DNA of 64,000 nt from Lyngbya confervoides BDU141951. GTDB taxonomy: Bacteria; Cyanobacteriota; Cyanobacteriia; Thermosynechococcales; Thermosynechococcaceae. The position numbers and the translations under genes were made by a program. Location of the stretch: contig NZ_JTHE03000106.1 in the NCBI RefSeq assembly GCF_000817775.3, positions 62,565-126,564 on the forward strand, written 5' to 3'. Position 1 is the first letter of the stretch. Each line of letters begins with the position of its first letter. Shown one piece after another: positions 1 through 64,000 of this stretch. The notes below the pieces were generated by a model. It was not told the DNA's origin, did not search any database, and was given only the letters and a program-made list of their open reading frames with translations.

Positions 1-176
1 TGCTGATGATCATGATCGTGCTCTGAATGATCATCCATGCCTCCAGTCATATCCCCCATGTCGTGGTCTGAATGATCGTGCTCTGAATGATCCTCGTCTG
101 TATCACAGAAACAGGTGTCATCATGCTGATGATCAGAATGATCGTGGTCTGAATGATCGTGGTCTGAATGATCCAT
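1..176 (-). other. His/Asp/Met-rich tail with DHS repeats
   Basis: From residue 2571 the tail is built from DHSDHDHSDH-type repeats, interrupted by a CFC motif and a Met-rich segment (MGDMTGGM), then more DHSEHDHDH. His/Asp/Met clusters of this kind bind Cu, Zn or Ni in other proteins. Placed after a copper oxidase domain, copper capture or loading is an attractive inference. The tail continues past the window edge. Confidence 0.85.
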
Positions 177-3100
177 GGGGGTCATATATTCTTGAGGAAT
201 CGTTGCACCGTTAGAGAGAAGCGTCGCCCATTCATTAATATCCACATCATAGGGTAGATACCAATTTGTCTCACCACCGTGACTGGAATGATCAAACAAG
301 GCTGCCTCACCATTTAGATCCCAGCCATGCATGTCACTGTAGCCATAGATGTACATATCCAGACCGCGACCAAAACGAGGGTTATACAAACTCAGATCCG
401 TATCGTTGTAAAGGGCTTGGGCTGTTTGAGCAATGCCGTAATCTACCAGACCCTCTTCGCAGAGACCCATCATTTTAATTTTGAAAGACTTGCCATCACG
501 GGACTTGAAGACTTTGTAGTTAATGGCCTCATCAAGACCAAAAATGTTGATGTCGCTGAAGGATCCTTCGATTGCATCTGCTTTTAAGAAGGTAAACACA
601 CCGTACTTTGGAGCAAAATCACCCAGAAAGTAAAAGTTGAGGGTGCCGTCTAACTTCGCAGTGCCATCCACTTTGAGAACGTCGTATTGGGTTTCTGGAT
701 TCCGTCCTGCTAATTCAATGGTCAGTTCACCATTAGCGGTTTGAGTATAGTCTCCCTGAATGTTGAGCAAACCCGGAGAATTACCAGGCGCTACTGTTCC
801 ATCATTGGTCAAGTCACCCGCAATAGTCCCACTACCATTCGTTACCCATGTCGTGCTTCCCGGCGATCGTACCAGTAGGTCTCGGAGATCTTCAGCAATA
901 GGAACCGCACCGTTATCCCACAGGAAAAGTGGATCATTCAAATTATGACCGTAATTTTGCCCACTAGCTGCGTAGAAACTAGTACCCCAATGGTCATCAA
1001 CCTGCCACTCAGCCCAGAGTCTGTCTACATTAGAGTGCAACATCCAGAAGATCGGATCGTTGGGAGAAGCTGATACGTTAGCCATGATGCCACCGATATA
1101 ACCATGGGCATTGTTATGGGCACCGGTACCGCGCTCGACGTTGTTGGCAAAAAGGTTAAAGGCATCCATTTGGAGCATATTTTCTATGCCTGGGCGCCAA
1201 GTGCCCGGATTGTTGACACGACTGCCTCGACCAATCCCCTCTGGAGTAGCATCCACACCTAGCCAACGACCATCACTCAAGTCATTTCGCATAGCCCAAC
1301 CATTGGCTAGGGCAAAGTAGCCCGTTTGGATGTCACCGTTGATAGTGGGATCTGACCCCATAAAGTTATCTTCCAGGACAATGTTGAGGGTTGAATTAAG
1401 ATCTGTCCAATCCCAGAACGGGAGGGAGACACTAGGGTTAACTGCTTGCAGGGCATTTTCATACTCCGCCAGTAGTAGACGGTGCCAGGCCATAAAGGCA
1501 GGACCGTTGTGGGCGGGGTTAACCATCGTGGTACCGTCGGGAGCCATCCGCCCGATCGCATCTCCGCTGGCTAAGTGAACCGCAACAAACTGATCGTAGA
1601 GACTAATTTCAATTCCATTGTTCGTCAGAATCGTGGTGTCTTTCAGGGTCAGTATGGCATTGATGTAGGCATCGATTTCCTCTGGAGTCATATCGGCAGC
1701 ATTCTTACGAACATCTAGCCCATCTTGGTTCGCGGCTGTGCTAGGAAGAACACTAAAGTCATTGAGGTAGCCGTAGTCGTAGGTGTAACCAAACTCAGTA
1801 AAGTCAAATACATCCGCAACGGTCATGAAGTCGTAGGTCAACGTAAAATCACGCAAGTTAACGACAGACTGATTTGTGAACCCTGCGGCGGCATTACCTT
1901 CTAAATCTTGCACAGCGGTTGCGCCGGGTGTATAGCTGACCGTAACAACGTCACCCAGCAGAATAGGATTGGCCATTCTTAAGATGACGTTTGTGCCTTT
2001 GGCATCGGTTCCGGGGAGGATATCGACAGAAGAGATGGTACGGGCTACGCCATTGACCAGTACGGTGTAGTCACTGGCACTGGGATCAGCCTCTCCATTC
2101 AAGCGCTCACTGTAAATCAACTTGACAGTGCTGTTGGTGGTTGTACCGCTGACGATCGCATTTACAAGGGTTGGAGTGCCTTCACCAGTTTCACCTGTAC
2201 CACTGCTGAGAGAACCGAAGACCATATCAACGGGGGCGGTGCCTGCAGCTAAGATCGTGAATGGGCTGAAACTTCCGGTGCCCGTTCCAGCAAGCACTGT
2301 CACTGTGTTGGAGTTAGCATCGGCGGACAGGATGTCAAGGTTGCCATCTCCGTTGATGTCTTGCAACACAATATCAAAGGGACTGTCGCCTAGGGCGAAG
2401 AAGGTGGCTGCACCGAATGTGCCATTGCCGTTGTTGAGCATGATGGAGACGTTATCGCTACCGCTGTTGCCCACTACGATGTCGGCAAAGCCATCATTGT
2501 TGACATCCCCTAGAGCAAGAGGACTAGAGGTATTGCTGCCTGTTGGATACTCAATCACGGCACCAAATCCACCGCTACCATTCCCAAGGGCCACGGAAAC
2601 ATTACGAGAGCTAGCGTTACTAACTACGAAGTCCAGAATATTGTCATTATTAACATCCTCTAGCACTAACCCTTCTGGGCGACTCCCTACAGCGTAAGTT
2701 CCGGAAGTAGCTGCAAAGTTTCCTTGGCCGTCACCCAAGTTAACCGTTACCGTTTCGCCTACAAAGTGTACGGTGATCAAATCAAGGTTGCTATCCCCAT
2801 TGAGGTCAGCGATGACCACTTCCCAAGGCCCGTCGCCTGTTGCAAGGGTGGTTTGGGGGTTAAAGCTACCGCTGGTATTACCGAGGAGGATGGAAACCGT
2901 GTCAGAACTGTTGTTCGCAACAATCGCATCAGGGATACCATCGCCGTTAATATCTTTGAGAACGATATGGGTAGGCTGGTTGCCAACGGCAAAGAGTTGG
3001 GGAGCCAGGAAACCGCCTGTGCCATCGTTAATCAGAAGAGCAATGTCACCGGAGCCTCGGTTAGCAACGACTACATCATTGAGACCATCGCCATTAATGT

Positions 3101-6100
3101 CAGCCATTGCTACGGCAAAGGGTTGGTTTCCACCTGTAGAGAAGGTGGTTTGAGTGCTAAATCCGCCTGCACCATCACTTTCAAATATGGAGATGGAGCT
3201 ATCAAAGCGGTTGGCAACGACTAAGCTATTTAAACCAGAACCCGAACCACCACCTGGGTTGCTGGGGGTAGTGGTGTTAGTGACGGTTTGGTTGGTAAGA
3301 GCGATCGCGTCATTGCCCGCTACGTCCTGGATTGGATTAGTCCCTGGTACCGCGTAGCTAATTACAACCGTCTCACCATTCACCACGGGGCTAGCTAGAT
3401 TTAGGGTTACTGCTGTACCGTTAGCGTCCACACTATTGACGGTGCGCTGAACCCCATTGACGGTCACGGTATAGGCACTACCAGCGGGGTCGGATGCCCC
3501 ATCTAAAGCTTCGTTATAGGTTAGGGTTAGGGTAGAGCCATTCACCGTAGCGGTCTGTAACACAGGGGGGGTGGTATCCGGGGCCGGACTGGTATTGGTG
3601 ACGGCTTGACCCGTGAAGGCGATCGCATCATTACCCACCGCATCTTGAATCGGATTAGTGCCCGGTACCACATAGCTAATAGCAACGGTCTCACCGCCTA
3701 CCACCGGACTAGCTAGGGTAAGGGTAACGGTTGTGCCATTAGCATTTGCGCTAGTTACCGTGCGTTGAGCGCCATTCACGGTTACGGTGTAGGCACCACC
3801 AGCGGGGTCGGACGCTCCATCTAAGGCTTCATTATAGGTCAGGGTCAAGGTAGACCCATTCACCACTGCACCCTGGAGAATAGGAGCAGTCGTATCAGGA
3901 ATAATGCTGGCAAAGGCTAAACCTGCTGGAGCGGCTGCGGTTGCCAGAGGGGTTTGAGGGGTAAAGCCTCCGTTGCCATTCCCCAGGAACGCGGCGACTT
4001 GATTGGCACTGGTGTTACTGGCAAGCAAATCTAAATTACCGTCATCATTGATGTCCCCTAGCAAGATATCCGTGGCGGTGATGCTAAGCTGGACGGGAGT
4101 TGCCCCACCAAATCCACCATTGCCGCTATTTAAGAGGATAGAGCTTTGGGTGCTACCTGCGTTAACGGTTACGATGTCTAGTGATCCATCGTTGTTAATA
4201 TCGCCTAAGGTTACGATGTTGGGCCGAGCCGCCGCACCATAATTGGTAACGGTGAAGCCCCCAGTACCATTCCCTAAACCAACGGAGACGTTACGGCTGC
4301 TGCGGTTGGCAACCACAAAGTCCATACGACCGTCACTATTGAGATCCCCAGTGACCATATCGACGGAGAGACTCCCCACCGTAGCAGTGGCAGTGGGGAC
4401 GCTGAAACCACCTACACCGTTGCCAAGGTTAACGCTGACATTGGCGGTATTCAGGTTGGCAGTAAACACATCAATGTTTCCATCGCCATTCAGATCAGCG
4501 GCACCGATGCCAACTGGGCCCGTTCCGGTGGCGAAGGTCTGAGCAGCGGCAAACCCACCTGTGCCATTGTTGAGCAGGACAGAGAAACTATTGGTTGCGT
4601 TGTGGAGGGCGAGGACATCTAAGCGACTATCTCGATTGACATCTGCTACATCTAACTGGGTAGGGGCTGCGCTGAGGGCAAAGGTTTGGGGGGTGTTAAA
4701 TCCACCGGCACCATTATTGATCAACAGGGAAATGTTATTGGAACTGCTGTTGGTGGTGAGCATATCCTCTAACCCATCACCGTTGATGTCGCCTAGGGTT
4801 ACGGTGGTGGGGCCAACTCCTCCCACGGCTAGGGTTGTCGGTGTGTAAAATCCACCCGAGCTATTGGTTGCATACAGGGAGACACTGTTTGCCCCCTGAT
4901 TAGCCACGATTAGGGTCGGTGAGCCTCCACCGGAAGGGGTGGGGAGGGTGGTGTTGGTCACGGTCTGAGCCGTGAGGGCGATCGCGTCATTTCCCGCTAA
5001 GTCTTGAACCGGGTTCGTGCCGGGAACGGTGTAACTCACGGCGACCGTATCCCCTGCTGCCACTGCACTGGCGAGGGTAAGGATAACGGTAGTGCCGTTG
5101 GCATCTACGCCATTGACCGTCCGCTGTGTCCCATTAACCACCACACTGTAGGCTCCCGTAGCAGGATCCGATGCGCCATCCAGGACTTCGTTGTAGGTCA
5201 AGACAAGACTGGTGCCATTGACAATCGCCGTTTGCAATATGGGGGCGGTTGTATCTGCGGGGGGTAGGGTGATGTTGGTAACGGTTTGAGCCGTGAGGGC
5301 GATCGCATCGTTCCCAGCCACATCTTGAACCGGGTTCGTCGCAGGCGGGGTATAGCTCAACGCTACTGTCTCACCTGCTGCCACCGCACTGGCTAGGGTC
5401 AGAGTTACCGTTATGCCATTGGCATCCACACTATTGACTACTCGGGCAACCCCATTCACTATCACGGCATATGCCCCACCGGCTGGGTCAGACGCTCCAT
5501 CTAATACTTCGTTATACGTTAATGTCACAACGCTGCCATTCACCACCGCGCTTTGGAACACTGGAGGCGTTGTATCTGCAGGAGGAACCGTGGTATTGGT
5601 CACCGATTGGGTCGTGAGGGCGATCGCGTCATTCCCCGCTACATCTTGAACCGGATTTGTTGCAGGCGGGGTATAGCTCAACACCACTGTCTCACCTGCT
5701 GCCACCGCATTGGCTAGCGTCAGGGTCACCGTTGTACCATTGGCATCCACACTGTCGACCGCTCGGGCTATCCCATTCACCGTCACTGCATATGCCCCAG
5801 CGGCTGGGTCAGACGCTCCATCTAATGCTTCGTTGTACGTTAATGTCACAACGCTGCCATTCACCACCGCACTTTGGAACACTGGAGGCGTTGTATCCGC
5901 AGGAGGAGCCGTCGTATTGGTCACCGTTCGGTTTGTGAGGGCGATCGCATCGTTTCCAGCCACATCTTGAACCGGGTTCGTCGCAGGAGGAGTATAGCTT
6001 AACGCCACGGTCTCACCTGCTGCCACCGCACTGGCTAGCGTCAGGGTCACCGTTGTACCATTGGCATCCACACTATCGACCGCTCGGGCTATCCCATTCA

Positions 6101-7886
6101 CCGTCACTGCATATGCCCCACCGGCTGGGTCAGACCCTCCATCTAAGGATTCATTATAAGTTAGGGTCAGAGTGGAACCATTCACCACAGCACCCTGTAG
6201 TACTGGAGCCGTAGTATCAGGAACAATGCTGGCAAACGCCAGACCTGCAGGAGCAACTGCGGTTGTCAAAGGTGGCTGAGCCGCAAAGCCTCCACTGCCA
6301 TTACCCAGAAGAACAGCAATCTGGTTAACAGCGGTGGCGCTTGCCAGTAAATCCAGGTTGCCATCATCATTGACATCCCCAAAAGCGATATCAGTAGCCG
6401 TGGAGCCAATCTCAATGGGGGTCGGCCCACCAAATCCTCCATTCCCGTTGTTCAGCAAGATGGAGCCTTGAGTGCTGCTTGTGTTAGCGGTCGCAATATC
6501 TAGCGCTCCATCATTATTGACATCGCCCAAGATCACTACATTTGGACGAGCCCCTGCCCCATAGTTCGTAACGGTGAAGCCGCCTGTGCCGTTTCCTAGA
6601 CCCACAGAAACATTACGACTGCTCCGGTTGGCAACCACAAAGTCCATGCGACCGTCGCCATTGAGATCCCCTGTGGTCATATCGACCGGAAGACTTCCAA
6701 CGGTAGAAGTGGCAGTGGCTGCGCCGAAACTACCCGCACCATTCCCAAGGTTAACGGTCACATTGGTGGTATTGAGGTTGGCGGTAAAAACATCAATGTT
6801 TCCATCTCCGTTCACATCAGCGACACCAATGCCCACCGGGCCAGTTCCAGTTGCAAAGTTTTGAGCAGCGGCAAACCCACCAGTGCCATTGTTAAGCAGG
6901 ACGGAGAAGTTATTTGTCGCGTTTTTGAGGGCTAAGACATCTAATCGACCATCTCTATTGACATCAGCCACCGCCAACTGTGTGGGAGCAGCACCGACGG
7001 CAAAGGTTTGGGGTGTATTAAACCCGCCAACACCATTATTGGTAAACAGGGAAATGTTGCTAGACCCTACGTTGGTGGTGAGAATATCCTCCAGTCCATC
7101 ACCGTTGATGTCCCCCAAGGTGACCGTCGATGGCCCTGTGCCAGATACAGCCAGAGTCGTCGGAGAAGTAAAGCCGCCACTACCATTGGGGGCTTGTAAT
7201 GAAATGCTATTGGATGTTTGGTTGGCTACAATTAAGGATGCAAGAAGTCCATCATATTCTTCTAATAACGTAGAAGAGGTCCATGATAAGGTCTCAATGT
7301 GGACATCTCCACTCAGATACTCAAGTTCCCAATCCCCTCCTAATGTAGTCGAACCGGTCAAGTCAGTCGAAGCAGCTATATCAGCCCCAGTCAACTCTGC
7401 AAACCGATCAACAAATTTTTTACCTAGGGCATCTTGTGCAAGATCACATGCATAAATTAAAATATCAGCGTCACTGCCTAAGTAACGAGACCATCCAGAA
7501 ATTTCATCTCGATATAATTCCAAGCTTTTACTATCTAAGACAGATGCCCCTAACTGGAGCAAGCTATTATCACCATGCGAAAGTATGGTAATGCTTGAAA
7601 CCAAATAATCCCTGTTTTCCAAGAGGTTCGATATCTGTCTTAAGCCATCAAGACTTGCGTCCAGGACCAATACTTCTGTAGTATCCGCTTTAGGCTCACG
7701 AAGAAAATGCTGGTAATCATCAATTGAAGAATCAACAACTAGAAGATTGTAGCTGGGCAATAGGTTTTCGTGATAAAAAGAAGAGTTGGCGATAAGTGAA
7801 AATCCCCGCTGAGCTTCAAATATAGCTATTTCAGAGGAGATATCGACAAATCCAACTTGACCGTAATCCACCGAGTCACTGTTCAT
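1..7886 (-). CDS. Giant DUF4347-VCBS-SwmB surface protein with tyrosinase domain (partial)
   Basis: The frame is open from ATG 7886 to the window edge, giving at least 2628 residues; the C-terminus lies outside. Domain order: DUF4347 (about residues 48-200), VCBS/FG-GAP block (221-559), four SwmB domains (563-983), second VCBS block (989-1333), two SwmB (1333-1540), third VCBS block (1553-1903), one SwmB (1913-2003), a tyrosinase domain (about 2063-2319), a beta-helix-like stretch containing VAPGNSPG, then a His/Asp-rich tail. VCBS repeats carry DxNxDGxxD calcium loops. I see no signal peptide; DUF4347 giants are usually thought to be exported by a type I-like route, which is inference here. 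Tyrosinases oxidise phenols to quinones, so a role in surface cross-linking, pigment formation or copper handling is possible but unproven. No frameshift was found in the parts I translated. Confidence 0.9.
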   Translation of the reverse strand, partial: MNSDSVDYGQVGFVDISSEIAIFEAQRGFSLIANSSFYHENLLPSYNLLVVDSSIDDYQHFLREPKADTTEVLVLDASLDGLRQISNLLENRDYLVSSITILSHGDNSLLQLGASVLDSKSLELYRDEISGWSRYLGSDADILIYACDLAQDALGKKFVDRFAELTGADIAASTDLTGSTTLGGDWELEYLSGDVHIETLSWTSSTLLEEYDGLLASLIVANQTSNSISLQAPNGSGGFTSPTTLAVSGTGPSTVTLGDINGDGLEDILTTNVGSSNISLFTNNGVGGFNTPQTFAVGAAPTQLAVADVNRDGRLDVLALKNATNNFSVLLNNGTGGFAAAQNFATGTGPVGIGVADVNGDGNIDVFTANLNTTNVTVNLGNGAGSFGAATATSTVGSLPVDMTTGDLNGDGRMDFVVANRSSRNVSVGLGNGTGGFTVTNYGAGARPNVVILGDVNNDGALDIATANTSSTQGSILLNNGNGGFGGPTPIEIGSTATDIAFGDVNDDGNLDLLASATAVNQIAVLLGNGSGGFAAQPPLTTAVAPAGLAFASIVPDTTAPVLQGAVVNGSTLTLTYNESLDGGSDPAGGAYAVTVNGIARAVDSVDANGTTVTLTLASAVAAGETVALSYTPPATNPVQDVAGNDAIALTNRTVTNTTAPPADTTPPVFQSAVVNGSVVTLTYNEALDGASDPAAGAYAVTVNGIARAVDSVDANGTTVTLTLANAVAAGETVVLSYTPPATNPVQDVAGNDAIALTTQSVTNTTVPPADTTPPVFQSAVVNGSVVTLTYNEVLDGASDPAGGAYAVIVNGVARVVNSVDANGITVTLTLASAVAAGETVALSYTPPATNPVQDVAGNDAIALTAQTVTNITLPPADTTAPILQTAIVNGTSLVLTYNEVLDGASDPATGAYSVVVNGTQRTVNGVDANGTTVILTLASAVAAGDTVAVSYTVPGTNPVQDLAGNDAIALTAQTVTNTTLPTPSGGGSPTLIVANQGANSVSLYATNSSGGFYTPTTLAVGGVGPTTVTLGDINGDGLEDMLTTNSSSNNISLLINNGAGGFNTPQTFALSAAPTQLDVADVNRDSRLDVLALHNATNSFSVLLNNGTGGFAAAQTFATGTGPVGIGAADLNGDGNIDVFTANLNTANVSVNLGNGVGGFSVPTATATVGSLSVDMVTGDLNSDGRMDFVVANRSSRNVSVGLGNGTGGFTVTNYGAAARPNIVTLGDINNDGSLDIVTVNAGSTQSSILLNSGNGGFGGATPVQLSITATDILLGDINDDGNLDLLASNTSANQVAAFLGNGNGGFTPQTPLATAAAPAGLAFASIIPDTTAPILQGAVVNGSTLTLTYNEALDGASDPAGGAYTVTVNGAQRTVTSANANGTTVTLTLASPVVGGETVAISYVVPGTNPIQDAVGNDAIAFTGQAVTNTSPAPDTTPPVLQTATVNGSTLTLTYNEALDGASDPAGSAYTVTVNGVQRTVNSVDANGTAVTLNLASPVVNGETVVISYAVPGTNPIQDVAGNDAIALTNQTVTNTTTPSNPGGGSGSGLNSLVVANRFDSSISIFESDGAGGFSTQTTFSTGGNQPFAVAMADINGDGLNDVVVANRGSGDIALLINDGTGGFLAPQLFAVGNQPTHIVLKDINGDGIPDAIVANNSSDTVSILLGNTSGSFNPQTTLATGDGPWEVVIADLNGDSNLDLITVHFVGETVTVNLGDGQGNFAATSGTYAVGSRPEGLVLEDVNNDNILDFVVSNASSRNVSVALGNGSGGFGAVIEYPTGSNTSSPLALGDVNNDGFADIVVGNSGSDNVSIMLNNGNGTFGAATFFALGDSPFDIVLQDINGDGNLDILSADANSNTVTVLAGTGTGSFSPFTILAAGTAPVDMVFGSLSSGTGETGEGTPTLVNAIVSGTTTNSTVKLIYSERLNGEADPSASDYTVLVNGVARTISSVDILPGTDAKGTNVILRMANPILLGDVVTVSYTPGATAVQDLEGNAAAGFTNQSVVNLRDFTLTYDFMTVADVFDFTEFGYTYDYGYLNDFSVLPSTAANQDGLDVRKNAADMTPEEIDAYINAILTLKDTTILTNNGIEISLYDQFVAVHLASGDAIGRMAPDGTTMVNPAHNGPAFMAWHRLLLAEYENALQAVNPSVSLPFWDWTDLNSTLNIVLEDNFMGSDPTINGDIQTGYFALANGWAMRNDLSDGRWLGVDATPEGIGRGSRVNNPGTWRPGIENMLQMDAFNLFANNVERGTGAHNNAHGYIGGIMANVSASPNDPIFWMLHSNVDRLWAEWQVDDHWGTSFYAASGQNYGHNLNDPLFLWDNGAVPIAEDLRDLLVRSPGSTTWVTNGSGTIAGDLTNDGTVAPGNSPGLLNIQGDYTQTANGELTIELAGRNPETQYDVLKVDGTAKLDGTLNFYFLGDFAPKYGVFTFLKADAIEGSFSDINIFGLDEAINYKVFKSRDGKSFKIKMMGLCEEGLVDYGIAQTAQALYNDTDLSLYNPRFGRGLDMYIYGYSDMHGWDLNGEAALFDHSSHGGETNWYLPYDVDINEWATLLSNGATIPQEYMTPMDHSDHDHSDHDHSDHQHDDTCFCDTDEDHSEHDHSDHDMGDMTGGMDDHSEHDHDHQ
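930..1700 (-). other. Type-3 copper (tyrosinase/hemocyanin) domain of the giant protein
   Basis: Both PROSITE tyrosinase signatures are met. CuA: H-x4-F-M-x-W-H-R-x2-L-x3-E, read as HNGPAFMAWHRLLLAEYE, with histidines at residues 2104, 2126 and 2135. CuB: HNNAH (H2257, H2261) followed by DPIFWMLHSNVD with H2284. PFWDWTD, usual between CuA and CuB, is present. All six copper ligands are intact, so an active di-copper site is expected. Monophenolase, catechol oxidase or a purely structural role cannot be told apart from sequence. Confidence 0.93.
1880..7225 (-). repeat. Alternating VCBS/FG-GAP blocks and SwmB repeats
   Basis: Three VCBS blocks (about 7225-6210, 4920-3890 and 3230-2180) are each followed on the coding strand by SwmB domains in a 4-2-1 pattern (about 6205-4950, 3890-3270 and 2160-1880). 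The first two VCBS blocks are clearly homologous at DNA level, and the three SwmB copies between 5290 and 6200 are close to identical over long stretches. Six of the seven SwmB copies carry GCGATCGC in the codons for DAIA in the GNDAIAL motif. This points to recent internal duplication. Confidence 0.85.
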
Positions 7887-8425
7887 TTGTTACTACCAGA
7901 GAACATGATAGCTAGTCATCAATAACTGTTCGTAGAACTTCTAAACTTAAAACACACATAAATTATCTTCTCTAAATATTTAGCACGGTTCTATCGACAT
8001 AACAAACATGAAAATGTCATGACTTTACTGCAGTTTTTCTCTTGCATTCCGTAGGTGTAGTCTAGCTTGACATATTAGTTTACAAAAAATATCGCCAGTA
8101 AAGTATAGGTGCTTAAAATCGGAGATACTTGAGAATCACACAAGAGATGTAAAAAGTGAAGGTTAATAGGTGTTCTCAGAGAGGTAGATCGTGTCAATAG
8201 GCTGCAAAGACTTTCAGGAATTCAAGTTTAAGATGATTCGCACTTCTAAGGCTGAAAGCTTTTCCATACCAGGGGTTTAAGCATTTCGAGTAAAACACCT
8301 CTCAGCAATCCCGATAGAGCCAAAGTAAATCATAAAATTCAGTGGATCAGGCACAAATTAGCAAGGTTAAAGACCTAGGTTTTAAAAAGGTCAACTAGAC
8401 TAATTAAAGGAAAAAGTCAGGTTTT
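7887..8425. other. AT-rich intergenic spacer
   Basis: About 540 bases separate the Wzc-like gene from the giant gene; both lie on the minus strand. I found no coding frame or strong hairpin. A weak A5/T5 stem around 8410-8426 follows the Wzc-like stop. The promoter of the giant gene should lie here, but I cannot place it with confidence. Confidence 0.5.
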
Positions 8426-10720
8426 TTATCTTACTTGAAAATTAGATCCTATTCTTTCCCAATTACCAGTCTTTGTTGACTGATGCCCTTCTGCATATAA
8501 GCTATAAACTTGTTGAGATGAATTCTTCACATCGTTTGCAACCACACCTAGTACTTTTCGTGAAAGAGAGGCTAGTCTTTTATCAAGGTATTTGAAGTCA
8601 GATAAAGGAGTATATCCGAGACGAGTTACGAGTAAAATTCCATCACAATTTGAGGAGAGCAAGAGTGGATCGGCAAAAAGGAGAGGTGAAGAATCGTAAA
8701 TTATGAGATCAAACGAATTTTTAATCTCATTCATTATTGTTGACATTCTATTCGAGCCTAGCAAACCTGCTGGATCAGTAGGAATTAGCCCAGAGGAGAG
8801 AAAGTATAAGTTAGGGTAGTCATCATACTCTGAAATCAAATCTGATAAAGTAGCTTGTTCGCTTACAAGTTCACTCAAACCAGGAGGACAAAATTCAGGA
8901 ACACTCTTGTCAGAAAGTGAGGTAGGCTCTTTTCTTAAATCAGCATCAACAAGTAAGACACGACAGCCCATGGCTGCTGCTGCTTCTGCCAAATGTAAAG
9001 ATACCGTCGTTTTACCTTCTTCAGCAATTAATGATGTTACTACAATTGACTGAATGTGTTCATCAGGCTTGGCTAATCGTATTTGAGAGTAACATGACCT
9101 AAATATTTCATTCAAGGCACGCAAGTAATTATAGCTAAGGCTTTCCATTGGAGAATTTTTTGCTGTGTCGAAAAAGCGAAGCAAACTATAAGATAATTCT
9201 TCAACATAAGGGACACTCGCTAATATAGGCCACTTACTGAGTGAAGTTAATGTGTTGAGATTAAATACAACTCCATAAAATCGATCTACTATTAGAGACA
9301 AACCGATGCCAAAAATAACTCCAAGAAGAGATCCAAGAATAAGTCTTTGAATTAAACTTGAAGAGCTTGCTTCGTATACAGCAACAGGCGCAACAATCTT
9401 CCAAGGAATCTCTTCGCGAGATAAACTAAGCATTAAATTCTCACGGATCTTGAGAAATCGATTGAGTTGTTCGTTAGACAAATCCAACTGTCTTTGTACA
9501 GTCTGATATTGACGGGTTAACTGAGGGAGCTGAGAAAATAATGTTCGTAAGCGTCTTTGTTCATCTAAAAGACCTTCTTGACGAGTTCTAAGAGCTTTAA
9601 CCTCAAGCTCAGTCTCTACTATTTTTTGGCTTAGTCCCTTCCTTAAGCTGTTTTGGTATGGAACATCATTATTACTGATATCAACTTGAGAATTAAGCTT
9701 AGAACCTAGATTCGATTGAGCGACTCGGTTTAAAATATCATTGAGTTCTGAGATATTTCTTCTAACCTCGATGAGTTTTGGGTGATCATCAGTGAGTTGC
9801 TGACTCAGCGTTTTATACTGAATTTCTAATTCTAGCAATTCGTTTATCACCTTTTGATACTCAGGAGAATCGCTTAAAACAGATCCCGCTTCTGCTGTAA
9901 AAGAATTGTTATCAGTACGCACAAGCAAAGACTCAAGGAGTTTCTGAGACTCAAGTAAATTAATTGTATTTTCATTTATGCTTTGCTCGATTTGATTCAG
10001 ACGGGTTGTTATTGATTTCACAGATTCATCAGGGTCAAAAATAATATTTTTTTCCCGAAAAATTTGCAAATCTCTTTCAAGATTTTGAACTTTCAACTCG
10101 ACCTTTGGCATCTGAGAATCTAGAAACTCAATGGAGCTAGTATAATACTCACGACGTTGGTCATAACTATAATTGAGGTATGCTTGCGCTGTTTCTGAGA
10201 GAACCTTACTGACGAGCTCAGGATCTGATGATTGATATTTTATTTCGAAAACATCTGTAGCGGTCCTCCCCACACTCTTTTGACTCACCACCATATTACT
10301 TACTATTTGATTTAGCTTAATGCTTGGAAAATCAGGCTTAACATTTTCGTATATGGGCTCAAAAAATAATGGACTTTGTAAGAGCTGAAGTAGAGTTGAC
10401 TCGTCTATACTTGAGTCTTTAGACGTATCAAGCGTTTCCTGTGGAACCGCTTGATTAGAGTCACTAGACAATGCAGAAGCAATACTACTTTCTGGGCTAC
10501 TAGACTTCACCAAGATTTCAAACTTTCCTTCATAAATTGATGGTTTTGTAAAATTAAATAGAAGTGCTGAAAATGAAACAAGAGCAGCACAGGATATAAT
10601 AATTGGAGATCGTCTTTTAAGAGTGTCTAGTATAGGAAGAACATTAACATACTTTTCCTCATCTTGAATACTTTTTGTTACTTCAATGTGACTTGAGACA
10701 ATACCTGAGTTACTACTCAT
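8426..10720 (-). CDS. Wzc/CpsD-type exopolysaccharide tyrosine autokinase
   Basis: An inner-membrane co-polymerase and BY-kinase that controls chain length and export of capsular or exopolysaccharide. The N-terminus is a Wzz domain with a membrane segment, followed by a long periplasmic coiled-coil region rich in Leu/Gln/Glu, a second membrane segment before the kinase, and a CpsD-type ATPase. The kinase shows Walker A EEGKTT (about residue 571), Walker A' LLVDADLR and Walker B LIIYDSS. The C-terminal Tyr cluster is meagre (VYSLY). I chose ATG 10720 (764 aa), which has GAGAGAG upstream; an in-frame TTG at 10753 would add 11 residues. It sits 45 bp downstream of the degenerate EAL gene and is probably co-transcribed with it. 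No glycosyltransferases are in view, so the pathway partners lie elsewhere. The gene is AT-rich compared with most of the window. Confidence 0.9.
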   Translation of the reverse strand: MSSNSGIVSSHIEVTKSIQDEEKYVNVLPILDTLKRRSPIIISCAALVSFSALLFNFTKPSIYEGKFEILVKSSSPESSIASALSSDSNQAVPQETLDTSKDSSIDESTLLQLLQSPLFFEPIYENVKPDFPSIKLNQIVSNMVVSQKSVGRTATDVFEIKYQSSDPELVSKVLSETAQAYLNYSYDQRREYYTSSIEFLDSQMPKVELKVQNLERDLQIFREKNIIFDPDESVKSITTRLNQIEQSINENTINLLESQKLLESLLVRTDNNSFTAEAGSVLSDSPEYQKVINELLELEIQYKTLSQQLTDDHPKLIEVRRNISELNDILNRVAQSNLGSKLNSQVDISNNDVPYQNSLRKGLSQKIVETELEVKALRTRQEGLLDEQRRLRTLFSQLPQLTRQYQTVQRQLDLSNEQLNRFLKIRENLMLSLSREEIPWKIVAPVAVYEASSSSLIQRLILGSLLGVIFGIGLSLIVDRFYGVVFNLNTLTSLSKWPILASVPYVEELSYSLLRFFDTAKNSPMESLSYNYLRALNEIFRSCYSQIRLAKPDEHIQSIVVTSLIAEEGKTTVSLHLAEAAAAMGCRVLLVDADLRKEPTSLSDKSVPEFCPPGLSELVSEQATLSDLISEYDDYPNLYFLSSGLIPTDPAGLLGSNRMSTIMNEIKNSFDLIIYDSSPLLFADPLLLSSNCDGILLVTRLGYTPLSDFKYLDKRLASLSRKVLGVVANDVKNSSQQVYSLYAEGHQSTKTGNWERIGSNFQVR

Positions 10721-10765
10721 ATATACGTTTATCTCTCTCAATTTTGTGATCAAAAATACATTGAC

Positions 10766-12016
10766 TCATGATTGTTTCTTCAGATCTCGTCGACGAGCAA
10801 ACCAGTTAGCAGCAAGAACATCAGACATCTCTGATTCACTCAACGGCGGATCGATTAAAGTCCCTCGAAACAAATTACAGCCTAACGATTGAAGTAATTT
10901 TAGTTCTTGAAGATGCTCTATACCCGTACACAAGAAATCAATATTATAGAGTCTGGTCAGCTGAATAATATTCTTCAAATTATTAGTTATTTTATTATCA
11001 CTATTATTCGTAAAACAATTAAATCTTTTTACATTTAAAGAAATAATTTTTATGCACCTATTTTCCAAAATTTCAAGAAAATTATCTTCATTAAAACGTA
11101 ATATTTCTAATTCTAGATTGAAAGCAACATCATATATAGATGTATCTACACCATGATATTTTCGTTGCATGTCAAAGTTAGAAAGAAGTTGAACATCAAA
11201 ATATTTTAGTCTTAGGTTATTTACATTTTGATAAGATCTAATAGTCTTGAAAAAATCAATGTCTAGAATATCTGGATTTATAAAAGATAAGTCTAAGGTT
11301 ATATACAACGGAGCATATCCTAGTCGATGCCAACTATTGAGTTTTTCTATAACTTTCCTAACCAATATAAATTTATGATTTTTTAGATCAAGTTGAGCTT
11401 TCGGATGATCTCTATTTCGATCAACGGGAAAAAGCTTATTGTAGCAACACGCATGGACACCAACAATATTTTTCGTATCTACATCCAAGATGGATTCATA
11501 TTTAAGGGTTGGGAGTTTGTGTTCTTGCAACTGTAACCCGTCTACACTCGCATGAGGTAGGGATATCTCATAAGGGCCTAATTCATTTTCATTATATTGA
11601 TCAGGTAGCTTGTTTATATTTACTCTATTTAGACCTTGAGAAATTCTCATCCTCCTTATAGCATTATAATTAATAATATTACTTTGATTTTGTTTAGACC
11701 TATCAAGTAAAACTCGGGATTCTTCTAAATCTATCCTCTGAAAATCATTTTTTTTTATGTTTTGAAAAGTGGTTGTATCAGCATTTCTACTAATAATAGA
11801 AAGAGCATGTTTACTCGCTGCCTCAATATATTTAATACTTAAACTATGATCTATATCAACAATTACTGTTTGGCCAACATTATATTTCTTAAAAGATGAA
11901 GGGTAATCACACATGCTGGTTAAAATATGGTCGCCTTCTAGACAAGAAACAATTTTGATCTGCTTCGCTCTTACTAAAGATCCTTTCTTAAGACATATTA
12001 TTCCAAGATGTAACAT
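10766..12016 (-). CDS. Degenerate EAL-domain protein
   Basis: 416 residues. The C-terminal 250 residues follow the EAL fold: a KYESILDVDTKNIVGVHA segment where EAL would be, LYITLDLSF matching the second strand, CTGIEH in place of AEGVE, and GCNLFRGTLIDPPL in place of GCDxxQGYLxSxPL. The EAL triplet is lost, the DDFG motif is not recognisable, and the Q of QGY is R, so phosphodiesterase activity is unlikely. It could bind c-di-GMP or act through protein contacts. The N-terminal 150 residues match nothing I know. It lies directly upstream of the Wzc-like kinase, which suggests c-di-GMP-linked control of exopolysaccharide. Assignment rests on motif spacing only. Confidence 0.65.
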   Translation of the reverse strand: MLHLGIICLKKGSLVRAKQIKIVSCLEGDHILTSMCDYPSSFKKYNVGQTVIVDIDHSLSIKYIEAASKHALSIISRNADTTTFQNIKKNDFQRIDLEESRVLLDRSKQNQSNIINYNAIRRMRISQGLNRVNINKLPDQYNENELGPYEISLPHASVDGLQLQEHKLPTLKYESILDVDTKNIVGVHACCYNKLFPVDRNRDHPKAQLDLKNHKFILVRKVIEKLNSWHRLGYAPLYITLDLSFINPDILDIDFFKTIRSYQNVNNLRLKYFDVQLLSNFDMQRKYHGVDTSIYDVAFNLELEILRFNEDNFLEILENRCIKIISLNVKRFNCFTNNSDNKITNNLKNIIQLTRLYNIDFLCTGIEHLQELKLLQSLGCNLFRGTLIDPPLSESEMSDVLAANWFARRRDLKKQS

Positions 12017-12071
12017 TTTAGAACTAGCTGCATACTAACAAATATTTTTAGAGTTTAATGATCATCAGCAT

Positions 12072-12212
12072 TCACTGATTTATTGACTTAAGTCTAATAA
12101 TTAGATCAGAAATTATCACATCGTTATACTGAGTAATCTCCTCTAACCATTCTTGAATTGCTGTCCAATATTCCAAGTCATTCTCTAAAGAAAAGTCGAT
12201 TATATTTCTCAT
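12072..12212 (-). CDS. Small acidic ORF, 46 aa
   Basis: ATG at 12212 is preceded by TAGGA at suitable spacing, and the frame runs 46 codons to TGA. The peptide (begins MRNIIDFSLENDLEYW) is acidic, Ile/Leu/Trp-rich and predicted helical. It lies between the NB-ARC gene and the degenerate EAL gene on the same strand, so it may be part of that transcription unit. I do not recognise the family. Coding status rests on the ribosome site, the plausible composition and the position. Confidence 0.4.
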   Translation of the reverse strand: MRNIIDFSLENDLEYWTAIQEWLEEITQYNDVIISDLIIRLKSINQ

Positions 12213-12342
12213 AATTCCTAAATTTTCTTACACTTATAAATATGGCATGACAATATTAAAAATCAAAGGCTACTGGCTATAGACAACTTATCATAATACG
12301 AATAAAAGTAATTTGTGCAACTACATTTTTTGTAAAAACAGT

Positions 12343-13749
12343 TTAGAAAACCTTGAGATCAATCAAGTTCCCTGCTCTCATTCTTTGAATAATGTATTCC
12401 TTTAAAATGTTTGGCAAGCGAATTAATCCACTCGAATTATAAAGCAGACATTTATTAAATAAAGAGTTTACTGCGCTTAAGATAACATTCTCGAATCCAA
12501 TCAACCAAAACGAGTTTGCAATCTCTTCAATACTGATAGGGCTTTCATATGGAATAAGCCCTATCAGTATTCTTTTTTCCTGTGTACTCAACCTAGTGTA
12601 TTGCTGTTCTAATCGGCGGGAAATGTTTCCAAACATGTACTCATTTTTACTCAGAAATATATCCGTTCGACCGCTAAAATCTTTTTGTATTACACTACAA
12701 GCTTGCGCTATCGAATAAAGATTGCCACTGTACACTTCTACTAGTTTGTTAATTTGTTCCTTTGAGAAGTACTTACTAAATCCAGTTTCTTCAAGGAATA
12801 ATTCTGCGAGCTCTACATCAACGCCTCTAAGAACATACGATTTAACATAAAACTCGTTATTACTTAAAAATACTCCTGGTGGAATTTCCGTACTAAGGAC
12901 GACTATTTTACTTTTGTGTGGATTTTCAGTGATATGCCTCAAGAACTTTCCATACCAGTGAAAACTTTCTTTGTAGTTTGTGTTTAAATTTGAAGTAAAT
13001 AAAGTTAACTCCCAATCATCAATGACTATAAGATGTTTATTTTCTGTAATCAAATCTATAAATGTAATAAATTTTTCCTCTATGGATCTTTCAACATCAT
13101 TTGTTTTTCCTGTCAACTGAAGGACGAGACTGTCAACAAAATCCTCAAAACTCGATACATTTCTTATCGATATTACTACTTTAGCATCAAAATTTTCCAT
13201 TACAGACTTTAAAACTTGCCTAATTATAGTAGTTTTTCCAGACCCAGGCATACCAAATACTCCAAGAAGTTGGCATTTGGAAAGCATGAGATCTTCGGTG
13301 ATTTGCTTAAATTCATACGGATGTAAAACTATTGACGATTTTACACGTTCACAAAGAAAAGATATTCTTTTCTTTGTGATTGGCTGGTATTTAATATCTT
13401 TTTGGACTTCTTTTTCTCCACGGCGTATTGAGTCTGATTGGGGTGATTGAAATAGTATTTTATTAATAACGGAGTTTATGTTGTTTTTATTTATGCTTTC
13501 ACCTGTTATCTTAGATAATTCCTTCCATACTTTGTGACCTACGTCTCTAAGATAATGAGCATCATAACAAGTGATTGCGGACATCTCTTTATATGTTTTC
13601 CCATTCCATGATTCAATAAAAATTCGGGATTGAATATTACTTAGACGAATTTTAGAATATTTCTGTTGTAGAAGAAATAATGCTTTTTCTCCACTTTTTA
13701 TGTAATACTTCTCTTGTTCAAAAAAGTCATTACTGTTTGCTATCTGCAT
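12343..13749 (-). CDS. HTH-NB-ARC STAND-type ATPase
   Basis: 468 residues. Residues about 22-100 match the N-terminal helix-turn-helix found on many cyanobacterial NB-ARC proteins (the vWA-MoxR-associated HTH type: SWNGKTYKEM, LRDVGHKVWKELS). The NTPase follows with Walker A GMPGSGKTT (166-174) and Walker B LIVIDDWE (240-247), then a winged-helix-like end. There is no WD40, TPR or effector domain after the ATPase, so it is short for the family. STAND ATPases act as ligand-triggered switches in transcription control, cell death or phage defence; the HTH favours regulation. It lies in the AT-rich island. A defence role would be a guess. Confidence 0.8.
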   Translation of the reverse strand: MQIANSNDFFEQEKYYIKSGEKALFLLQQKYSKIRLSNIQSRIFIESWNGKTYKEMSAITCYDAHYLRDVGHKVWKELSKITGESINKNNINSVINKILFQSPQSDSIRRGEKEVQKDIKYQPITKKRISFLCERVKSSIVLHPYEFKQITEDLMLSKCQLLGVFGMPGSGKTTIIRQVLKSVMENFDAKVVISIRNVSSFEDFVDSLVLQLTGKTNDVERSIEEKFITFIDLITENKHLIVIDDWELTLFTSNLNTNYKESFHWYGKFLRHITENPHKSKIVVLSTEIPPGVFLSNNEFYVKSYVLRGVDVELAELFLEETGFSKYFSKEQINKLVEVYSGNLYSIAQACSVIQKDFSGRTDIFLSKNEYMFGNISRRLEQQYTRLSTQEKRILIGLIPYESPISIEEIANSFWLIGFENVILSAVNSLFNKCLLYNSSGLIRLPNILKEYIIQRMRAGNLIDLKVF

Positions 13750-14258
13750 GATTTCTTAATTACTATTCAATTAGTTAAATATGAACTGATAAGCTATTTA
13801 GCAATCCGACTTGAATTGTGAGAGAGGTTAGTTCTGAAAGCCTTGCCAGGATTGATCCTCTTTCTCATGTTTCGAAAAGGATTGCTATTGAGAGCTTGAC
13901 CTACAAGCTCTCAATAGCTTATCTCAATTGAATTATTTAAGCAGTGGTAATTTCACGTATCTAGGCAATATCTTGGTTTACATTGCCTCCCCCCCCGGTT
14001 AAACTGCTCTCTCCCTATCTCTTTGGGAGAAATCTTAACTAACACTTTCGTTTTTTACTTTCACCGGATAATTTAACACTTTTACAATGGCGCGCCTACC
14101 CTTCAAGTGTCATGATAATCGCTTTGCACCTACAGCTTTTGCTTGATTTAGTCATTTTTAGCGCGCTGTGTACTTCATTTTTTGCATCCTGGAGATAGTA
14201 ACCATATGGCTACATACCTTTTTTGATTCCTTTCGCTGGGAAAATACCTTCTCTTCGT
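13750..14258. other. Intergenic region with C-tract and hairpin
   Basis: About 510 bases without a convincing gene, marking the right edge of the AT-rich island. It contains a perfect 15-bp inverted repeat (separate entry), a C-run near 13988-13996 and a direct transition to GC-rich sequence near 14.25 kb. A short ATG frame near 14205 stops after six codons. Confidence 0.5.
13884..13918. repeat. Perfect 15-bp inverted repeat
   Basis: GCTATTGAGAGCTTG (13884-13898) is the exact reverse complement of 13904-13918, with the 5-nt loop ACCTA. No clear T-run follows on either strand, so a standard terminator is not certain. It lies between the STAND gene promoter region and the 3' end of the DUF92 gene. 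Confidence 0.85.
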
Positions 14259-15020
14259 TCACTTTGGGTCTTTGAGCAATACCAGGATAATTGCTCCAAT
14301 CGCCCCGATCGCCGTGTTGATGATATTTACAACGTGATGCGGGTAAACCGGGATCTTCTCTTCAATGGTTGCACCCAAGACACTCTCGATGTTGGTGGCC
14401 ACAAATGCCGCGATCGCACATCCCACGATCCCCATCGGTTCAATCAGGCCTGTGATCCAGCCAAAGAGTGCCACCGCCACCGATCCCGCCATTCCCGCCA
14501 TCGTTCCCTCTAAGCTAACGGCTCCCTCTGTGCCTGGGGGCACCGGCTGAAAGGTGGTAATTAAGTAGGTTCGTCTTCCGTAGGCCTTTCCCACCTCTGA
14601 AGCACAGGTATCCGAGAGCTTGGTGGCGAAGCTGGCCACAAAACCAAGCTTCAACAGGGCTAAATATTGCGGCCAGATTAAGGCTGATAGGGTACACACC
14701 GTCCCGGTCAAGGCCGATCCCCAGAGATTTCCCGGCCCTCGCTGCCCCGATCGCTCCTCGGCAATCCCCGCCGCTTCCTTTTGATCCATCCCCACAAAGG
14801 TCACCGCTGACCCCGCTCCCAAATAGAACATTATCAGGACAAAACCAGGCCACCCCAATCCCCCCCAGGTTATGGTGCCCAGGACCCAGGCATGGGCTAA
14901 CCCAGCAGGGGTGAGGATTTTCTTGGGTAAGGCGATCGCCACCAAAATGAGCAGTCCGGTGACCCCAGCCCCCACCCACCAGGGACTGAGGGTTTGGAGA
15001 AAAGAGAGTACTGAAGGCAT
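14259..15020 (-). CDS. DUF92 family membrane protein (phytyl-phosphate kinase, VTE6-like)
   Basis: 253 residues with about six hydrophobic segments, normal length for the family. Typical DUF92 features are seen: a TPAG...AWVLGT start, a GAGSAVT segment, and a conserved region with ATKLSDTCASEVGKAYGRRTYL. The plant member VTE6 phosphorylates phytyl phosphate to phytyl diphosphate for tocopherol and phylloquinone synthesis, and a cyanobacterial homologue is assigned the same role. Function here is by homology. It is divergent from mrdA with a 207-bp spacer. Confidence 0.8.
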   Translation of the reverse strand: MPSVLSFLQTLSPWWVGAGVTGLLILVAIALPKKILTPAGLAHAWVLGTITWGGLGWPGFVLIMFYLGAGSAVTFVGMDQKEAAGIAEERSGQRGPGNLWGSALTGTVCTLSALIWPQYLALLKLGFVASFATKLSDTCASEVGKAYGRRTYLITTFQPVPPGTEGAVSLEGTMAGMAGSVAVALFGWITGLIEPMGIVGCAIAAFVATNIESVLGATIEEKIPVYPHHVVNIINTAIGAIGAIILVLLKDPK

Positions 15021-15227
15021 GGGAATGGGTAGAAACGGGGTCGGGTAAAGGGAGGCAAAATATCGGAGGATCTATGCAAAGCATAAGGGACCTAGCAACA
15101 GCTGTCACGAAGCGTTGGGAAAACCGGAGGGAAACGCATCGCCTCAGTCCGGGGTAGTTCTGCGGCCACTCGCCTCTCCGCTTCCCTCACCACCAGGATC
15201 TAACGAGGATCCTGGGGCTGCACTAGC

Positions 15228-17084
15228 ATGGAAATTGAGATGCCCCTCCTCCCAGATCCTCCTATGGTGCTACAACAGCAGGCCCCTCAGTCCCAGAAAT
15301 ACCGCATTGCCCCGGATCGACAACTGGGACGTGAAAACAGTCGCACAGCGGTAGTATTGGGCTTTGTGACGCTGCTGCTGTTTGGATTGATTCTGCCGCG
15401 ACTGGTGATGCTGCAGCTCATCGAAGGGAGCCGGAACCAGGAATTGGCAGAGGAAAATCGCATTCGGGTCATTCCGGAGGCCCCGGAGCGCGGGAAAATT
15501 TTAGACCGGAAGGGACGCCTTCTGGCCAATAGCGAGTTTAACTATTCCCTGTTTGTCTGGCCGGGGGCCGCCGAGGAGCCAGAATGGCCGCAAACGCTGG
15601 CGATTTTGAGTCGTGTCCTCCACCTGACGCCCCCAGACCTGATGGCAAAGGTCCGCCAGGGTGATGGATATTCTCAATACCTGTCGCGGGTGGCTAAAAA
15701 TTTGAGCTTTTCCCAGGTGGTGGCCCTGGCCGAACGCCGGAATGATCTGGTGGGTATTCACATTGGGAAAGAGCCAGTGCGAGTGTATCCCCACGGGGAC
15801 TTGGCCGCCCACGTGCTGGGCTACATTGGCGAAATTAATGAACAGCAGCTTGATCGCTGGAATCAGGATCTGGCGGCAGCCAACCCATCGGAACAGGCCT
15901 ATCGCCTGGGAGACCTGGTGGGGCAGTTGGGGGTGGAATATACTCACGATCGCACCTTACACGGACAGTGGGGCGGCGAACAGGTGGAGGTCAACGGATC
16001 GGGTCAGGTGGTGCGCATTCTGGGAGAAAAACCCGCCCGCGCAGGTCAATCCCTGACCCTCACCCTGGATCTGGATGTGCAAAAAGCCGCAGAAAAGGCA
16101 CTGGCGGACAAGCAGGGGGCTATTGTGGCCCTTGATCCGCGCACGGGCGCAGTCTTAGCCATGGCGAGTAAACCCGCCTTTAACCCCAACTGGTTTTCTA
16201 AGTCCATGAGCGAAGCGGAATGGAAAGCCCTGCAAGGTCAGACCTTCCCCTTTGTGAACCGCGCCACCCAGGGCTTTCCGCCCGCCAGCACCTTCAAGGT
16301 GATTACGGCGATCGCGGGCTTAGAATCAGGAACCTTCCAACCCAACTCCATCCTCATGACCTATCCGGCAGTGCATGGGGTGAGCGACTGGAATGGTGCA
16401 GGCTTTGGCCCCATTGGCTTCGTGACAGCCCTGCAGTGGAGTAGCAATACCTTTTTTGGGCAAGTTGCCGTGCGATCTAAGCCGGAAACGGTGATCCAAT
16501 GGGCCAAAAAGCTAGGGGTCGGTGAACCCACCGGTATCGATCTGCCAGGAGAAGCCGCGGGCTTTATCCCGACGCCAGCCTGGAAAGAGGCCACCCTGGG
16601 CGTCCAGTGGTTCCCGGCAGATTCAGTCATGATCGCCATTGGCCAGGGTGCGGTGCAAATGACCCCCCTGCAGTCGGCGGTGGTCTTTGCAGTGCCAGCC
16701 AACGGAGGGTATCGCATCCGGCCCCATTTAACCGACTCTGCGGCCCAGGGCCCACCCCTGCCGCTACATCTGAAGCCCAGCACCCTTGCCGTGCTGCGTC
16801 AGGGCATGAGAGCCGTGGTCACCGGCGGCACCGGACCCGCCCTGAACGTTCCCACCATTCCCCCTGCCGCCGGCAAGAGCGGCACCGGAGAGGACCCGCC
16901 GCGTCGGTCCCACACCTGGTTTGGGGCCTTTGCCCCCTATGATCAGCCAGAAATTGTGGTGGTGGCCTTCGGGGAAAATACCGGCGGCGGTGGCGGGTCC
17001 GTGGCCGGTCCCATGACCTTACAGGTGCTAGAGGCATACTTTAAACATAACCCCCGTCCATTGCCCCCGGCTGATCCCCAGTAA
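15228..17084 (+). CDS. mrdA: Penicillin-binding protein 2 (elongasome transpeptidase)
   Basis: 618 residues. A class B PBP that cross-links peptidoglycan during cell elongation. One membrane segment (about residues 44-65), a PBP dimerisation domain, then the transpeptidase domain with STFK (S354, K357), SSN (near 405) and KSGT (K550). All three active-site motifs are present. The ATG at 15228 is used; ATG 15240 is four codons in. The stop overlaps a following ATG (TAATG at 17082-17086), so the kinase gene after it may be translationally coupled. Confidence 0.93.
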   Translation: MEIEMPLLPDPPMVLQQQAPQSQKYRIAPDRQLGRENSRTAVVLGFVTLLLFGLILPRLVMLQLIEGSRNQELAEENRIRVIPEAPERGKILDRKGRLLANSEFNYSLFVWPGAAEEPEWPQTLAILSRVLHLTPPDLMAKVRQGDGYSQYLSRVAKNLSFSQVVALAERRNDLVGIHIGKEPVRVYPHGDLAAHVLGYIGEINEQQLDRWNQDLAAANPSEQAYRLGDLVGQLGVEYTHDRTLHGQWGGEQVEVNGSGQVVRILGEKPARAGQSLTLTLDLDVQKAAEKALADKQGAIVALDPRTGAVLAMASKPAFNPNWFSKSMSEAEWKALQGQTFPFVNRATQGFPPASTFKVITAIAGLESGTFQPNSILMTYPAVHGVSDWNGAGFGPIGFVTALQWSSNTFFGQVAVRSKPETVIQWAKKLGVGEPTGIDLPGEAAGFIPTPAWKEATLGVQWFPADSVMIAIGQGAVQMTPLQSAVVFAVPANGGYRIRPHLTDSAAQGPPLPLHLKPSTLAVLRQGMRAVVTGGTGPALNVPTIPPAAGKSGTGEDPPRRSHTWFGAFAPYDQPEIVVVAFGENTGGGGGSVAGPMTLQVLEAYFKHNPRPLPPADPQ

Positions 17085-17131
17085 TGGGTCCCAGGCCATC
17101 GCGTCCCCCTTCATTCGTCCCAGGTCATCCC

Positions 17132-18775
17132 ATGGATCCCCAACCGCTGGAACTCCAACGCCTCAACGCCTTACTCAGTGAAAAGCTGCGTAAGCTAGAG
17201 CAAGCCGAAGCTGCCCTGCGAGAAAGTCAGGAACGCTATACCCTCGCGGTTCAGGGTTCCCAGGACGGCATCTGGGATTGGAATGTTCTCACCAATGAGG
17301 TCTACTACTCTCCCCGATGCAAGGCCATCCTGGGCTACCAGGATCACGAGCTGGACACCCAGTTCAGCGTCTTTGAGTCACGACTGCACCCAGCGGATCG
17401 CGATCGCATTTTAGCGGCCCTGACGGCCCATCTGGAACAGGGGGTTCCCTATGCCGTGGAATATCGCCTGCGGGCCAAGGGGGGAGACTATCGCTGGATT
17501 TACGCCCGTGGCCAGGCCATTTGGGATGCCCAAGGGCAGCCCACGCGCATGGCCGGGTCCATCAGCGATATTACGGAGCGAAAGCAGGTGGAGGAGGCCC
17601 TGCGGGCCAGCGAAGCCCGCTGGCAATTTGCCCTGGAAGGGGCTGGCGAGGGGGTGTGGGATTGGAATCTGCAAACCCAGGAGGTGTTTTTTTCACACCA
17701 GTGGAAAGCCATGCTCGGCTATGGAGACCCAGAGATTGGCCCCCATCGATGGGAATGGGAGAAGCGGATACATCCGGCGGACCGAGAACAGTGCCATGCG
17801 GCCCTCAATCGCCATCTCCAGGGGGAGAGCGCCCTCTATCAGAACGAACACCGCGTCCGCTGTAAGGACGGATCCTACAAATGGATTTTAAACCGGGGTC
17901 AGGTGGTGGAACGCGATGACCAGGGGCGGCCACTGCGGATGATTGGAACCCACACAGACATTACGGAGCGCCATGAGGCGGAGGAGGCCCTACGCCAGGT
18001 CAATGAACAGCTAGAATCCAAGGTGCGAGAACGCACCCGCGCCCTGGAGGAACGCGCCCAAGACCTGGAGCGTTCCAACGCCGAGTTGGAGCAGTTTGCC
18101 TACGTGGCCTCCCATGATTTGCAAGAGCCCCTGCGCACGATTAGCAGCTTTACCGAACTGCTCGCCCTGGAATATCGCGATCGCCTGGGATCCGAGGCCA
18201 ATGAATACATTGAGTTCATCGTCGATGGCGCGGCCCGGATGCAGCAGCTCATTAAGGATCTGCTCACCTATTCCCAGGTGGGAAGGCGGGGCAAGGCCTT
18301 CCAGTCCATATCCTGCACTACGGTGCTGCAGTCGGTCCTGGAAAGTCTGTCCCTGGCGATCGCCGAAGGTGAAGCCCAGGTGAGCTATGACCCCTTACCC
18401 GTGGTCCAAGCCGACCCGTCCCAACTCTATCAACTATTTCAAAACCTGATTGGCAACGCCTTGAAATTTCGGGGACAGCCGCCGCCGCAAATTCACATCG
18501 GCGTTCAGCGCTACCCGAGTGAATGGCAGTTCTATGTGCGCGATAATGGAATTGGTATTAGCCCAGAATATTTCGATCAGATTTTTGTGATTTTTCAACG
18601 ACTGCACCGTCGGCAAACCTACGAAGGAACCGGGATTGGTCTAGCCATTTGTCGTAAAATTGTTCAGCGTCACGGGGGGCGCATCTGGGTTGACTCCACC
18701 CCAGATCAAGGGGCATGCTTTTATTTCACCCTGCCGGTGGATCCCTCGGTTTACACGCCGCAGCCCGCCTCTTAA
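17132..18775 (+). CDS. PAS-PAS sensor histidine kinase
   Basis: Two PAS/PAC modules (each with a DGIWDWN- or EGVWDWN-type start and a DITER end) precede a short coiled coil and a HisKA domain with SHDLQEPL (phospho-His in the SHD), then HATPase with DNGIGIS and GTGIGLA. The HisKA type is that of cyanobacterial phytochrome-like kinases, but no GAF or PHY domain is present. No membrane segment, so it is cytosolic. An in-frame ATG at 17084 overlaps the mrdA stop and would add 16 low-complexity residues; I prefer 17132. It is followed at once by an Rcp1-like regulator, its likely partner. Confidence 0.88.
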   Translation: MDPQPLELQRLNALLSEKLRKLEQAEAALRESQERYTLAVQGSQDGIWDWNVLTNEVYYSPRCKAILGYQDHELDTQFSVFESRLHPADRDRILAALTAHLEQGVPYAVEYRLRAKGGDYRWIYARGQAIWDAQGQPTRMAGSISDITERKQVEEALRASEARWQFALEGAGEGVWDWNLQTQEVFFSHQWKAMLGYGDPEIGPHRWEWEKRIHPADREQCHAALNRHLQGESALYQNEHRVRCKDGSYKWILNRGQVVERDDQGRPLRMIGTHTDITERHEAEEALRQVNEQLESKVRERTRALEERAQDLERSNAELEQFAYVASHDLQEPLRTISSFTELLALEYRDRLGSEANEYIEFIVDGAARMQQLIKDLLTYSQVGRRGKAFQSISCTTVLQSVLESLSLAIAEGEAQVSYDPLPVVQADPSQLYQLFQNLIGNALKFRGQPPPQIHIGVQRYPSEWQFYVRDNGIGISPEYFDQIFVIFQRLHRRQTYEGTGIGLAICRKIVQRHGGRIWVDSTPDQGACFYFTLPVDPSVYTPQPAS

Positions 18776-18784
18776 AACATCAGC

Positions 18785-19231
18785 ATGGATATCCAAGCTT
18801 CTAGACCCGTCGATATTTTGCTTGTGGAGGACTCTCCCAGCGACGCCAAGCTAACCGCCAAAACCTTCGAGCGGGCAAAGGTCCTGAACCACCTGCACAT
18901 TGTTGAAGATGGGGTAGAGGCCATGCAGTTTCTGCGCCGTTTGGGTCCCTATGCCCAGGCCCCTCGCCCAGATCTAATTTTGCTAGATCTCAATTTGCCT
19001 AAAAAAGATGGCCGTAAGGTACTCGCTGAAATTAAACAGGATGCAGATTTTGCCTCCATTCCCGTGGTCATTTTAACCACCTCCGCCGCAGAAGAGGACA
19101 TTTTGAAAAGCTATGCCCTACGCGCCAACTGCTATATCACCAAGCCGGTCACCCTTCGGCAATTTACGAGCGTGGTGCAGTCCATTGAAGAGTTCTGGCT
19201 CACCATTGTGCAGTTGCCCACCCCCATTTAA
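18785..19231 (+). CDS. Rcp1-type response regulator
   Basis: 148 residues, a stand-alone receiver domain with acidic pair ED (VEDSPSD), phospho-Asp in LLDLNLPKKDG, T in LTTS and K in ITKPVT. The RxLGPYAQAPRPDLILLDLNLP form is that of Rcp1 regulators paired with cyanobacterial phytochrome kinases. Nine bases separate it from the PAS-PAS kinase stop, so it is very probably that kinase's partner. No output domain. Confidence 0.9.
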   Translation: MDIQASRPVDILLVEDSPSDAKLTAKTFERAKVLNHLHIVEDGVEAMQFLRRLGPYAQAPRPDLILLDLNLPKKDGRKVLAEIKQDADFASIPVVILTTSAAEEDILKSYALRANCYITKPVTLRQFTSVVQSIEEFWLTIVQLPTPI

Positions 19232-19327
19232 TCGGCAGTGGAGTTGCCCGCCACCCTCAAACCCGATTAACCTGAAGACGAAACCGTCAACGTTGTCTTC
19301 TAATGTCCTTGGGTTGTTGCAATCACG

Positions 19328-20437
19328 ATGAGTCATGACGCGCTCCAGCTCCTTCTGGTGGAAGATAATCGGGCAGATGCCTATCTGCTGCGGAAGTTGC
19401 TGGTGCAGGAGACGCAGATACAGCTCACCCACTGCGAGGATTTACGCGCTGCCCTTCACAGCCTCGATCAGCATTGCTTTGACGCTATTTTGCTGGATTT
19501 ATCGCTCCCCGACAGCTCAGGCCTAGAGACGGTGAAGGCGATTCAACAGGCGAATCCCGAAACGCCGATCTTGGTCCTCACCGGATTAGATGATGAGGCC
19601 GTGGCGATCGCGGCCCTGCGCGAGGGCGCCCAGGACTACCTACCGAAGGGAGAACTCCAGCGCAGCTGGCTGATTCGAGCCATTCATTACGCCATCGAGC
19701 GTCAGCAGAACCTAGATCAACTGCAGCATCTGAACCAGGAACTGGTGCGCTCGAATCAGGAACTGGAGCAGTTTGCCTACGTGGTCTCCCACGACTTGCA
19801 GCAGCCGCTACAGGTCGTCTTAGGATTTGCCGGCATTATTGACGCCCTCTATGGCGATCGCCCCGATGAACCGATTCATCAATACGTGGGCGACATTATC
19901 AATGCCAGCAAGCACATGTCGCGTCTGATTCGGGATTTACTCCACTATTCACGAATTAACAGCGCGCCCAAGCCCGTGGAATGTGTAGACTGTGAAGCCG
20001 TACTAGATCAGGTGCTCCTGGATCTCCAGCCCGCCATCCACCGTACCCAAGCCACCATCACCACAGATCCCCTACCCACGATCTATGGCAATGAAACCCA
20101 GCTCGGACAGCTGTTTCAAAATCTATTGAGCAACGCCATTAAATATCAACCCGCCGGTCAAAGGCCCCGTATCCATATCTCCGCTGTGCAAAAACAGGGC
20201 GAGTGGATCTTTGGGGTCCAGGATAACGGCATTGGCATTGCCGCAGCAGACGCTCACAGTATTTTTCAAATCTTTCATCGCCTCCACACGCGTGAGGAAT
20301 ATCCGGGAACCGGCATTGGGTTGGCCACCTGCAAAAAAATTGTCGATCGTCACCAGGGACAGATTTGGGTCGAATCCGAGCCGCACCAGGGCACTACCTT
20401 TTTCTTCACCCTTCCCCAGATACCTATCCAGGGCTAA
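19328..20437 (+). CDS. REC-HisKA-HATPase histidine kinase
   Basis: 369 residues. An N-terminal receiver (LVEDNRADA, LLDLSLPDSSG, KGE in place of KP) is joined to the same SHDLQQPL-type HisKA and HATPase (DNGIGIA, GTGIGLA) seen in the upstream kinase. No sensor domain, so its input is probably phosphotransfer or binding through the receiver. Together with the two preceding genes it could form a relay: PAS kinase, Rcp1-like regulator, receiver-controlled kinase. The relay order is inference. Confidence 0.88.
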   Translation: MSHDALQLLLVEDNRADAYLLRKLLVQETQIQLTHCEDLRAALHSLDQHCFDAILLDLSLPDSSGLETVKAIQQANPETPILVLTGLDDEAVAIAALREGAQDYLPKGELQRSWLIRAIHYAIERQQNLDQLQHLNQELVRSNQELEQFAYVVSHDLQQPLQVVLGFAGIIDALYGDRPDEPIHQYVGDIINASKHMSRLIRDLLHYSRINSAPKPVECVDCEAVLDQVLLDLQPAIHRTQATITTDPLPTIYGNETQLGQLFQNLLSNAIKYQPAGQRPRIHISAVQKQGEWIFGVQDNGIGIAAADAHSIFQIFHRLHTREEYPGTGIGLATCKKIVDRHQGQIWVESEPHQGTTFFFTLPQIPIQG

Positions 20438-20583
20438 GATTGGCGCATGTCCAGTCCCTCTGGAACCCAGACAATCAGCCTTGAGGATCGCGCTTAGAAA
20501 CCGTCCAGATCGCCAACCCGGATCAGAGCGGCGGCGGAAACACGTTAAAATACGCCCGTCTGACGCAACCGAGGACTGTTTCT

Positions 20584-21840
20584 ATGAAATACGTGCTGAG
20601 TTCCACCCTGCTTTTGACCCTGCTGCTGTCAGGCTGTGGCGGCGGTAGCTCAGAGAGCGGCAACACCGTCACGATCTTGGGGGTGGTGGTGGGAGAGCAG
20701 CAGCAGAAGCTAGAACAAGCCCTGGCCCCCTTTGAGGAAAAAACAGGCATCGATGTCGTGTACGAGGGAACCGACGCCTTTGCGACCCTGTTGCCCGTCC
20801 GGGTCGAGTCGGGAGATGCCCCCGATGTGGCCATGTTTCCCCAGCCTGGGCTGATGGCGGGCTTTGCCAAGGAGGGAAAACTGGTGCCCATCACCTCCTT
20901 TTTAGAGCCTCAAACGCTGCAGGAGGCCTACCCCCAAACCTGGCTGGATTTAGGGACCGTGGAGGATACACTCTACGGCATCTGGTACCGCGCCTCCGTC
21001 AAGAGCCTGGTTTGGTACCGTCCGGATGTGTTTGAGGCTCAGGGATACCAGACTCCGAAGACTTGGTCAGAGCTGATGGCACTCAGCGATCAAATGGTGG
21101 CCGACGGGGGAACGCCCTGGTGTCTGGGCCTGGAGAGCGGGAGCGCCACTGGCTGGCCGGGAACGGATTGGGTTGAGGATATTATGCTGCGCACCGCAGG
21201 TCCAGAGGTCTACGACCAGTGGACCTCCCATCAGATTCCCTTTAACGATAGTCGCGTCAAAACCGCCTTTGAAACCTTTGGCCAAGTAGCGCTTAATCCG
21301 CAGTATGTGGTGGGGGGCAACGTGGGCGCCATTAGTACGCCCTTTGGGGATGCGCCGCGGGGGTTATTTGACAATCCGCCTCGCTGCTATCTACACCGTC
21401 AAGCCAATTTCATCGCTAGCTTTTTTCCCGAAACGGTGGATCTAAATCAAGATGTTGATGTCTTTGTCCTGCCGGAGATTAACCCGCAATTTGGGGCTCC
21501 GGTCCTGGTGGCCGGGGATGTGTTTGGCATGTTTAACGATACACCGCAGGCGCGGGCGCTGATGGAATATCTAGCATCACCGGAACCCCACGAAATTTGG
21601 GCCGAGCTTGGGGGATTTCTCTCGCCCCATCAACAGGTGGGACTGGAGGTGTATCCCAATGCAGTGACGCGGAAGCAGGCCGAAATTCTCACCTCTGCCG
21701 AGACCATTCGCTTTGACGGATCTGACCTGATGCCAGGGGCTGTGGGGACAGGCACCTTTTGGTCCGGGATTGTGGATTACGTCTCGGGACAATCGGTGAA
21801 TGAGGTGCTGGAGAGTATTGAGGCTAGCTGGCCTCAGTGA
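20584..21840 (+). CDS. ggtB: ABC transporter sugar-binding lipoprotein (GgtB-like)
   Basis: 418 residues. Lipoprotein signal with lipobox LLSGC (Cys19) then Gly/Ser linker. The mature part is a family 1 (MalE-like) extracellular solute-binding protein. First gene of a four-gene ABC operon with two permeases and an ATPase, the arrangement of the cyanobacterial Ggt system that recovers glucosylglycerol and also takes up sucrose or trehalose. Substrate is inferred from context and family; an alpha-glucoside is the safe statement. Confidence 0.85.
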   Translation: MKYVLSSTLLLTLLLSGCGGGSSESGNTVTILGVVVGEQQQKLEQALAPFEEKTGIDVVYEGTDAFATLLPVRVESGDAPDVAMFPQPGLMAGFAKEGKLVPITSFLEPQTLQEAYPQTWLDLGTVEDTLYGIWYRASVKSLVWYRPDVFEAQGYQTPKTWSELMALSDQMVADGGTPWCLGLESGSATGWPGTDWVEDIMLRTAGPEVYDQWTSHQIPFNDSRVKTAFETFGQVALNPQYVVGGNVGAISTPFGDAPRGLFDNPPRCYLHRQANFIASFFPETVDLNQDVDVFVLPEINPQFGAPVLVAGDVFGMFNDTPQARALMEYLASPEPHEIWAELGGFLSPHQQVGLEVYPNAVTRKQAEILTSAETIRFDGSDLMPGAVGTGTFWSGIVDYVSGQSVNEVLESIEASWPQ

Positions 21841-21860
21841 GGTGTGGGGAAGGCCGACCT

Positions 21861-22007
21861 GGGTGAAGCTTGCCCAGATAAAGCTTGCCTGGGTGAAGCT
21901 TGCCTAGGTAGAGTCTGACCAGGAGAAGCTTGCCTGAGTGTAGCCTGGCCAGAGGAAGTTGAGCTCAGGGAAACCGGGCTCAGGGAAACCGGGCTCAGGG
22001 AAGCCAG
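21861..22007 (+). repeat. Degenerate tandem repeats in the ggtB-ggtC spacer
   Basis: About six imperfect copies of a 15-17 bp unit around GAAGCTTGCCTGGGT (21861-21960) are followed by three copies of a 15-bp unit (GCTCAGGGAAACCGG at 21963-21977 and 21978-21992; a variant at 21993-22007). It fills most of the spacer inside an otherwise tightly packed operon. Confidence 0.8.
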
Positions 22008-22075
22008 ACTCGCAGTCAAGCGGAGCCACCTCAGGTTGAGTGTGTATTGAGGAGCGAATTGAGGAGCGAAGAACA

Positions 22076-23056
22076 ATGACGGAGAACCTCTTGCGTATCT
22101 TGAATGCCCTTCTGGCGATTCTAATTGGGTCCGGGGGGGTCGTGGCGCTTTTCTATGGCCTAAATTTGCTGGTGGAGCGGTTTCCCAAGCCCTGGCGTCA
22201 GCGATTGTTGCCCTGGGTCTATATGGGGCCAGCGGTGTTATTACTCACGGCTTACCTGGTGCTTCCGACCCTGCGCACTCTCTATATCAGCTTTTTTGAT
22301 CGCCGCTCCCTAGATTTTGTGGGGGTCAAGAACTATATCTTTGCCTTCACCAATGAGGATATGCTCATTGCCTTTCGCAATAATCTGCTGTGGCTGGTGC
22401 TGGTGACGGGCCTGAGCGTGAGCCTGGGGCTGGTGATTGCGGTGCTGGTGGATCGGGTTCGCTACGAGGCGGTGGCAAAATCGCTCATCTTTTTGCCCAT
22501 GGCCATTTCCTTCGTGGGCGCGAGCGTCATCTGGCGCTTTGTCTATGCCTTTCAGCCCTCGGGCTATGAACAAATTGGCTTGCTGAACGCCCTGGTGACT
22601 GGATTTGGAGCAGATCCAGTGGGATGGCTGGTGGATCGCACCTTCAATAACTTGGCCCTGATTGCGATCATGATTTGGCTCTACACGGGGTTTTGCATGG
22701 TGCTGCTCTCCTCCGCGGTAAAGGGGGTGCCCAAGGATGTCATTGAAGCGGCCCGCATGGATGGGGCCAATGAACTCCAGATTTTTTGGCGGGTGATGAT
22801 TCCGATCATTCGCCCCACCCTGACGGTGGTGACCACCACCATGGTGGTCTTTGTGCTCAAGGTGTTTGATATTGTGTTTGTGATGACTGGCGGCAAACTG
22901 GACACCGATGTAATTGCCAGCCGCATGATTAAGGAAATGTTTACCTATCGAGACTTTGGGCGGGGTAGCGCGATCGCCACCATTTTACTTCTAGCCGTCA
23001 TTCCGGTCATGGTGACCAATATTCGTCGTTTTCGCCAGCAGGAGTTGAACCGATGA
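22076..23056 (+). CDS. ggtC: ABC sugar transporter permease (GgtC/MalF-like)
   Basis: 326 residues with six main hydrophobic segments plus an N-terminal one. The permease EAA loop is read as EAARMDGANELQIFW, which contacts the ATPase. ATG 22076 has GAGGAG about ten bases upstream; a GTG at 22040 in the same frame is less likely. The stop overlaps the start of ggtD (ATGA type), indicating coupled translation. Confidence 0.88.
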   Translation: MTENLLRILNALLAILIGSGGVVALFYGLNLLVERFPKPWRQRLLPWVYMGPAVLLLTAYLVLPTLRTLYISFFDRRSLDFVGVKNYIFAFTNEDMLIAFRNNLLWLVLVTGLSVSLGLVIAVLVDRVRYEAVAKSLIFLPMAISFVGASVIWRFVYAFQPSGYEQIGLLNALVTGFGADPVGWLVDRTFNNLALIAIMIWLYTGFCMVLLSSAVKGVPKDVIEAARMDGANELQIFWRVMIPIIRPTLTVVTTTMVVFVLKVFDIVFVMTGGKLDTDVIASRMIKEMFTYRDFGRGSAIATILLLAVIPVMVTNIRRFRQQELNR

Positions 23057-23943
23057 CCTCACCTCAGCGCTCGTTTCCCCGCCAGCAGTCGTCCTTGGAA
23101 AAATTTCTGGCCCGGGCGCCGGTTCACCTGGCGGTGGTCACCCTGGCCCTGCTGTGGAGTCTGCCCACCCTGGGCCTGTTGATTAGCTCCTTTCGGCGGC
23201 GCGATGATTTGCTAGAGAGCGGCTGGTGGACCGTTTTTCAGCCCCCCTGGGACCTGAGCCAGTTTCATCTGGGCAACTATGGGGACGTGATCACCAGCCA
23301 GGGGATGGGGCAGGCCTTTCTCAATAGTCTGGTCATCTCCATTCCGGCCACGGTGATTCCCATCTCAATTGCCACCTTTGCGGCCTACGCCCTGGCCTGG
23401 ATGGAGTTTCCCGGACGCCAGGCGCTGTTTGCGGCGATTGTGGGGCTGCTGGTGGTGCCGCTGCAAATGACCCTGATCCCGATCCTGCGCACTTACAACG
23501 CGTTGGATCTAGCGGGCACCTTTGTGGCCGTGTGGCTGGCCCATGCCGCCTATGGTTTGCCCCTTGGAATTTATCTGTTGCGCAATTATATTGCCGCGCT
23601 ACCGCGCGATCTAATTGAGGCGGCAGCAGTAGATGGTGCCTCCCACCTAAAAATCTTCACCCGACTGGTGGTGCCGCTCTCGATGCCAGCGATCGCCTCC
23701 TTTGCCGTATTTCAGTTTTTGTGGGTCTGGAACGATCTGCTGGTGGCGCTGGTTTACCTGGGGGGGAATCAGTCGGTGGCACCTGTAACCCTGGTGCTGC
23801 GTAATCTTGTGGGCGATCGCGGCCAAGACTGGCATCTGTTGACAGCCGGGGCCTTTATTTCCATGATCGTGCCTCTATTTGTCTTTTTTGCCCTGCAACG
23901 CTATTTTGTGCGCGGGCTGCTTGCCGGATCAGTGAAGGGATAA
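23053..23943 (+). CDS. ggtD: ABC sugar transporter permease (GgtD/MalG-like)
   Basis: 296 residues, six hydrophobic segments, EAA loop EAAAVDGASHLKIF. It is the second membrane subunit of the alpha-glucoside importer, overlapping ggtC by 4 bp and separated from ggtA by 3 bp. Length and loop are typical of MalG/AglG-type permeases. Confidence 0.9.
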   Translation: MTSPQRSFPRQQSSLEKFLARAPVHLAVVTLALLWSLPTLGLLISSFRRRDDLLESGWWTVFQPPWDLSQFHLGNYGDVITSQGMGQAFLNSLVISIPATVIPISIATFAAYALAWMEFPGRQALFAAIVGLLVVPLQMTLIPILRTYNALDLAGTFVAVWLAHAAYGLPLGIYLLRNYIAALPRDLIEAAAVDGASHLKIFTRLVVPLSMPAIASFAVFQFLWVWNDLLVALVYLGGNQSVAPVTLVLRNLVGDRGQDWHLLTAGAFISMIVPLFVFFALQRYFVRGLLAGSVKG

Positions 23944-23946
23944 GCC

Positions 23947-25050
23947 ATGGCTAAGGTTGTATTTGAACAGGTTTCTAAGCGCTATGAAAACGGCTTTGTG
24001 GCGGTCAACCATTTGAATTTAGACATTGACGATCGGGAGTTTCTGGTGCTGGTGGGGCCTTCCGGCTGCGGGAAAACCACGACCCTGCGCATGCTGGCAG
24101 GGCTGGAAGACATCAGCGCAGGGAACATCTTAATTGGCAATACCCGCGTCAATGACGTTTCCCCCAAGGATCGAGACATTGCCATGGTGTTTCAGTCCTA
24201 CGCCCTCTATCCGCACATGACGGTGTTTGAGAATATGGCCTTTAGTCTAGATCTCAAGGGCATTCCCAAGGCCGAAATCCGGCAGCGGGTTCAGGCGGCG
24301 GCGCAGCAGTTGGGCATTGAGGCCCTGCTCGATCGCAAGCCGCGACAGCTTTCGGGAGGGCAGCGGCAGCGCGTGGCCGTGGGTCGGGCAATTGTCCGCA
24401 ATCCAGCCGTATTTTTAATGGATGAACCGCTGTCCAACCTGGATGCCAAGCTGAGGGTGCAAGCCCGCGCTGAATTGAGCAAACTCCACCAGAGTTTAGG
24501 AACCACCTTCGTCTATGTGACCCACGATCAGGTGGAGGCCATGACCATGGGCACGCGCATTGCCGTGATGAACCAGGGGGTTCTGCAGCAGGTGGACCGG
24601 CCAGAACGGGTGTACGAAGCACCCCAAAATGTTTTTGTGGCTGGATTTTTAGGCAGTCCCTCCATGAACTTCCTGAACGCAACCCTGCAAGAGGAGAACG
24701 CCGCTTTGGTAATTAAAACAGCCGGTCTCACCCTGCCCATTCCTGAGTCGCTGCAGGGGCGCTACCGGGCCGCCCCCAATCCGGCAGTCATTTTTGGGAT
24801 TCGCCCTGAGAGCATCTACCATCCGGCCTATCTCCCCCCTGGAATTGAGCCGTTTGCCGTTGGCGCCACCGTTGGCGTGGTCGAGCCTATGGGCCATGAG
24901 CGCATTGTTTACTTCACCCTGGCCGATGGCCAGGAACTGGTGGCTAGAATTGACCCCAGGGCGCAGATTTCTTCCGGTGAACGGCTGGATCTTCTCTTTG
25001 ACCTAAAGCGATTTCATTTGTTCGAGCGCGACTCTGAGCAGGTCCTGTAG
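23947..25050 (+). CDS. ggtA: ABC sugar transporter ATPase (GgtA/MalK-like)
   Basis: 367 residues. Walker A GPSGCGKTT, Q-loop, signature LSGGQRQRVA, Walker B VFLMDEPLSNLDAK and switch His in VTHDQ are all present, followed by a MalK/UgpC-type C-terminal OB regulatory domain. It energises the GgtCD permease. In Synechocystis ggtA is separate from ggtBCD; here all four genes are together. Confidence 0.92.
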   Translation: MAKVVFEQVSKRYENGFVAVNHLNLDIDDREFLVLVGPSGCGKTTTLRMLAGLEDISAGNILIGNTRVNDVSPKDRDIAMVFQSYALYPHMTVFENMAFSLDLKGIPKAEIRQRVQAAAQQLGIEALLDRKPRQLSGGQRQRVAVGRAIVRNPAVFLMDEPLSNLDAKLRVQARAELSKLHQSLGTTFVYVTHDQVEAMTMGTRIAVMNQGVLQQVDRPERVYEAPQNVFVAGFLGSPSMNFLNATLQEENAALVIKTAGLTLPIPESLQGRYRAAPNPAVIFGIRPESIYHPAYLPPGIEPFAVGATVGVVEPMGHERIVYFTLADGQELVARIDPRAQISSGERLDLLFDLKRFHLFERDSEQVL

Positions 25051-25053
25051 CTG

Positions 25054-25087
25054 TGGTTGTTCAGGGACGGGAGCAACCATAACTTTT
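25054..25087 (+). terminator. Probable terminator of the ggt operon
   Basis: TGGTTGTTC (25054-25062) pairs with GAGCAACCA (25071-25079) with one wobble; loop of 8 nt, followed by TAACTTTT. It begins 3 bp after the ggtA stop. Confidence 0.55.
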
Positions 25088-25312
25088 GGGGGCAGGGCTA
25101 AATATTACAATACTTTAAACGTTAAACATTGATGCTTAATGTCCCGCAGCTTGTGCTAAGTTGCAGTAAGCTTGTCTATCCTACGAGAACTGCAGACGGA
25201 ATCGACCGAGAGTCGTGACGGCTGGCTCCTATTGTGACGACGGGGCGGTTTGGTCTGTAACAGGACCCACTAAAAAAGGACCCCTGAAGCGTCATATTGA
25301 GGAGGAAACCAG

Positions 25313-26206
25313 ATGCCGACAGTACCACTGGCTACGGTAAGGGGGCAGGTTCATCGGTTTAAAGGAGTCATCGATCGCTTTGGCTCCTTTGATTCCAAGC
25401 AGGGAGCCGTCATGACGGTGTGTGTTCGCAATTTACGGCTCGTCAAGACCAACCGCGATGTGTTTCCTGACCACTGGTGGTTCCGATTTCGGCAGGAATG
25501 GGCGGTACTCAATCTTAAGCCAGGGGATGAGGTGTGCTTCACCGCCAAGGTCAATCGGCAACGAAAGGGCTATCCGTTCCCTCAACCGGCCCCGTCATCA
25601 AACAATCCCAAGCCCCTGCGCACGGAGTTTGGTCCGAGCCATCAAGTGAGAGATCTAACGGTTCTCAAACGCAAGCGGTATCTGGACCCGCCCCGATCCA
25701 CCATCCGTCAGCTCCAGAGCCTGTTAGATCAGGAAAGGACCCTGAAGGATCAGTATATGACGCTGGTTCACGAATTAGATGCCCGCCTGCAGGATCTACA
25801 GCGCAAGCTGGCGGCGGAGATATCCCGTGGGAATGAACACCGGACCACCATTCAGCAGCTAGAGGCGCAGCGACAGGATCTAGAGCAGCAGATCGCGGCG
25901 GCGATCTGCGATCGCCAGCCCCTCACCCGCGATCGCCCCCCCGCTGCCTCCCCCTCCCAGGCGCCGAGGCCAGCGCCTGATTCGGTGCCCCGTTTGCACC
26001 CGGAAACGACACAGGAATTCCCGCAGCTAGGGGGCAATGATCCCCAGACTCTATTGGCAACGGTTCGCCATCTAGAGCAGCGTCTGGAGGCTTCCATCCC
26101 GCGCCAGCGATCGCTATTTTTCATTTCCGTTAGCACCGTGATGGGGTTAGCCCTGGGAGTAGGGCTGGGCGGCACACTGGTTCGTGGCGGCAGCTCAGGT
26201 CGCTAG
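25313..26206 (+). CDS. Uncharacterised protein: beta-rich N-domain, coiled coil, C-terminal membrane anchor
   Basis: 297 residues. Residues 1-110 look like a beta-rich, OB-like module (VRGQVHRF, LKPGDEVCFTAKV, with many Arg/Lys). Residues about 130-195 are a Gln/Glu/Leu coiled coil, a Pro-rich linker follows, and a hydrophobic segment (about 268-290) sits near the C-terminus, so it is probably a tail-anchored protein with the rest in the cytosol. A strong ribosome site (GAGGAGG) precedes ATG 25313. I do not recognise a named family; the OB-like reading is tentative. Confidence 0.75.
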   Translation: MPTVPLATVRGQVHRFKGVIDRFGSFDSKQGAVMTVCVRNLRLVKTNRDVFPDHWWFRFRQEWAVLNLKPGDEVCFTAKVNRQRKGYPFPQPAPSSNNPKPLRTEFGPSHQVRDLTVLKRKRYLDPPRSTIRQLQSLLDQERTLKDQYMTLVHELDARLQDLQRKLAAEISRGNEHRTTIQQLEAQRQDLEQQIAAAICDRQPLTRDRPPAASPSQAPRPAPDSVPRLHPETTQEFPQLGGNDPQTLLATVRHLEQRLEASIPRQRSLFFISVSTVMGLALGVGLGGTLVRGGSSGR

Positions 26207-26303
26207 GGAGTCGCACAACCCAAGGGCATCGCATCTCCACGGGACTAGCGGTTTAGTCTGGCGGATCTGCATAAATCAGGTGCCGGCCTATCCAGTGCCG
26301 CAA

Positions 26304-27131
26304 CTAATCAGGTGCCTGACGGGCCTCAAAGCTCATACCATTGAAGTCGTACAGCACTCGCTCCCCCACCAATCCGGCCTCCCCTAAGGTTCCGGTCCAC
26401 AGCTTTCCGCCGCTGGCCCAAACCAACCGAGGCCCATCCCATTCCGCCCATTCCCAATCCGGGAACTCCAGCCACTGCCCCGTTGCCGGATGCAGCAGCT
26501 CATGCTCATCCCAGTAGCAGCCCCGGCCCGGCCCTGGATTGACCTGGGCGTGGGCAATTTTTCGCAGCCGCCACTGATCCCCTCGCGCCTTCTCCCAGAT
26601 GTCTCGCCGATCCACCTGTCCCGCCTGGCTGCGATCCACCCAGTGCCAGCCATCCCGATGCAGCCGGGGAAAATACACGCTTAAACATTCTCCCCCCACC
26701 GAATGCGCAGGCGGATCCGCCTCCTGTTCTACCCCCTCTGGCATGGTCCCCATCGCCCCGTGGAGTCCGCAGCCATTGAGCCAGCAGCGACGCGGTCCGG
26801 TCCACAGTCCTCCCCCAAGCCAACAGTGCCCCTGGGGAAACAGCGCCAGCGCCTTCAGGTAGGGCGCACGGGAGATGGCCGTCCAGGATCCTCGAGTCGG
26901 CGATTGCCAATGCCCATTCATCGCAAAATAAATCAGGTATTTCCCGTCTGGCGACAGATCGCAGCGCCGCTCGTAGATGCGCCCTTTCATCCATTGGCCT
27001 AGATCCCAGCGATCGCCCCGCCGATCCCACAACACCGTCGCCACCTGCTTCGCTGGCCCACGGCGAATCACCACCCCGAGGGGGGCATCCCTGGCAAGCA
27101 ACACATGGAGTCGAGCTGGAAACGCTGTCAT
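26304..27131 (-). CDS. Conserved hypothetical protein, WD/propeller-like
   Basis: 275 residues, very Trp- and Gly-rich, with short strands such as LSPDGKYLIYFA that resemble beta-propeller blades. No signal peptide and no catalytic motif. Stand-alone gene, divergent from the taxis operon. Function unknown. A 265-codon frame on the same strand (26506-27303) overlaps most of it; this frame has the more protein-like composition. Confidence 0.7.
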   Translation of the reverse strand: MTAFPARLHVLLARDAPLGVVIRRGPAKQVATVLWDRRGDRWDLGQWMKGRIYERRCDLSPDGKYLIYFAMNGHWQSPTRGSWTAISRAPYLKALALFPQGHCWLGGGLWTGPRRCWLNGCGLHGAMGTMPEGVEQEADPPAHSVGGECLSVYFPRLHRDGWHWVDRSQAGQVDRRDIWEKARGDQWRLRKIAHAQVNPGPGRGCYWDEHELLHPATGQWLEFPDWEWAEWDGPRLVWASGGKLWTGTLGEAGLVGERVLYDFNGMSFEARQAPD

Positions 27132-27430
27132 GGTCGTAGCCTAACAGATAAGATATGCCTCCAAGTCCTGGAGGGCCCGAATCCCCCCCATCCCGCATCT
27201 CCCCCCATCCCCCGACCCTCCCTTTGCCGGTCTGGCCAGGGTTGTTGACGGAGCCTACAGGCCAGGATCTAGAGCAGGAGCAAAAGCAGGCCCTTTGATA
27301 CATCTCCCTTCCCGCTGGGAATTATGAATCTATGGGCCTCGGAACACCAGGTTTGCAGAACTTAAGTATTTCAACCGACGTTCCTTCGTAAATGGCGCAC
27401 TGATGAGTAAGAACGCTCAGAAATTCCCCT

Positions 27431-28666
27431 ATGACTCTTGCTGCTTCTCAACCAACCAATCATCTGGACTCAGCGGATTTAAGGTTTAACTTTAAATCCG
27501 CTGAGCTCACCAGTCACCTCCGTCAAGCCACGAAAAGAGCCTTGACCGGCTACTGGACCATTCACTTTGAGGCTGCTGATGACCGAGAAGCAGCGCAATG
27601 GGTGCTTTGTCTTCTCAATGGGCAGTTAGTCTTTTCCGGGGCCGAAGTTCCCACCTGCCAGCACTTTATCGAGGTAATGCTGCGCTTCTCAGGACTTCGC
27701 AAAGGGAAACTAGGCCCCCATCTCAAGGCCCTGAAATCAGCCGGGCTCCTCCCCCAAGATCTCCAACTGAAGCAGACCCTGCGGCAGCTGGTGGTTGCCG
27801 GCGTGGTCACCCTGGCGGAGATTGAGCAGGCGTTTCACACCTACTTTCTCAATGTGCTAGATCAATACTTGCTTGATTCTACGGACGGGAGCGCCTTCTT
27901 CACGCCCTATCCTCAATTTGAGGATTACATTCCCTTTGACGGGTTTGAAGTGAACTCAATGCTGCTGGAGTCCATTCGTCGCCGCGTGGAATGGGCCACC
28001 CATCGGCAATATATTCCAACACTGAGTACAACCCTCACCCTGGCCGATCGCGAGGGACCTGGCAAAAAGCTGCAAGAGAACCAGTGGCAGACCCTGAAGA
28101 ATTTAATTCAGGACGGGAATAACATCGTTGAAATTGCTCAATCCATGGGAAAGGACAGCCTGATGGTGGCTAAGTCCTTTTCCGCCTTGATTCAGCAAGA
28201 CATTATCCAGGTCCAGGGGTGCAAGAGCGATCGCCCCTCTGGAATCGTCCAGGGAAGCAGCGAAATTCCAGAGATCTATATCGTGGATGATTCACCTGTG
28301 TTGGTGCGTCAGTTTCGCACCCTTCTGGAGCATTGGGGCTACATTGTCCATGCCTCCCATGAATCCGTAAACGCGGTCAGCCAACTGGCGCAGGTGGTGC
28401 CCAGGGTCATCTTTCTAGATATCAACATGCCAGAGGTGTCCGGGTTTGATTTGATTAAAAAGATTCGCCGCGAACCCGACCTGGCTCAGATTCCTCTGGT
28501 GATGCTGACCGCCGAGAAGTCCGTTTCGAACCAGTGGCGCGCTCAGTGGGCGAGCTGCAAATTTTTAGCTAAACCTCGATCCGCCGAGGATGTGCCGGAA
28601 TTTCGTCAAGAGCTCCGGGACATCCTCCGCGAGCTCGCTCCTCTTTCGAGCGATCTGTTGGTGTAG
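27431..28666 (+). CDS. PatA/PixG-type response regulator (PATAN-REC)
   Basis: 411 residues. The N-terminal half is the PATAN domain (DUF4388-type) found in cyanobacterial PatA, PixG and PilG proteins, followed by a helical region and a C-terminal receiver (IYIVDDSP, FLDINMPEVSG, LTAEKS, K in LAKPRS). It heads a six-gene operon: PatA, CheY, CheW, MCP, MCP, CheA, the same order as Synechocystis pixGHIJ1J2L. PatA-like regulators affect pilus motor placement and taxis direction. A perfect inverted repeat lies within codons 13-25. Confidence 0.9.
   Translation: MTLAASQPTNHLDSADLRFNFKSAELTSHLRQATKRALTGYWTIHFEAADDREAAQWVLCLLNGQLVFSGAEVPTCQHFIEVMLRFSGLRKGKLGPHLKALKSAGLLPQDLQLKQTLRQLVVAGVVTLAEIEQAFHTYFLNVLDQYLLDSTDGSAFFTPYPQFEDYIPFDGFEVNSMLLESIRRRVEWATHRQYIPTLSTTLTLADREGPGKKLQENQWQTLKNLIQDGNNIVEIAQSMGKDSLMVAKSFSALIQQDIIQVQGCKSDRPSGIVQGSSEIPEIYIVDDSPVLVRQFRTLLEHWGYIVHASHESVNAVSQLAQVVPRVIFLDINMPEVSGFDLIKKIRREPDLAQIPLVMLTAEKSVSNQWRAQWASCKFLAKPRSAEDVPEFRQELRDILRELAPLSSDLLV
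27469..27505 (+). repeat. Perfect 14-bp inverted repeat inside the PatA-like gene
   Basis: CTCAGCGGATTTAA (27469-27482) is the exact reverse complement of 27492-27505; loop GGTTTAACT. It begins 38 bases after the ATG, in the coding sequence for DSADLRFNFKSAEL. It could be an mRNA hairpin affecting early translation or transcription, or an operator. Confidence 0.85.
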
Positions 28667-28745
28667 TTCAGGTCCGAACCTGAATGTTTCTGTCCGCTTT
28701 TTTATTTCCCCTCTCTTGCTTGAAAACCCTACCAGGAGTCTTGTT

Positions 28746-29102
28746 GTGAAAGTTCTGATTATTGATGACAGCTCAGTGGATCGTCACCATTTGACAAGTT
28801 TGCTTGAATCCCTTGGCTACGAGGTAGATGCCTACTCCAGCACCCAGGGCGTAATCAACCAGGTGTCTCAGCAAGCCTATGACTACCTGTTTTTAGATAT
28901 TGTTATGCCGGAACAGGACGGCTACAAGTTTCTACGTGAGCTCCGGGCCAATCCAGCCACCGCGAATCAGCGCGTCGTGCTTTACTCCAGCAAAGGCACT
29001 CCCCTGGAGGTCAGTTATGGTCTGAAGCGATCTGGTGCCAACCACTATATGGTCAAGCCTGCCACGAAGGAAAAGCTGGCAACGCTGCTGCAACCAGCCT
29101 AG
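28746..29102 (+). CDS. CheY-like response regulator (PixH/PilH-type)
   Basis: 118 residues, a single receiver: VLIIDDSSVDR, FLDIVMPEQDG, YSSK, K in VKPATK. I chose the GTG at 28746, preceded by AGGAG; upstream in-frame codons lack a ribosome site. No output domain, as expected for a phosphate sink or motor-binding CheY in the pilus taxis pathway. Second gene of the operon. Confidence 0.9.
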   Translation: MKVLIIDDSSVDRHHLTSLLESLGYEVDAYSSTQGVINQVSQQAYDYLFLDIVMPEQDGYKFLRELRANPATANQRVVLYSSKGTPLEVSYGLKRSGANHYMVKPATKEKLATLLQPA

Positions 29103-29188
29103 TCTCCAGAGACCTACTCTCCTGAGGCCTAGTCTCCAGACCTGATACCCTGCTAAACCCTGCTAAAGTTCCTGAGAATGGCTGACCC

Positions 29189-29677
29189 ATGGACCAACCC
29201 GCTGTTTCTAATCTTCGCAATCCTGCCGCTTTGGTGGGCGAATCCCCGGCAGATGCAGCCCCCGTGGAAGGCATTCTGACCCAGGTGCAGACCCAGGAGG
29301 TGGTATTCCCAAGCAGCTGGGTGGACGAAGTCCTCATCCTATCGCGCAGCCAGATCTTCAAGTTGCCCTTTTATGGCCCCCATATCCTGGGACTGGTGAA
29401 TCATCGCGGGGAGATGGTGCCATTGTTGAGCTGTCCCTTGGCGGGGCCAAACGCAACTGCGACAACTTCACCGGCAGCCTGGGGAGGGCAAGACACCCTG
29501 CGGGCCATTCGATTAAACGATAAGGCCCAGCAGTTTCAGGGCGTGGCGGTTCTGGTGGATCGAATTTTGGGAACCCTCACCGACACCGATTTCCAACAGC
29601 GACCTCAGGTGCAGGTGTTTCAGCTTCAGGATCTGCCCCTGGCGGACTGTCAGCCCCAGCGTTGGCATCCCGTTTAA
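29189..29677 (+). CDS. CheW-like adaptor (PixI/PilI-type)
   Basis: 162 residues with a CheW fold in the C-terminal two thirds (LGLVNHRGEMVPLL, VAVLVDRILG). It should couple the two MCPs to the CheA-like kinase. The N-terminal 40 residues are Ala/Pro-rich and probably flexible. Third gene of the operon. Confidence 0.87.
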   Translation: MDQPAVSNLRNPAALVGESPADAAPVEGILTQVQTQEVVFPSSWVDEVLILSRSQIFKLPFYGPHILGLVNHRGEMVPLLSCPLAGPNATATTSPAAWGGQDTLRAIRLNDKAQQFQGVAVLVDRILGTLTDTDFQQRPQVQVFQLQDLPLADCQPQRWHPV

Positions 29678-29718
29678 GGCATTGATCATTGAGGGCATTG
29701 ATCATTGAGGGCATTGAT
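29678..29718 (+). repeat. 16-bp tandem repeat after the CheW gene
   Basis: GGCATTGATCATTGAG occurs at 29678-29693 and 29694-29709, with a partial third copy to 29718. It starts immediately after the TAA stop of the CheW-like gene. Confidence 0.85.
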
Positions 29719-29766
29719 ATCGATGGCCTCCCCCGGCCCCTAGTCTTTTTAAGATGAGTTTATCCT

Positions 29767-31716
29767 ATGACTGCTGACTATCCATCCGTGAACCCGGCCA
29801 TCGCCTCCGATTCAGGTCCCAAGGGTTCCTCGCCTAACTCACTCAAAGCCTTTGTCTTGAGTCATCTGCGCGGGGCGATTGCCACCTCTGTGACCGGAGC
29901 TGTTCTGTTATTTGGGGCCTCCACCTGGAACGTCTGGCAGCTCTACCGGGGGTTTCAAACCACCATCGATCGCGAATTTACGCTGCAGCGTCTCAGCGAT
30001 AAAATCGTCTATTACGATGAGGTTCTCACCATGTCGGCGCGGATGGCGGCCAGCACCGCCGATCCGAAGTGGGAACAGCGCTATTGGGAAAACGAGCCGG
30101 AGCTGACCAATGCCATCGAGCAGGTCTCGAAGCTGGTGCCAGCGGTCGCCCAATCCCAAACCCAGCAAACGGATGCTGCCAACGAAAAGCTCATTGCCAT
30201 GGAGGAGAAGGCCTTTGAGCTAGTGAAGGCCGGACGGAAGGAGGAAGCCTTTCAACTACTGCTGAGTGCAGAATACCAAACCCAAAAGGAGATCTATTCC
30301 GAAGGCGTGGAAAAAACCATTGAGGTTGTGGCCGACGAAATCCTCTCACTCCAGCGCAACTACAGCCAACAGCTGCAGCAGTCTTTAATCTTTGCCGGGG
30401 TGAGCTTGCCACTGTTGCTCCTCAGCGGCGCGATCGTGGTTTGGCTATTGCGCACCTACTTAAGCGATCGCCTGCGCGCCGAACAGGCCCTGCGCAGATC
30501 CCAGGATTCTCTCCAGCAAACCAATGAGGAACTCTCGGTCAAAATGCAGCTGGTGCAGGAGCAGTCCTCTCGCATTGCGGAACAGGAGCAGGCCACCATC
30601 GAGCAATCCCAACAGCTCCAGCAGGATATTGGCCACATTCTAGATGTGGTGCTGGATATTGAAGCGGGGAACCTGACCGTAGAGGCGGAGGTGAGCGATC
30701 GAGAAACGGGCCTCATTTCTGATACTCTCAATCGCCTGATTGAAAACCTGGTGCGAATCCTCTCGCAGGTTTCTGAGACCGCTCAGGCCACCTCAGGAAG
30801 CGCCACCACCGTGGCCAACGACGCCACCAGCGTAGCCCAGGATATTGAAAAGCAAGCCCAGGACGTTATGGCCATGCAGGGACTGCTCGAGCAGGTTTGG
30901 GATCTAGCACAGCAATCCCTTGGTCAGGTGGCCCAAACCCAGGAAACCCTTGGGGATGTGCGCGCCGTGGTGGAAGAAGGTCAAGGGGCAATCGCCCAGA
31001 TGAACCAGGGCATTGAGGTGCTTCAGGTGGGCAGCGATCGCATGGTGCAGCGGATCAAAACCCTGGGAGAATTTGTGAGTCTTGCCGATGAATTTGTGCA
31101 GGAGCAAAACCAAACCGCCTCCTTAACCCAGGTGCTGGCCCTGAACGCCTCCCTGGTAGCAGCCAAAGCAGCCGAGCAGCGAAATCCGGAGTTGTTCCAG
31201 CAGGTGGCGCGGGAGTTTGAAACCATTGCCAACCAGGTACGACAGTTAGCCCAGCAAACCAACCTGGGACTTGAGTCGCTTCAGCAACGGACAGCCCACA
31301 TCCACGGTGTGGTGTCTGAAGTGGATCGAGAAGTGCAAAACCTCAATGGCCTGGTGAGTGAATTTAGTGCCGGCGTATCCCAATCCACCCATGCCTTCAC
31401 CGAGGTGCAAACCAAAGCATCCGAGGTGGAAAAATCTGGGAACGCCGTTGCCCAGGGCAATGAAAAGATTATCACCGCCACGGAAAATACCCGCAGCGCC
31501 CTGCAAGAGATCTCCGAGCGATCCGAGCGCGCCACGGCTCGTATGGCCTCCACCCTGAAACGATCCCTGGAGATGAAGCAGCGATCTAGAAAGCTGCTAG
31601 AGACCGTTCAATTCTTCCAGCTTCCAGCCGCCTCCGACTCGGAGACTCCAGAAGCGCTGGTCCCCCCCGCGGAGCCCAGCGGGGCCGAGGCTTCCCCTGA
31701 GGCTGTACCGGTTTAG
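29767..31716 (+). CDS. Methyl-accepting chemotaxis protein 1 (PilJ/PixJ-like)
   Basis: 649 residues. TM1 about residues 38-60, a helical extracytoplasmic domain with YDEVLTMSARMA and RYWENEPELTNAI, TM2 about 207-232, a HAMP-like helix and a long coiled-coil signalling domain whose tip reads LALNASLVAAKAAEQRNPE. The tip is a diverged form of the usual INAAAARAGExG hairpin. No GAF or PAS domain, so it is not a cyanobacteriochrome-type PixJ. The periplasmic ligand is unknown. The next gene is a paralogue. Confidence 0.88.
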   Translation: MTADYPSVNPAIASDSGPKGSSPNSLKAFVLSHLRGAIATSVTGAVLLFGASTWNVWQLYRGFQTTIDREFTLQRLSDKIVYYDEVLTMSARMAASTADPKWEQRYWENEPELTNAIEQVSKLVPAVAQSQTQQTDAANEKLIAMEEKAFELVKAGRKEEAFQLLLSAEYQTQKEIYSEGVEKTIEVVADEILSLQRNYSQQLQQSLIFAGVSLPLLLLSGAIVVWLLRTYLSDRLRAEQALRRSQDSLQQTNEELSVKMQLVQEQSSRIAEQEQATIEQSQQLQQDIGHILDVVLDIEAGNLTVEAEVSDRETGLISDTLNRLIENLVRILSQVSETAQATSGSATTVANDATSVAQDIEKQAQDVMAMQGLLEQVWDLAQQSLGQVAQTQETLGDVRAVVEEGQGAIAQMNQGIEVLQVGSDRMVQRIKTLGEFVSLADEFVQEQNQTASLTQVLALNASLVAAKAAEQRNPELFQQVAREFETIANQVRQLAQQTNLGLESLQQRTAHIHGVVSEVDREVQNLNGLVSEFSAGVSQSTHAFTEVQTKASEVEKSGNAVAQGNEKIITATENTRSALQEISERSERATARMASTLKRSLEMKQRSRKLLETVQFFQLPAASDSETPEALVPPAEPSGAEASPEAVPV

Positions 31717-31809
31717 AATCAGGGCCGCTTGAACTATCCCTGGAACCCTCCCCATGCTCAATCGGTACCCTTATCTGCCTGACGCTATCCTCCTATTGAT
31801 GCTATCCCT

Positions 31810-33756
31810 ATGAAGTCCCAGTTCTCCAGATTGTCCTCTACCCCCCTTGCCCACGCCATTAAAACCCATGTGGTAGAAACCGTTGCCACCTCTGTTGCGC
31901 TGAGTGTGGTTCTCCTGGGATCTTCCACCTGGAATGTCTGGACCACCTATCAAGGATTTAAGAATTCCGTCACCAATCAGGTGCAGCTACGCAGCACCAG
32001 CGATGAGGTGGTCTATCTGGATGAAGTGCTAACCATGTCGGCTCGCATGGCAGCCAGCACCGGCGATCCCATGTGGGAGGCGCGTTACTGGGAAAATGAA
32101 CCCAAGCTTTCCAAGGCCCTTGATATTGTGACCCAGATGTCCACAGGACAGTCCAAGGCCGAATCGGAAAAAACCGACGCGGCCAACGACCGCTTGATTC
32201 AGATTGAAGAGCAAGCCTTTCAATTAATTAAGCAGGGCCAGAAGGAAGAGGCCTTTCAGCTTCTCTTGGGAACTGACTACCAAGACAATAAGAAAATTTA
32301 CTCTAACGCAATCCAGAACACCATTGCCGAAGTGAGGCAGGGTATTGATCAGGAGCTGTCAGACTATAGCAATCGCCTGCTGTGGGCGGTGTCCTTTACC
32401 GGCATTAGCTGTGTGTTCCTGGTGGCGGGCTGGTCCTTTATTTTGTACGTGGTGCGTCAGGACATCCGACGCCGGGAAGAAGCAGAGGCAGAACTCAAAG
32501 CCTCCCAGCAATCGCTCCAGTCGGCCTATGCGGCCCTGGAAAGTACCCAGCAAGATCTGGCCCAGCAGGCCCAATCCACGCAGGAAACCAACCAGGTGCT
32601 AGAGCAAGATGTGGGGCATCTACTGGACATTGTGTCCAGCTTGGAAGCCGGGGATTTTACGGCCCAAGCAGCGGTGAGCGATCGCATCACGGGCCTAGTG
32701 GCGGACATGCTGAACCAATTTATTGAGGAAATGTCGCGGGTCATTGCCACCGTGAATGCCACGGCCAATCAGGTGAACTTGGGAGCTAACGATGTGGAAG
32801 CCTTAGCGGCCGCCACCAGTCAGCTGGCGCAGCAGCAGGTGGAGTCGGTGCAGCGGGTGCAGCAGCTGATGGAAGCGGTGAACCGGCTGTCCCAGGATAC
32901 CCTGGAGCAGGCCAAGGTCTCCAGCGAATCATTCCAGGTGGCCCAAGCAGAGGTGGAACAGGGCGAGTCGGAAATGACCGCCATGACCGATGGGTTCCAG
33001 AGCCTGCGGATCGGGACGCAGCAAATTACCCGTCGCGTCACCTCGCTGAATGCCTTTGTGGAAATGGCGACCCAGTTTGCCCAAGCCCAGAAGCGGGTGG
33101 CTTCCCTGACGCGCGTTCTGGCCTTCAATGCCTCCATGGTGGCCTCCCGAGCTGCAGAACAGCGCGACCCGGAGCAGTTTGCCACCGTTGCCCGAGAGTT
33201 TGAGGCCATTGCCGGTCAGGTTAACGATCTGGCCGCCCAGACCAACCAGAGTCTGGAAACGCTCCAGCAGCGGACCCAGCAAATTCAATCGGCGGTTTCT
33301 GGCATTCAAGACGATACCCAGGAGATTAACCAGCTGGTGGACCAGTTTACCCAGCGGGTGGATCGATCCAGCCACTCCTTCACCAATCTAAAGCGGGTGA
33401 CCCAGCAAATGACCCAGTTGGGTCAGCAGGTCACCCAGTCCAGCGAGGCGATCGCCAGTGCTGCCGCACGCACGCTGCAATCGATCGAAGACATTCAAGG
33501 AGACGGTACGAAAACAGAGCAGCAGTCCCGTTTAACCCAGCAACAGGCTCAAAAAATGGAGAAAATTGCTCAGCAACTGCTAGATCGGATGCAGTTCTTC
33601 ACCCTGAATGCCGAGTCCACCGCCGCTACGCCCTGGATTGCCCCGCTGAGCGCAGCGACCCCGGCCGCTGAAGATACGGTGAACCTCCTGGATGCCGATG
33701 CCGATTATTCCCCTGTGGCTGGCTTTGAAGCTGAACAGCCCCTGATAACTGCCTAG
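31810..33756 (+). CDS. Methyl-accepting chemotaxis protein 2 (PilJ/PixJ-like paralogue)
   Basis: 648 residues, the same architecture as the preceding gene: TM1 about 28-48, extracytoplasmic helices with YLDEVLTMSARMA and RYWENEPKLSKAL, TM2 about 190-216, signalling tip LAFNASMVASRAAEQRDPE. The sensor region is conserved with its neighbour while the coiled coil has diverged, so the pair comes from tandem duplication. A mixed receptor array is likely. No chromophore-binding domain. Confidence 0.88.
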   Translation: MKSQFSRLSSTPLAHAIKTHVVETVATSVALSVVLLGSSTWNVWTTYQGFKNSVTNQVQLRSTSDEVVYLDEVLTMSARMAASTGDPMWEARYWENEPKLSKALDIVTQMSTGQSKAESEKTDAANDRLIQIEEQAFQLIKQGQKEEAFQLLLGTDYQDNKKIYSNAIQNTIAEVRQGIDQELSDYSNRLLWAVSFTGISCVFLVAGWSFILYVVRQDIRRREEAEAELKASQQSLQSAYAALESTQQDLAQQAQSTQETNQVLEQDVGHLLDIVSSLEAGDFTAQAAVSDRITGLVADMLNQFIEEMSRVIATVNATANQVNLGANDVEALAAATSQLAQQQVESVQRVQQLMEAVNRLSQDTLEQAKVSSESFQVAQAEVEQGESEMTAMTDGFQSLRIGTQQITRRVTSLNAFVEMATQFAQAQKRVASLTRVLAFNASMVASRAAEQRDPEQFATVAREFEAIAGQVNDLAAQTNQSLETLQQRTQQIQSAVSGIQDDTQEINQLVDQFTQRVDRSSHSFTNLKRVTQQMTQLGQQVTQSSEAIASAAARTLQSIEDIQGDGTKTEQQSRLTQQQAQKMEKIAQQLLDRMQFFTLNAESTAATPWIAPLSAATPAAEDTVNLLDADADYSPVAGFEAEQPLITA

Positions 33757-33786
33757 TTCTTGCCCCCTTGACCTTACCGTTTCACC

Positions 33787-36700
33787 ATGCCAGATTTCAT
33801 CCCTGCCGCTGACGTCGAGATTAATCTCGCGGAGGAAGCTCTTCAGCAAGAGCTACGCAGCATGTTTGAGGTGGATACTCAAACATACCTGCAATCCTAC
33901 CTGCATCTGACCCAGAACCTCACCCCCCATCGCTGGCGCGAGGATATTCAAGAGATCTATCGCAGTATTCACACCATTAAGGGAGGGGCCGTAACGGTGG
34001 GGGCAGACGCCGTCCTTGCTACCACCACGCAACTGGAAGATTTACTGTCAGATTTACGATATCTGCAAACCGCACCTGAGCTTGCCGACGGCAAGCTTAG
34101 CCGTATCTTGGCCGAAGCCGGAGAAGTGGTCACTAGCAGCCTTCTCCTCTCCAATCACGAAGGGCAGGCCGCCCTGCAAACCTCTTTAGATCGTCTCCAG
34201 CAGCTGCACGATCAGGTCAAACAGCTCTACCTGGAACAGGTGGATGAGCATCAACAGCTTTGTCAGGATTTTGCCAACCAGGGATTCGATCTGATGGTGC
34301 TCGATCTAGAGATGGCCGTTGAGCAACTGCCAGAGGTCGGCGGGGTGCCTGGCAATCTGGCGGACATCGCCACTCAGGTCCTCGCAGGGTTAGCGGGCGT
34401 CGGCAAAAATTTAGAGATGGGATCTGGATGGCAGCAGTTGCTAGAGCCGCTCTATCAACTGCTCCTGGAATCGGACGCTCCGATCTGGCGATCGCGCTGT
34501 CAGACCTTCTTACCCCTACTGAAGCAATGTGCCCTGGCCGCTGGCGATCTGTCCGAGGCAGCCCAAGAGGCACTGAGCAACGCAAATCTGGTGACGACTC
34601 CCCCGGCAGAGTCACCCCTGGGGGCCGATCTGGAGATGTTTGATCTTTGGGAGGCTGATCTGGCCTCCACAGAAGCCCCGGCAGCGCCTTGGGACCTCGA
34701 TTTGCCAGAGAATGTCGAAGCCGCCCAAGACTCGGCTGCGGCAGCGCTGACCGATGACCCCTCCGGGGAATTTGATTGGATTGTCGCCCTGGCAGAGGAA
34801 GCGCTAACCCTGACCGAGGAGCCTGGATTATCCGAGACCTCAGACCCTGACGAGGAGAATCTTATCTCCCTTGCAGAACCGGCCCTGGAAGAGTCCACCC
34901 TCTGGAAAGATGGGCAACTGCTGGAAGCAGCCCTGCAGCAGTTTGAGGGGTCTTCCCTACCGCTAGCGTCGCCAGATCAGGGCGTTTCGGATCCTCAAGA
35001 CCCAGCGATGCTAGAGCCAGAGACGATCCTGGCAGATCCAGCAACGCCGGGGTTGACCCAGCAGGCCTCAGGCGACACCAAACCAGACGAGGATCTGCCA
35101 GAGTGGGTAATTGAGCCAGCGGCCCCAGCGATGCCGGCCCCAGCGGTTGCCCAGACGCCTGAGCGCGCATTGGCCCAACCTGCCAGTGCCAGTAAGCTCC
35201 CCCAAATTCCCGTGCCCCTAGAGCGCCTCGACCGATCCGCCCAAACCCTGGTGGATATTTTGCTCTCTGCCCGATCCGCCCAGGGACGCTATCAGTCTTT
35301 GTATCAGCAAATTGCGAACATGGTGCAGCTCGCGGAGGAAAGTGCGGGCTACATTACCCAACTGCGCGCCCTTCAGGACGACTATGCCCTCATGCGCGAT
35401 CTGCGCCAAACGTCGAACCAACAGGGGCCAAAGGTGGAAACCTATCGCAACGGTTACACCGCGATCAATCGCCTTCTGGAAAACAGCCTGCGTTTGGGAG
35501 AACTGGGGGCGGAGGCTGCCTCCATCGCCCAACAAACACGCCAGGAGTTTGAGCACCTTGATCTCAACATTAAGGCTCTTCAGCATTCCATTGAGGAAAG
35601 CCGCCTGGTGTCCTTTAAGTCTGTGGCCTTCCGGCTGCGGGCCGTGGTACGAGACCTCATAAACCGCATGGGCAAACCCGCCACCTTGATCATCCAGGGA
35701 GAAAGTCAGACCCTAGATGCCGGAACCGTTCAGGCTCTGGAGCCAGCGCTGCTGCACCTGATCCGCAACGCCTATGACCATGGCCTGGACTCCCCCCAGG
35801 AGCGAGTTCAAGCTGGGAAAACCGACGATCCCACCTTGACCCTTTCACTCCAGCGCCAGGGGAACCACTACCTGCTCTCCTTAACGGACAACGGTCGGGG
35901 AATTGATCGCCAAAAAATTAGCGCCATTGCCCAGAAAAAGGGGTTGCCCCTCACCGATACCACCAGTGATGCTCAACTTCTCGCAGTGCTGTGCCAGAGT
36001 GGATTTAGCTCCCAGGAAAACGTGAGTGCCGTTTCTGGTCGCGGCGTGGGGATGGATGTCGTGCTGCATCAGGTGCGCGACCTGGGCGGCAGCCTGACGC
36101 TGACAACGCGTCTTGGCCAGGGAACCACCTTTGACTTAAAGGTGCCTGTCCCCCACCTCCTGGTTCCCTGCCTGGTGGCCAAAGCCGGGGAAAGGACCTT
36201 TGCCATTCCCATGGACAACATTCAAACCATGCAGCTTTGGGATGAGACCTGTGAGATGACCCCAGTCACCGAGAACACCGCTGCGCCCTGGCGGAGAGTC
36301 TCCGCAGGAGAGCCAGAGCCGATGCTGCCCCTGCTTCAATATTGGCAGGCCCAGTATCCGCCAGCTTCGATGTCGGCAGAAAAAATGGACACCCTCATCT
36401 GTTTGCGGATTCCCAATCCCGCTAGCAGCTCCTCCAGTGGCGCGCTCTGGCTGGTCATCGACGATCTCATCGAGGAACTTGAACTGCTGATCAACCCGAT
36501 TCCCAGTCCCTTGGCTCCTCCGGCGGGTCTGATGGGAACCACTGTGTTGCCCACTGGAGAAGTCATCGCCGTGATTGAAGCGCAGCAATTAGCCACGCTG
36601 CTGCTGTCTTCAGCGGCTGACCAGTTGACCCTGGCCGCTGAGGCACAGGGATCGGGGGCAGTGCCCCAGGCCAGCGCCTCAAATCTAATTTTGGTGGTCG

Positions 36701-37050
36701 ACGATGCAGCGCTTCTGCGGCGCCGCTTGGAGGTGAGTTTGATGAACTATGGCTACCAGGTTCACACCTGCCGCGATGGCCTGGAAGCCTGGAACTGGCT
36801 GCAGGCAAACGGACAACCGGGGCTGATGATTACGGACATTGAGATGCCCCAGATGGACGGGTTTACCCTGGTCGATCACTGCCGGAAGGCGGCGATGGTC
36901 TTTCCCATTTTGGTGTCCTCCTCACGGCTTTCGGAGGAATGGAGCAAAGAGGCCCTGCGGGTGGGGGCCACGGCCTATCTCACCAAGGGATTTTCGACCA
37001 CAGAATTAATTGACCGAGTTTCAGCGTTAATGAATCCAGTGGCGTCTTGA
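33787..37050 (+). CDS. Hybrid CheA-type kinase (PixL/PilL-like)
   Basis: 1087 residues. N-terminal HPt domain with IHTIKGG (H62), a long acidic Pro/Ala/Glu-rich linker (about 250-470), a dimerisation region, HATPase with NAYDHGLD, DNGRGID and GRGVGMD, a CheW-like domain, and a C-terminal receiver with phospho-Asp D1017 (TDIEMPQMDG). It is the central kinase of the operon, phosphorylating the CheY- and PatA-like regulators. A single HPt is present, fewer than in Pseudomonas ChpA. Expression likely ends at the inverted repeat near 37.1 kb. Confidence 0.92.
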   Translation: MPDFIPAADVEINLAEEALQQELRSMFEVDTQTYLQSYLHLTQNLTPHRWREDIQEIYRSIHTIKGGAVTVGADAVLATTTQLEDLLSDLRYLQTAPELADGKLSRILAEAGEVVTSSLLLSNHEGQAALQTSLDRLQQLHDQVKQLYLEQVDEHQQLCQDFANQGFDLMVLDLEMAVEQLPEVGGVPGNLADIATQVLAGLAGVGKNLEMGSGWQQLLEPLYQLLLESDAPIWRSRCQTFLPLLKQCALAAGDLSEAAQEALSNANLVTTPPAESPLGADLEMFDLWEADLASTEAPAAPWDLDLPENVEAAQDSAAAALTDDPSGEFDWIVALAEEALTLTEEPGLSETSDPDEENLISLAEPALEESTLWKDGQLLEAALQQFEGSSLPLASPDQGVSDPQDPAMLEPETILADPATPGLTQQASGDTKPDEDLPEWVIEPAAPAMPAPAVAQTPERALAQPASASKLPQIPVPLERLDRSAQTLVDILLSARSAQGRYQSLYQQIANMVQLAEESAGYITQLRALQDDYALMRDLRQTSNQQGPKVETYRNGYTAINRLLENSLRLGELGAEAASIAQQTRQEFEHLDLNIKALQHSIEESRLVSFKSVAFRLRAVVRDLINRMGKPATLIIQGESQTLDAGTVQALEPALLHLIRNAYDHGLDSPQERVQAGKTDDPTLTLSLQRQGNHYLLSLTDNGRGIDRQKISAIAQKKGLPLTDTTSDAQLLAVLCQSGFSSQENVSAVSGRGVGMDVVLHQVRDLGGSLTLTTRLGQGTTFDLKVPVPHLLVPCLVAKAGERTFAIPMDNIQTMQLWDETCEMTPVTENTAAPWRRVSAGEPEPMLPLLQYWQAQYPPASMSAEKMDTLICLRIPNPASSSSSGALWLVIDDLIEELELLINPIPSPLAPPAGLMGTTVLPTGEVIAVIEAQQLATLLLSSAADQLTLAAEAQGSGAVPQASASNLILVVDDAALLRRRLEVSLMNYGYQVHTCRDGLEAWNWLQANGQPGLMITDIEMPQMDGFTLVDHCRKAAMVFPILVSSSRLSEEWSKEALRVGATAYLTKGFSTTELIDRVSALMNPVAS

Positions 37051-37084
37051 GTCAAAAATTCATTAAAGTCGGTCCATAATAAAG

Positions 37085-37110
37085 CCGACAAACCCAAAAG
37101 AGCTTGTCGG
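37085..37110. terminator. Convergent hairpin terminator
   Basis: CCGACAA (37085-37091) pairs with TTGTCGG (37104-37110). On the minus strand it is followed by CTTTATT, so it better fits termination of the GTPase operon, but it lies between convergent genes and may serve both. Confidence 0.6.
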
Positions 37111-37203
37111 TTGAAGTGTGTTCCCCATTGAATGCTCAGGGTTAACTGAGCTATCGATACTATCCCATGGCAAAGGTGAGAATCCTGTGAGCGTCGTTCC
37201 CCC

Positions 37204-38565
37204 TCAAAGGTGATCTCCGTCACAGGAGTCTGCAGGTGAAGCGACCGGATTTGGGGTGTTGGGGGAGGCCTCAGCCGGGGCGATCTGGCCCAGTTGGGCC
37301 AGCAGTTCACTGGCTCCCCAGGGCATCCAGGTACAGCCCTCGCGCAAATAATGCTGGGTGGCAGCCCCCACCCTTTGCGTACCATACAGGGCCGCCAGTC
37401 CCTGCACCATGGCGGTGCTGGCCCACAGCAAGGCCCCGCTCAGATTGGTCAGATCTCCGGCCACGGCATGGCCCAATCCCAACAGCAGACCCGAGCCTAA
37501 CTCGCATAAAAGCAGCCCAAATCCACTAAAAAAGAGGGTTCGCCACAGCGCTTCCACATTTTGCCGGGCCGTGGGCAGGTTGTAGAGTCTCACCAGCGAT
37601 CGCACGAGCAGCAGATCCAGCAGTAGGCTCAGGGGCACATCGATCCACGCCAGTGGGATCAGGGCCACCGCACCAGCCTTGAGGAGGGCAAACCGCAGTT
37701 GCAGATCCTGGGCAGCCGCTTCCTGCTGTTTAAGAATGGATTGCGCCATCGCCCGCTGGGCCACTTCCGCCTGCTGCAGCGTATTTTTCAGAAGACTTTG
37801 GACCCCCTCCTGCTGTAAAAAGTGAATTAGTCGCTGCCGTAATTCCTCCACCTGAGGCGGGGGGATTCGCCATTCCTCCGTAATTCGACCGTCGGGCCAC
37901 TCGTTGCGAACCTGTTGGGGGGCTGGGTTAGCAGCTGCGCACAGGATATCCGCAGGGCGGATCCAATGCTGGAGAGACACCGGCCTTAAGGCGTCCCAGA
38001 TCTGCAGCGGCGTCAACTGGGGATAGAGGTCCGATTTATTAGACACCAGCAGCAAGGGCTTCTCCGTGATCTGCAGCTGTGCCAGGGACGCTAACTCCGA
38101 GGCGTTGGGCTTTCCGGCAATCACAAACAGAAGGACATCGGCCGTTTGGGCAATCTCCATCGCCATCTGTGCCCGCGTGGCCCCCTCAATTTCTCCAAGG
38201 CCGGGAGTATCCACCAGTTCAATGTGCCATTCGGCCCAAGCGAACTCCTCTGGAAAGGGCTGCCAGCGCACTGACCGAGGCCATTGGGTGACACCGTTGA
38301 GCGCCCCAATCGGCAAGAGGGGCTCCCCCAGCAGGGCATTGAGCAGGGCAGACTTTCCCCGGCTGACATAGCCAAAGACGGCAACCTGTAAGAGGCCCTT
38401 TCCCACCTTATGGCGAAGGGTTTTCAGCTGTGCCACATGGGGCTGCAGATCCGGATTCAGCGCAACCTGTAGGCCATCTTCGTACTGCCCGAGACACTGC
38501 TGCAAACAATACAGGGTGCGATCGCGCAGGGGCGAGGCCACCCCAGGCAGAGGGGCCTCTGTCAT
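37204..38565 (-). CDS. Membrane-associated GTPase (Era/dynamin-like)
   Basis: 453 residues. GTPase motifs: G1 GYVSRGKSA, G3 VDTPGLGE, G4 VSNKSDLY. Residues about 290-400 hold two or three hydrophobic helices, placing it at a membrane. Its start overlaps the stop of the upstream GTPase by 4 bp, so the two are translated together and may act as a pair. Related cyanobacterial proteins are annotated as Era-like or DUF697-associated GTPases; the cellular role is unknown. Confidence 0.82.
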   Translation of the reverse strand: MTEAPLPGVASPLRDRTLYCLQQCLGQYEDGLQVALNPDLQPHVAQLKTLRHKVGKGLLQVAVFGYVSRGKSALLNALLGEPLLPIGALNGVTQWPRSVRWQPFPEEFAWAEWHIELVDTPGLGEIEGATRAQMAMEIAQTADVLLFVIAGKPNASELASLAQLQITEKPLLLVSNKSDLYPQLTPLQIWDALRPVSLQHWIRPADILCAAANPAPQQVRNEWPDGRITEEWRIPPPQVEELRQRLIHFLQQEGVQSLLKNTLQQAEVAQRAMAQSILKQQEAAAQDLQLRFALLKAGAVALIPLAWIDVPLSLLLDLLLVRSLVRLYNLPTARQNVEALWRTLFFSGFGLLLCELGSGLLLGLGHAVAGDLTNLSGALLWASTAMVQGLAALYGTQRVGAATQHYLREGCTWMPWGASELLAQLGQIAPAEASPNTPNPVASPADSCDGDHL

Positions 38566-40037
38566 ACCGCTGCAGGTTGGATCTTACGGAGACCCTGGGT
38601 TACCAGTCCCTTTAAAAAATCACCCCGCTGATGTTGGGCAAAAATTCGCTCAACAATCTGGCTGATCTGGGAAAGGCAGAAGCGACCCGAGGGTCCCTGT
38701 TCCCCCTGCAGACTCATCGCTTCAAAATGCTCAATCAAGCTCAGTCCAGCAATCTGCGTCAGGTAGGCAATACTGAGGCCCTGAATAAAGCCCCCCGCCA
38801 CGTAGGTAGCCGCGTGACTTTTGAGGACGGCCCCCAGCAGTTGACTCGATAGCTCAATTAGGCCCAGCTTGAGCAGCGTTTGGGCCAAAATGGCAGCAAT
38901 ATTTTGAGCTTCGTCGAGGCTAAATTGATGCCCGTACAGCGCACCTAAATCGGTCACCAGCTTCCCCGTAATCGCCGCGGCGGCAATCATATCCGTGGAG
39001 GGCAGCGGGCTGGCAAAGGCCGCTGAGGCGGAAATCCACTGATACTTTTCCAGAAGGGGCAGGGCGCGCTGACGCCGCAGCGAGTTCAAGCATCGCTGGA
39101 TCTCCTGCTGAAGCTGCTGGGCCGATCCGTAGATCTGTTGCCAGATGATCTGCTGACGCGACTCGGCTTGAAACTGTTCGGCGAACGCCTCCCAGAGGGG
39201 CTGGAGTTGGGGGCAAGGCTGCTCAGAGACTTCCTGGACCTGGCCCTCCGCACCATGGCGTCGCACCAAAATTGGATGAGGCTGAACGGCCACGGTCATG
39301 ACATGGGCTGCAGCCACGCTGCCCTGGAGGTTCTGCCGTAACTGTTGTAACAGAGCCTCTTGCTGCGGGGGCAGAAATTGATCGCCCTTGTTCAACAGCA
39401 GCAGCAGGGGTTTGCGGTGCGATCGCAGGGCCTGAATCCGACGTTGCTCAGCTTCAGTGAGATCTCCCTGGGTCATGAACAGGATGAGATCCGCCTGGGC
39501 CAGATCCACTGGCAGCGGGGCTTCAGAACAGTCACCCGTTCCGCCCTCGCTGAGGACATAGGCTTGAGACTGCTGGGGGAGCCAATGGGTTTGCAAATGG
39601 CGCACCAGGGTTGTTTTGCCCACGCCCTGTTCTCCCACTACGACAATCCGCACCACCGTGCGATCGCACTCTGCCTTGAGCTGCGCCACTGCTGCCCGAA
39701 AGGGCTGGGTCAGGGCGAGGGGACTCCCAGCCTCAGCTTCCAGGGTGGCAAGCGAGGATTCCAGGGCCATCCATTGGTGGCTAAGATGGTCCTGGGTCAG
39801 CACATCGGGGCGCTGCGCCAGCGGAAGGGGCCGAGGCCGAAACCGATTCCAGATTAAAAAGGCTCCCAGGCCCAAAACAGAAAGCTCAGTCACCAGGGAT
39901 CCGCCAGGTCCATGGGGAAACAGCAGGAGGCCAGCTAAAGCAGTGCCGCCTAATCCCCAAAATTTCATAGATTTAGCTGAAAATAGGTTCAGCGAGTCTG
40001 TGTTCAGGGAAACCGCCTCCTGTTGTGGCATCGTCAT
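38562..40037 (-). CDS. GTPase with DUF697 membrane domain
   Basis: About 491 residues from ATG 40037, which has GGAAAG upstream; an in-frame TTG at 40055 is less likely. Two N-terminal hydrophobic stretches, GTPase G1 VVVGEQGVGKTT, G4 LLNKGDQF, then a C-terminal DUF697 (YcjF-like) domain with hydrophobic helices (ITGKLVTDLGALYG). Membrane-bound switch of unknown role. First gene of a two-gene operon with the GTPase at 37204-38565. Confidence 0.85.
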   Translation of the reverse strand: MTMPQQEAVSLNTDSLNLFSAKSMKFWGLGGTALAGLLLFPHGPGGSLVTELSVLGLGAFLIWNRFRPRPLPLAQRPDVLTQDHLSHQWMALESSLATLEAEAGSPLALTQPFRAAVAQLKAECDRTVVRIVVVGEQGVGKTTLVRHLQTHWLPQQSQAYVLSEGGTGDCSEAPLPVDLAQADLILFMTQGDLTEAEQRRIQALRSHRKPLLLLLNKGDQFLPPQQEALLQQLRQNLQGSVAAAHVMTVAVQPHPILVRRHGAEGQVQEVSEQPCPQLQPLWEAFAEQFQAESRQQIIWQQIYGSAQQLQQEIQRCLNSLRRQRALPLLEKYQWISASAAFASPLPSTDMIAAAAITGKLVTDLGALYGHQFSLDEAQNIAAILAQTLLKLGLIELSSQLLGAVLKSHAATYVAGGFIQGLSIAYLTQIAGLSLIEHFEAMSLQGEQGPSGRFCLSQISQIVERIFAQHQRGDFLKGLVTQGLRKIQPAAV

Positions 40038-40116
40038 AGCTTTCCGTAAATACAACCGTAAATCTAGCTTACCAAGCTTAGGGAATCCCCCCGGTTCACA
40101 ACCAGGGTCTGCCCCA

Positions 40117-40143
40117 AGTCAAGCTTTCTTGAGAAGATTGACT
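40117..40143. promoter_or_regulatory. Inverted repeat in a divergent promoter region
   Basis: AGTCAAGCTTTCT and AGAAGATTGACT form a nearly complete palindrome with a TG centre. It lies between the divergent GTPase operon and the small charged gene at 40243, a position that suits an operator. No known regulator site is recognised. Confidence 0.4.
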
Positions 40144-40242
40144 TCTGTATCGTTTATCACATTTTTACGGGGTTTCATGTCAATCTTAAATTGGCAACGG
40201 TATAGTTTGATCCAGTAGTCTCAAAAGTTCCAAGAGTCAACG

Positions 40243-40470
40243 ATGAATGTTAAGAAACAAGCGCGGGAGCGGTTGACCCAAGACCGAAAACAGGAAGAAC
40301 ATCTCCATGAGAATATGGTCAGTCGGGCACAATCGGAACCCCACGAGATAGAGGAGGAAACCCTGGCGGAACAGGCGCGCGAAATCCTGGCGGAGAAGCG
40401 TCTCCATGAAAAGCAACTAGAGCAATCCATGCTCGAACGCGCAGCCGAAGAAGTCCGCCCCAAGGATTAG
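40243..40470 (+). CDS. Small highly charged helical protein
   Basis: 75 residues, over a third Glu/Lys/Arg, almost certainly all helical (REILAEKRLHEKQLEQ). No membrane segment or signal. Its length and composition resemble small cyanobacterial hypothetical proteins. The A/T-rich 180 bp upstream is suitable for a promoter. Function unknown. Confidence 0.65.
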   Translation: MNVKKQARERLTQDRKQEEHLHENMVSRAQSEPHEIEEETLAEQAREILAEKRLHEKQLEQSMLERAAEEVRPKD

Positions 40471-40578
40471 CCTTTAAAATAAAAACTCGCCTAAGCAGTC
40501 AGGGGGATGTAGGGGGGGTGACCTCCTAGGGGTTTAACTTAGAGCGTGAATCTTGAGGCATCGTGCAGGATTTGATTC

Positions 40579-41184
40579 ATGAATGCAATTCCGTCATCGG
40601 ACAAGGTATCCATTACGGCTACGGAGTTAATAGATCGCTACCGGGCAGGAGAACGAGATTTTCGGGGCATTTGCCTCTTATCTGGCTCCGACTTGAGCGG
40701 TGTTTGCTTGAGTGGCATTGACTTAAGCCGTTCCGAACTCCAAGGGGTTAACTTTTCCCAGGCTTCCCTTCGCGGCGCAAATCTCAGTGAAGTGAATCTG
40801 AGCGAAGCAAATTTGAGCGAGACAAACCTGGCAGGTGCATCGATCAGTGGATCCACCTTGAGTCGCACCATTTTGACCGGGGCGCATTTAGGGGAAGCCG
40901 ATCTCAGCGGGTCCCTACTGCTTGAAGCGGAGATGAGCAATACCCTGCTGCACCTCACCTGTCTATCGGAGGCGGATATGCGCGGTGCCAATTTGACGGG
41001 CGCTAAAATGTGTGGGGCACGACTTTGGAAGGCCAACTTGCACCAAGCCATTCTCAATGGCGCAGATTTATGCGACGCCAATCTCTGTGAAGCCAATCTG
41101 AATCGGGCCAGTATGGAGATGACCGAAACCAGCGAGACCACTTTAACCGGAGCGGTGATGCCCGATGGGTCGGTTCACCCTTAA
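40579..41184 (+). CDS. Pentapeptide-repeat protein
   Basis: 201 residues. From about residue 38 the protein is almost entirely A(D/N)LxX pentapeptides (DLSGVCLSG, ANLSEVNLSEANLSE), forming a right-handed quadrilateral beta-helix of about five to six coils. No signal peptide, so cytosolic. Such proteins are abundant in cyanobacteria and mostly of unknown role. It ends 50 bp before the N-ATPase operon and may be co-transcribed. Confidence 0.88.
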   Translation: MNAIPSSDKVSITATELIDRYRAGERDFRGICLLSGSDLSGVCLSGIDLSRSELQGVNFSQASLRGANLSEVNLSEANLSETNLAGASISGSTLSRTILTGAHLGEADLSGSLLLEAEMSNTLLHLTCLSEADMRGANLTGAKMCGARLWKANLHQAILNGADLCDANLCEANLNRASMEMTETSETTLTGAVMPDGSVHP

Positions 41185-41234
41185 AATGGGGTCTCCTCAA
41201 GGGGGTCTCCTTTAAAGCGGGTTTACTTTTTTAA

Positions 41235-42656
<1,422 letters not shown>

Positions 42657-42711
42657 ACCCTTCTTTCCCCTGAACCTTCTCGGATAACGTCCTTTGGGTC
42701 TTTCCTTTGCC

Positions 42712-43095
42712 ATGCAGCTTACGGTTTGCTTACCCCAAAAGATTCTCATCCAGACTGGGGTGGTCAAGGTCACCGCAGAATCTGCCCACGGTTTATTTTG
42801 TTTACTGCCCCGTCATATTGACTGCCTGACGGTTTTAGTCCCCGGCCTGTTAACCTACCTGACGCCAGAGGGATCGGAGAAGTTTTTGGCCATTGACGAG
42901 GGGATTTTGGTGAAGTGCGGAGAGCAGGTGCGAGTCTCTACCCGCCACGGCATTCAAGGTCAGGATCTGCTGGATCTACAGCGACAGGTTCGTCAACATT
43001 TCCAAACTTTAGATGAACAAGAACGACGAACTCGCGCGGCCCTGGCAAAATTAGAGGCAGGTCTGGTGCGACACTTTATCACCGATCTGTCCTAG
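42712..43095 (+). CDS. atpC: N-type ATPase epsilon subunit
   Basis: About 127 residues from ATG 42712; an in-frame TTG at 42694 would add six residues but has no better ribosome site. The N-terminal beta-sandwich is typical (FCLLPRHIDCLTVLVPG) and a short helical C-terminus follows. It couples rotation to catalysis. Second gene of the operon. Confidence 0.92.
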   Translation: MQLTVCLPQKILIQTGVVKVTAESAHGLFCLLPRHIDCLTVLVPGLLTYLTPEGSEKFLAIDEGILVKCGEQVRVSTRHGIQGQDLLDLQRQVRQHFQTLDEQERRTRAALAKLEAGLVRHFITDLS

Positions 43096-43158
43096 CAGGC
43101 TGTCTCAGGAGTCGGCTACTAGGCTGTCTCACCGTGAGCTCGTGAACGGAGCGCTGCC

Positions 43159-43461
43159 ATGTCTCAATTCCCCTCTCGTCCCCCCGACGAAGATTCCTTT
43201 CAGCAAACGGTGACCCACAAGGCCGATCGTAAGCACCGGGCGCGCCAGGGCAGAAAGCGAGTCTGGTTTGGGTTGGGCCTGTTTGGGTTGGTGGGCTGGT
43301 CTGTGACGATTCCGACCCTCTTGGGCCTTGCCCTGGGCCGTTGGCTAGATCATCATTTACCCAGTCGCTATTCCTGGACGCTGATGCTGCTGGTGCTTGG
43401 GATTGGGTTAGGCTGCTGGAACGCCTGGTACTGGATTCAGAAGGAAAGCCGCCACGAGTGA
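43159..43461 (+). CDS. atpQ: N-ATPase AtpQ subunit
   Basis: 100 residues, charged N-terminus then two membrane helices (about 40-65 and 72-94), the AtpQ/AtpI-like layout (ATPase_gene1 family). AtpQ and AtpR are specific to N-ATPase operons and are thought to help c-ring assembly or ion uptake. Position after atpC confirms the call. Confidence 0.9.
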   Translation: MSQFPSRPPDEDSFQQTVTHKADRKHRARQGRKRVWFGLGLFGLVGWSVTIPTLLGLALGRWLDHHLPSRYSWTLMLLVLGIGLGCWNAWYWIQKESRHE

Positions 43462-43480
43462 GGCGGAATGAGACTGCACT

Positions 43481-43783
43481 ATGATTCATCTGCCCATTCC
43501 GCTGATACTCACCCTCGTTTGGGGCGGACTGTTGGGACTACTGTACTTTGGGGGTCTTTGGTGGACGGTACGAGAGATTCATCGGGCCAAACGTCCCTTC
43601 CTGCGGGTCGCCGTGAGTTATCTGCTGCGTTTGGGAGCCGTCCTTGGTGGGTTTCACCTGATTTTACAGCGGGCAGAGTCGCCCCAGATTCTGCCCCTGT
43701 TGCTCCTCAGCTTTGTCGGGTTTCTAGGCAGTCGTACCCTGCTGATTCAAGCCCTTCGTCCTCGGGATCGCCCAAAAACTTGA
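43481..43783 (+). CDS. atpR: N-ATPase AtpR subunit
   Basis: 100 residues, three membrane helices, with conserved Arg residues in helical parts (SYLLRLGAVLGGFHL). AtpR is found only in N-ATPase operons and has been proposed to interact with the c-ring Glu. Its stop codon lies inside the first unit of a 15-bp tandem repeat. Confidence 0.9.
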   Translation: MIHLPIPLILTLVWGGLLGLLYFGGLWWTVREIHRAKRPFLRVAVSYLLRLGAVLGGFHLILQRAESPQILPLLLLSFVGFLGSRTLLIQALRPRDRPKT

Positions 43784-43849
43784 CTCCTTAAAACTTGACT
43801 CCTTAAAACTTGACTCCTTGAAACTTGACCCCTTGAAACTTGACAAGTT
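43775..43849 (+). repeat. Five-copy 15-bp tandem repeat in the atpR-atpB spacer
   Basis: AAAACTTGACTCCTT at 43775-43789, 43790-43804 and 43805-43819, then GAAACTTGACCCCTT (43820-43834) and GAAACTTGACAAGTT (43835-43849). The first copy contains the atpR TGA stop (43781-43783). TTGAC in each unit resembles a -35 element, but a matching -10 is not obvious. Confidence 0.92.
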
Positions 43850-43953
43850 GTTGAGTTCTCTTTAGCCCCTTAGAGACCTGTGGGAGAATAGCCTTCAACT
43901 TTGGAGACGATATTTCCCTCCCAGGTTATTCAGGCGATCGCCGCGTCAGCACC

Positions 43954-44658
43954 ATGAATGTGACCCCGGATCAAATCATCCTCTGGCAATGGAGAGCCTT
44001 GCGGCTGAATGCCACCCTTCTATTTACCTGGATGGTAATGGCCCTACTGGTCTTCGGAGCAATCTTGATCACGCGCAATCTGAGCGGATCTCCCCGCATC
44101 CGGCGAGGACAGAATCTCCTAGAGGTTCTAGTTTTAGGGATCTGTGAGCAAATTCGCGACGTTAGTAACCAGAACCCCGAGCCCTACCTCCCCTTTGTGG
44201 GCACGCTGTTTATTTTTATCGCAACTTCTAATCTGTTAAGCGTGATTCCGGGATATCAGCCCCCCACCGGATCGTTGTCCACAACCACCGCCCTAGCCCT
44301 CTGCGTGTTTTTTGCCGTTCCCCTCTATGGGATTCGTCACCAGGGTCTGAAAGGCTATTTAATGCAATACCTGCAGCCGACCCCCCTCCTGTTACCCTTT
44401 AATATCGTGGGGGAAATTTCACGCATTATTGCCCTGGCAGTGCGCCTGTTTGGAAATGTCATGAGTGGCACCATGATTGTGGGCATTTTGCTATCAGTGA
44501 TGCCGCTATTCCTGCCGGTGGTGATGCAGATGATGGGACTCTTAACGGGGTTAATTCAGGCCTATATCTTTGCAATTTTGGCGATGGTTTTCATTGCTGC
44601 GGTCACTCAAGTTCAACAGTCCAACCCCCAAGGCGATCAGGAAAAATGGCATGGATAA
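43954..44658 (+). CDS. atpB: N-type ATPase subunit a
   Basis: 234 residues, five to six membrane helices. The essential stator Arg is in the AVRLFGNVMSGTM segment, as in all a-subunits. It is the membrane ion channel half of the stator. Overlaps atpE by 8 bp. Confidence 0.94.
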   Translation: MNVTPDQIILWQWRALRLNATLLFTWMVMALLVFGAILITRNLSGSPRIRRGQNLLEVLVLGICEQIRDVSNQNPEPYLPFVGTLFIFIATSNLLSVIPGYQPPTGSLSTTTALALCVFFAVPLYGIRHQGLKGYLMQYLQPTPLLLPFNIVGEISRIIALAVRLFGNVMSGTMIVGILLSVMPLFLPVVMQMMGLLTGLIQAYIFAILAMVFIAAVTQVQQSNPQGDQEKWHG

Positions 44659-44932
44659 CATCGCACTGATTGGCATGGCCTCCATTGTGGTGGGAGGCTT
44701 AACGACGGCCATTGGCTCCATTGGCCCGGCGCTAGGGGAAGGCCGAGCCCTATCCCAGGCCTTAAGCGCCCTGGCCCAGCAGCCGGATGAGGCCAATACG
44801 ATTACTCGCGTTTTGTTTGTCGGCATGGCTCTGGTGGAATCTACGGCCATTTACTGCTTTGTGATTACGCTGATTTTGCTATTTGCCAATCCCTTCTGGA
44901 ACTATGTGGTTGAGCAGGGGGCAGGGGGCTAG
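44651..44932 (+). CDS. atpE: N-type ATPase subunit c
   Basis: 93 residues, two membrane helices. Helix 1 has GPALGEGRA (E30) and helix 2 has VESTAIY (E63, S64, T65, Y68). E63-S-T-x-I-Y is shared with Na+-binding c-rings (AESTGIY in Ilyobacter), but the Gln of those rings (GPGVGQG) is Glu here, giving two carboxylates per site, as in other N-ATPases. Na+ or H+ coupling cannot be settled by sequence. Confidence 0.95.
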   Translation: MDNIALIGMASIVVGGLTTAIGSIGPALGEGRALSQALSALAQQPDEANTITRVLFVGMALVESTAIYCFVITLILLFANPFWNYVVEQGAGG

Positions 44933-44935
44933 CGG

Positions 44936-45757
44936 GTGTTAATTGATCCCATCACGACCTTTGCTCAAATTGTCAATTTTGTTGTTTTAGTGGCCCTGCT
45001 GAAGCGATTTCTCTATGCTCCGATTCTGCAGGCCATGCAAAAACGCGAGCAGGCTATTCATGGACAATTGCAAGCGGCGGCGCAAGATCAGGCCATCGCC
45101 CAGGCAGAGGCCAGCCGTTACCGTCAGCTTCAGCAGGAATTTGCTGACCAGCAGGCCAGTCTGGAGCACCATGCCCAACTCGAAGCCGAGGCCTATCGAC
45201 AATCCCTCCTGCGGGAGGCCCGTCAGGAGGTTGAGGTGCGCAAAGGGAGATGGGTCTCAGCCCTCCAGCGGGAGCAGCGCAGCGTCCTCAAGTCCCTGCG
45301 TCAGCAACTGGGGCTGCAGGTGATGCACACGGTGCGCCAGATTCTCCAGGATCTGGCCCAAGCCCATTTAGAAGCGCAAATGGTCAACGTTTTTACCGAA
45401 CGACTCAGGCAGCTTCCCTCGGAGGAACGTGACCGGCTCCAGCGGGTCCTGGATCAGCCCCATCCCCCCGTGGTTTACTCCACCTTTGCGATCGCCCCCG
45501 ACCAACAGGCTCAGATTGCGGAGGCCCTATTCTCCCAGGTTCCGGCGTTGCAGGAGGTCCAGACTTCCCTGCAATTCAAGCAGCAGTCCCAATGCCTCTG
45601 CGGGCTAGAGCTGGTGCTTCCCGGCTATAAATTAGCCTGGACGGTGGATGCTTACCTGGACCACCTTGAAGAAACCATCGCCCAGCTTCTCGATCAGCAA
45701 GATCTCTCCCTCCCCTTAACAGATGCATCGGCCTCAACCCATGAGTGGTCTTCCTAG
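44936..45757 (+). CDS. atpF: N-type ATPase subunit b (long form)
   Basis: 273 residues from GTG 44936, four bases after atpE. One N-terminal membrane helix, then a long Gln/Glu/Ala coiled coil, then a C-terminal globular region (from about residue 170). Normal b is about 160 residues; the operon has no delta gene, so the C-terminal region probably replaces delta. That is the usual N-ATPase arrangement and is inferred here. Confidence 0.92.
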
Positions 45758-47300
45758 TTTTCTGCTGCCCCTGTGGGAGGATGTCACCCAGGCCTATCGC
45801 CAGGCGCCCAGGGACTATCCCTTTGATCTGCGCAGTCAGGAGGTGGGACGCGTCACCTATTTGGGACAGGGCATTGCCCGCTGTAGCGGTCTGACCCATG
45901 TTCAGTCCGAAGAGCGGGTGCTGTTGCCCCATCAGCATCAGGGCATGGCCTTCAATCTAGACCCAACGGAAGTGGGTATTATTCTCCTCCGGGACAGTCA
46001 AGACCTCCAGGCAGGTTGCGAGGTGCAGCGCACCGGGCAGGTGTTTGATGCCCCCGTGGGAGAAGCCCTCCTAGGACGGGTCCTGGACGCCACCGGAAGG
46101 CCCCTAGATCATCAGGGAGCAGTGGCCTTCTCCCAAAGGCGTCCCATTGAGCGAGAGGCCCCAGCCATTATGGATCGGGCGCCGGTCACCGAACCACTGC
46201 AAACGGGCATTAAGGTCATTGATGCGCTGATTCCCGTGGGGCGAGGCCAGCGAATGTTGATTTTAGGCGATCGCCAAACCGGGAAAACAGCCATAGCGGT
46301 GGACACCATTTTGAATCAGCGGGGGAAGAACGTTGTTTGTGTCTACTGCGCCATCGGTCAGCGGATTTCTGCCACGGCAAAGCTCATCCAGGAACTGCGC
46401 CAGCGCCAGGCCATGGACAACTGCGTGGTCGTAGTTGCCGGGGGAGACACCACGCCCGGCCTCCAATACATCACTCCCTACGCTGCCACAACCATGGCGG
46501 AATATTTCATGGAACAGGGGCGCGATGTGCTCATTATCTATGACGATCTCACCCAGCACGCCCGCGCCTACCGCGAACTCTCCTTACTATTGCGACGTCC
46601 TCCAGGGCGCGAGGCCTTTCCAGGGGATATTTTTTACATCCATGCTCGGCTGTTAGAACGAGCCACCCATCTGCGATCGCACCTGGGCGGAGGAACCTTA
46701 ACAGCGCTGCCAATTGTGGAGACCGAGGCGCAAAACCTCGCGGCTTACATTCCCACCAATCTTGTGTCCATCACCGATGGGCAAATTTATCTAACGCCAA
46801 AGTTGTTTCAAAAGGGCATCTTCCCAGCGGTGGACGTGGGGAAATCCGTGTCGCGGGTGGGAGGAAAGGCCCAACGCCCAGCTTACAAAGCGATCACAGG
46901 AGACCTTCGCCTCACCTACTCCCAGTTTGAAGAGTTGGAATCCTTTGCCCGCTTTGGGACACGCCTGGAGGCGTCCACCCAACAGACCCTGGAGCGAGGA
47001 CGACGGGTGCGGGCCATTTTACAGCAGCCGCAGTTTGCCCCCGTTCCCGTGGCGGAGCAGGTGGCGGTTCTCCTGGCCGTTAACCAGGGCCTCTTAGATC
47101 CCATTCCCCTGGAGCAGATGGCCCTCGCCCAGGAAACAATTCGAAGGGTGATGGTCCAGGAGTTTTCCAGCCTGTGTGATCACATTCAACAGGGCAAATC
47201 GCTGACCGCTGCCGATCAACAGCAACTGCTGCAGGCGCTGTCCCAGCAACTCCCTAAGGCCCTGGAGCTCGATCCACCTCCCCCGCAAGAGGACCGGTAA
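45741..47300 (+). CDS. atpA: N-type ATPase alpha subunit
   Basis: 519 residues from ATG 45741 (an earlier in-frame ATG at 45723 would add six). Walker [10 protein letters not shown] near residue 177; regulatory subunit with the usual three-domain layout. Overlaps atpF by 17 bp and shares its stop with the atpG start (TAATG). Confidence 0.95.
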
Positions 47301-48184
47301 TGCTCGATCCTGAACAGTTGAAGCGCGACATTCGCAGCGCGCAGGAGTTTTCCACCATTGTCAAGACCATGAAAACCCTGGCGGCGGTCAATATCCATCA
47401 ATATGACCAAGCCATCGAATCTTTGCACAACTATCATCAAACGCTGGAGTTGGGGATGCAGATTCTCCTCCTCCAGCACCCGACCTTGCTTCAGGATTTA
47501 ACCCTCACCACCCAACCCCGGATCGGGACGATTGTGTTTGGGTCTGATCAGGGTCTGTGTGGTCGATTTAATGAACAGATGGCGGAATTTGTGGGGCGAT
47601 CGCCCCAGCTTATCGATCAAACCCCGATCATCTTAGCGGTGGGGGCAAGAATTCAAAATGCCCTTCAGGAAAAGAACCTGGACATCGAAACGAGCGTTGA
47701 GGGACCGGTTTCCGTGGAGGGTATTGCCGCCATGGTGCAAGCCGTCGTGGTCCAGGTTGAACAGTGGCGAGAGGCCCATCAGGTGGGTCAGATTTTGCTC
47801 TTTCACCATCGTCCCAGCCAGGGCGATCGCTATTTTCCATGGCAACAGACGGTGTTCCCACTGGATTTGGCATACCTTCAAGACCTCAGCGCTCGGCGCT
47901 GGCCCTCCCATTGTCGTCCCCAGGTTTTTCTAGATCGTCAACCCTTATTTTCCGCCCTGTTCCGGCAGCACTTTTTCGTCACCCTCTACCGGGCCTGCGT
48001 GGAGTCGCTAATTAGTGAAAACATGAGTCGTCTGGTTTCAATGCAGCAGGCTCAAAGCAATATCACAGAGCATCTAACCGATCTACAGCGCCAGTTTCAT
48101 CAACATCGCCAAAATACGATTACGGAAGAGCTATTGACTATTATTTCCGGACTGGAAGCCTTAAACCACGAAAAAGAGGATTAA
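47300..48184 (+). CDS. atpG: N-type ATPase gamma subunit
   Basis: 294 residues. The rotor shaft: N-terminal coiled coil with the FSTIVKTMKTLAAVN segment, a Rossmann-like middle (FGSDQGLCGRFN) and a C-terminal helix (ISENMSRLVSMQQA, RQNTITEELL). Last gene of the operon. A 16-bp direct repeat follows its stop. Confidence 0.94.
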   Translation: MLDPEQLKRDIRSAQEFSTIVKTMKTLAAVNIHQYDQAIESLHNYHQTLELGMQILLLQHPTLLQDLTLTTQPRIGTIVFGSDQGLCGRFNEQMAEFVGRSPQLIDQTPIILAVGARIQNALQEKNLDIETSVEGPVSVEGIAAMVQAVVVQVEQWREAHQVGQILLFHHRPSQGDRYFPWQQTVFPLDLAYLQDLSARRWPSHCRPQVFLDRQPLFSALFRQHFFVTLYRACVESLISENMSRLVSMQQAQSNITEHLTDLQRQFHQHRQNTITEELLTIISGLEALNHEKED

Positions 48185-48193
48185 ACTTCCCAG

Positions 48194-48225
48194 AAATTTA
48201 GGGATTGGGAAATTTAGGGATTGGG
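48194..48225. repeat. Two perfect 16-bp direct repeats
   Basis: AAATTTAGGGATTGGG at 48194-48209 and 48210-48225, spanning the 3' end of the Nif11-like gene, whose last codons (PNPNP) and stop derive from it. Confidence 0.9.
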
Positions 48226-48504
48226 ATTCGGGTCACCGCTGAAGGGCTGCACCCCCGTAACAGGATAGTCGTCGTGGGGAGGGCTAAAAATCTTGAAGAC
48301 GGCTGCCGCAAGAGCACTGAAAAAGCCCGGCTTCTGCTGTAACTCAGACAGCCCCTCGTCAATATGTTCAGAGGAAAAGTCATAGCCTTCCGCTTGGGCA
48401 ATGCCGACGAGATCCTCTGGATTGGCGGTACCGCTAATCTTTTCTTGCAACTGTTCGTCCTTTGAAGCCTTAGACAAGAACCGAAAGAAGTTCTCCTTTG
48501 ACAT
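48214..48504 (-). CDS. Nif11-like leader-domain protein
   Basis: 96 residues from ATG 48504 (an upstream in-frame ATG at 48525 would add seven). Residues 1-63 match the Nif11 domain (MSKENFFRFLSKASKD, EDLVGIAQAEGYDF, IDEGLSEL), the leader found on some RiPP precursors and on stand-alone cyanobacterial proteins. There is no clear GG cleavage site; the tail is FFSALAAAVF then a Pro/Asp-rich end. No lanthionine, cyclodehydratase or peptidase gene is nearby. It may be a free-standing Nif11 protein. Confidence 0.8.
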   Translation of the reverse strand: MSKENFFRFLSKASKDEQLQEKISGTANPEDLVGIAQAEGYDFSSEHIDEGLSELQQKPGFFSALAAAVFKIFSPPHDDYPVTGVQPFSGDPNPNP

Positions 48505-48589
48505 CGTTGAAAACTCCAGAACCATGAATACATGATTATTATAGAAACCCTCACCCCCCCTCTCTCCGGTTTAGTTACTGAAGTTTACT

Positions 48590-48677
48590 CAGGAGATCTG
48601 CAAGCCCAGGAAAAGTAAACGCAATATCCTGCTACGGTCACCGTAGCGCGCCTTTCGATCTCCTGCTGGTTCAGCAG
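48590..48677 (+). ncRNA. Candidate structured RNA element
   Basis: CAGGAGATC (48590-48598) is the exact complement of GATCTCCTG (48657-48665), enclosing a perfect short hairpin GCTACGGT-C-ACCGTAGC (48631-48647). The 3' arm overlaps an alternative hairpin CTGCTG-GTT-CAGCAG (48663-48677). It lies about 110 bases upstream of the small membrane ORF at 48791. No known RNA family recognised; the strand is a guess. Confidence 0.35.
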
Positions 48678-48790
48678 AACTCCTTGGCGAGTTTGGGCTC
48701 AAAATTTTAAGCTATATGTCTTTTTCGACGCATCCTCCAGCCCTTATCTGAGAATAAAGTCAGAGGGGAGTGCCCAGCGAGGTGATCAGA

Positions 48791-48904
48791 ATGCGTCATA
48801 CTCTGATTGATCCCAAAGATTATCGCGATTTTGTCCTGGGGGTTCTCGCTGTCCTAATTGTCTTTATCCTCATAGAGATGATTTTTACAGCGTCTGTATT
48901 GTGA
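48791..48904 (+). CDS. Small single-pass membrane peptide, 37 aa
   Basis: ATG 48791 is preceded by GAGGTGA, a full ribosome-site match at good spacing. The peptide (MRHTLIDPKDYRDFVLG...) has a charged N-terminus and one hydrophobic helix of about 20 residues, the profile of small subunit or regulator peptides of membrane complexes. Family not recognised. Confidence 0.6.
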   Translation: MRHTLIDPKDYRDFVLGVLAVLIVFILIEMIFTASVL

Positions 48905-49072
48905 GTAGGACCGTGTCAATAGAACCGCCAGCCTCTGTCCACTCGGAGCCATCCTATTGTGCTCAAGACCTTGTGCTCAAGACCTGTGCAATGAGCCGTT
49001 GAACATAGCCCAAGGCTCCGAGGACAGGCGGGGACTCTTCTGTGATTCAAGTCGGTTCACGATGGGAGTGCC

Positions 49073-49435
49073 ATGTTAAATCAGACAATCGCCAATACTC
49101 AAGAAATCCCAAGATCACACTGGGTCGACTTTTTTAATCAGCTGACCCAGCAGTCCCGTGGTCGTCGCTACACGCTGGAAATTTGTAACGCAGACATGGG
49201 GGTACAGACCTTAGCCAAACATGCGACGTTGAGTTCCATCACCTGTGACCCACTGCAAAAAGGGGACGACATTGTGATCTCTGCAGGGCTTGAGACCCTG
49301 AGTTTCTCTCACATTGTCAGTCATCCCACGGCCCTATGGGTTGCCCAAGACTTGCAGGCTAGTCCCATTGCCTTGGAAATTCTAGATGCTGAGAATACCA
49401 AGACAATTCTGAGATTTGAGGAGGGGGCTAGCTAG
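49073..49435 (+). CDS. DUF5335 family protein
   Basis: 120 residues, normal family length. Conserved points: HWVDFFNQ, RRYTLEI, GDDIVISAG, FSHIVSHPTALWVAQD and ALEILDAENTKTILRF. No signal or membrane segment. Its stop codon overlaps that of the convergent porin gene by 4 bp, so no terminator fits between them. Function of the family is not established. Confidence 0.8.
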   Translation: MLNQTIANTQEIPRSHWVDFFNQLTQQSRGRRYTLEICNADMGVQTLAKHATLSSITCDPLQKGDDIVISAGLETLSFSHIVSHPTALWVAQDLQASPIALEILDAENTKTILRFEEGAS

Positions 49436-51159
49436 AAAGAGAAGGTGGTGCGAATATACCCTTGAAATAGGGAGGGCTGATTGGCGGTATTGTTGGTTTC
49501 GGTAATCACCATCAGCCCTGGGGTGATAGAAATATTGTCATTAATCGGCAGCCGGAAAAACCCCTCATAGTTGGTCTGAGTCGCGTTATTCGGTCCAAAG
49601 GAAGCGGTTGCGGGTAAATCATGAATGAAGGGCTGCCCCACTGCAACGGCCAGAAGAGATCCGGGCTTGACTAGATCGGTCACCCCAGCCCCCGCCATCC
49701 AGGTATGGGCGGTGAAATTGATCGGTCCACCCGGAGCCGTGGCAGTTCCATCGGCCGAGGCATCGGAGTAGCCATAGCGGCCAAAGAGGCCCAACTGGCC
49801 CAGAGTCATCTCTGCGTTGACCCCAACCGCATTTTGCTCCACATCAAAGGTTTTTGAATGGGTGTACTGCAGCCGGACTGCAAAGTTATTTTTCTCGCTT
49901 TCCCCGAAGGTGTCCGCGTACTCGACCTCGGCACTTGCCTGGTATGGATCGCCAAATAGTCCCCCCCCATTGGTCGTTGCCGTTGCCGTCGCCGGATTTG
50001 CCGCAACGTAGGCGGCCCGAAGGCTCACCGGCCCCCCCTCAATGTTCCAGTTCAAGCCGCCACCAGCTCCGCCCAGGAAGTTTTGGGAAAAGGGAATGAT
50101 TAAGGGATTATTCGTAAAGAAGTAGGAATTAAAATCGCTAAAGGGATTGTTGGCGTAGCTATTAAAATCTAGAAAATCGCCCGGATAAAGCTGAGGCCCG
50201 ACCGTGAGGGAAAGATTATCGGTGGGTTGGAAGGTATAGGCAAGGCGAAATAGATAAAAGCTATTGGGATATTGCGTCAGAGCACTGGTGCCGCGGGTGA
50301 CAAAGTAGGGCTGACCCGCGTTGCCGGAGGCATTAGGGTAGAGCGTCATGCCCAAGCCAGTGGCAGCATCCTGGCCGTTATTTCCGGCTGCCAGAGCGGT
50401 TTGCAGAAGGTCAGTTCCAGTAAAGCTGGTGTCAAAGTTGAGAATAGAGACGGCAATAACGGAGGGACGAGTGGTGCCAGTGGGAACCGCAGCACCGGTT
50501 TCAGGGTTAATCAAGCCATCCCGAGTGAGATCGCCAAACTGGGTCTGAAAGACGGCCAGTCCGTTCAACTTGGTGGTGGTGGAAAACTCATTGGCTTCGA
50601 GCTGAGCCGTTCTTGCTTCGAGCCCATCTACCTGTCCCCGCAGCGTTGATAACTCAGCCTTAAACTCCTCCTGGAGCGCACGAAGCTGATCCAACTCTGC
50701 TGGCGTTGCAACCTGATCGCTGAGGTTATCCAGGCAGGCATTGACGAGGGCCGCCATTTCGTAGCGTGTGGCCGCACGATTGCCCCGAAAGGTTCCCTCT
50801 GGGTAGCCCGCAAGACAGCCATAGCGCTCCACTAAGGACTGTAGGGCCTGATAGGCCCAGTCCGTGGGCTGCACGTCGGAGAGCTGAGACACGGAATTGA
50901 CGACGCCCATGGACTCTGTTTCAGACAGCAGATCTTGCACATTAGACGTTAAGCGGGTGAGGCTGATATCTGCTAAGGGGGCGGGGGGGATTTTAGGACT
51001 GACACCGACCTTCTCCACAGCTTCGGGGGAAACGACCGAGATCGGATCCTGGTCGATGGCCTGGGAAGGAAGGGCGATCGCAACGGCAGGAACGAGGGCA
51101 ACGGCGCTGGTGAGCAGAGAGAATCTAGGGGAAGCAATACGTTTCACTTTCTCACACAT
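49432..51159 (-). CDS. SLH-OprB outer-membrane porin (iron uptake porin type)
   Basis: 575 residues. Signal peptide (about 1-35), an SLH domain (about 80-140: VQPTDWAYQALQSLVERYG, FRGNRAATRYEMAALVN), a coiled coil (about 155-195), then an OprB-type beta-barrel ending in a terminal Phe (TTFSF), as required for barrel insertion. The SLH domain binds peptidoglycan-linked polysaccharide. These are the major cyanobacterial porins, some implicated in iron uptake. Confidence 0.92.
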   Translation of the reverse strand: MCEKVKRIASPRFSLLTSAVALVPAVAIALPSQAIDQDPISVVSPEAVEKVGVSPKIPPAPLADISLTRLTSNVQDLLSETESMGVVNSVSQLSDVQPTDWAYQALQSLVERYGCLAGYPEGTFRGNRAATRYEMAALVNACLDNLSDQVATPAELDQLRALQEEFKAELSTLRGQVDGLEARTAQLEANEFSTTTKLNGLAVFQTQFGDLTRDGLINPETGAAVPTGTTRPSVIAVSILNFDTSFTGTDLLQTALAAGNNGQDAATGLGMTLYPNASGNAGQPYFVTRGTSALTQYPNSFYLFRLAYTFQPTDNLSLTVGPQLYPGDFLDFNSYANNPFSDFNSYFFTNNPLIIPFSQNFLGGAGGGLNWNIEGGPVSLRAAYVAANPATATATTNGGGLFGDPYQASAEVEYADTFGESEKNNFAVRLQYTHSKTFDVEQNAVGVNAEMTLGQLGLFGRYGYSDASADGTATAPGGPINFTAHTWMAGAGVTDLVKPGSLLAVAVGQPFIHDLPATASFGPNNATQTNYEGFFRLPINDNISITPGLMVITETNNTANQPSLFQGYIRTTFSF

Positions 51160-51754
51160 TGATCAGAGGAAATGGACGGCAATGGATCGGCAAAGAATCT
51201 AGAGCAAAAAGGTGGCAGACCCCAAAAGCAAAATTGCGCATGAACGTTGTTTTCAGGGAGAAACTGAGGTACTTAAAATTAGGTTCTCATTCACCTTCAG
51301 TTTTCAGACGCAAGGAGGGGCGTTATCCCAATTTTTCTGTCTTAATTCTGCCTTAGATACCCATCAATCAAATGATGAATCTAGTCTTAAGATGCCCCGA
51401 CAACGTCTAGAAGTTGACATTGCCATCGGGAAATTTCTTATGCTTTTGCGCTGGACTCTTCTGGATCAAGAGAGGGTTTGATCACGATAACACTGTGGTG
51501 CCCGCTCCTTATTCTGGTCTAGGGCTTTCATCCCCTGTCTCACATACCAACACTAGAGTCTGGGGCACTTCGAAGATCCTCTCCCCGGAACCCATAGGGC
51601 CAGCCCAGCCTAGGAGGAGACCCCAACTCTGTAATCTTGTGAAGCGCTTTGGGTATCTTCAAAACACAGGGATAGAGAATATCTGTTAGACAGACGCAAA
51701 TAAACCCTAGCGATCGCCTTTCCCTTCAATCTTGGTGTATACCCGTAGACTTCG
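51160..51754. other. Spacer between divergent porin and SDR genes
   Basis: About 595 bases. I see no convincing gene; short frames here lack protein-like composition. The GCGATCGC at 51711 lies just before the SDR gene. Promoters for both divergent genes must be here, but I could not place them. Confidence 0.5.
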
Positions 51755-52528
51755 ATGACAACAGGACGATTCAACAATCAGGTGGTTTTGATTAGCGGTG
51801 GGGCTGGTGGGGCTGGCCGCGCCGCCTCGCGCCGCTTTGCTGCCGAGGGCGCCCAGGTAGCAATTGTAGATGTTCAACTGGACGCCGGACGTTCCCTGGT
51901 CGAAGAGATTGAGGCCTCTGGGCGTAAAGCGCTGTTTATCCCTGGGGATGTGTCGCAAGCAGCGGCGGTGCAGTCTGCAGTCCAGCAAGCCCTGGCTTAT
52001 TTTGGCGAAATCAATATTCTGTTTAATCATGCCGGAACCGTCATCGTTAAACCCTTTCTCGAAACCACCGAAGCCGACTGGGACCGCCTCATGGCGATCA
52101 ACGTGAAGAGCATGTTTCTCATGACGCAAGCGGTGCTGCCGGGCATGATTGAGAAGGGGAAGGGCGTCATCATCAACACGGCCTCAATTTCGGGGTTTTC
52201 CGCCTCTGCCATGGAAAGTGCCTACTGCACGACCAAAGGTGCAATTTTGCAGTTGACCCGCGCCATTGCCGTTGAGTTTCGAGATCAGGGCATTCGCTGC
52301 AATGCAATCTCTCCAGGCTTTATTCGCACCCCCCACGGGCTTCGAGAAATGGAGGAATGCGTCCGGCTCGGCATTGATTTCTCCAACGACGATATTGTGC
52401 AGAGGCAGGGACGGTTCTGTGAACCTGAGGAGATTGCCGGTGTGGCTGTCTTTTTAGCCAGTGAGGATGCCAGTTTTGTGAATGGGGCCTCGATTACCGT
52501 GGACAATACCTGGACAGCTTCAACCTAA
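51755..52528 (+). CDS. SDR family oxidoreductase
   Basis: 257 residues, classical short-chain dehydrogenase. Cofactor loop SGGAGGAGRA, NHAG (usual NNAG), catalytic Ser in TASISGF and Tyr/Lys in YCTTKGA. DVQLDAG after beta-2 has Asp, which favours NAD(H). The substrate cannot be told. A terminator follows, so it is a separate unit from the A-T-R gene 0.5 kb downstream. Confidence 0.9.
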   Translation: MTTGRFNNQVVLISGGAGGAGRAASRRFAAEGAQVAIVDVQLDAGRSLVEEIEASGRKALFIPGDVSQAAAVQSAVQQALAYFGEINILFNHAGTVIVKPFLETTEADWDRLMAINVKSMFLMTQAVLPGMIEKGKGVIINTASISGFSASAMESAYCTTKGAILQLTRAIAVEFRDQGIRCNAISPGFIRTPHGLREMEECVRLGIDFSNDDIVQRQGRFCEPEEIAGVAVFLASEDASFVNGASITVDNTWTAST

Positions 52529-52593
52529 TCCCAGCCTGACACTCTCACTCCATAGACCGTCTGGCCCATAGTTTGACCTAGGGCCAACATCTG

Positions 52594-52626
52594 GAGCTGC
52601 AGCAGAACCGCAGCTCAGATTTTTTG
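52594..52626 (+). terminator. Rho-independent terminator after the SDR gene
   Basis: GAGCTGC (52594-52600) pairs with GCAGCTC (52610-52616), then AGATTTTTT. GC-rich stem plus T-run is a standard intrinsic terminator. Confidence 0.8.
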
Positions 52627-52717
52627 TGGCGAGGTATTCCGCCCCTCAGGAGCGCCAGGAGCGGCCTCATGAGCGGGGGCTGGCGCACGGGAGTCAGCCC
52701 CGGATAGGCAACCCTGA

Positions 52718-52728
52718 GGGGGGGGGGG
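52718..52728. repeat. G11 homopolymer tract
   Basis: Eleven consecutive G in the spacer (52627-53057) upstream of the A-T-R gene. The remainder of this 430-bp spacer shows no convincing gene; a 108-codon minus frame through it (52615-52941) is Pro/Ala-rich and has no recognisable features. Confidence 0.8.
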
Positions 52729-53057
52729 CGCATCTGGATCGTTCTCGATGTGAACAGCCTCGATCCCCCTGGGAGGGGATAGTTTTTGCTGCAAAAAAAC
52801 TTGAGAACGCGGACTAGCATCTATTTTTCTTCTAAAAAACATTATTCGGTAATACCACCGATCCCGGCCATGATAGTCACCGATTATACCTGAAAAGAAC
52901 CGAGATGCTTTAGGGTTTGCTGGCAGTAAAGCAGGACTCAAATCAGAAGGTTGATCCGGAATTTACACAAGCTCGCTTGATCGTTTCAGTAGCCTAAAGA
53001 ATTCACTCATTGAGTCGGGGTTTTAGATTTTTTTGTTTTACCTTGTTGTTCAGACCA

Positions 53058-56000
53058 ATGCTTGATTTGACCGCAAAACAGACCGTCCAGGATTTCTTTG
53101 AAAATCAAGTTTCGCTTTATCCTGATGCGGTAGCCGTAACCTTTCAAGGCCAGGAGTTGACCTATGCTCAACTGAATCAACAATCAAATCAGCTGGCGAG
53201 ACTACTGCGGGAAAAAGGCGTGACCGCGGACGTTGTGGTGGGGGTTTACCTGGATCGATCGCTGGAGATGATCATTGCCCTCCTGGCGATTCTTAAGGCG
53301 GGAGGGGCCTATTTACCCCTGGATTTGTCCTATCCACCCGATCGTCTGCGCTATATGATCAACCACGCTCAAGCGCCCATCTTACTCACGCAACAGAGCC
53401 TGGAAACAGATTTTGAAGATCATCCCCTGGACATTCTGGCGATTGATCAGCTGGCGCTAGCTGAATATGCCCAGGATAATTTAGATCTGGACCTACAGCC
53501 GACGGACTTGGCCTACGTCATCTATACATCGGGATCTACGGGACAGCCAAAGGGCGTCGCCATGCCCCACGGGCCGCTGTGCCAGCTCATTGACTGGCAG
53601 GTCAAGGTTTCAACGGTTGGCCTGGGAGGGCGAACGCTACAGTTTACGCCCATTAGCTTTGATGTCTCTTTTCAGGAAATCTTCGCCACCCTCGCCGCTG
53701 GCGGCACCTTGGTACTGGTGCCCGATCAGCTGCGTCGCAATCCCATTGATCTGATGCGATTTCTGCGGGAAGCTGAAATTGAGCGTCTGTTTCTACCCTT
53801 TGTGGCCCTGCGTCAGCTGTCAGAAATTGCCGAGCAGGAAGCTGAAATTCCGCTGGCAATGAAAGAGATTTATACCGCAGGCGAGCAGCTGCGCATTACG
53901 GAGGCGATTGTGCGCTGGTTTGAGCGGATGCCCCACTGCACGCTGCACAATCACTATGGCCCCTCTGAAACCCATGTGGTGACCGCGCAGACCTTAAAAG
54001 GCGATCCCAAACACTGGCCCACCCTGCCTCCCATTGGACAACCCATCACTGGCACAGAGGTCTATATTCTCAATGAGCGCTTACAGCCTGTGGCGCCAGG
54101 GGTGGCTGGTGAGCTTTATCTGGGTGGCGCCTGTTTGGCTCGGGGGTATTTGCACCGTCCTGACCTGACGGCAGAGCGATTTATGGTCCACCCATTTTCG
54201 GAAAAAAGCAGTGGCGATCGGCTCTATAAAACCGGCGACTTGGCCCGATTTTTACCGGATCAATCCCTTGAATATCTAGGTCGCATTGACCAGCAGGTAA
54301 AAATTCGTGGATTTCGCATTGAACCCGGTGAGGTTGAAGGAGTCCTGGAGCGTCACCCTGAGGTGCAAGAAGCCGTGGTGCTGGCCAGGGAATATGTCCC
54401 TGGGGATAAGCGGCTAGTGGCGTACTTTGTGGCACCCGCAACGGCCCAGGGCAATGAGGCGACTCGCGTGGGGCAGCTGCGTCACTACCTGCGATCGCAG
54501 CTGCCGGAGTATATGCTCCCCTCTGCGATCGTCAGCCTGGATGCCTTCCCAATGACGCCAAGCGGCAAAATTGACCGGCGTGCCCTACCGATTCCCACCT
54601 GGAACCAGGTTAAAGATGGGTCCTACCAGGCTCCACGAACTCCCATGGAGTTTCAGCTCACGGAAATCCTGGGCCAGCTTCTGAGGATCAAGGCCGAACA
54701 GATTGGTATCCGCGATCGCTTTTGCGACCTGGGAGGCCACTCTCTGTTAGCGGTACAACTGGTTTACCAAATTAATGAGACCTTTCAAGTCCAGCTGCCC
54801 CTGGAAAACTTTCTGGCTCAGCCCACCGTTGAAGGAATAGCCTCGCAGATTCAGCAGCTCCAGGACTCTGGGGCACAAGAGATCGCTCCACTAGACCTGG
54901 AAAAAGAGGCGATTTTAGACGCTTGTATCGTGCCTCCAGACAGTTTGACAGAACCCGTCCCCGAAATATTCTTGACCGGGGCCACCGGGTTTCTCGGAAC
55001 CTACCTGCTCCACGAGCTGCTCAAACAAACCCGAGCCGATGTGCACTGTCTCATTCGTGCCAGCAGTTTTGCCGAAGCCCAGGCCCGCATAGAAGGCTGC
55101 TTAAATCGCTACGGCCTCTGGCAGGAAAGTGATCGAAGTCGCATCAAGCTCGTGCTGGGAGACCTGAGTCAGCCCCGTCTGGGGATTGAGGCAGAAACCT
55201 TTACGCGTCTGGCGGAGAAGATCGATATTATTTATCACTGTGGGGCCTGGGTCAATATGATCTATCCCTACCTCACCCTCAAGGCCTCCAACGTGCTGGG
55301 AACTCAGGAGGTCCTGCGTCTTGCAAGCCAGACCAGGATTAAGCCCCTGCACTACATTTCGACCGTGGATGTGTTTGCCCTCCAGGCAGCGGACCAAATT
55401 CAAAGGATTCGCGAAACTGATCAGATTGGTCCGGCCTCTGCCTTAGCCAGTGGCTATGCCCAGAGTAAATGTATTGCTGAACAGCTAGTGGTCGCCGCAG
55501 GAGATCGGGGCTTGCCCGTGAGCCTCTACCGATTTAGTAACCTGATCGGGGATGCCACCCAGGGAGAATCGCCGATCAATAGCTTTGTCTCAAAGATGTT
55601 AAAGGGCTGTATCCAGCTTAAAATGGCCCCGACGCTCGAAGTCCTTTTGAATCTGGTGCCGGTGGACTACGTTGCTCAGGCCATTGTCTTCCTTGGACAA
55701 ACCGTGAAACCCGTTGGCACGGCCTTCCACATTGCCAACCCCCATCCCATGGACTGGAGCGAGTTCATGGAGATCCTTCGGCAGACAGGCTATGACCTAG
55801 CGACTGTTTCCTACGAGGCCTGGTATGGCGAACTGTGCAAAGCAGCAACCCCTACGGCAGAAAATGCATCAACAGAAAATGCATTCACGGACAACGTATT
55901 GGCCCCTATGGCCATGATTTTTGCCAACCAGCCCTTTGTACGCAAGTCTCTCGGGGCCTTTGAGTTGGACTGCCAAAAAACGCAGGAAATCCTTGCCCAG

Positions 56001-56129
56001 AAGGCGATCGCCTGTCCCCCTCTGAATGCAGAGTTTCTGCAGCGTTACCTGTCGCAGTTTATTGCGGCTGGGTATCTTCCGGCTCCTGCCTCCCCGGTTC
56101 CCCCCTCCTTAATGCCTACCCCCTCTTAA
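53058..56129 (+). CDS. Stand-alone adenylation-thiolation-reductase enzyme (NRPS-like)
   Basis: 1023 residues from ATG 53058; an in-frame TTG at 53010 gives a hydrophobic extension unlike any family member. Adenylation domain (about 1-520) with YTSGSTGQPKGV, NHYGPSET and YKTGDLARF; thiolation domain with phosphopantetheine Ser562 in LGGHSLL; thioester reductase domain (about 635-1020) with GATGFLG (near 641) and YAQSK (Y800, K804). No condensation domain. It should activate one acid, load it, and release it as an aldehyde or alcohol with NAD(P)H. Pocket residues begin D202-V-x-x-Q; I cannot assign the substrate. It needs a phosphopantetheinyl transferase from elsewhere. Confidence 0.92.
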   Translation: MLDLTAKQTVQDFFENQVSLYPDAVAVTFQGQELTYAQLNQQSNQLARLLREKGVTADVVVGVYLDRSLEMIIALLAILKAGGAYLPLDLSYPPDRLRYMINHAQAPILLTQQSLETDFEDHPLDILAIDQLALAEYAQDNLDLDLQPTDLAYVIYTSGSTGQPKGVAMPHGPLCQLIDWQVKVSTVGLGGRTLQFTPISFDVSFQEIFATLAAGGTLVLVPDQLRRNPIDLMRFLREAEIERLFLPFVALRQLSEIAEQEAEIPLAMKEIYTAGEQLRITEAIVRWFERMPHCTLHNHYGPSETHVVTAQTLKGDPKHWPTLPPIGQPITGTEVYILNERLQPVAPGVAGELYLGGACLARGYLHRPDLTAERFMVHPFSEKSSGDRLYKTGDLARFLPDQSLEYLGRIDQQVKIRGFRIEPGEVEGVLERHPEVQEAVVLAREYVPGDKRLVAYFVAPATAQGNEATRVGQLRHYLRSQLPEYMLPSAIVSLDAFPMTPSGKIDRRALPIPTWNQVKDGSYQAPRTPMEFQLTEILGQLLRIKAEQIGIRDRFCDLGGHSLLAVQLVYQINETFQVQLPLENFLAQPTVEGIASQIQQLQDSGAQEIAPLDLEKEAILDACIVPPDSLTEPVPEIFLTGATGFLGTYLLHELLKQTRADVHCLIRASSFAEAQARIEGCLNRYGLWQESDRSRIKLVLGDLSQPRLGIEAETFTRLAEKIDIIYHCGAWVNMIYPYLTLKASNVLGTQEVLRLASQTRIKPLHYISTVDVFALQAADQIQRIRETDQIGPASALASGYAQSKCIAEQLVVAAGDRGLPVSLYRFSNLIGDATQGESPINSFVSKMLKGCIQLKMAPTLEVLLNLVPVDYVAQAIVFLGQTVKPVGTAFHIANPHPMDWSEFMEILRQTGYDLATVSYEAWYGELCKAATPTAENASTENAFTDNVLAPMAMIFANQPFVRKSLGAFELDCQKTQEILAQKAIACPPLNAEFLQRYLSQFIAAGYLPAPASPVPPSLMPTPS

Positions 56130-56182
56130 CCGATTGACCCGGCCTTTGATGTTGTTCACTCCCTCCTGCAGTCACCTTCCCT

Positions 56183-58873
56183 ATGCTTAGTCGCTACCGT
56201 AAGTCCATTGGTTCAAGCCTATTTTTCAATGTCTTAAGCGGGGCCTTAGTGGGCTTAACGGCAATGTCTTACTTTTTCTACCAGGCCCTAGAGAAGCGAT
56301 CCCTGGATGAAATTGAAGGCAATCTCAGTACAGAGGTGCATTTGATTGAGGGAGAGCTAGCACGGGCAGAACAGTCAATGCTCAGCGTCGTGGCGGCCAC
56401 AAAAACCATGCATCAGATGGGGATTACCGACGCAGACAGCTACAAGAAAATCGTGCTGAATCTGTTCCAGAACCGTTCCAAGCTCACCATGGCGCTTAAT
56501 TTTGGTCAGGCGCCCTATCAGCTCGTCCCCGATCGCAAAACCTTCTGGCCCTATTACTTTCTAGATCAGAAAACGCCCGATCAGATCGGAGAGCCCTTGC
56601 CAGCCCCCTATCAGGCGGTGCGCTATGCCGATGTTTGCGAAGTGGATCTCGATTGTCAGGAACAAGACTATTACAACATTCCCGTCGATGCAGGAAAACC
56701 TCTCTGGCTAGAGCCTTACGAATGGTCTGGCATTATCATGACGACGGCCACTGCCCCGATTTATGACACCAACCATCAACTGCTCGGGGTGGCGGGACTG
56801 GACATTAACGCAACGGCTCTGGCCAGCCGTGCCCAGGCACCAGAGCAATGGGTGGGTGGATACTATGCCATTCTCAGCGAAGAGGGCAAAATGCTGGTTT
56901 ATCCGCCTAATCCGGCTAAGGCAGATCGCCTAGCCACCTATCAAGACGTTCCTGACCTCAATCGGGTTTGGACCCAGATGAGCGACAAGGCATCGGGGGT
57001 CGTTAATTTTTCAGGGCGATATTGGGTGTATCAGCGCGTTCGCGGCACCAACTGGATGATGATTGCCTCGGTTCCCCAATCTGTCGTGCTGGTGCCAGTC
57101 TTGTCCATCACAGTGGGAGGGGCCTTAGGGGCAGGCATCATTCTTGCCATCGTGGTTTATCTGTTTGTGCAACGGCTCAATCATCGATTAAAGCCAATTC
57201 TAGAGGAATGTCATAAGCTTTCGCAAACGGATGCTCGTCGGGCCGGACGAGAAGGGGAAGCCCTTGACGAATGCCAACAACCCCTGCTCAAGGCCACCTT
57301 AGGCCGTAAAGATGCTGATGAACTGGAGGTGTTGAGCGACTCATTTCACCGCATGGCAAACCAGCTCAAAAATTCCTTTGAGGAGTTAGAACTGCGGGTA
57401 GAAGAGCGCACCGCTGAACTCCAGGAGGCCAAGGAAGCGGCGGATACGGCGAATTATGCCAAGAGTGAGTTCCTAGCCAATATGAGTCATGAACTCCGAA
57501 CGCCGCTCAACGGCATTTTAGGCTATGCCCAGATTATGAAACAGTCTGACAAACTAGGCAAAAAGGAGCGTCAAGGGGTTGAAATCATTAATCAGTGCGG
57601 GACTCATCTGCTCACTTTGATTAATGATATCCTGGACCTTTCTAAAATTGAAGCGCAAAAAATGGATCTGCAGCCGTCAGAGTTTCTTTTACTACCATTT
57701 CTGAATGGCGTTGCCGAAATTTGCCGGATTAAAGCACAGCAAAAAGAGATTCAATTTATCTATAAGTCCGAAGGGCCATTACCAAAAGGCATTGAAGCCG
57801 ATGAAAAACGGTTGCGTCAAATCCTCATTAACCTCTTAAGTAATGCCATTAAGTTTACGGAGGTGGGGCAGGTTTCCTTCGTAGTGACCGCTCGCAAAGG
57901 AGAAACCCTAGACGCCAAGGGCAATGCCCTCTATCGCCTGGAGTTTAGCGTTCAAGACAGCGGAATCGGGATTAACCAGGCGGATCTGCATACGATCTTC
58001 CAGCCCTTTGAACAGGTGGGATCGGTCCATAAACAGTCGGAAGGGACCGGGCTCGGTCTTGCGATTAGTCAGAGAATTGCCGGAATGATGGGCAGTCATC
58101 TCAATGTCGAAAGCCAGGCGGGTCGGGGGAGTCGGTTTTGGTTTGAAATTGAGGTGCCCGAAGCCGCCCAGTTGAGCGAGCTAGAGCGGAGTAAAACGCG
58201 CGGAGACATCAGTGGGTATCAAGGGCAAAGGCGGACCATTCTTATTCTCGATGATCGCTGGGAGAATCGATCCGTCCTGATGAATATGCTTGAGCCGCTG
58301 GGGTTTAAAGTGATTGAGGCTGAAAATGGCCAGGAAGGGTTGAATCAGGCCATCGATCGCAATCCCGACTTAATTATTACCGATATCGCCATGCCCGTGA
58401 TGAATGGCTATGAGTTCCTTGCGGAGCTACGTCAACGGTCTCAGTTTACCGTTGTCCCCGTGATTGTCTCCTCCGCAAATGTCTTTGAGAGCGATCGCCA
58501 GAAAAGTCTGGAGGCCGGAGCCAGCGAGTTTTTGCCTAAACCCGTACAGGCCACGCAGCTGCTCAAGGCTTTACAAACGCATTTGCAGCTGGACTGGAAG
58601 TATAAGGCTCCCCTACAGAAAGCGATGCCCGCGGCGGGAGATGGGGTTCCAGCGTCCATCACCCCGCCGTCGCAGCCGGATATTCAGATCCTGTACGATC
58701 TTTGCCGTCGCGGGTTGATCAACAACGTCATGACGGAGCTAGATCGCATCGATCAACAAGACACCCGCTATGCTGCGTTTGCCTTGGCCCTACGGCGGCT
58801 CGCCAAACAGTTCAAAACCAAAGAGATGCGGCTTTTTCTGGAGCAATATTTAGAAATGGCGACGGTCTCATAA
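56183..58873 (+). CDS. Membrane hybrid histidine kinase (Cache-HAMP-HisKA-HATPase-REC)
   Basis: 896 residues. TM1 about 13-34, a periplasmic Cache-type sensor (about 40-300, with [13 protein letters not shown] and [11 protein letters not shown]), TM2 about 303-330, HAMP, HisKA with [12 protein letters not shown] (His near 436), HATPase (DSGIGIN, GTGLGLA), receiver with [11 protein letters not shown] and [10 protein letters not shown] (Asp near 734), and a C-terminal helical domain of about 80 residues. The next gene has the same order from HisKA on, including this C-terminal domain. The C-terminal domain has no clear phosphorylatable His. Confidence 0.92.
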
Positions 58874-58943
58874 AGCCTCAGGCCTGCCTGCGATCAGGGG
58901 GCGTCTATCCAGTGTTCTCTCCATTCATTTTGATTTCTAACCC

Positions 58944-61040
58944 ATGACTTCACACCCGGTTTCCCCCAGTATCTTAATTGTGGACGATACCCCCACTAAT
59001 CTGGAGGTTTTGTCTGAAACTCTAGTGTCCGAGGGACTCCAGGTCTCCGTGGCCATTGATGGTGAGAGTGCTCTAGAGCAGGTGGATTATCTGCGGCCTG
59101 AGCTAATTCTTCTAGATGTGATGATGCCAGGCATTGATGGGTTTGAGGTATGTCGCCGTCTGAAATCCAAACCGGACAGTTGTGAGATTCCGGTAATTTT
59201 CATGACGGCACTCGCCGATAGTCAGCACAAACTTGAGGGATTTTCCGTAGGAGCCGTTGATTACATCACTAAGCCCTTTCATCGAGAGGAGGTGCTCGCG
59301 CGCGTCAGGGTTCATCTGCAGATTCAAACTCTAACCCACACCCTGGAGCAGCAGAATCAAATCCTCAAGCATGAGGTCAGGAAGCGAGAAACGGTTGAAA
59401 ATGCCCTGATAACTCTCAACCAGGATCTAGAGCGGCGCGTGCAGGATCGCACGGCGGAGCTCTTGGACACCTTAGCCGAACTGAAGCAGACCCAGGCCCT
59501 TTTGGTTCAGCACAATCAAGATTTGGAGCAGCGTGTACAGAAGCGCACGGCGGAACTCCAGCAGTCCAAGGAGGCGGCTGAATATGCGAACCGAGCCAAG
59601 AGCGAATTTCTGGCGAATATGAGCCACGAAGTTCGCACACCGCTCAATGGCATCCTGGGCTATGCCCAGATTCTTCAGCGATCTACGTCCCTGACCGATA
59701 AAGATCGCAAGGGGCTTGAAATTATCCATCAGTGCGGGACTCATTTGCTAACGCTGATTAACGATGTTCTGGATTTATCGAAGATAGAAGCGCAAAAGAT
59801 GGAGCTTTTCCCCATGAGCTTTCATTTCTCTTCCTTCCTGCAGGGCGTCACAGAAATCTTCAGCATCCGAGCCGACCAGAAAAAAATTTCCTTTATTACC
59901 CATCTCGACCCAGCCCTACCTGCGGCTGTGCGAGCCGACGAAAAACGGCTGCGTCAGGTGCTCATTAATCTGCTGGGGAATGCCGTCAAGTTCACAGAAA
60001 AAGGAGCCGTCACCTTCCGCGTCAAGCTCCTGAACACCGACCTAGGCGATTCTGGCATGGCTCATCTCCGCTTTGAAATTGAGGATACGGGCATTGGGAT
60101 TTCACCGGAGCAGCTAGATAAAATTTTTGTTCCCTTTGAGCAGGTGGGAGACAGTCGCAATCAGGCCCAGGGCACTGGCTTAGGACTGGCAATTAGCCAG
60201 AAAATCCTGAACCTGATGCAGGCCCCCATTCAGGTTTCAAGTCAGGTGGGGCATGGGAGTCAGTTCAGCTTTGAACTGCAGTTGCCGGTTGATCGCGAAT
60301 GGGTGTATTCGGCGAGAATCTCTAGCCAGGGCGTGATTGTTGGCTACGAGGGTCAAAAGCGGCGAATTCTAGTGGTGGACGATCGCTGGGAAAATCGATC
60401 TGTCATTTCCAATCTGCTCCAGCCCTTAAGCTTTGAGGTGATTGAGGCCACAGATGGTCAAGAGGGCCTGGACAAGGTGGCGCTGTATCAACCGGATCTA
60501 GTGATCACGGATCTGGTGATGCCAACTATGGACGGCTTTGAAATGATTCGTCGTCTCCGCAGCCTGCCGAGTGGGAAGGAGAAGGAAACAATGATCATTG
60601 CTTCATCGGCTAGCGTCTTTGAAGCAGAGCAATGCGCCAGCATTGCCGCTGGCGCCAGCGAGTTCTTGCCTAAGCCTATTTCCACCGATAGCCTGTTGGA
60701 AATGTTGCGTATTTTGCTGGACTTAGAGTGGGTCTATGATGGTGACCTCTCCTCTGCGACCGTTGCTGTGACAGGGGATAGTGCGCTGGAGAAGACCACC
60801 GCCACGGAAACAGAACTCGTGCCGCCCCCGCTCCCGGTGCTGTCAAGGCTGACAGAGTTCGCTGGCAAAGGAGATCTCGATTCTGCCGTCGAGCTGGTAT
60901 CTGGACTAGAACGGCAATCTCCCGCCCTAAAACCGTTTGCCACCCAAGTCCGGCAGCTAGCAGACAGTTTTCAGGTTAAAAAGCTACAGGACTTTCTCCA
61001 TAGCTATCTAGATGCTTCCTTGGTCTCTTCTGAGCAGTGA
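58944..61040 (+). CDS. Soluble hybrid histidine kinase (REC-HisKA-HATPase-REC)
   Basis: 698 residues. N-terminal receiver ([20 protein letters not shown]), a coiled coil with two similar TAEL segments, HisKA ([12 protein letters not shown]), HATPase (DTGIGIS, GTGLGLA), second receiver ([21 protein letters not shown]) and the same C-terminal helical domain as the preceding kinase. It appears derived from that neighbour with the membrane sensor replaced by a receiver, suggesting they work in series. Confidence 0.92.
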
Positions 61041-61064
61041 TTATTCCCCTGAGCCGAAATTACT

Positions 61065-62090
61065 ATGATGTCTCCCGATTTAAATGTGGTTTTGATTGTC
61101 GATGACAATCCAACGAATCTGGCTGTTCTGTCCCAGGTTCTCAAAGGAAAGGGCTATAAGGTTCGAGTTGCCATTGACGGAGAAAGTGCCGTGGCGCAGG
61201 CCCATGCGGATCCGCCCGATCTCATTCTTTTAGATATCCAGATGCCGGGGATTGACGGATTTGAGACCTGTAAACAGCTGAAGGCCAGCCCCATGACCTC
61301 TGAGATTCCCGTTATTTTCATTACGGCTGCCACTACGGTTGATAGCAAGGTAAAGGGGCTGTCCCTGGGGGCCGTGGATTATGTGACTAAACCATTTCAG
61401 CATGAGGAGGTGCTGGCGCGGGTCAAGGTGCATCTTCAGCTGCGTTATTTAACCCATAAGGTCCAGGAACAGGCGATCGCCCTGCGGCGAGCCAATCGAG
61501 AACTGCGACGGATTGCCAATCTAGATGGCTTAACCCAGGTGGCAAATCGACGTAGATTTGATGAATATCTCAGTCAAGAATGGCATCGACTGGCCAGAGA
61601 AAAACAGCACTTGTCCTTAATTCTCTGCGATATTGACTATTTTAAAGACTATAATGACTTCTATGGACACCAGGCTGGGGATAGCTGCCTAAGAAAAATC
61701 GCCAAGACGATTGATGCCGTCTTAAGCCGTCCGGCTGATTTTGCCGCTCGCTACGGGGGTGAAGAATTTGCGGTGATTTTGCCGAATACGCCGCCCGTGG
61801 GCGCGTTGCAGGTTGCAGAGGAAATTCGATCCAATATTAAGGTTCTGCAGTTGCCCCATGAGCGATCTCGAATAGAAGCCCATATTACCCTCAGCCTCGG
61901 GGTCAGTTGCTTGATTCCGTCTTCCGACTCTTCCATTCAGGAACTGATCGCCATCGCCGATCGTGCCCTCTATGCCGCTAAAGATAATGGGCGCGACCAA
62001 AGCTATCTCGCCCCCATTGGCAATCAGGCCCCAGTGGTGCCCATAGATGTAAGCACCCTGTTGGCGCAGGACAGTCGCCTGTGTTGTTAG
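61065..62090 (+). CDS. REC-GGDEF diguanylate cyclase (PleD-like)
   Basis: 341 residues. Receiver (LIVDDNPTN, LLDIQMPGIDG, TKPF) closely related to the first receiver of the upstream kinase, then a GGDEF domain with active site RYGGEEF and an RPAD inhibitory site (RxxD) five residues before it. Phosphorylation should switch on c-di-GMP synthesis. It lies 24 bp after the hybrid kinase and is its probable target. Confidence 0.92.
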   Translation: MMSPDLNVVLIVDDNPTNLAVLSQVLKGKGYKVRVAIDGESAVAQAHADPPDLILLDIQMPGIDGFETCKQLKASPMTSEIPVIFITAATTVDSKVKGLSLGAVDYVTKPFQHEEVLARVKVHLQLRYLTHKVQEQAIALRRANRELRRIANLDGLTQVANRRRFDEYLSQEWHRLAREKQHLSLILCDIDYFKDYNDFYGHQAGDSCLRKIAKTIDAVLSRPADFAARYGGEEFAVILPNTPPVGALQVAEEIRSNIKVLQLPHERSRIEAHITLSLGVSCLIPSSDSSIQELIAIADRALYAAKDNGRDQSYLAPIGNQAPVVPIDVSTLLAQDSRLCC

Positions 62091-62145
62091 ATCCCGCGGC
62101 AATGCCCCATCGTGCCATCGGTCCCCAAGTACTTGAGTTAGTGAT

Positions 62146-63927
62146 ATGAATCTACAACTGACGAATGAGCATTTTTTGATCGGGAAGAACACAGCCGTAG
62201 GATCCTGGGAGGGTGGAGAAGCAGATCAACCCAATCTCCTGGCGGCGGCTAATTTACATCAAAGCCTTCTAGAGTTAACCCAGGATGCGGTCATTGCGGT
62301 GGATCACCTGGGCCAGATTCAGCTCTTGAATCCGCAAGCAGAGGCCTTCATCGGAGTCACCATTGACCAGGTTCGCCATTGTCCCCTGGCGGATTTGCTG
62401 CAGTTTACCCTCGATGCGGCTGAGGAGGCGATCGCCGATCCGGTGCAGCAAGTGTTGCAAACCCAGCAGGCCCTTGTCAACCGGAGCGGCCACTGCCGAA
62501 TGAGGCGCAATCCAGACTCCGTTGCCGTTAAATACAGCATTTCGCCGCTTTATAGCCAGCATCTTCAGGTCACCGGTGCCATGATCTTGCTGATTCAGCC
62601 TGCGGCGGCTCACCCCAGCGCTCACTTCACTAGCCCTGCGGATCGAGATATCCTCACGGGACTGGTGAATCGTCCCTCCTTTGAAGCCTACCTGGCCCAG
62701 GCGGTCGCCAGCACTCAGGGATCGCGTCAGCAGCATGTGCTGTGCTATCTCGATTTAGATCAGTTCAATGTGGTCAATGACACCTGCGGTCATGTGGCGG
62801 GCGACGAAGTTCTCAGACAGATTAGTGCGCTGTTTCTAAAGCGCGTGCGTAAGACCGATGTGCTGGCCCGACTGGGCGGCGATGAATTTGGGCTCATCCT
62901 CCATCAGTGCGATCTAGACCAGGCCATCAACGTGATTAATCTGCTCCAGGATGCCGTGCAGCGCTTTAGATTTGAGTGGGAAGGCAAAATTTTCAGCTTT
63001 AGCGTCAGTATTGGCGTTGCTCCCCTAGACGGCAGTAGCGACCCGCCCTCCCAGGTGCTGAGCATGGTGGGACTTGCCTGCGATATTGCCAAGGGGAAAG
63101 GGCGCAATCGTCTCTATGTCTATCAACCCCAAGATCCCGACCTGCTGTATAAGCGCGGCGTCGTCCAGTGGATTCCCACCATTTACAAAGCGCTTGAGGA
63201 GGATCGCTTTTTTCTCCATTCCCAGCCAATCACCCCGGTGCTGTCGCGGTCGGATATCGTCGTAGACCAGGGGCCTATTTTCCAAGAAGTCCTGATTCGC
63301 CTCGAAGACGAGACGGGGGGAACCATTTATCCTGGAAAATTCATTGGAGCGGCAGAGCGCTACGGGCTCATGCATCTCATTGATCGGTGGGTGATTCGGC
63401 AGCTTTTTTCCCACCTTCAGCAGATCAACCTGGCGCAACAAGGCAGTCATCATCTTTACTCTGTGAATTTATCCGGGGCTAGCTTTAACGATGATCAGTT
63501 TTTAGAGTTTGTACAGGAGCAGTTTGAACTCTATCAAGTCCCCCCTCACCTGATTTGCTTTGAAATTACTGAAACCCTGGCCATTACCAACATTGGGAAG
63601 GCCAGTGAACTGATTCGTCAGCTTAAGTCTTTGGGCTGCTACTTTGCGCTGGATGATTTTGGCAGCGGCATGTCGTCCTTTGGTTATTTACGCCACCTGC
63701 CCATTGACTATCTAAAAATTGATGGGGTGTTTATCAAGGAATTGCTCAGCAGCTCCGTTGCCCTGGAAATTGTGCAGGCAATCAATCGGATTGCCCACGT
63801 AATCGGGATTAAAACGGTCGCAGAATATGTTGAGAATGCTGAAGTGCTTGAAAAGCTCCAGAGCTTGGGGGTTGACTACGCCCAGGGCTTTGGGATTGCC
63901 AAACCGGGACCTTTACGAAGAGTGTAG
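62146..63927 (+). CDS. PAS-GGDEF-EAL c-di-GMP enzyme
   Basis: 593 residues. PAS domain (about 35-150), GGDEF with LGGDEF and inhibitory RKTD, and an EAL domain with EVLIRL in place of EALxR, DDFGSG, KIDG, AEYVEN and QGFG. Catalytic residues of both domains look mostly intact; the EVL variant is seen in active enzymes. It may make and degrade c-di-GMP. No membrane segment. Last gene of the signalling run. Confidence 0.9.
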   Translation: MNLQLTNEHFLIGKNTAVGSWEGGEADQPNLLAAANLHQSLLELTQDAVIAVDHLGQIQLLNPQAEAFIGVTIDQVRHCPLADLLQFTLDAAEEAIADPVQQVLQTQQALVNRSGHCRMRRNPDSVAVKYSISPLYSQHLQVTGAMILLIQPAAAHPSAHFTSPADRDILTGLVNRPSFEAYLAQAVASTQGSRQQHVLCYLDLDQFNVVNDTCGHVAGDEVLRQISALFLKRVRKTDVLARLGGDEFGLILHQCDLDQAINVINLLQDAVQRFRFEWEGKIFSFSVSIGVAPLDGSSDPPSQVLSMVGLACDIAKGKGRNRLYVYQPQDPDLLYKRGVVQWIPTIYKALEEDRFFLHSQPITPVLSRSDIVVDQGPIFQEVLIRLEDETGGTIYPGKFIGAAERYGLMHLIDRWVIRQLFSHLQQINLAQQGSHHLYSVNLSGASFNDDQFLEFVQEQFELYQVPPHLICFEITETLAITNIGKASELIRQLKSLGCYFALDDFGSGMSSFGYLRHLPIDYLKIDGVFIKELLSSSVALEIVQAINRIAHVIGIKTVAEYVENAEVLEKLQSLGVDYAQGFGIAKPGPLRRV

Positions 63928-64000
63928 CAGGGCTCAAGCTCAGGAGGGGTGGATTCACGCACCGCTGGCGATCGCGCTGAGTTAAGCAGCGGGGGCAGCA

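Follow-up and report, generated by a model that had tools for sequence, protein, structure and literature searches.

A circularly permuted tyrosinase carried on a giant DUF4347/SwmB-type protein of Lyngbya confervoides

What is a tyrosinase doing near the end of a giant cyanobacterial protein, and is it a tyrosinase of the usual kind? The question is raised by a gene at the left edge of a 64,000-nucleotide stretch of the genome of Lyngbya confervoides BDU141951 (contig NZ_JTHE03000106.1, positions 62,565 to 126,564), referred to here as the window.

The giant fusion gene and its occurrence

The fusion gene is a single open frame on the minus strand, running from window position 7886 to 1 and encoding 2628 aa within the window (Table 1). 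The original prediction described a tyrosinase embedded in a giant DUF4347/SwmB-type protein, and this description is borne out by the uninterrupted frame and by the Pfam domains along it. When the gene was extended past the window edge, as had been proposed, the same frame continued to a stop ~420 bases on in the same contig, at about contig position 62147 (L004:6148). The full protein has 2767 aa, including 34 X that come from a 100-N scaffold gap immediately before window base 1, inside the His/Asp/Met-rich tail. The gene is both the sole PF00264 match and the sole DUF4347 match in its own genome.

Table 1. Positions of the fusion gene, its parts and its upstream neighbour in the window.
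Feature	Residues (aa)	Position	Strand	Basis
Giant fusion gene (ATG at 7886; runs on left of window)		3..7886	-	ORF
DUF4347	48-215	7242..7745	-	Pfam PF14252, E 4.5e-46
FG-GAP array 1	217-556	6219..7238	-	PF13517/PF01839
SwmB-type repeats 1-4 (DNA period 321 at 5240-6146)	557-988	4923..6218	-	PF13753, TIGR02059
FG-GAP array 2	990-1330	3897..4919	-	Pfam
SwmB-type repeats 5-6	1331-1546	3249..3896	-	Pfam and NCBIfam
FG-GAP array 3	1552-1896	2199..3233	-	Pfam
SwmB-type repeat 7	1903-2012	1851..2180	-	Pfam and NCBIfam
Permuted strand segment, holding DVFDFTEFGYTYD	2013-2044	1755..1850	-	Equivalent to C-terminal strand of ordinary tyrosinases
Tyrosinase core	2055-2343	858..1724	-	PF00264 E 6.8e-35 (match aa 2096-2295), six Cu ligands, fold search
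CuA ligands H2104 (1575-1577), H2126 (1509-1511), H2135 (1482-1484)		1482..1577	-	Alignment
CuB ligands H2257 (1116-1118), H2261 (1104-1106), H2284 (1035-1037), with E2251 (1134-1136)		1035..1136	-	Alignment
Beta-rich segment with VAPGNSPG motif, after tyrosinase	2352-2477	456..833	-	Common to L020, L021, L130
Conserved linker	2478-2571	174..455	-	Alignment
Start of His/Asp/Met/Cys-rich repeat tail (continues outside window across 100-N gap)		3..173	-	
Wzc-like polysaccharide tyrosine autokinase, upstream neighbour		8426..10753	-	TIGR01007 above cut-off; PF02706 Wzz

DUF4347 and the swm repeats both score above cut-off (SWM_repeat, seven copies, E 3.4e-124; TIGR02059 swm_rep_I, E 1.2e-68). The repeat arrays that had been called calcium-binding VCBS modules are present, in three arrays, and are scored as FG-GAP_3 (E 1.3e-128) and FG-GAP (E 4.2e-39); the DxNxDGxxD loops in the FG-GAP_3 modules suggest that they bind calcium. 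The tail, in which D, H and M are abundant and CxC motifs are present, is probably metal-binding and may load copper, which leaves room for the copper handling of the original prediction. No Pfam match was obtained for the beta-rich VAPGNSPG segment, and DUF4347, whose conserved SHG...C pair might point to a caspase-like protease, matched no solved relative up to E 1.

An assembly join between scaffold and tyrosinase was considered and rejected: no N or in-frame stop lies between the two parts, and in D1_MAG_00067 (G409) a 1595-residue gene (L130) is complete inside a single contig, with the order DUF4347, FG-GAP, SWM, permuted tyrosinase and His-rich tail. A second D1_MAG_00067 copy (L020/L131) is on a contig that starts inside the SWM repeats, and the copy from Acaryochloris sp. 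IP29b_bin.137 (L021/L132) is cut at a contig end, so that DUF4347 heads in these two are presumed. The tails of the D1 MAG paralogues are His-rich with CxCK...CGKPK repeats.

In a search of 390 genomes of the class the permuted fusion occurred only in the window's genome (G000), G391 and G607 (the same place as G409). PF00264 matches were found in 14 of 386 cyanobacterial genomes, and the giant frame only in the window's genome. Our literature search found no paper joining DUF4347 with a cyanobacterial tyrosinase, and a common, long-described family, the outcome that would have told against the fusion's novelty, is not supported. Plasmid-borne horizontal carriage was also discarded, as PLSDB held no close match (all under 60% identity). 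The permutation, the kinship with TyrP and the conserved A-KR-T-TE partner described below all lie beyond the original prediction.

The tyrosinase domain and its circular permutation

By its Pfam match to PF00264 and its six histidines, the domain is a type-3 copper tyrosinase. The six copper-ligand His, already picked out in the original prediction, are all present, and together with the Glu before HisB1 they are invariant in a 34-sequence alignment. The fusion tyrosinase retains this Glu (E2251), which we take to be the waterkeeper-Glu position, and an Asn at HisB1+1; the two positions are linked to monophenolase activity and phenol activation. With the ligands and both residues kept, the domain is predicted to be a phenol-oxidising enzyme. 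Its AF2 model, i.e. a predicted fold, matches tyrosinase structures in Foldseek with a TMt of about 0.7; across the AF2 models of the permuted proteins TMt reaches 0.74 against B. megaterium tyrosinase.

The fusion tyrosinase is naturally circularly permuted, in that the canonical last strand precedes the core. In ordinary cyanobacterial tyrosinases a 'DVLxxRxLGYTYD' segment lies about 75-85 residues after CuB, whereas the same segment lies before the VRKN core start in six proteins, i.e. the window protein, L020, L021, L130 and two Microcoleus vaginatus WJT46-NPBG5 proteins. The corresponding YxY-strand motif ('DVxDF..xGYxYD') is C-terminal in TyrP relatives and hemocyanin units; it is N-terminal only in the permuted clade, where it is absent C-terminally. 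The canonical strand order, with the YxY strand C-terminal of CuB, is thus not that of the fusion tyrosinase, and as its family is assigned from the core we file it as a permuted tyrosinase, i.e. a topological variant.

There is a slim chance that the apparent permutation is a fortuitous resemblance or an extra strand, and not the relocated C-terminal strand. We built a strand profile from the C-terminal tails of 56 ordinary tyrosinases, and it matched the N-terminal segments of the two Microcoleus proteins (E 8e-9 and 1e-8), the window protein (2e-4), L021 (1e-3) and L020 (0.02), and no C-terminal segment of the permuted proteins. The score of the window protein alone is modest, and one unpermuted control segment scored equal to L020 (10.8 bits), so for the weaker members single-sequence scores call for caution. 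However, both Microcoleus proteins match strongly, and in a profile-profile comparison the whole permuted set matched the ordinary tails with a probability of 97.2 and an E value of 2.8e-11, against a probability of 1.0 for the C-terminal control. In phmmer the first 33 residues of the window domain gave a weak alignment with the strand that follows CuB in hemocyanins, a placement consistent with the permutation. The AF2 models of the window domain and of a Microcoleus protein are both confident over the strand segment (pLDDT about 80-98, near 90 for the strand) and have short strands at YTY/YRY and DVR/QVR; these strands were read from DSSP, not coordinates, so that their pairing in the fold is presumed. 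The absence of the motif C-terminally likewise argues against chance.

A tree of the core that left out the strand segment places all six permuted proteins in a single group (support 100/99), separate from TyrP and with the four fused proteins grouping inside it (100/99). The clade also includes the two small stand-alone Microcoleus proteins, which by eye have an apparent signal peptide and match PEP-CTERM below threshold, and the fusion therefore need not have arisen together with the permutation. Neither has polysaccharide or A-KR-T-TE-type neighbours. We found no paper on a naturally permuted tyrosinase; the one other circular permutant met for this enzyme was made in the laboratory from a bacterial tyrosinase (Lee et al. 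2019, doi 10.1002/bit.26795; listed as reference 27 of PMC8466947). A natural permuted clade whose members include both stand-alone enzymes and giant-scaffold proteins would demonstrate that permutation of the type-3 copper fold is tolerated in evolution, and would supply ready material for enzyme design.

Neighbouring genes and the A-KR-T-TE partner

Downstream of the fusion gene and on the same strand lie a gene for an A-KR-T-TE enzyme (1768 aa) and then one for a bifunctional chorismate mutase/prephenate dehydrogenase (TyrA). Further downstream are a Wzx-type flippase, two sulfotransferases and an acyltransferase, followed by glycosyltransferase-like genes, another sulfotransferase and a polymerase (annotated by eye from translations). 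The flippase, sulfotransferases and glycosyltransferases, with the Wzc-like kinase, mark a (sulfated) polysaccharide cluster of the capsule or sheath type. The A-KR-T-TE gene follows the giant gene in all three genomes found, with 51% identity over 1553 aa in Acaryochloris and 53% over the part present in the D1 MAG; of 29 genomes in the order, the same 2 carry the permuted fusion and the A-KR-T-TE enzyme. The flippase and two sulfotransferases are also shared with the Acaryochloris locus.

The A-KR-T part of the partner aligns to StsA (6ULW, E 1.1e-241), its closest relative and a keto-acid-selecting synthetase. Its A domain carries Ile and Gly-Met at the positions that mark keto-acid selection in StsA and lacks both the amino-binding Asp and the Pro in the A5 motif, as keto-acid A-KR-T enzymes do. 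From this pocket and from the tyrA context, the A domain is predicted to select an aryl keto acid. The locus TyrA scores above cut-off for NF008400 and is a second TyrA copy in the window's genome. TyrA is not found at the Acaryochloris locus, and G391 and G409 gave weak dehydrogenase matches only, with no T-protein TyrA; the case for 4-hydroxyphenylpyruvate as the substrate is therefore specific to the window's genome. In Microcoleus a TyrA gene also neighbours a DUF4347 giant (L154, L155); this was judged coincidental, that giant being RTX-type with no tyrosinase. The fusion protein lacks a signal peptide, and no RTX C-terminus was recognised in it, which tells against the export proposed below; an HlyB-type exporter is encoded in the window's genome.

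Possible function and relation to known systems

We think the best explanation, with a probability of roughly 45%, is that an exported giant scaffold tyrosinase oxidises a phenolic component of the sheath, acting with the sulfated-polysaccharide cluster and a phenolic-acid pathway. The DUF4347 head with the FG-GAP and SwmB-type repeats would form a long extracellular scaffold. In the window's genome the chorismate mutase/prephenate dehydrogenase would make 4-hydroxyphenylpyruvate; the A-KR-T-TE enzyme would activate this or a similar aryl keto acid, reduce it to a hydroxyphenyllactyl thioester and release or transfer the hydroxyphenyllactyl unit to the exported sulfated polysaccharide. The extracellular tyrosinase could then oxidise the phenol to a catechol or quinone, leaving the sheath cross-linked or coloured. 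The surface phenol oxidase of the original prediction fits this sulfated-polysaccharide and phenolic-acid neighbourhood. The domain architecture, the copper ligands, the permutation, the gene linkage and the keto-acid hallmarks of the A domain are observed, whereas export and surface display, the substrate, the joining of the phenol to polysaccharide and any cross-linking of the matrix are inferred. A stronger version, in which a dedicated TyrA and A-KR-T-TE pathway puts hydroxyphenyllactate on the sulfated polysaccharide and the permuted scaffold tyrosinase cross-links it, would amount to an undescribed system and a bacterial counterpart of quinone tanning; we regard it as unlikely, though worth stating. 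The conserved linkage of a keto-acid-activating enzyme to the tyrosinase in a polysaccharide cluster makes a testable proposal for how a phenolic cross-linked sheath might arise in some cyanobacteria, by a route distinct from scytonemin.

A different reading, to which we give about the same limited credence as this stronger version, is that the substrate is not the polysaccharide but a small phenolic metabolite released from the cell (a sunscreen or pigment, of the kind put forward for TyrP in scytonemin formation) and that the scaffold just holds the tyrosinase in the sheath, where the product collects. Among the cyanobacterial relatives, the largest group, of ordinary strand order, contains tyrosinases that sit in scytonemin clusters together with tyrA and trp genes, e.g. 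in Nostoc L033, where the relative is flanked by trpA and trpB, with tyrA, aroB, trpE and trpC upstream, which is also the published order for NpR1263 tyrP (PMC2726228). The tyrosinase has a tyrA homologue at a distance of 6-9 kb in 17 loci, Nostoc commune couples its scytonemin synthesis to exopolysaccharide (PMC2726228), and the A-KR-T-TE enzyme has its own thioesterase and could therefore release a free product. However, among the fusion-gene neighbours examined there were no trp or scy genes, only tyrA near, and the flippase, sulfotransferase and glycosyltransferase neighbours fit a polymer better. Membership of scytonemin TyrP was ruled out by gene context and by the tree.

It is distinctly improbable that copper capture is the main role, with the tail and the type-3 site binding copper at the surface and little phenol oxidation taking place. 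The D/H/M-rich tail with its CxC motifs and the tails of the D1 MAG paralogues would suit such a role, but all catalytic ligands and the phenol-activation Glu/Asn positions are kept, and the partner genes point to a phenol pathway, not copper transport. Slightly less probable again is self-sclerotisation or defence, in which the enzyme would oxidise tyrosines or exogenous phenols and so stiffen the giant protein or act against competitors. Tyrosines in proteins can serve as tyrosinase substrates and the scaffold is adhesin-like, but the conserved A-KR-T-TE partner would be left unexplained.

Several known systems come close to parts of the locus. TyrP (NpR1263, Nostoc and relatives) shares PF00264 with the fusion tyrosinase, with about 31-36% identity over the domain, and also shares linkage to a T-protein-type tyrA (PMC2726228), but it is small (400-490 aa), has the ordinary strand order, and lies amid trp/aro genes with neither a scaffold nor an A-KR-T-TE enzyme. 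The tyrosinases of Bacillus/Priestia megaterium and Streptomyces (PDB 4P6R, 8HPI, 1WX2) have the same fold and six copper ligands but are stand-alone, again with ordinary strand order. SwmB and other cyanobacterial DUF4347/SWM giants have the TIGR02059 swm_rep_I repeats and DUF4347 head in common with the fusion protein, which differs from them by its tyrosinase; the likeness to SwmB is a repeat-family match. The partner enzyme aligns with StsA (A-KR-T, PDB 6ULW) and the McyG A domain (4R0M) over A-KR-T and keeps their keto-acid marker residues, but unlike them it carries a terminal thioesterase and is a free-standing enzyme encoded next to a tyrosinase. Molluscan hemocyanin functional units (PDB 6R83, 3J32) also place a type-3 copper domain in a giant chain and have a recognisable equivalent strand, although in these oxygen carriers the strand is C-terminal.

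Tyrosinases outside the giant fusion

In Argonema antarcticum, an 851-aa protein (L091, ORF 9761-12313) combines a tyrosinase with RTX calcium-binding repeats, and is a separate, independent case of extracellular tyrosinase fusion. Permuted tyrosinases, in which the usual C-terminal strand precedes the core, form a tandem pair at locus L022; their C-termini are PEP-CTERM-like, and both conserve a Cys/His/Met-rich segment, 'PCDMPCHQSEH'. The 2.8 Mb genome G330 encodes two tyrosinases of 740-781 aa (at L015 and L019) with 'ANPDL' repeats within their C-terminal extensions.

Flanking sequence and neighboring genes

G+C is about 0.28-0.39 at window 7887-14000, compared with 0.51 in the giant gene and 0.52-0.58 in the remaining window.

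Coordinates of the tandem tyrosinases and of upstream features
Feature	Coordinates	Position
Permuted tyrosinases, tandem pair	L022 7737-9110 and 9776-11200	
Degenerate EAL-domain protein	window 10766-12016	upstream of giant gene
NB-ARC protein	window 12343-13749	upstream of giant gene

Close to the cluster in Acaryochloris, reading by eye suggests that L133 4138-7248 holds an HlyD-like/ABC exporter set resembling DevBCA, together with an aminotransferase of the DegT type and an oxidoreductase of the GMC type.

DUF4347 proteins

One D1 MAG ORF (L129 6221-9205), open at the contig end, encodes a tandem pair of DUF4347 domains along with FG-GAP and SWM repeats, and may be the missing head of L020, the fusion-gene copy whose contig starts inside SWM repeats. 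In Microcoleus, a T-protein-type TyrA (L154 12476-13573) adjoins an RTX-rich DUF4347 giant (L155 568-10551) that has no tyrosinase. A search for a solved relative of the DUF4347 domain of the giant fusion gene (window 7242-7745) found none; this domain keeps an SHG...C pair, which recalls caspase-like peptidases.
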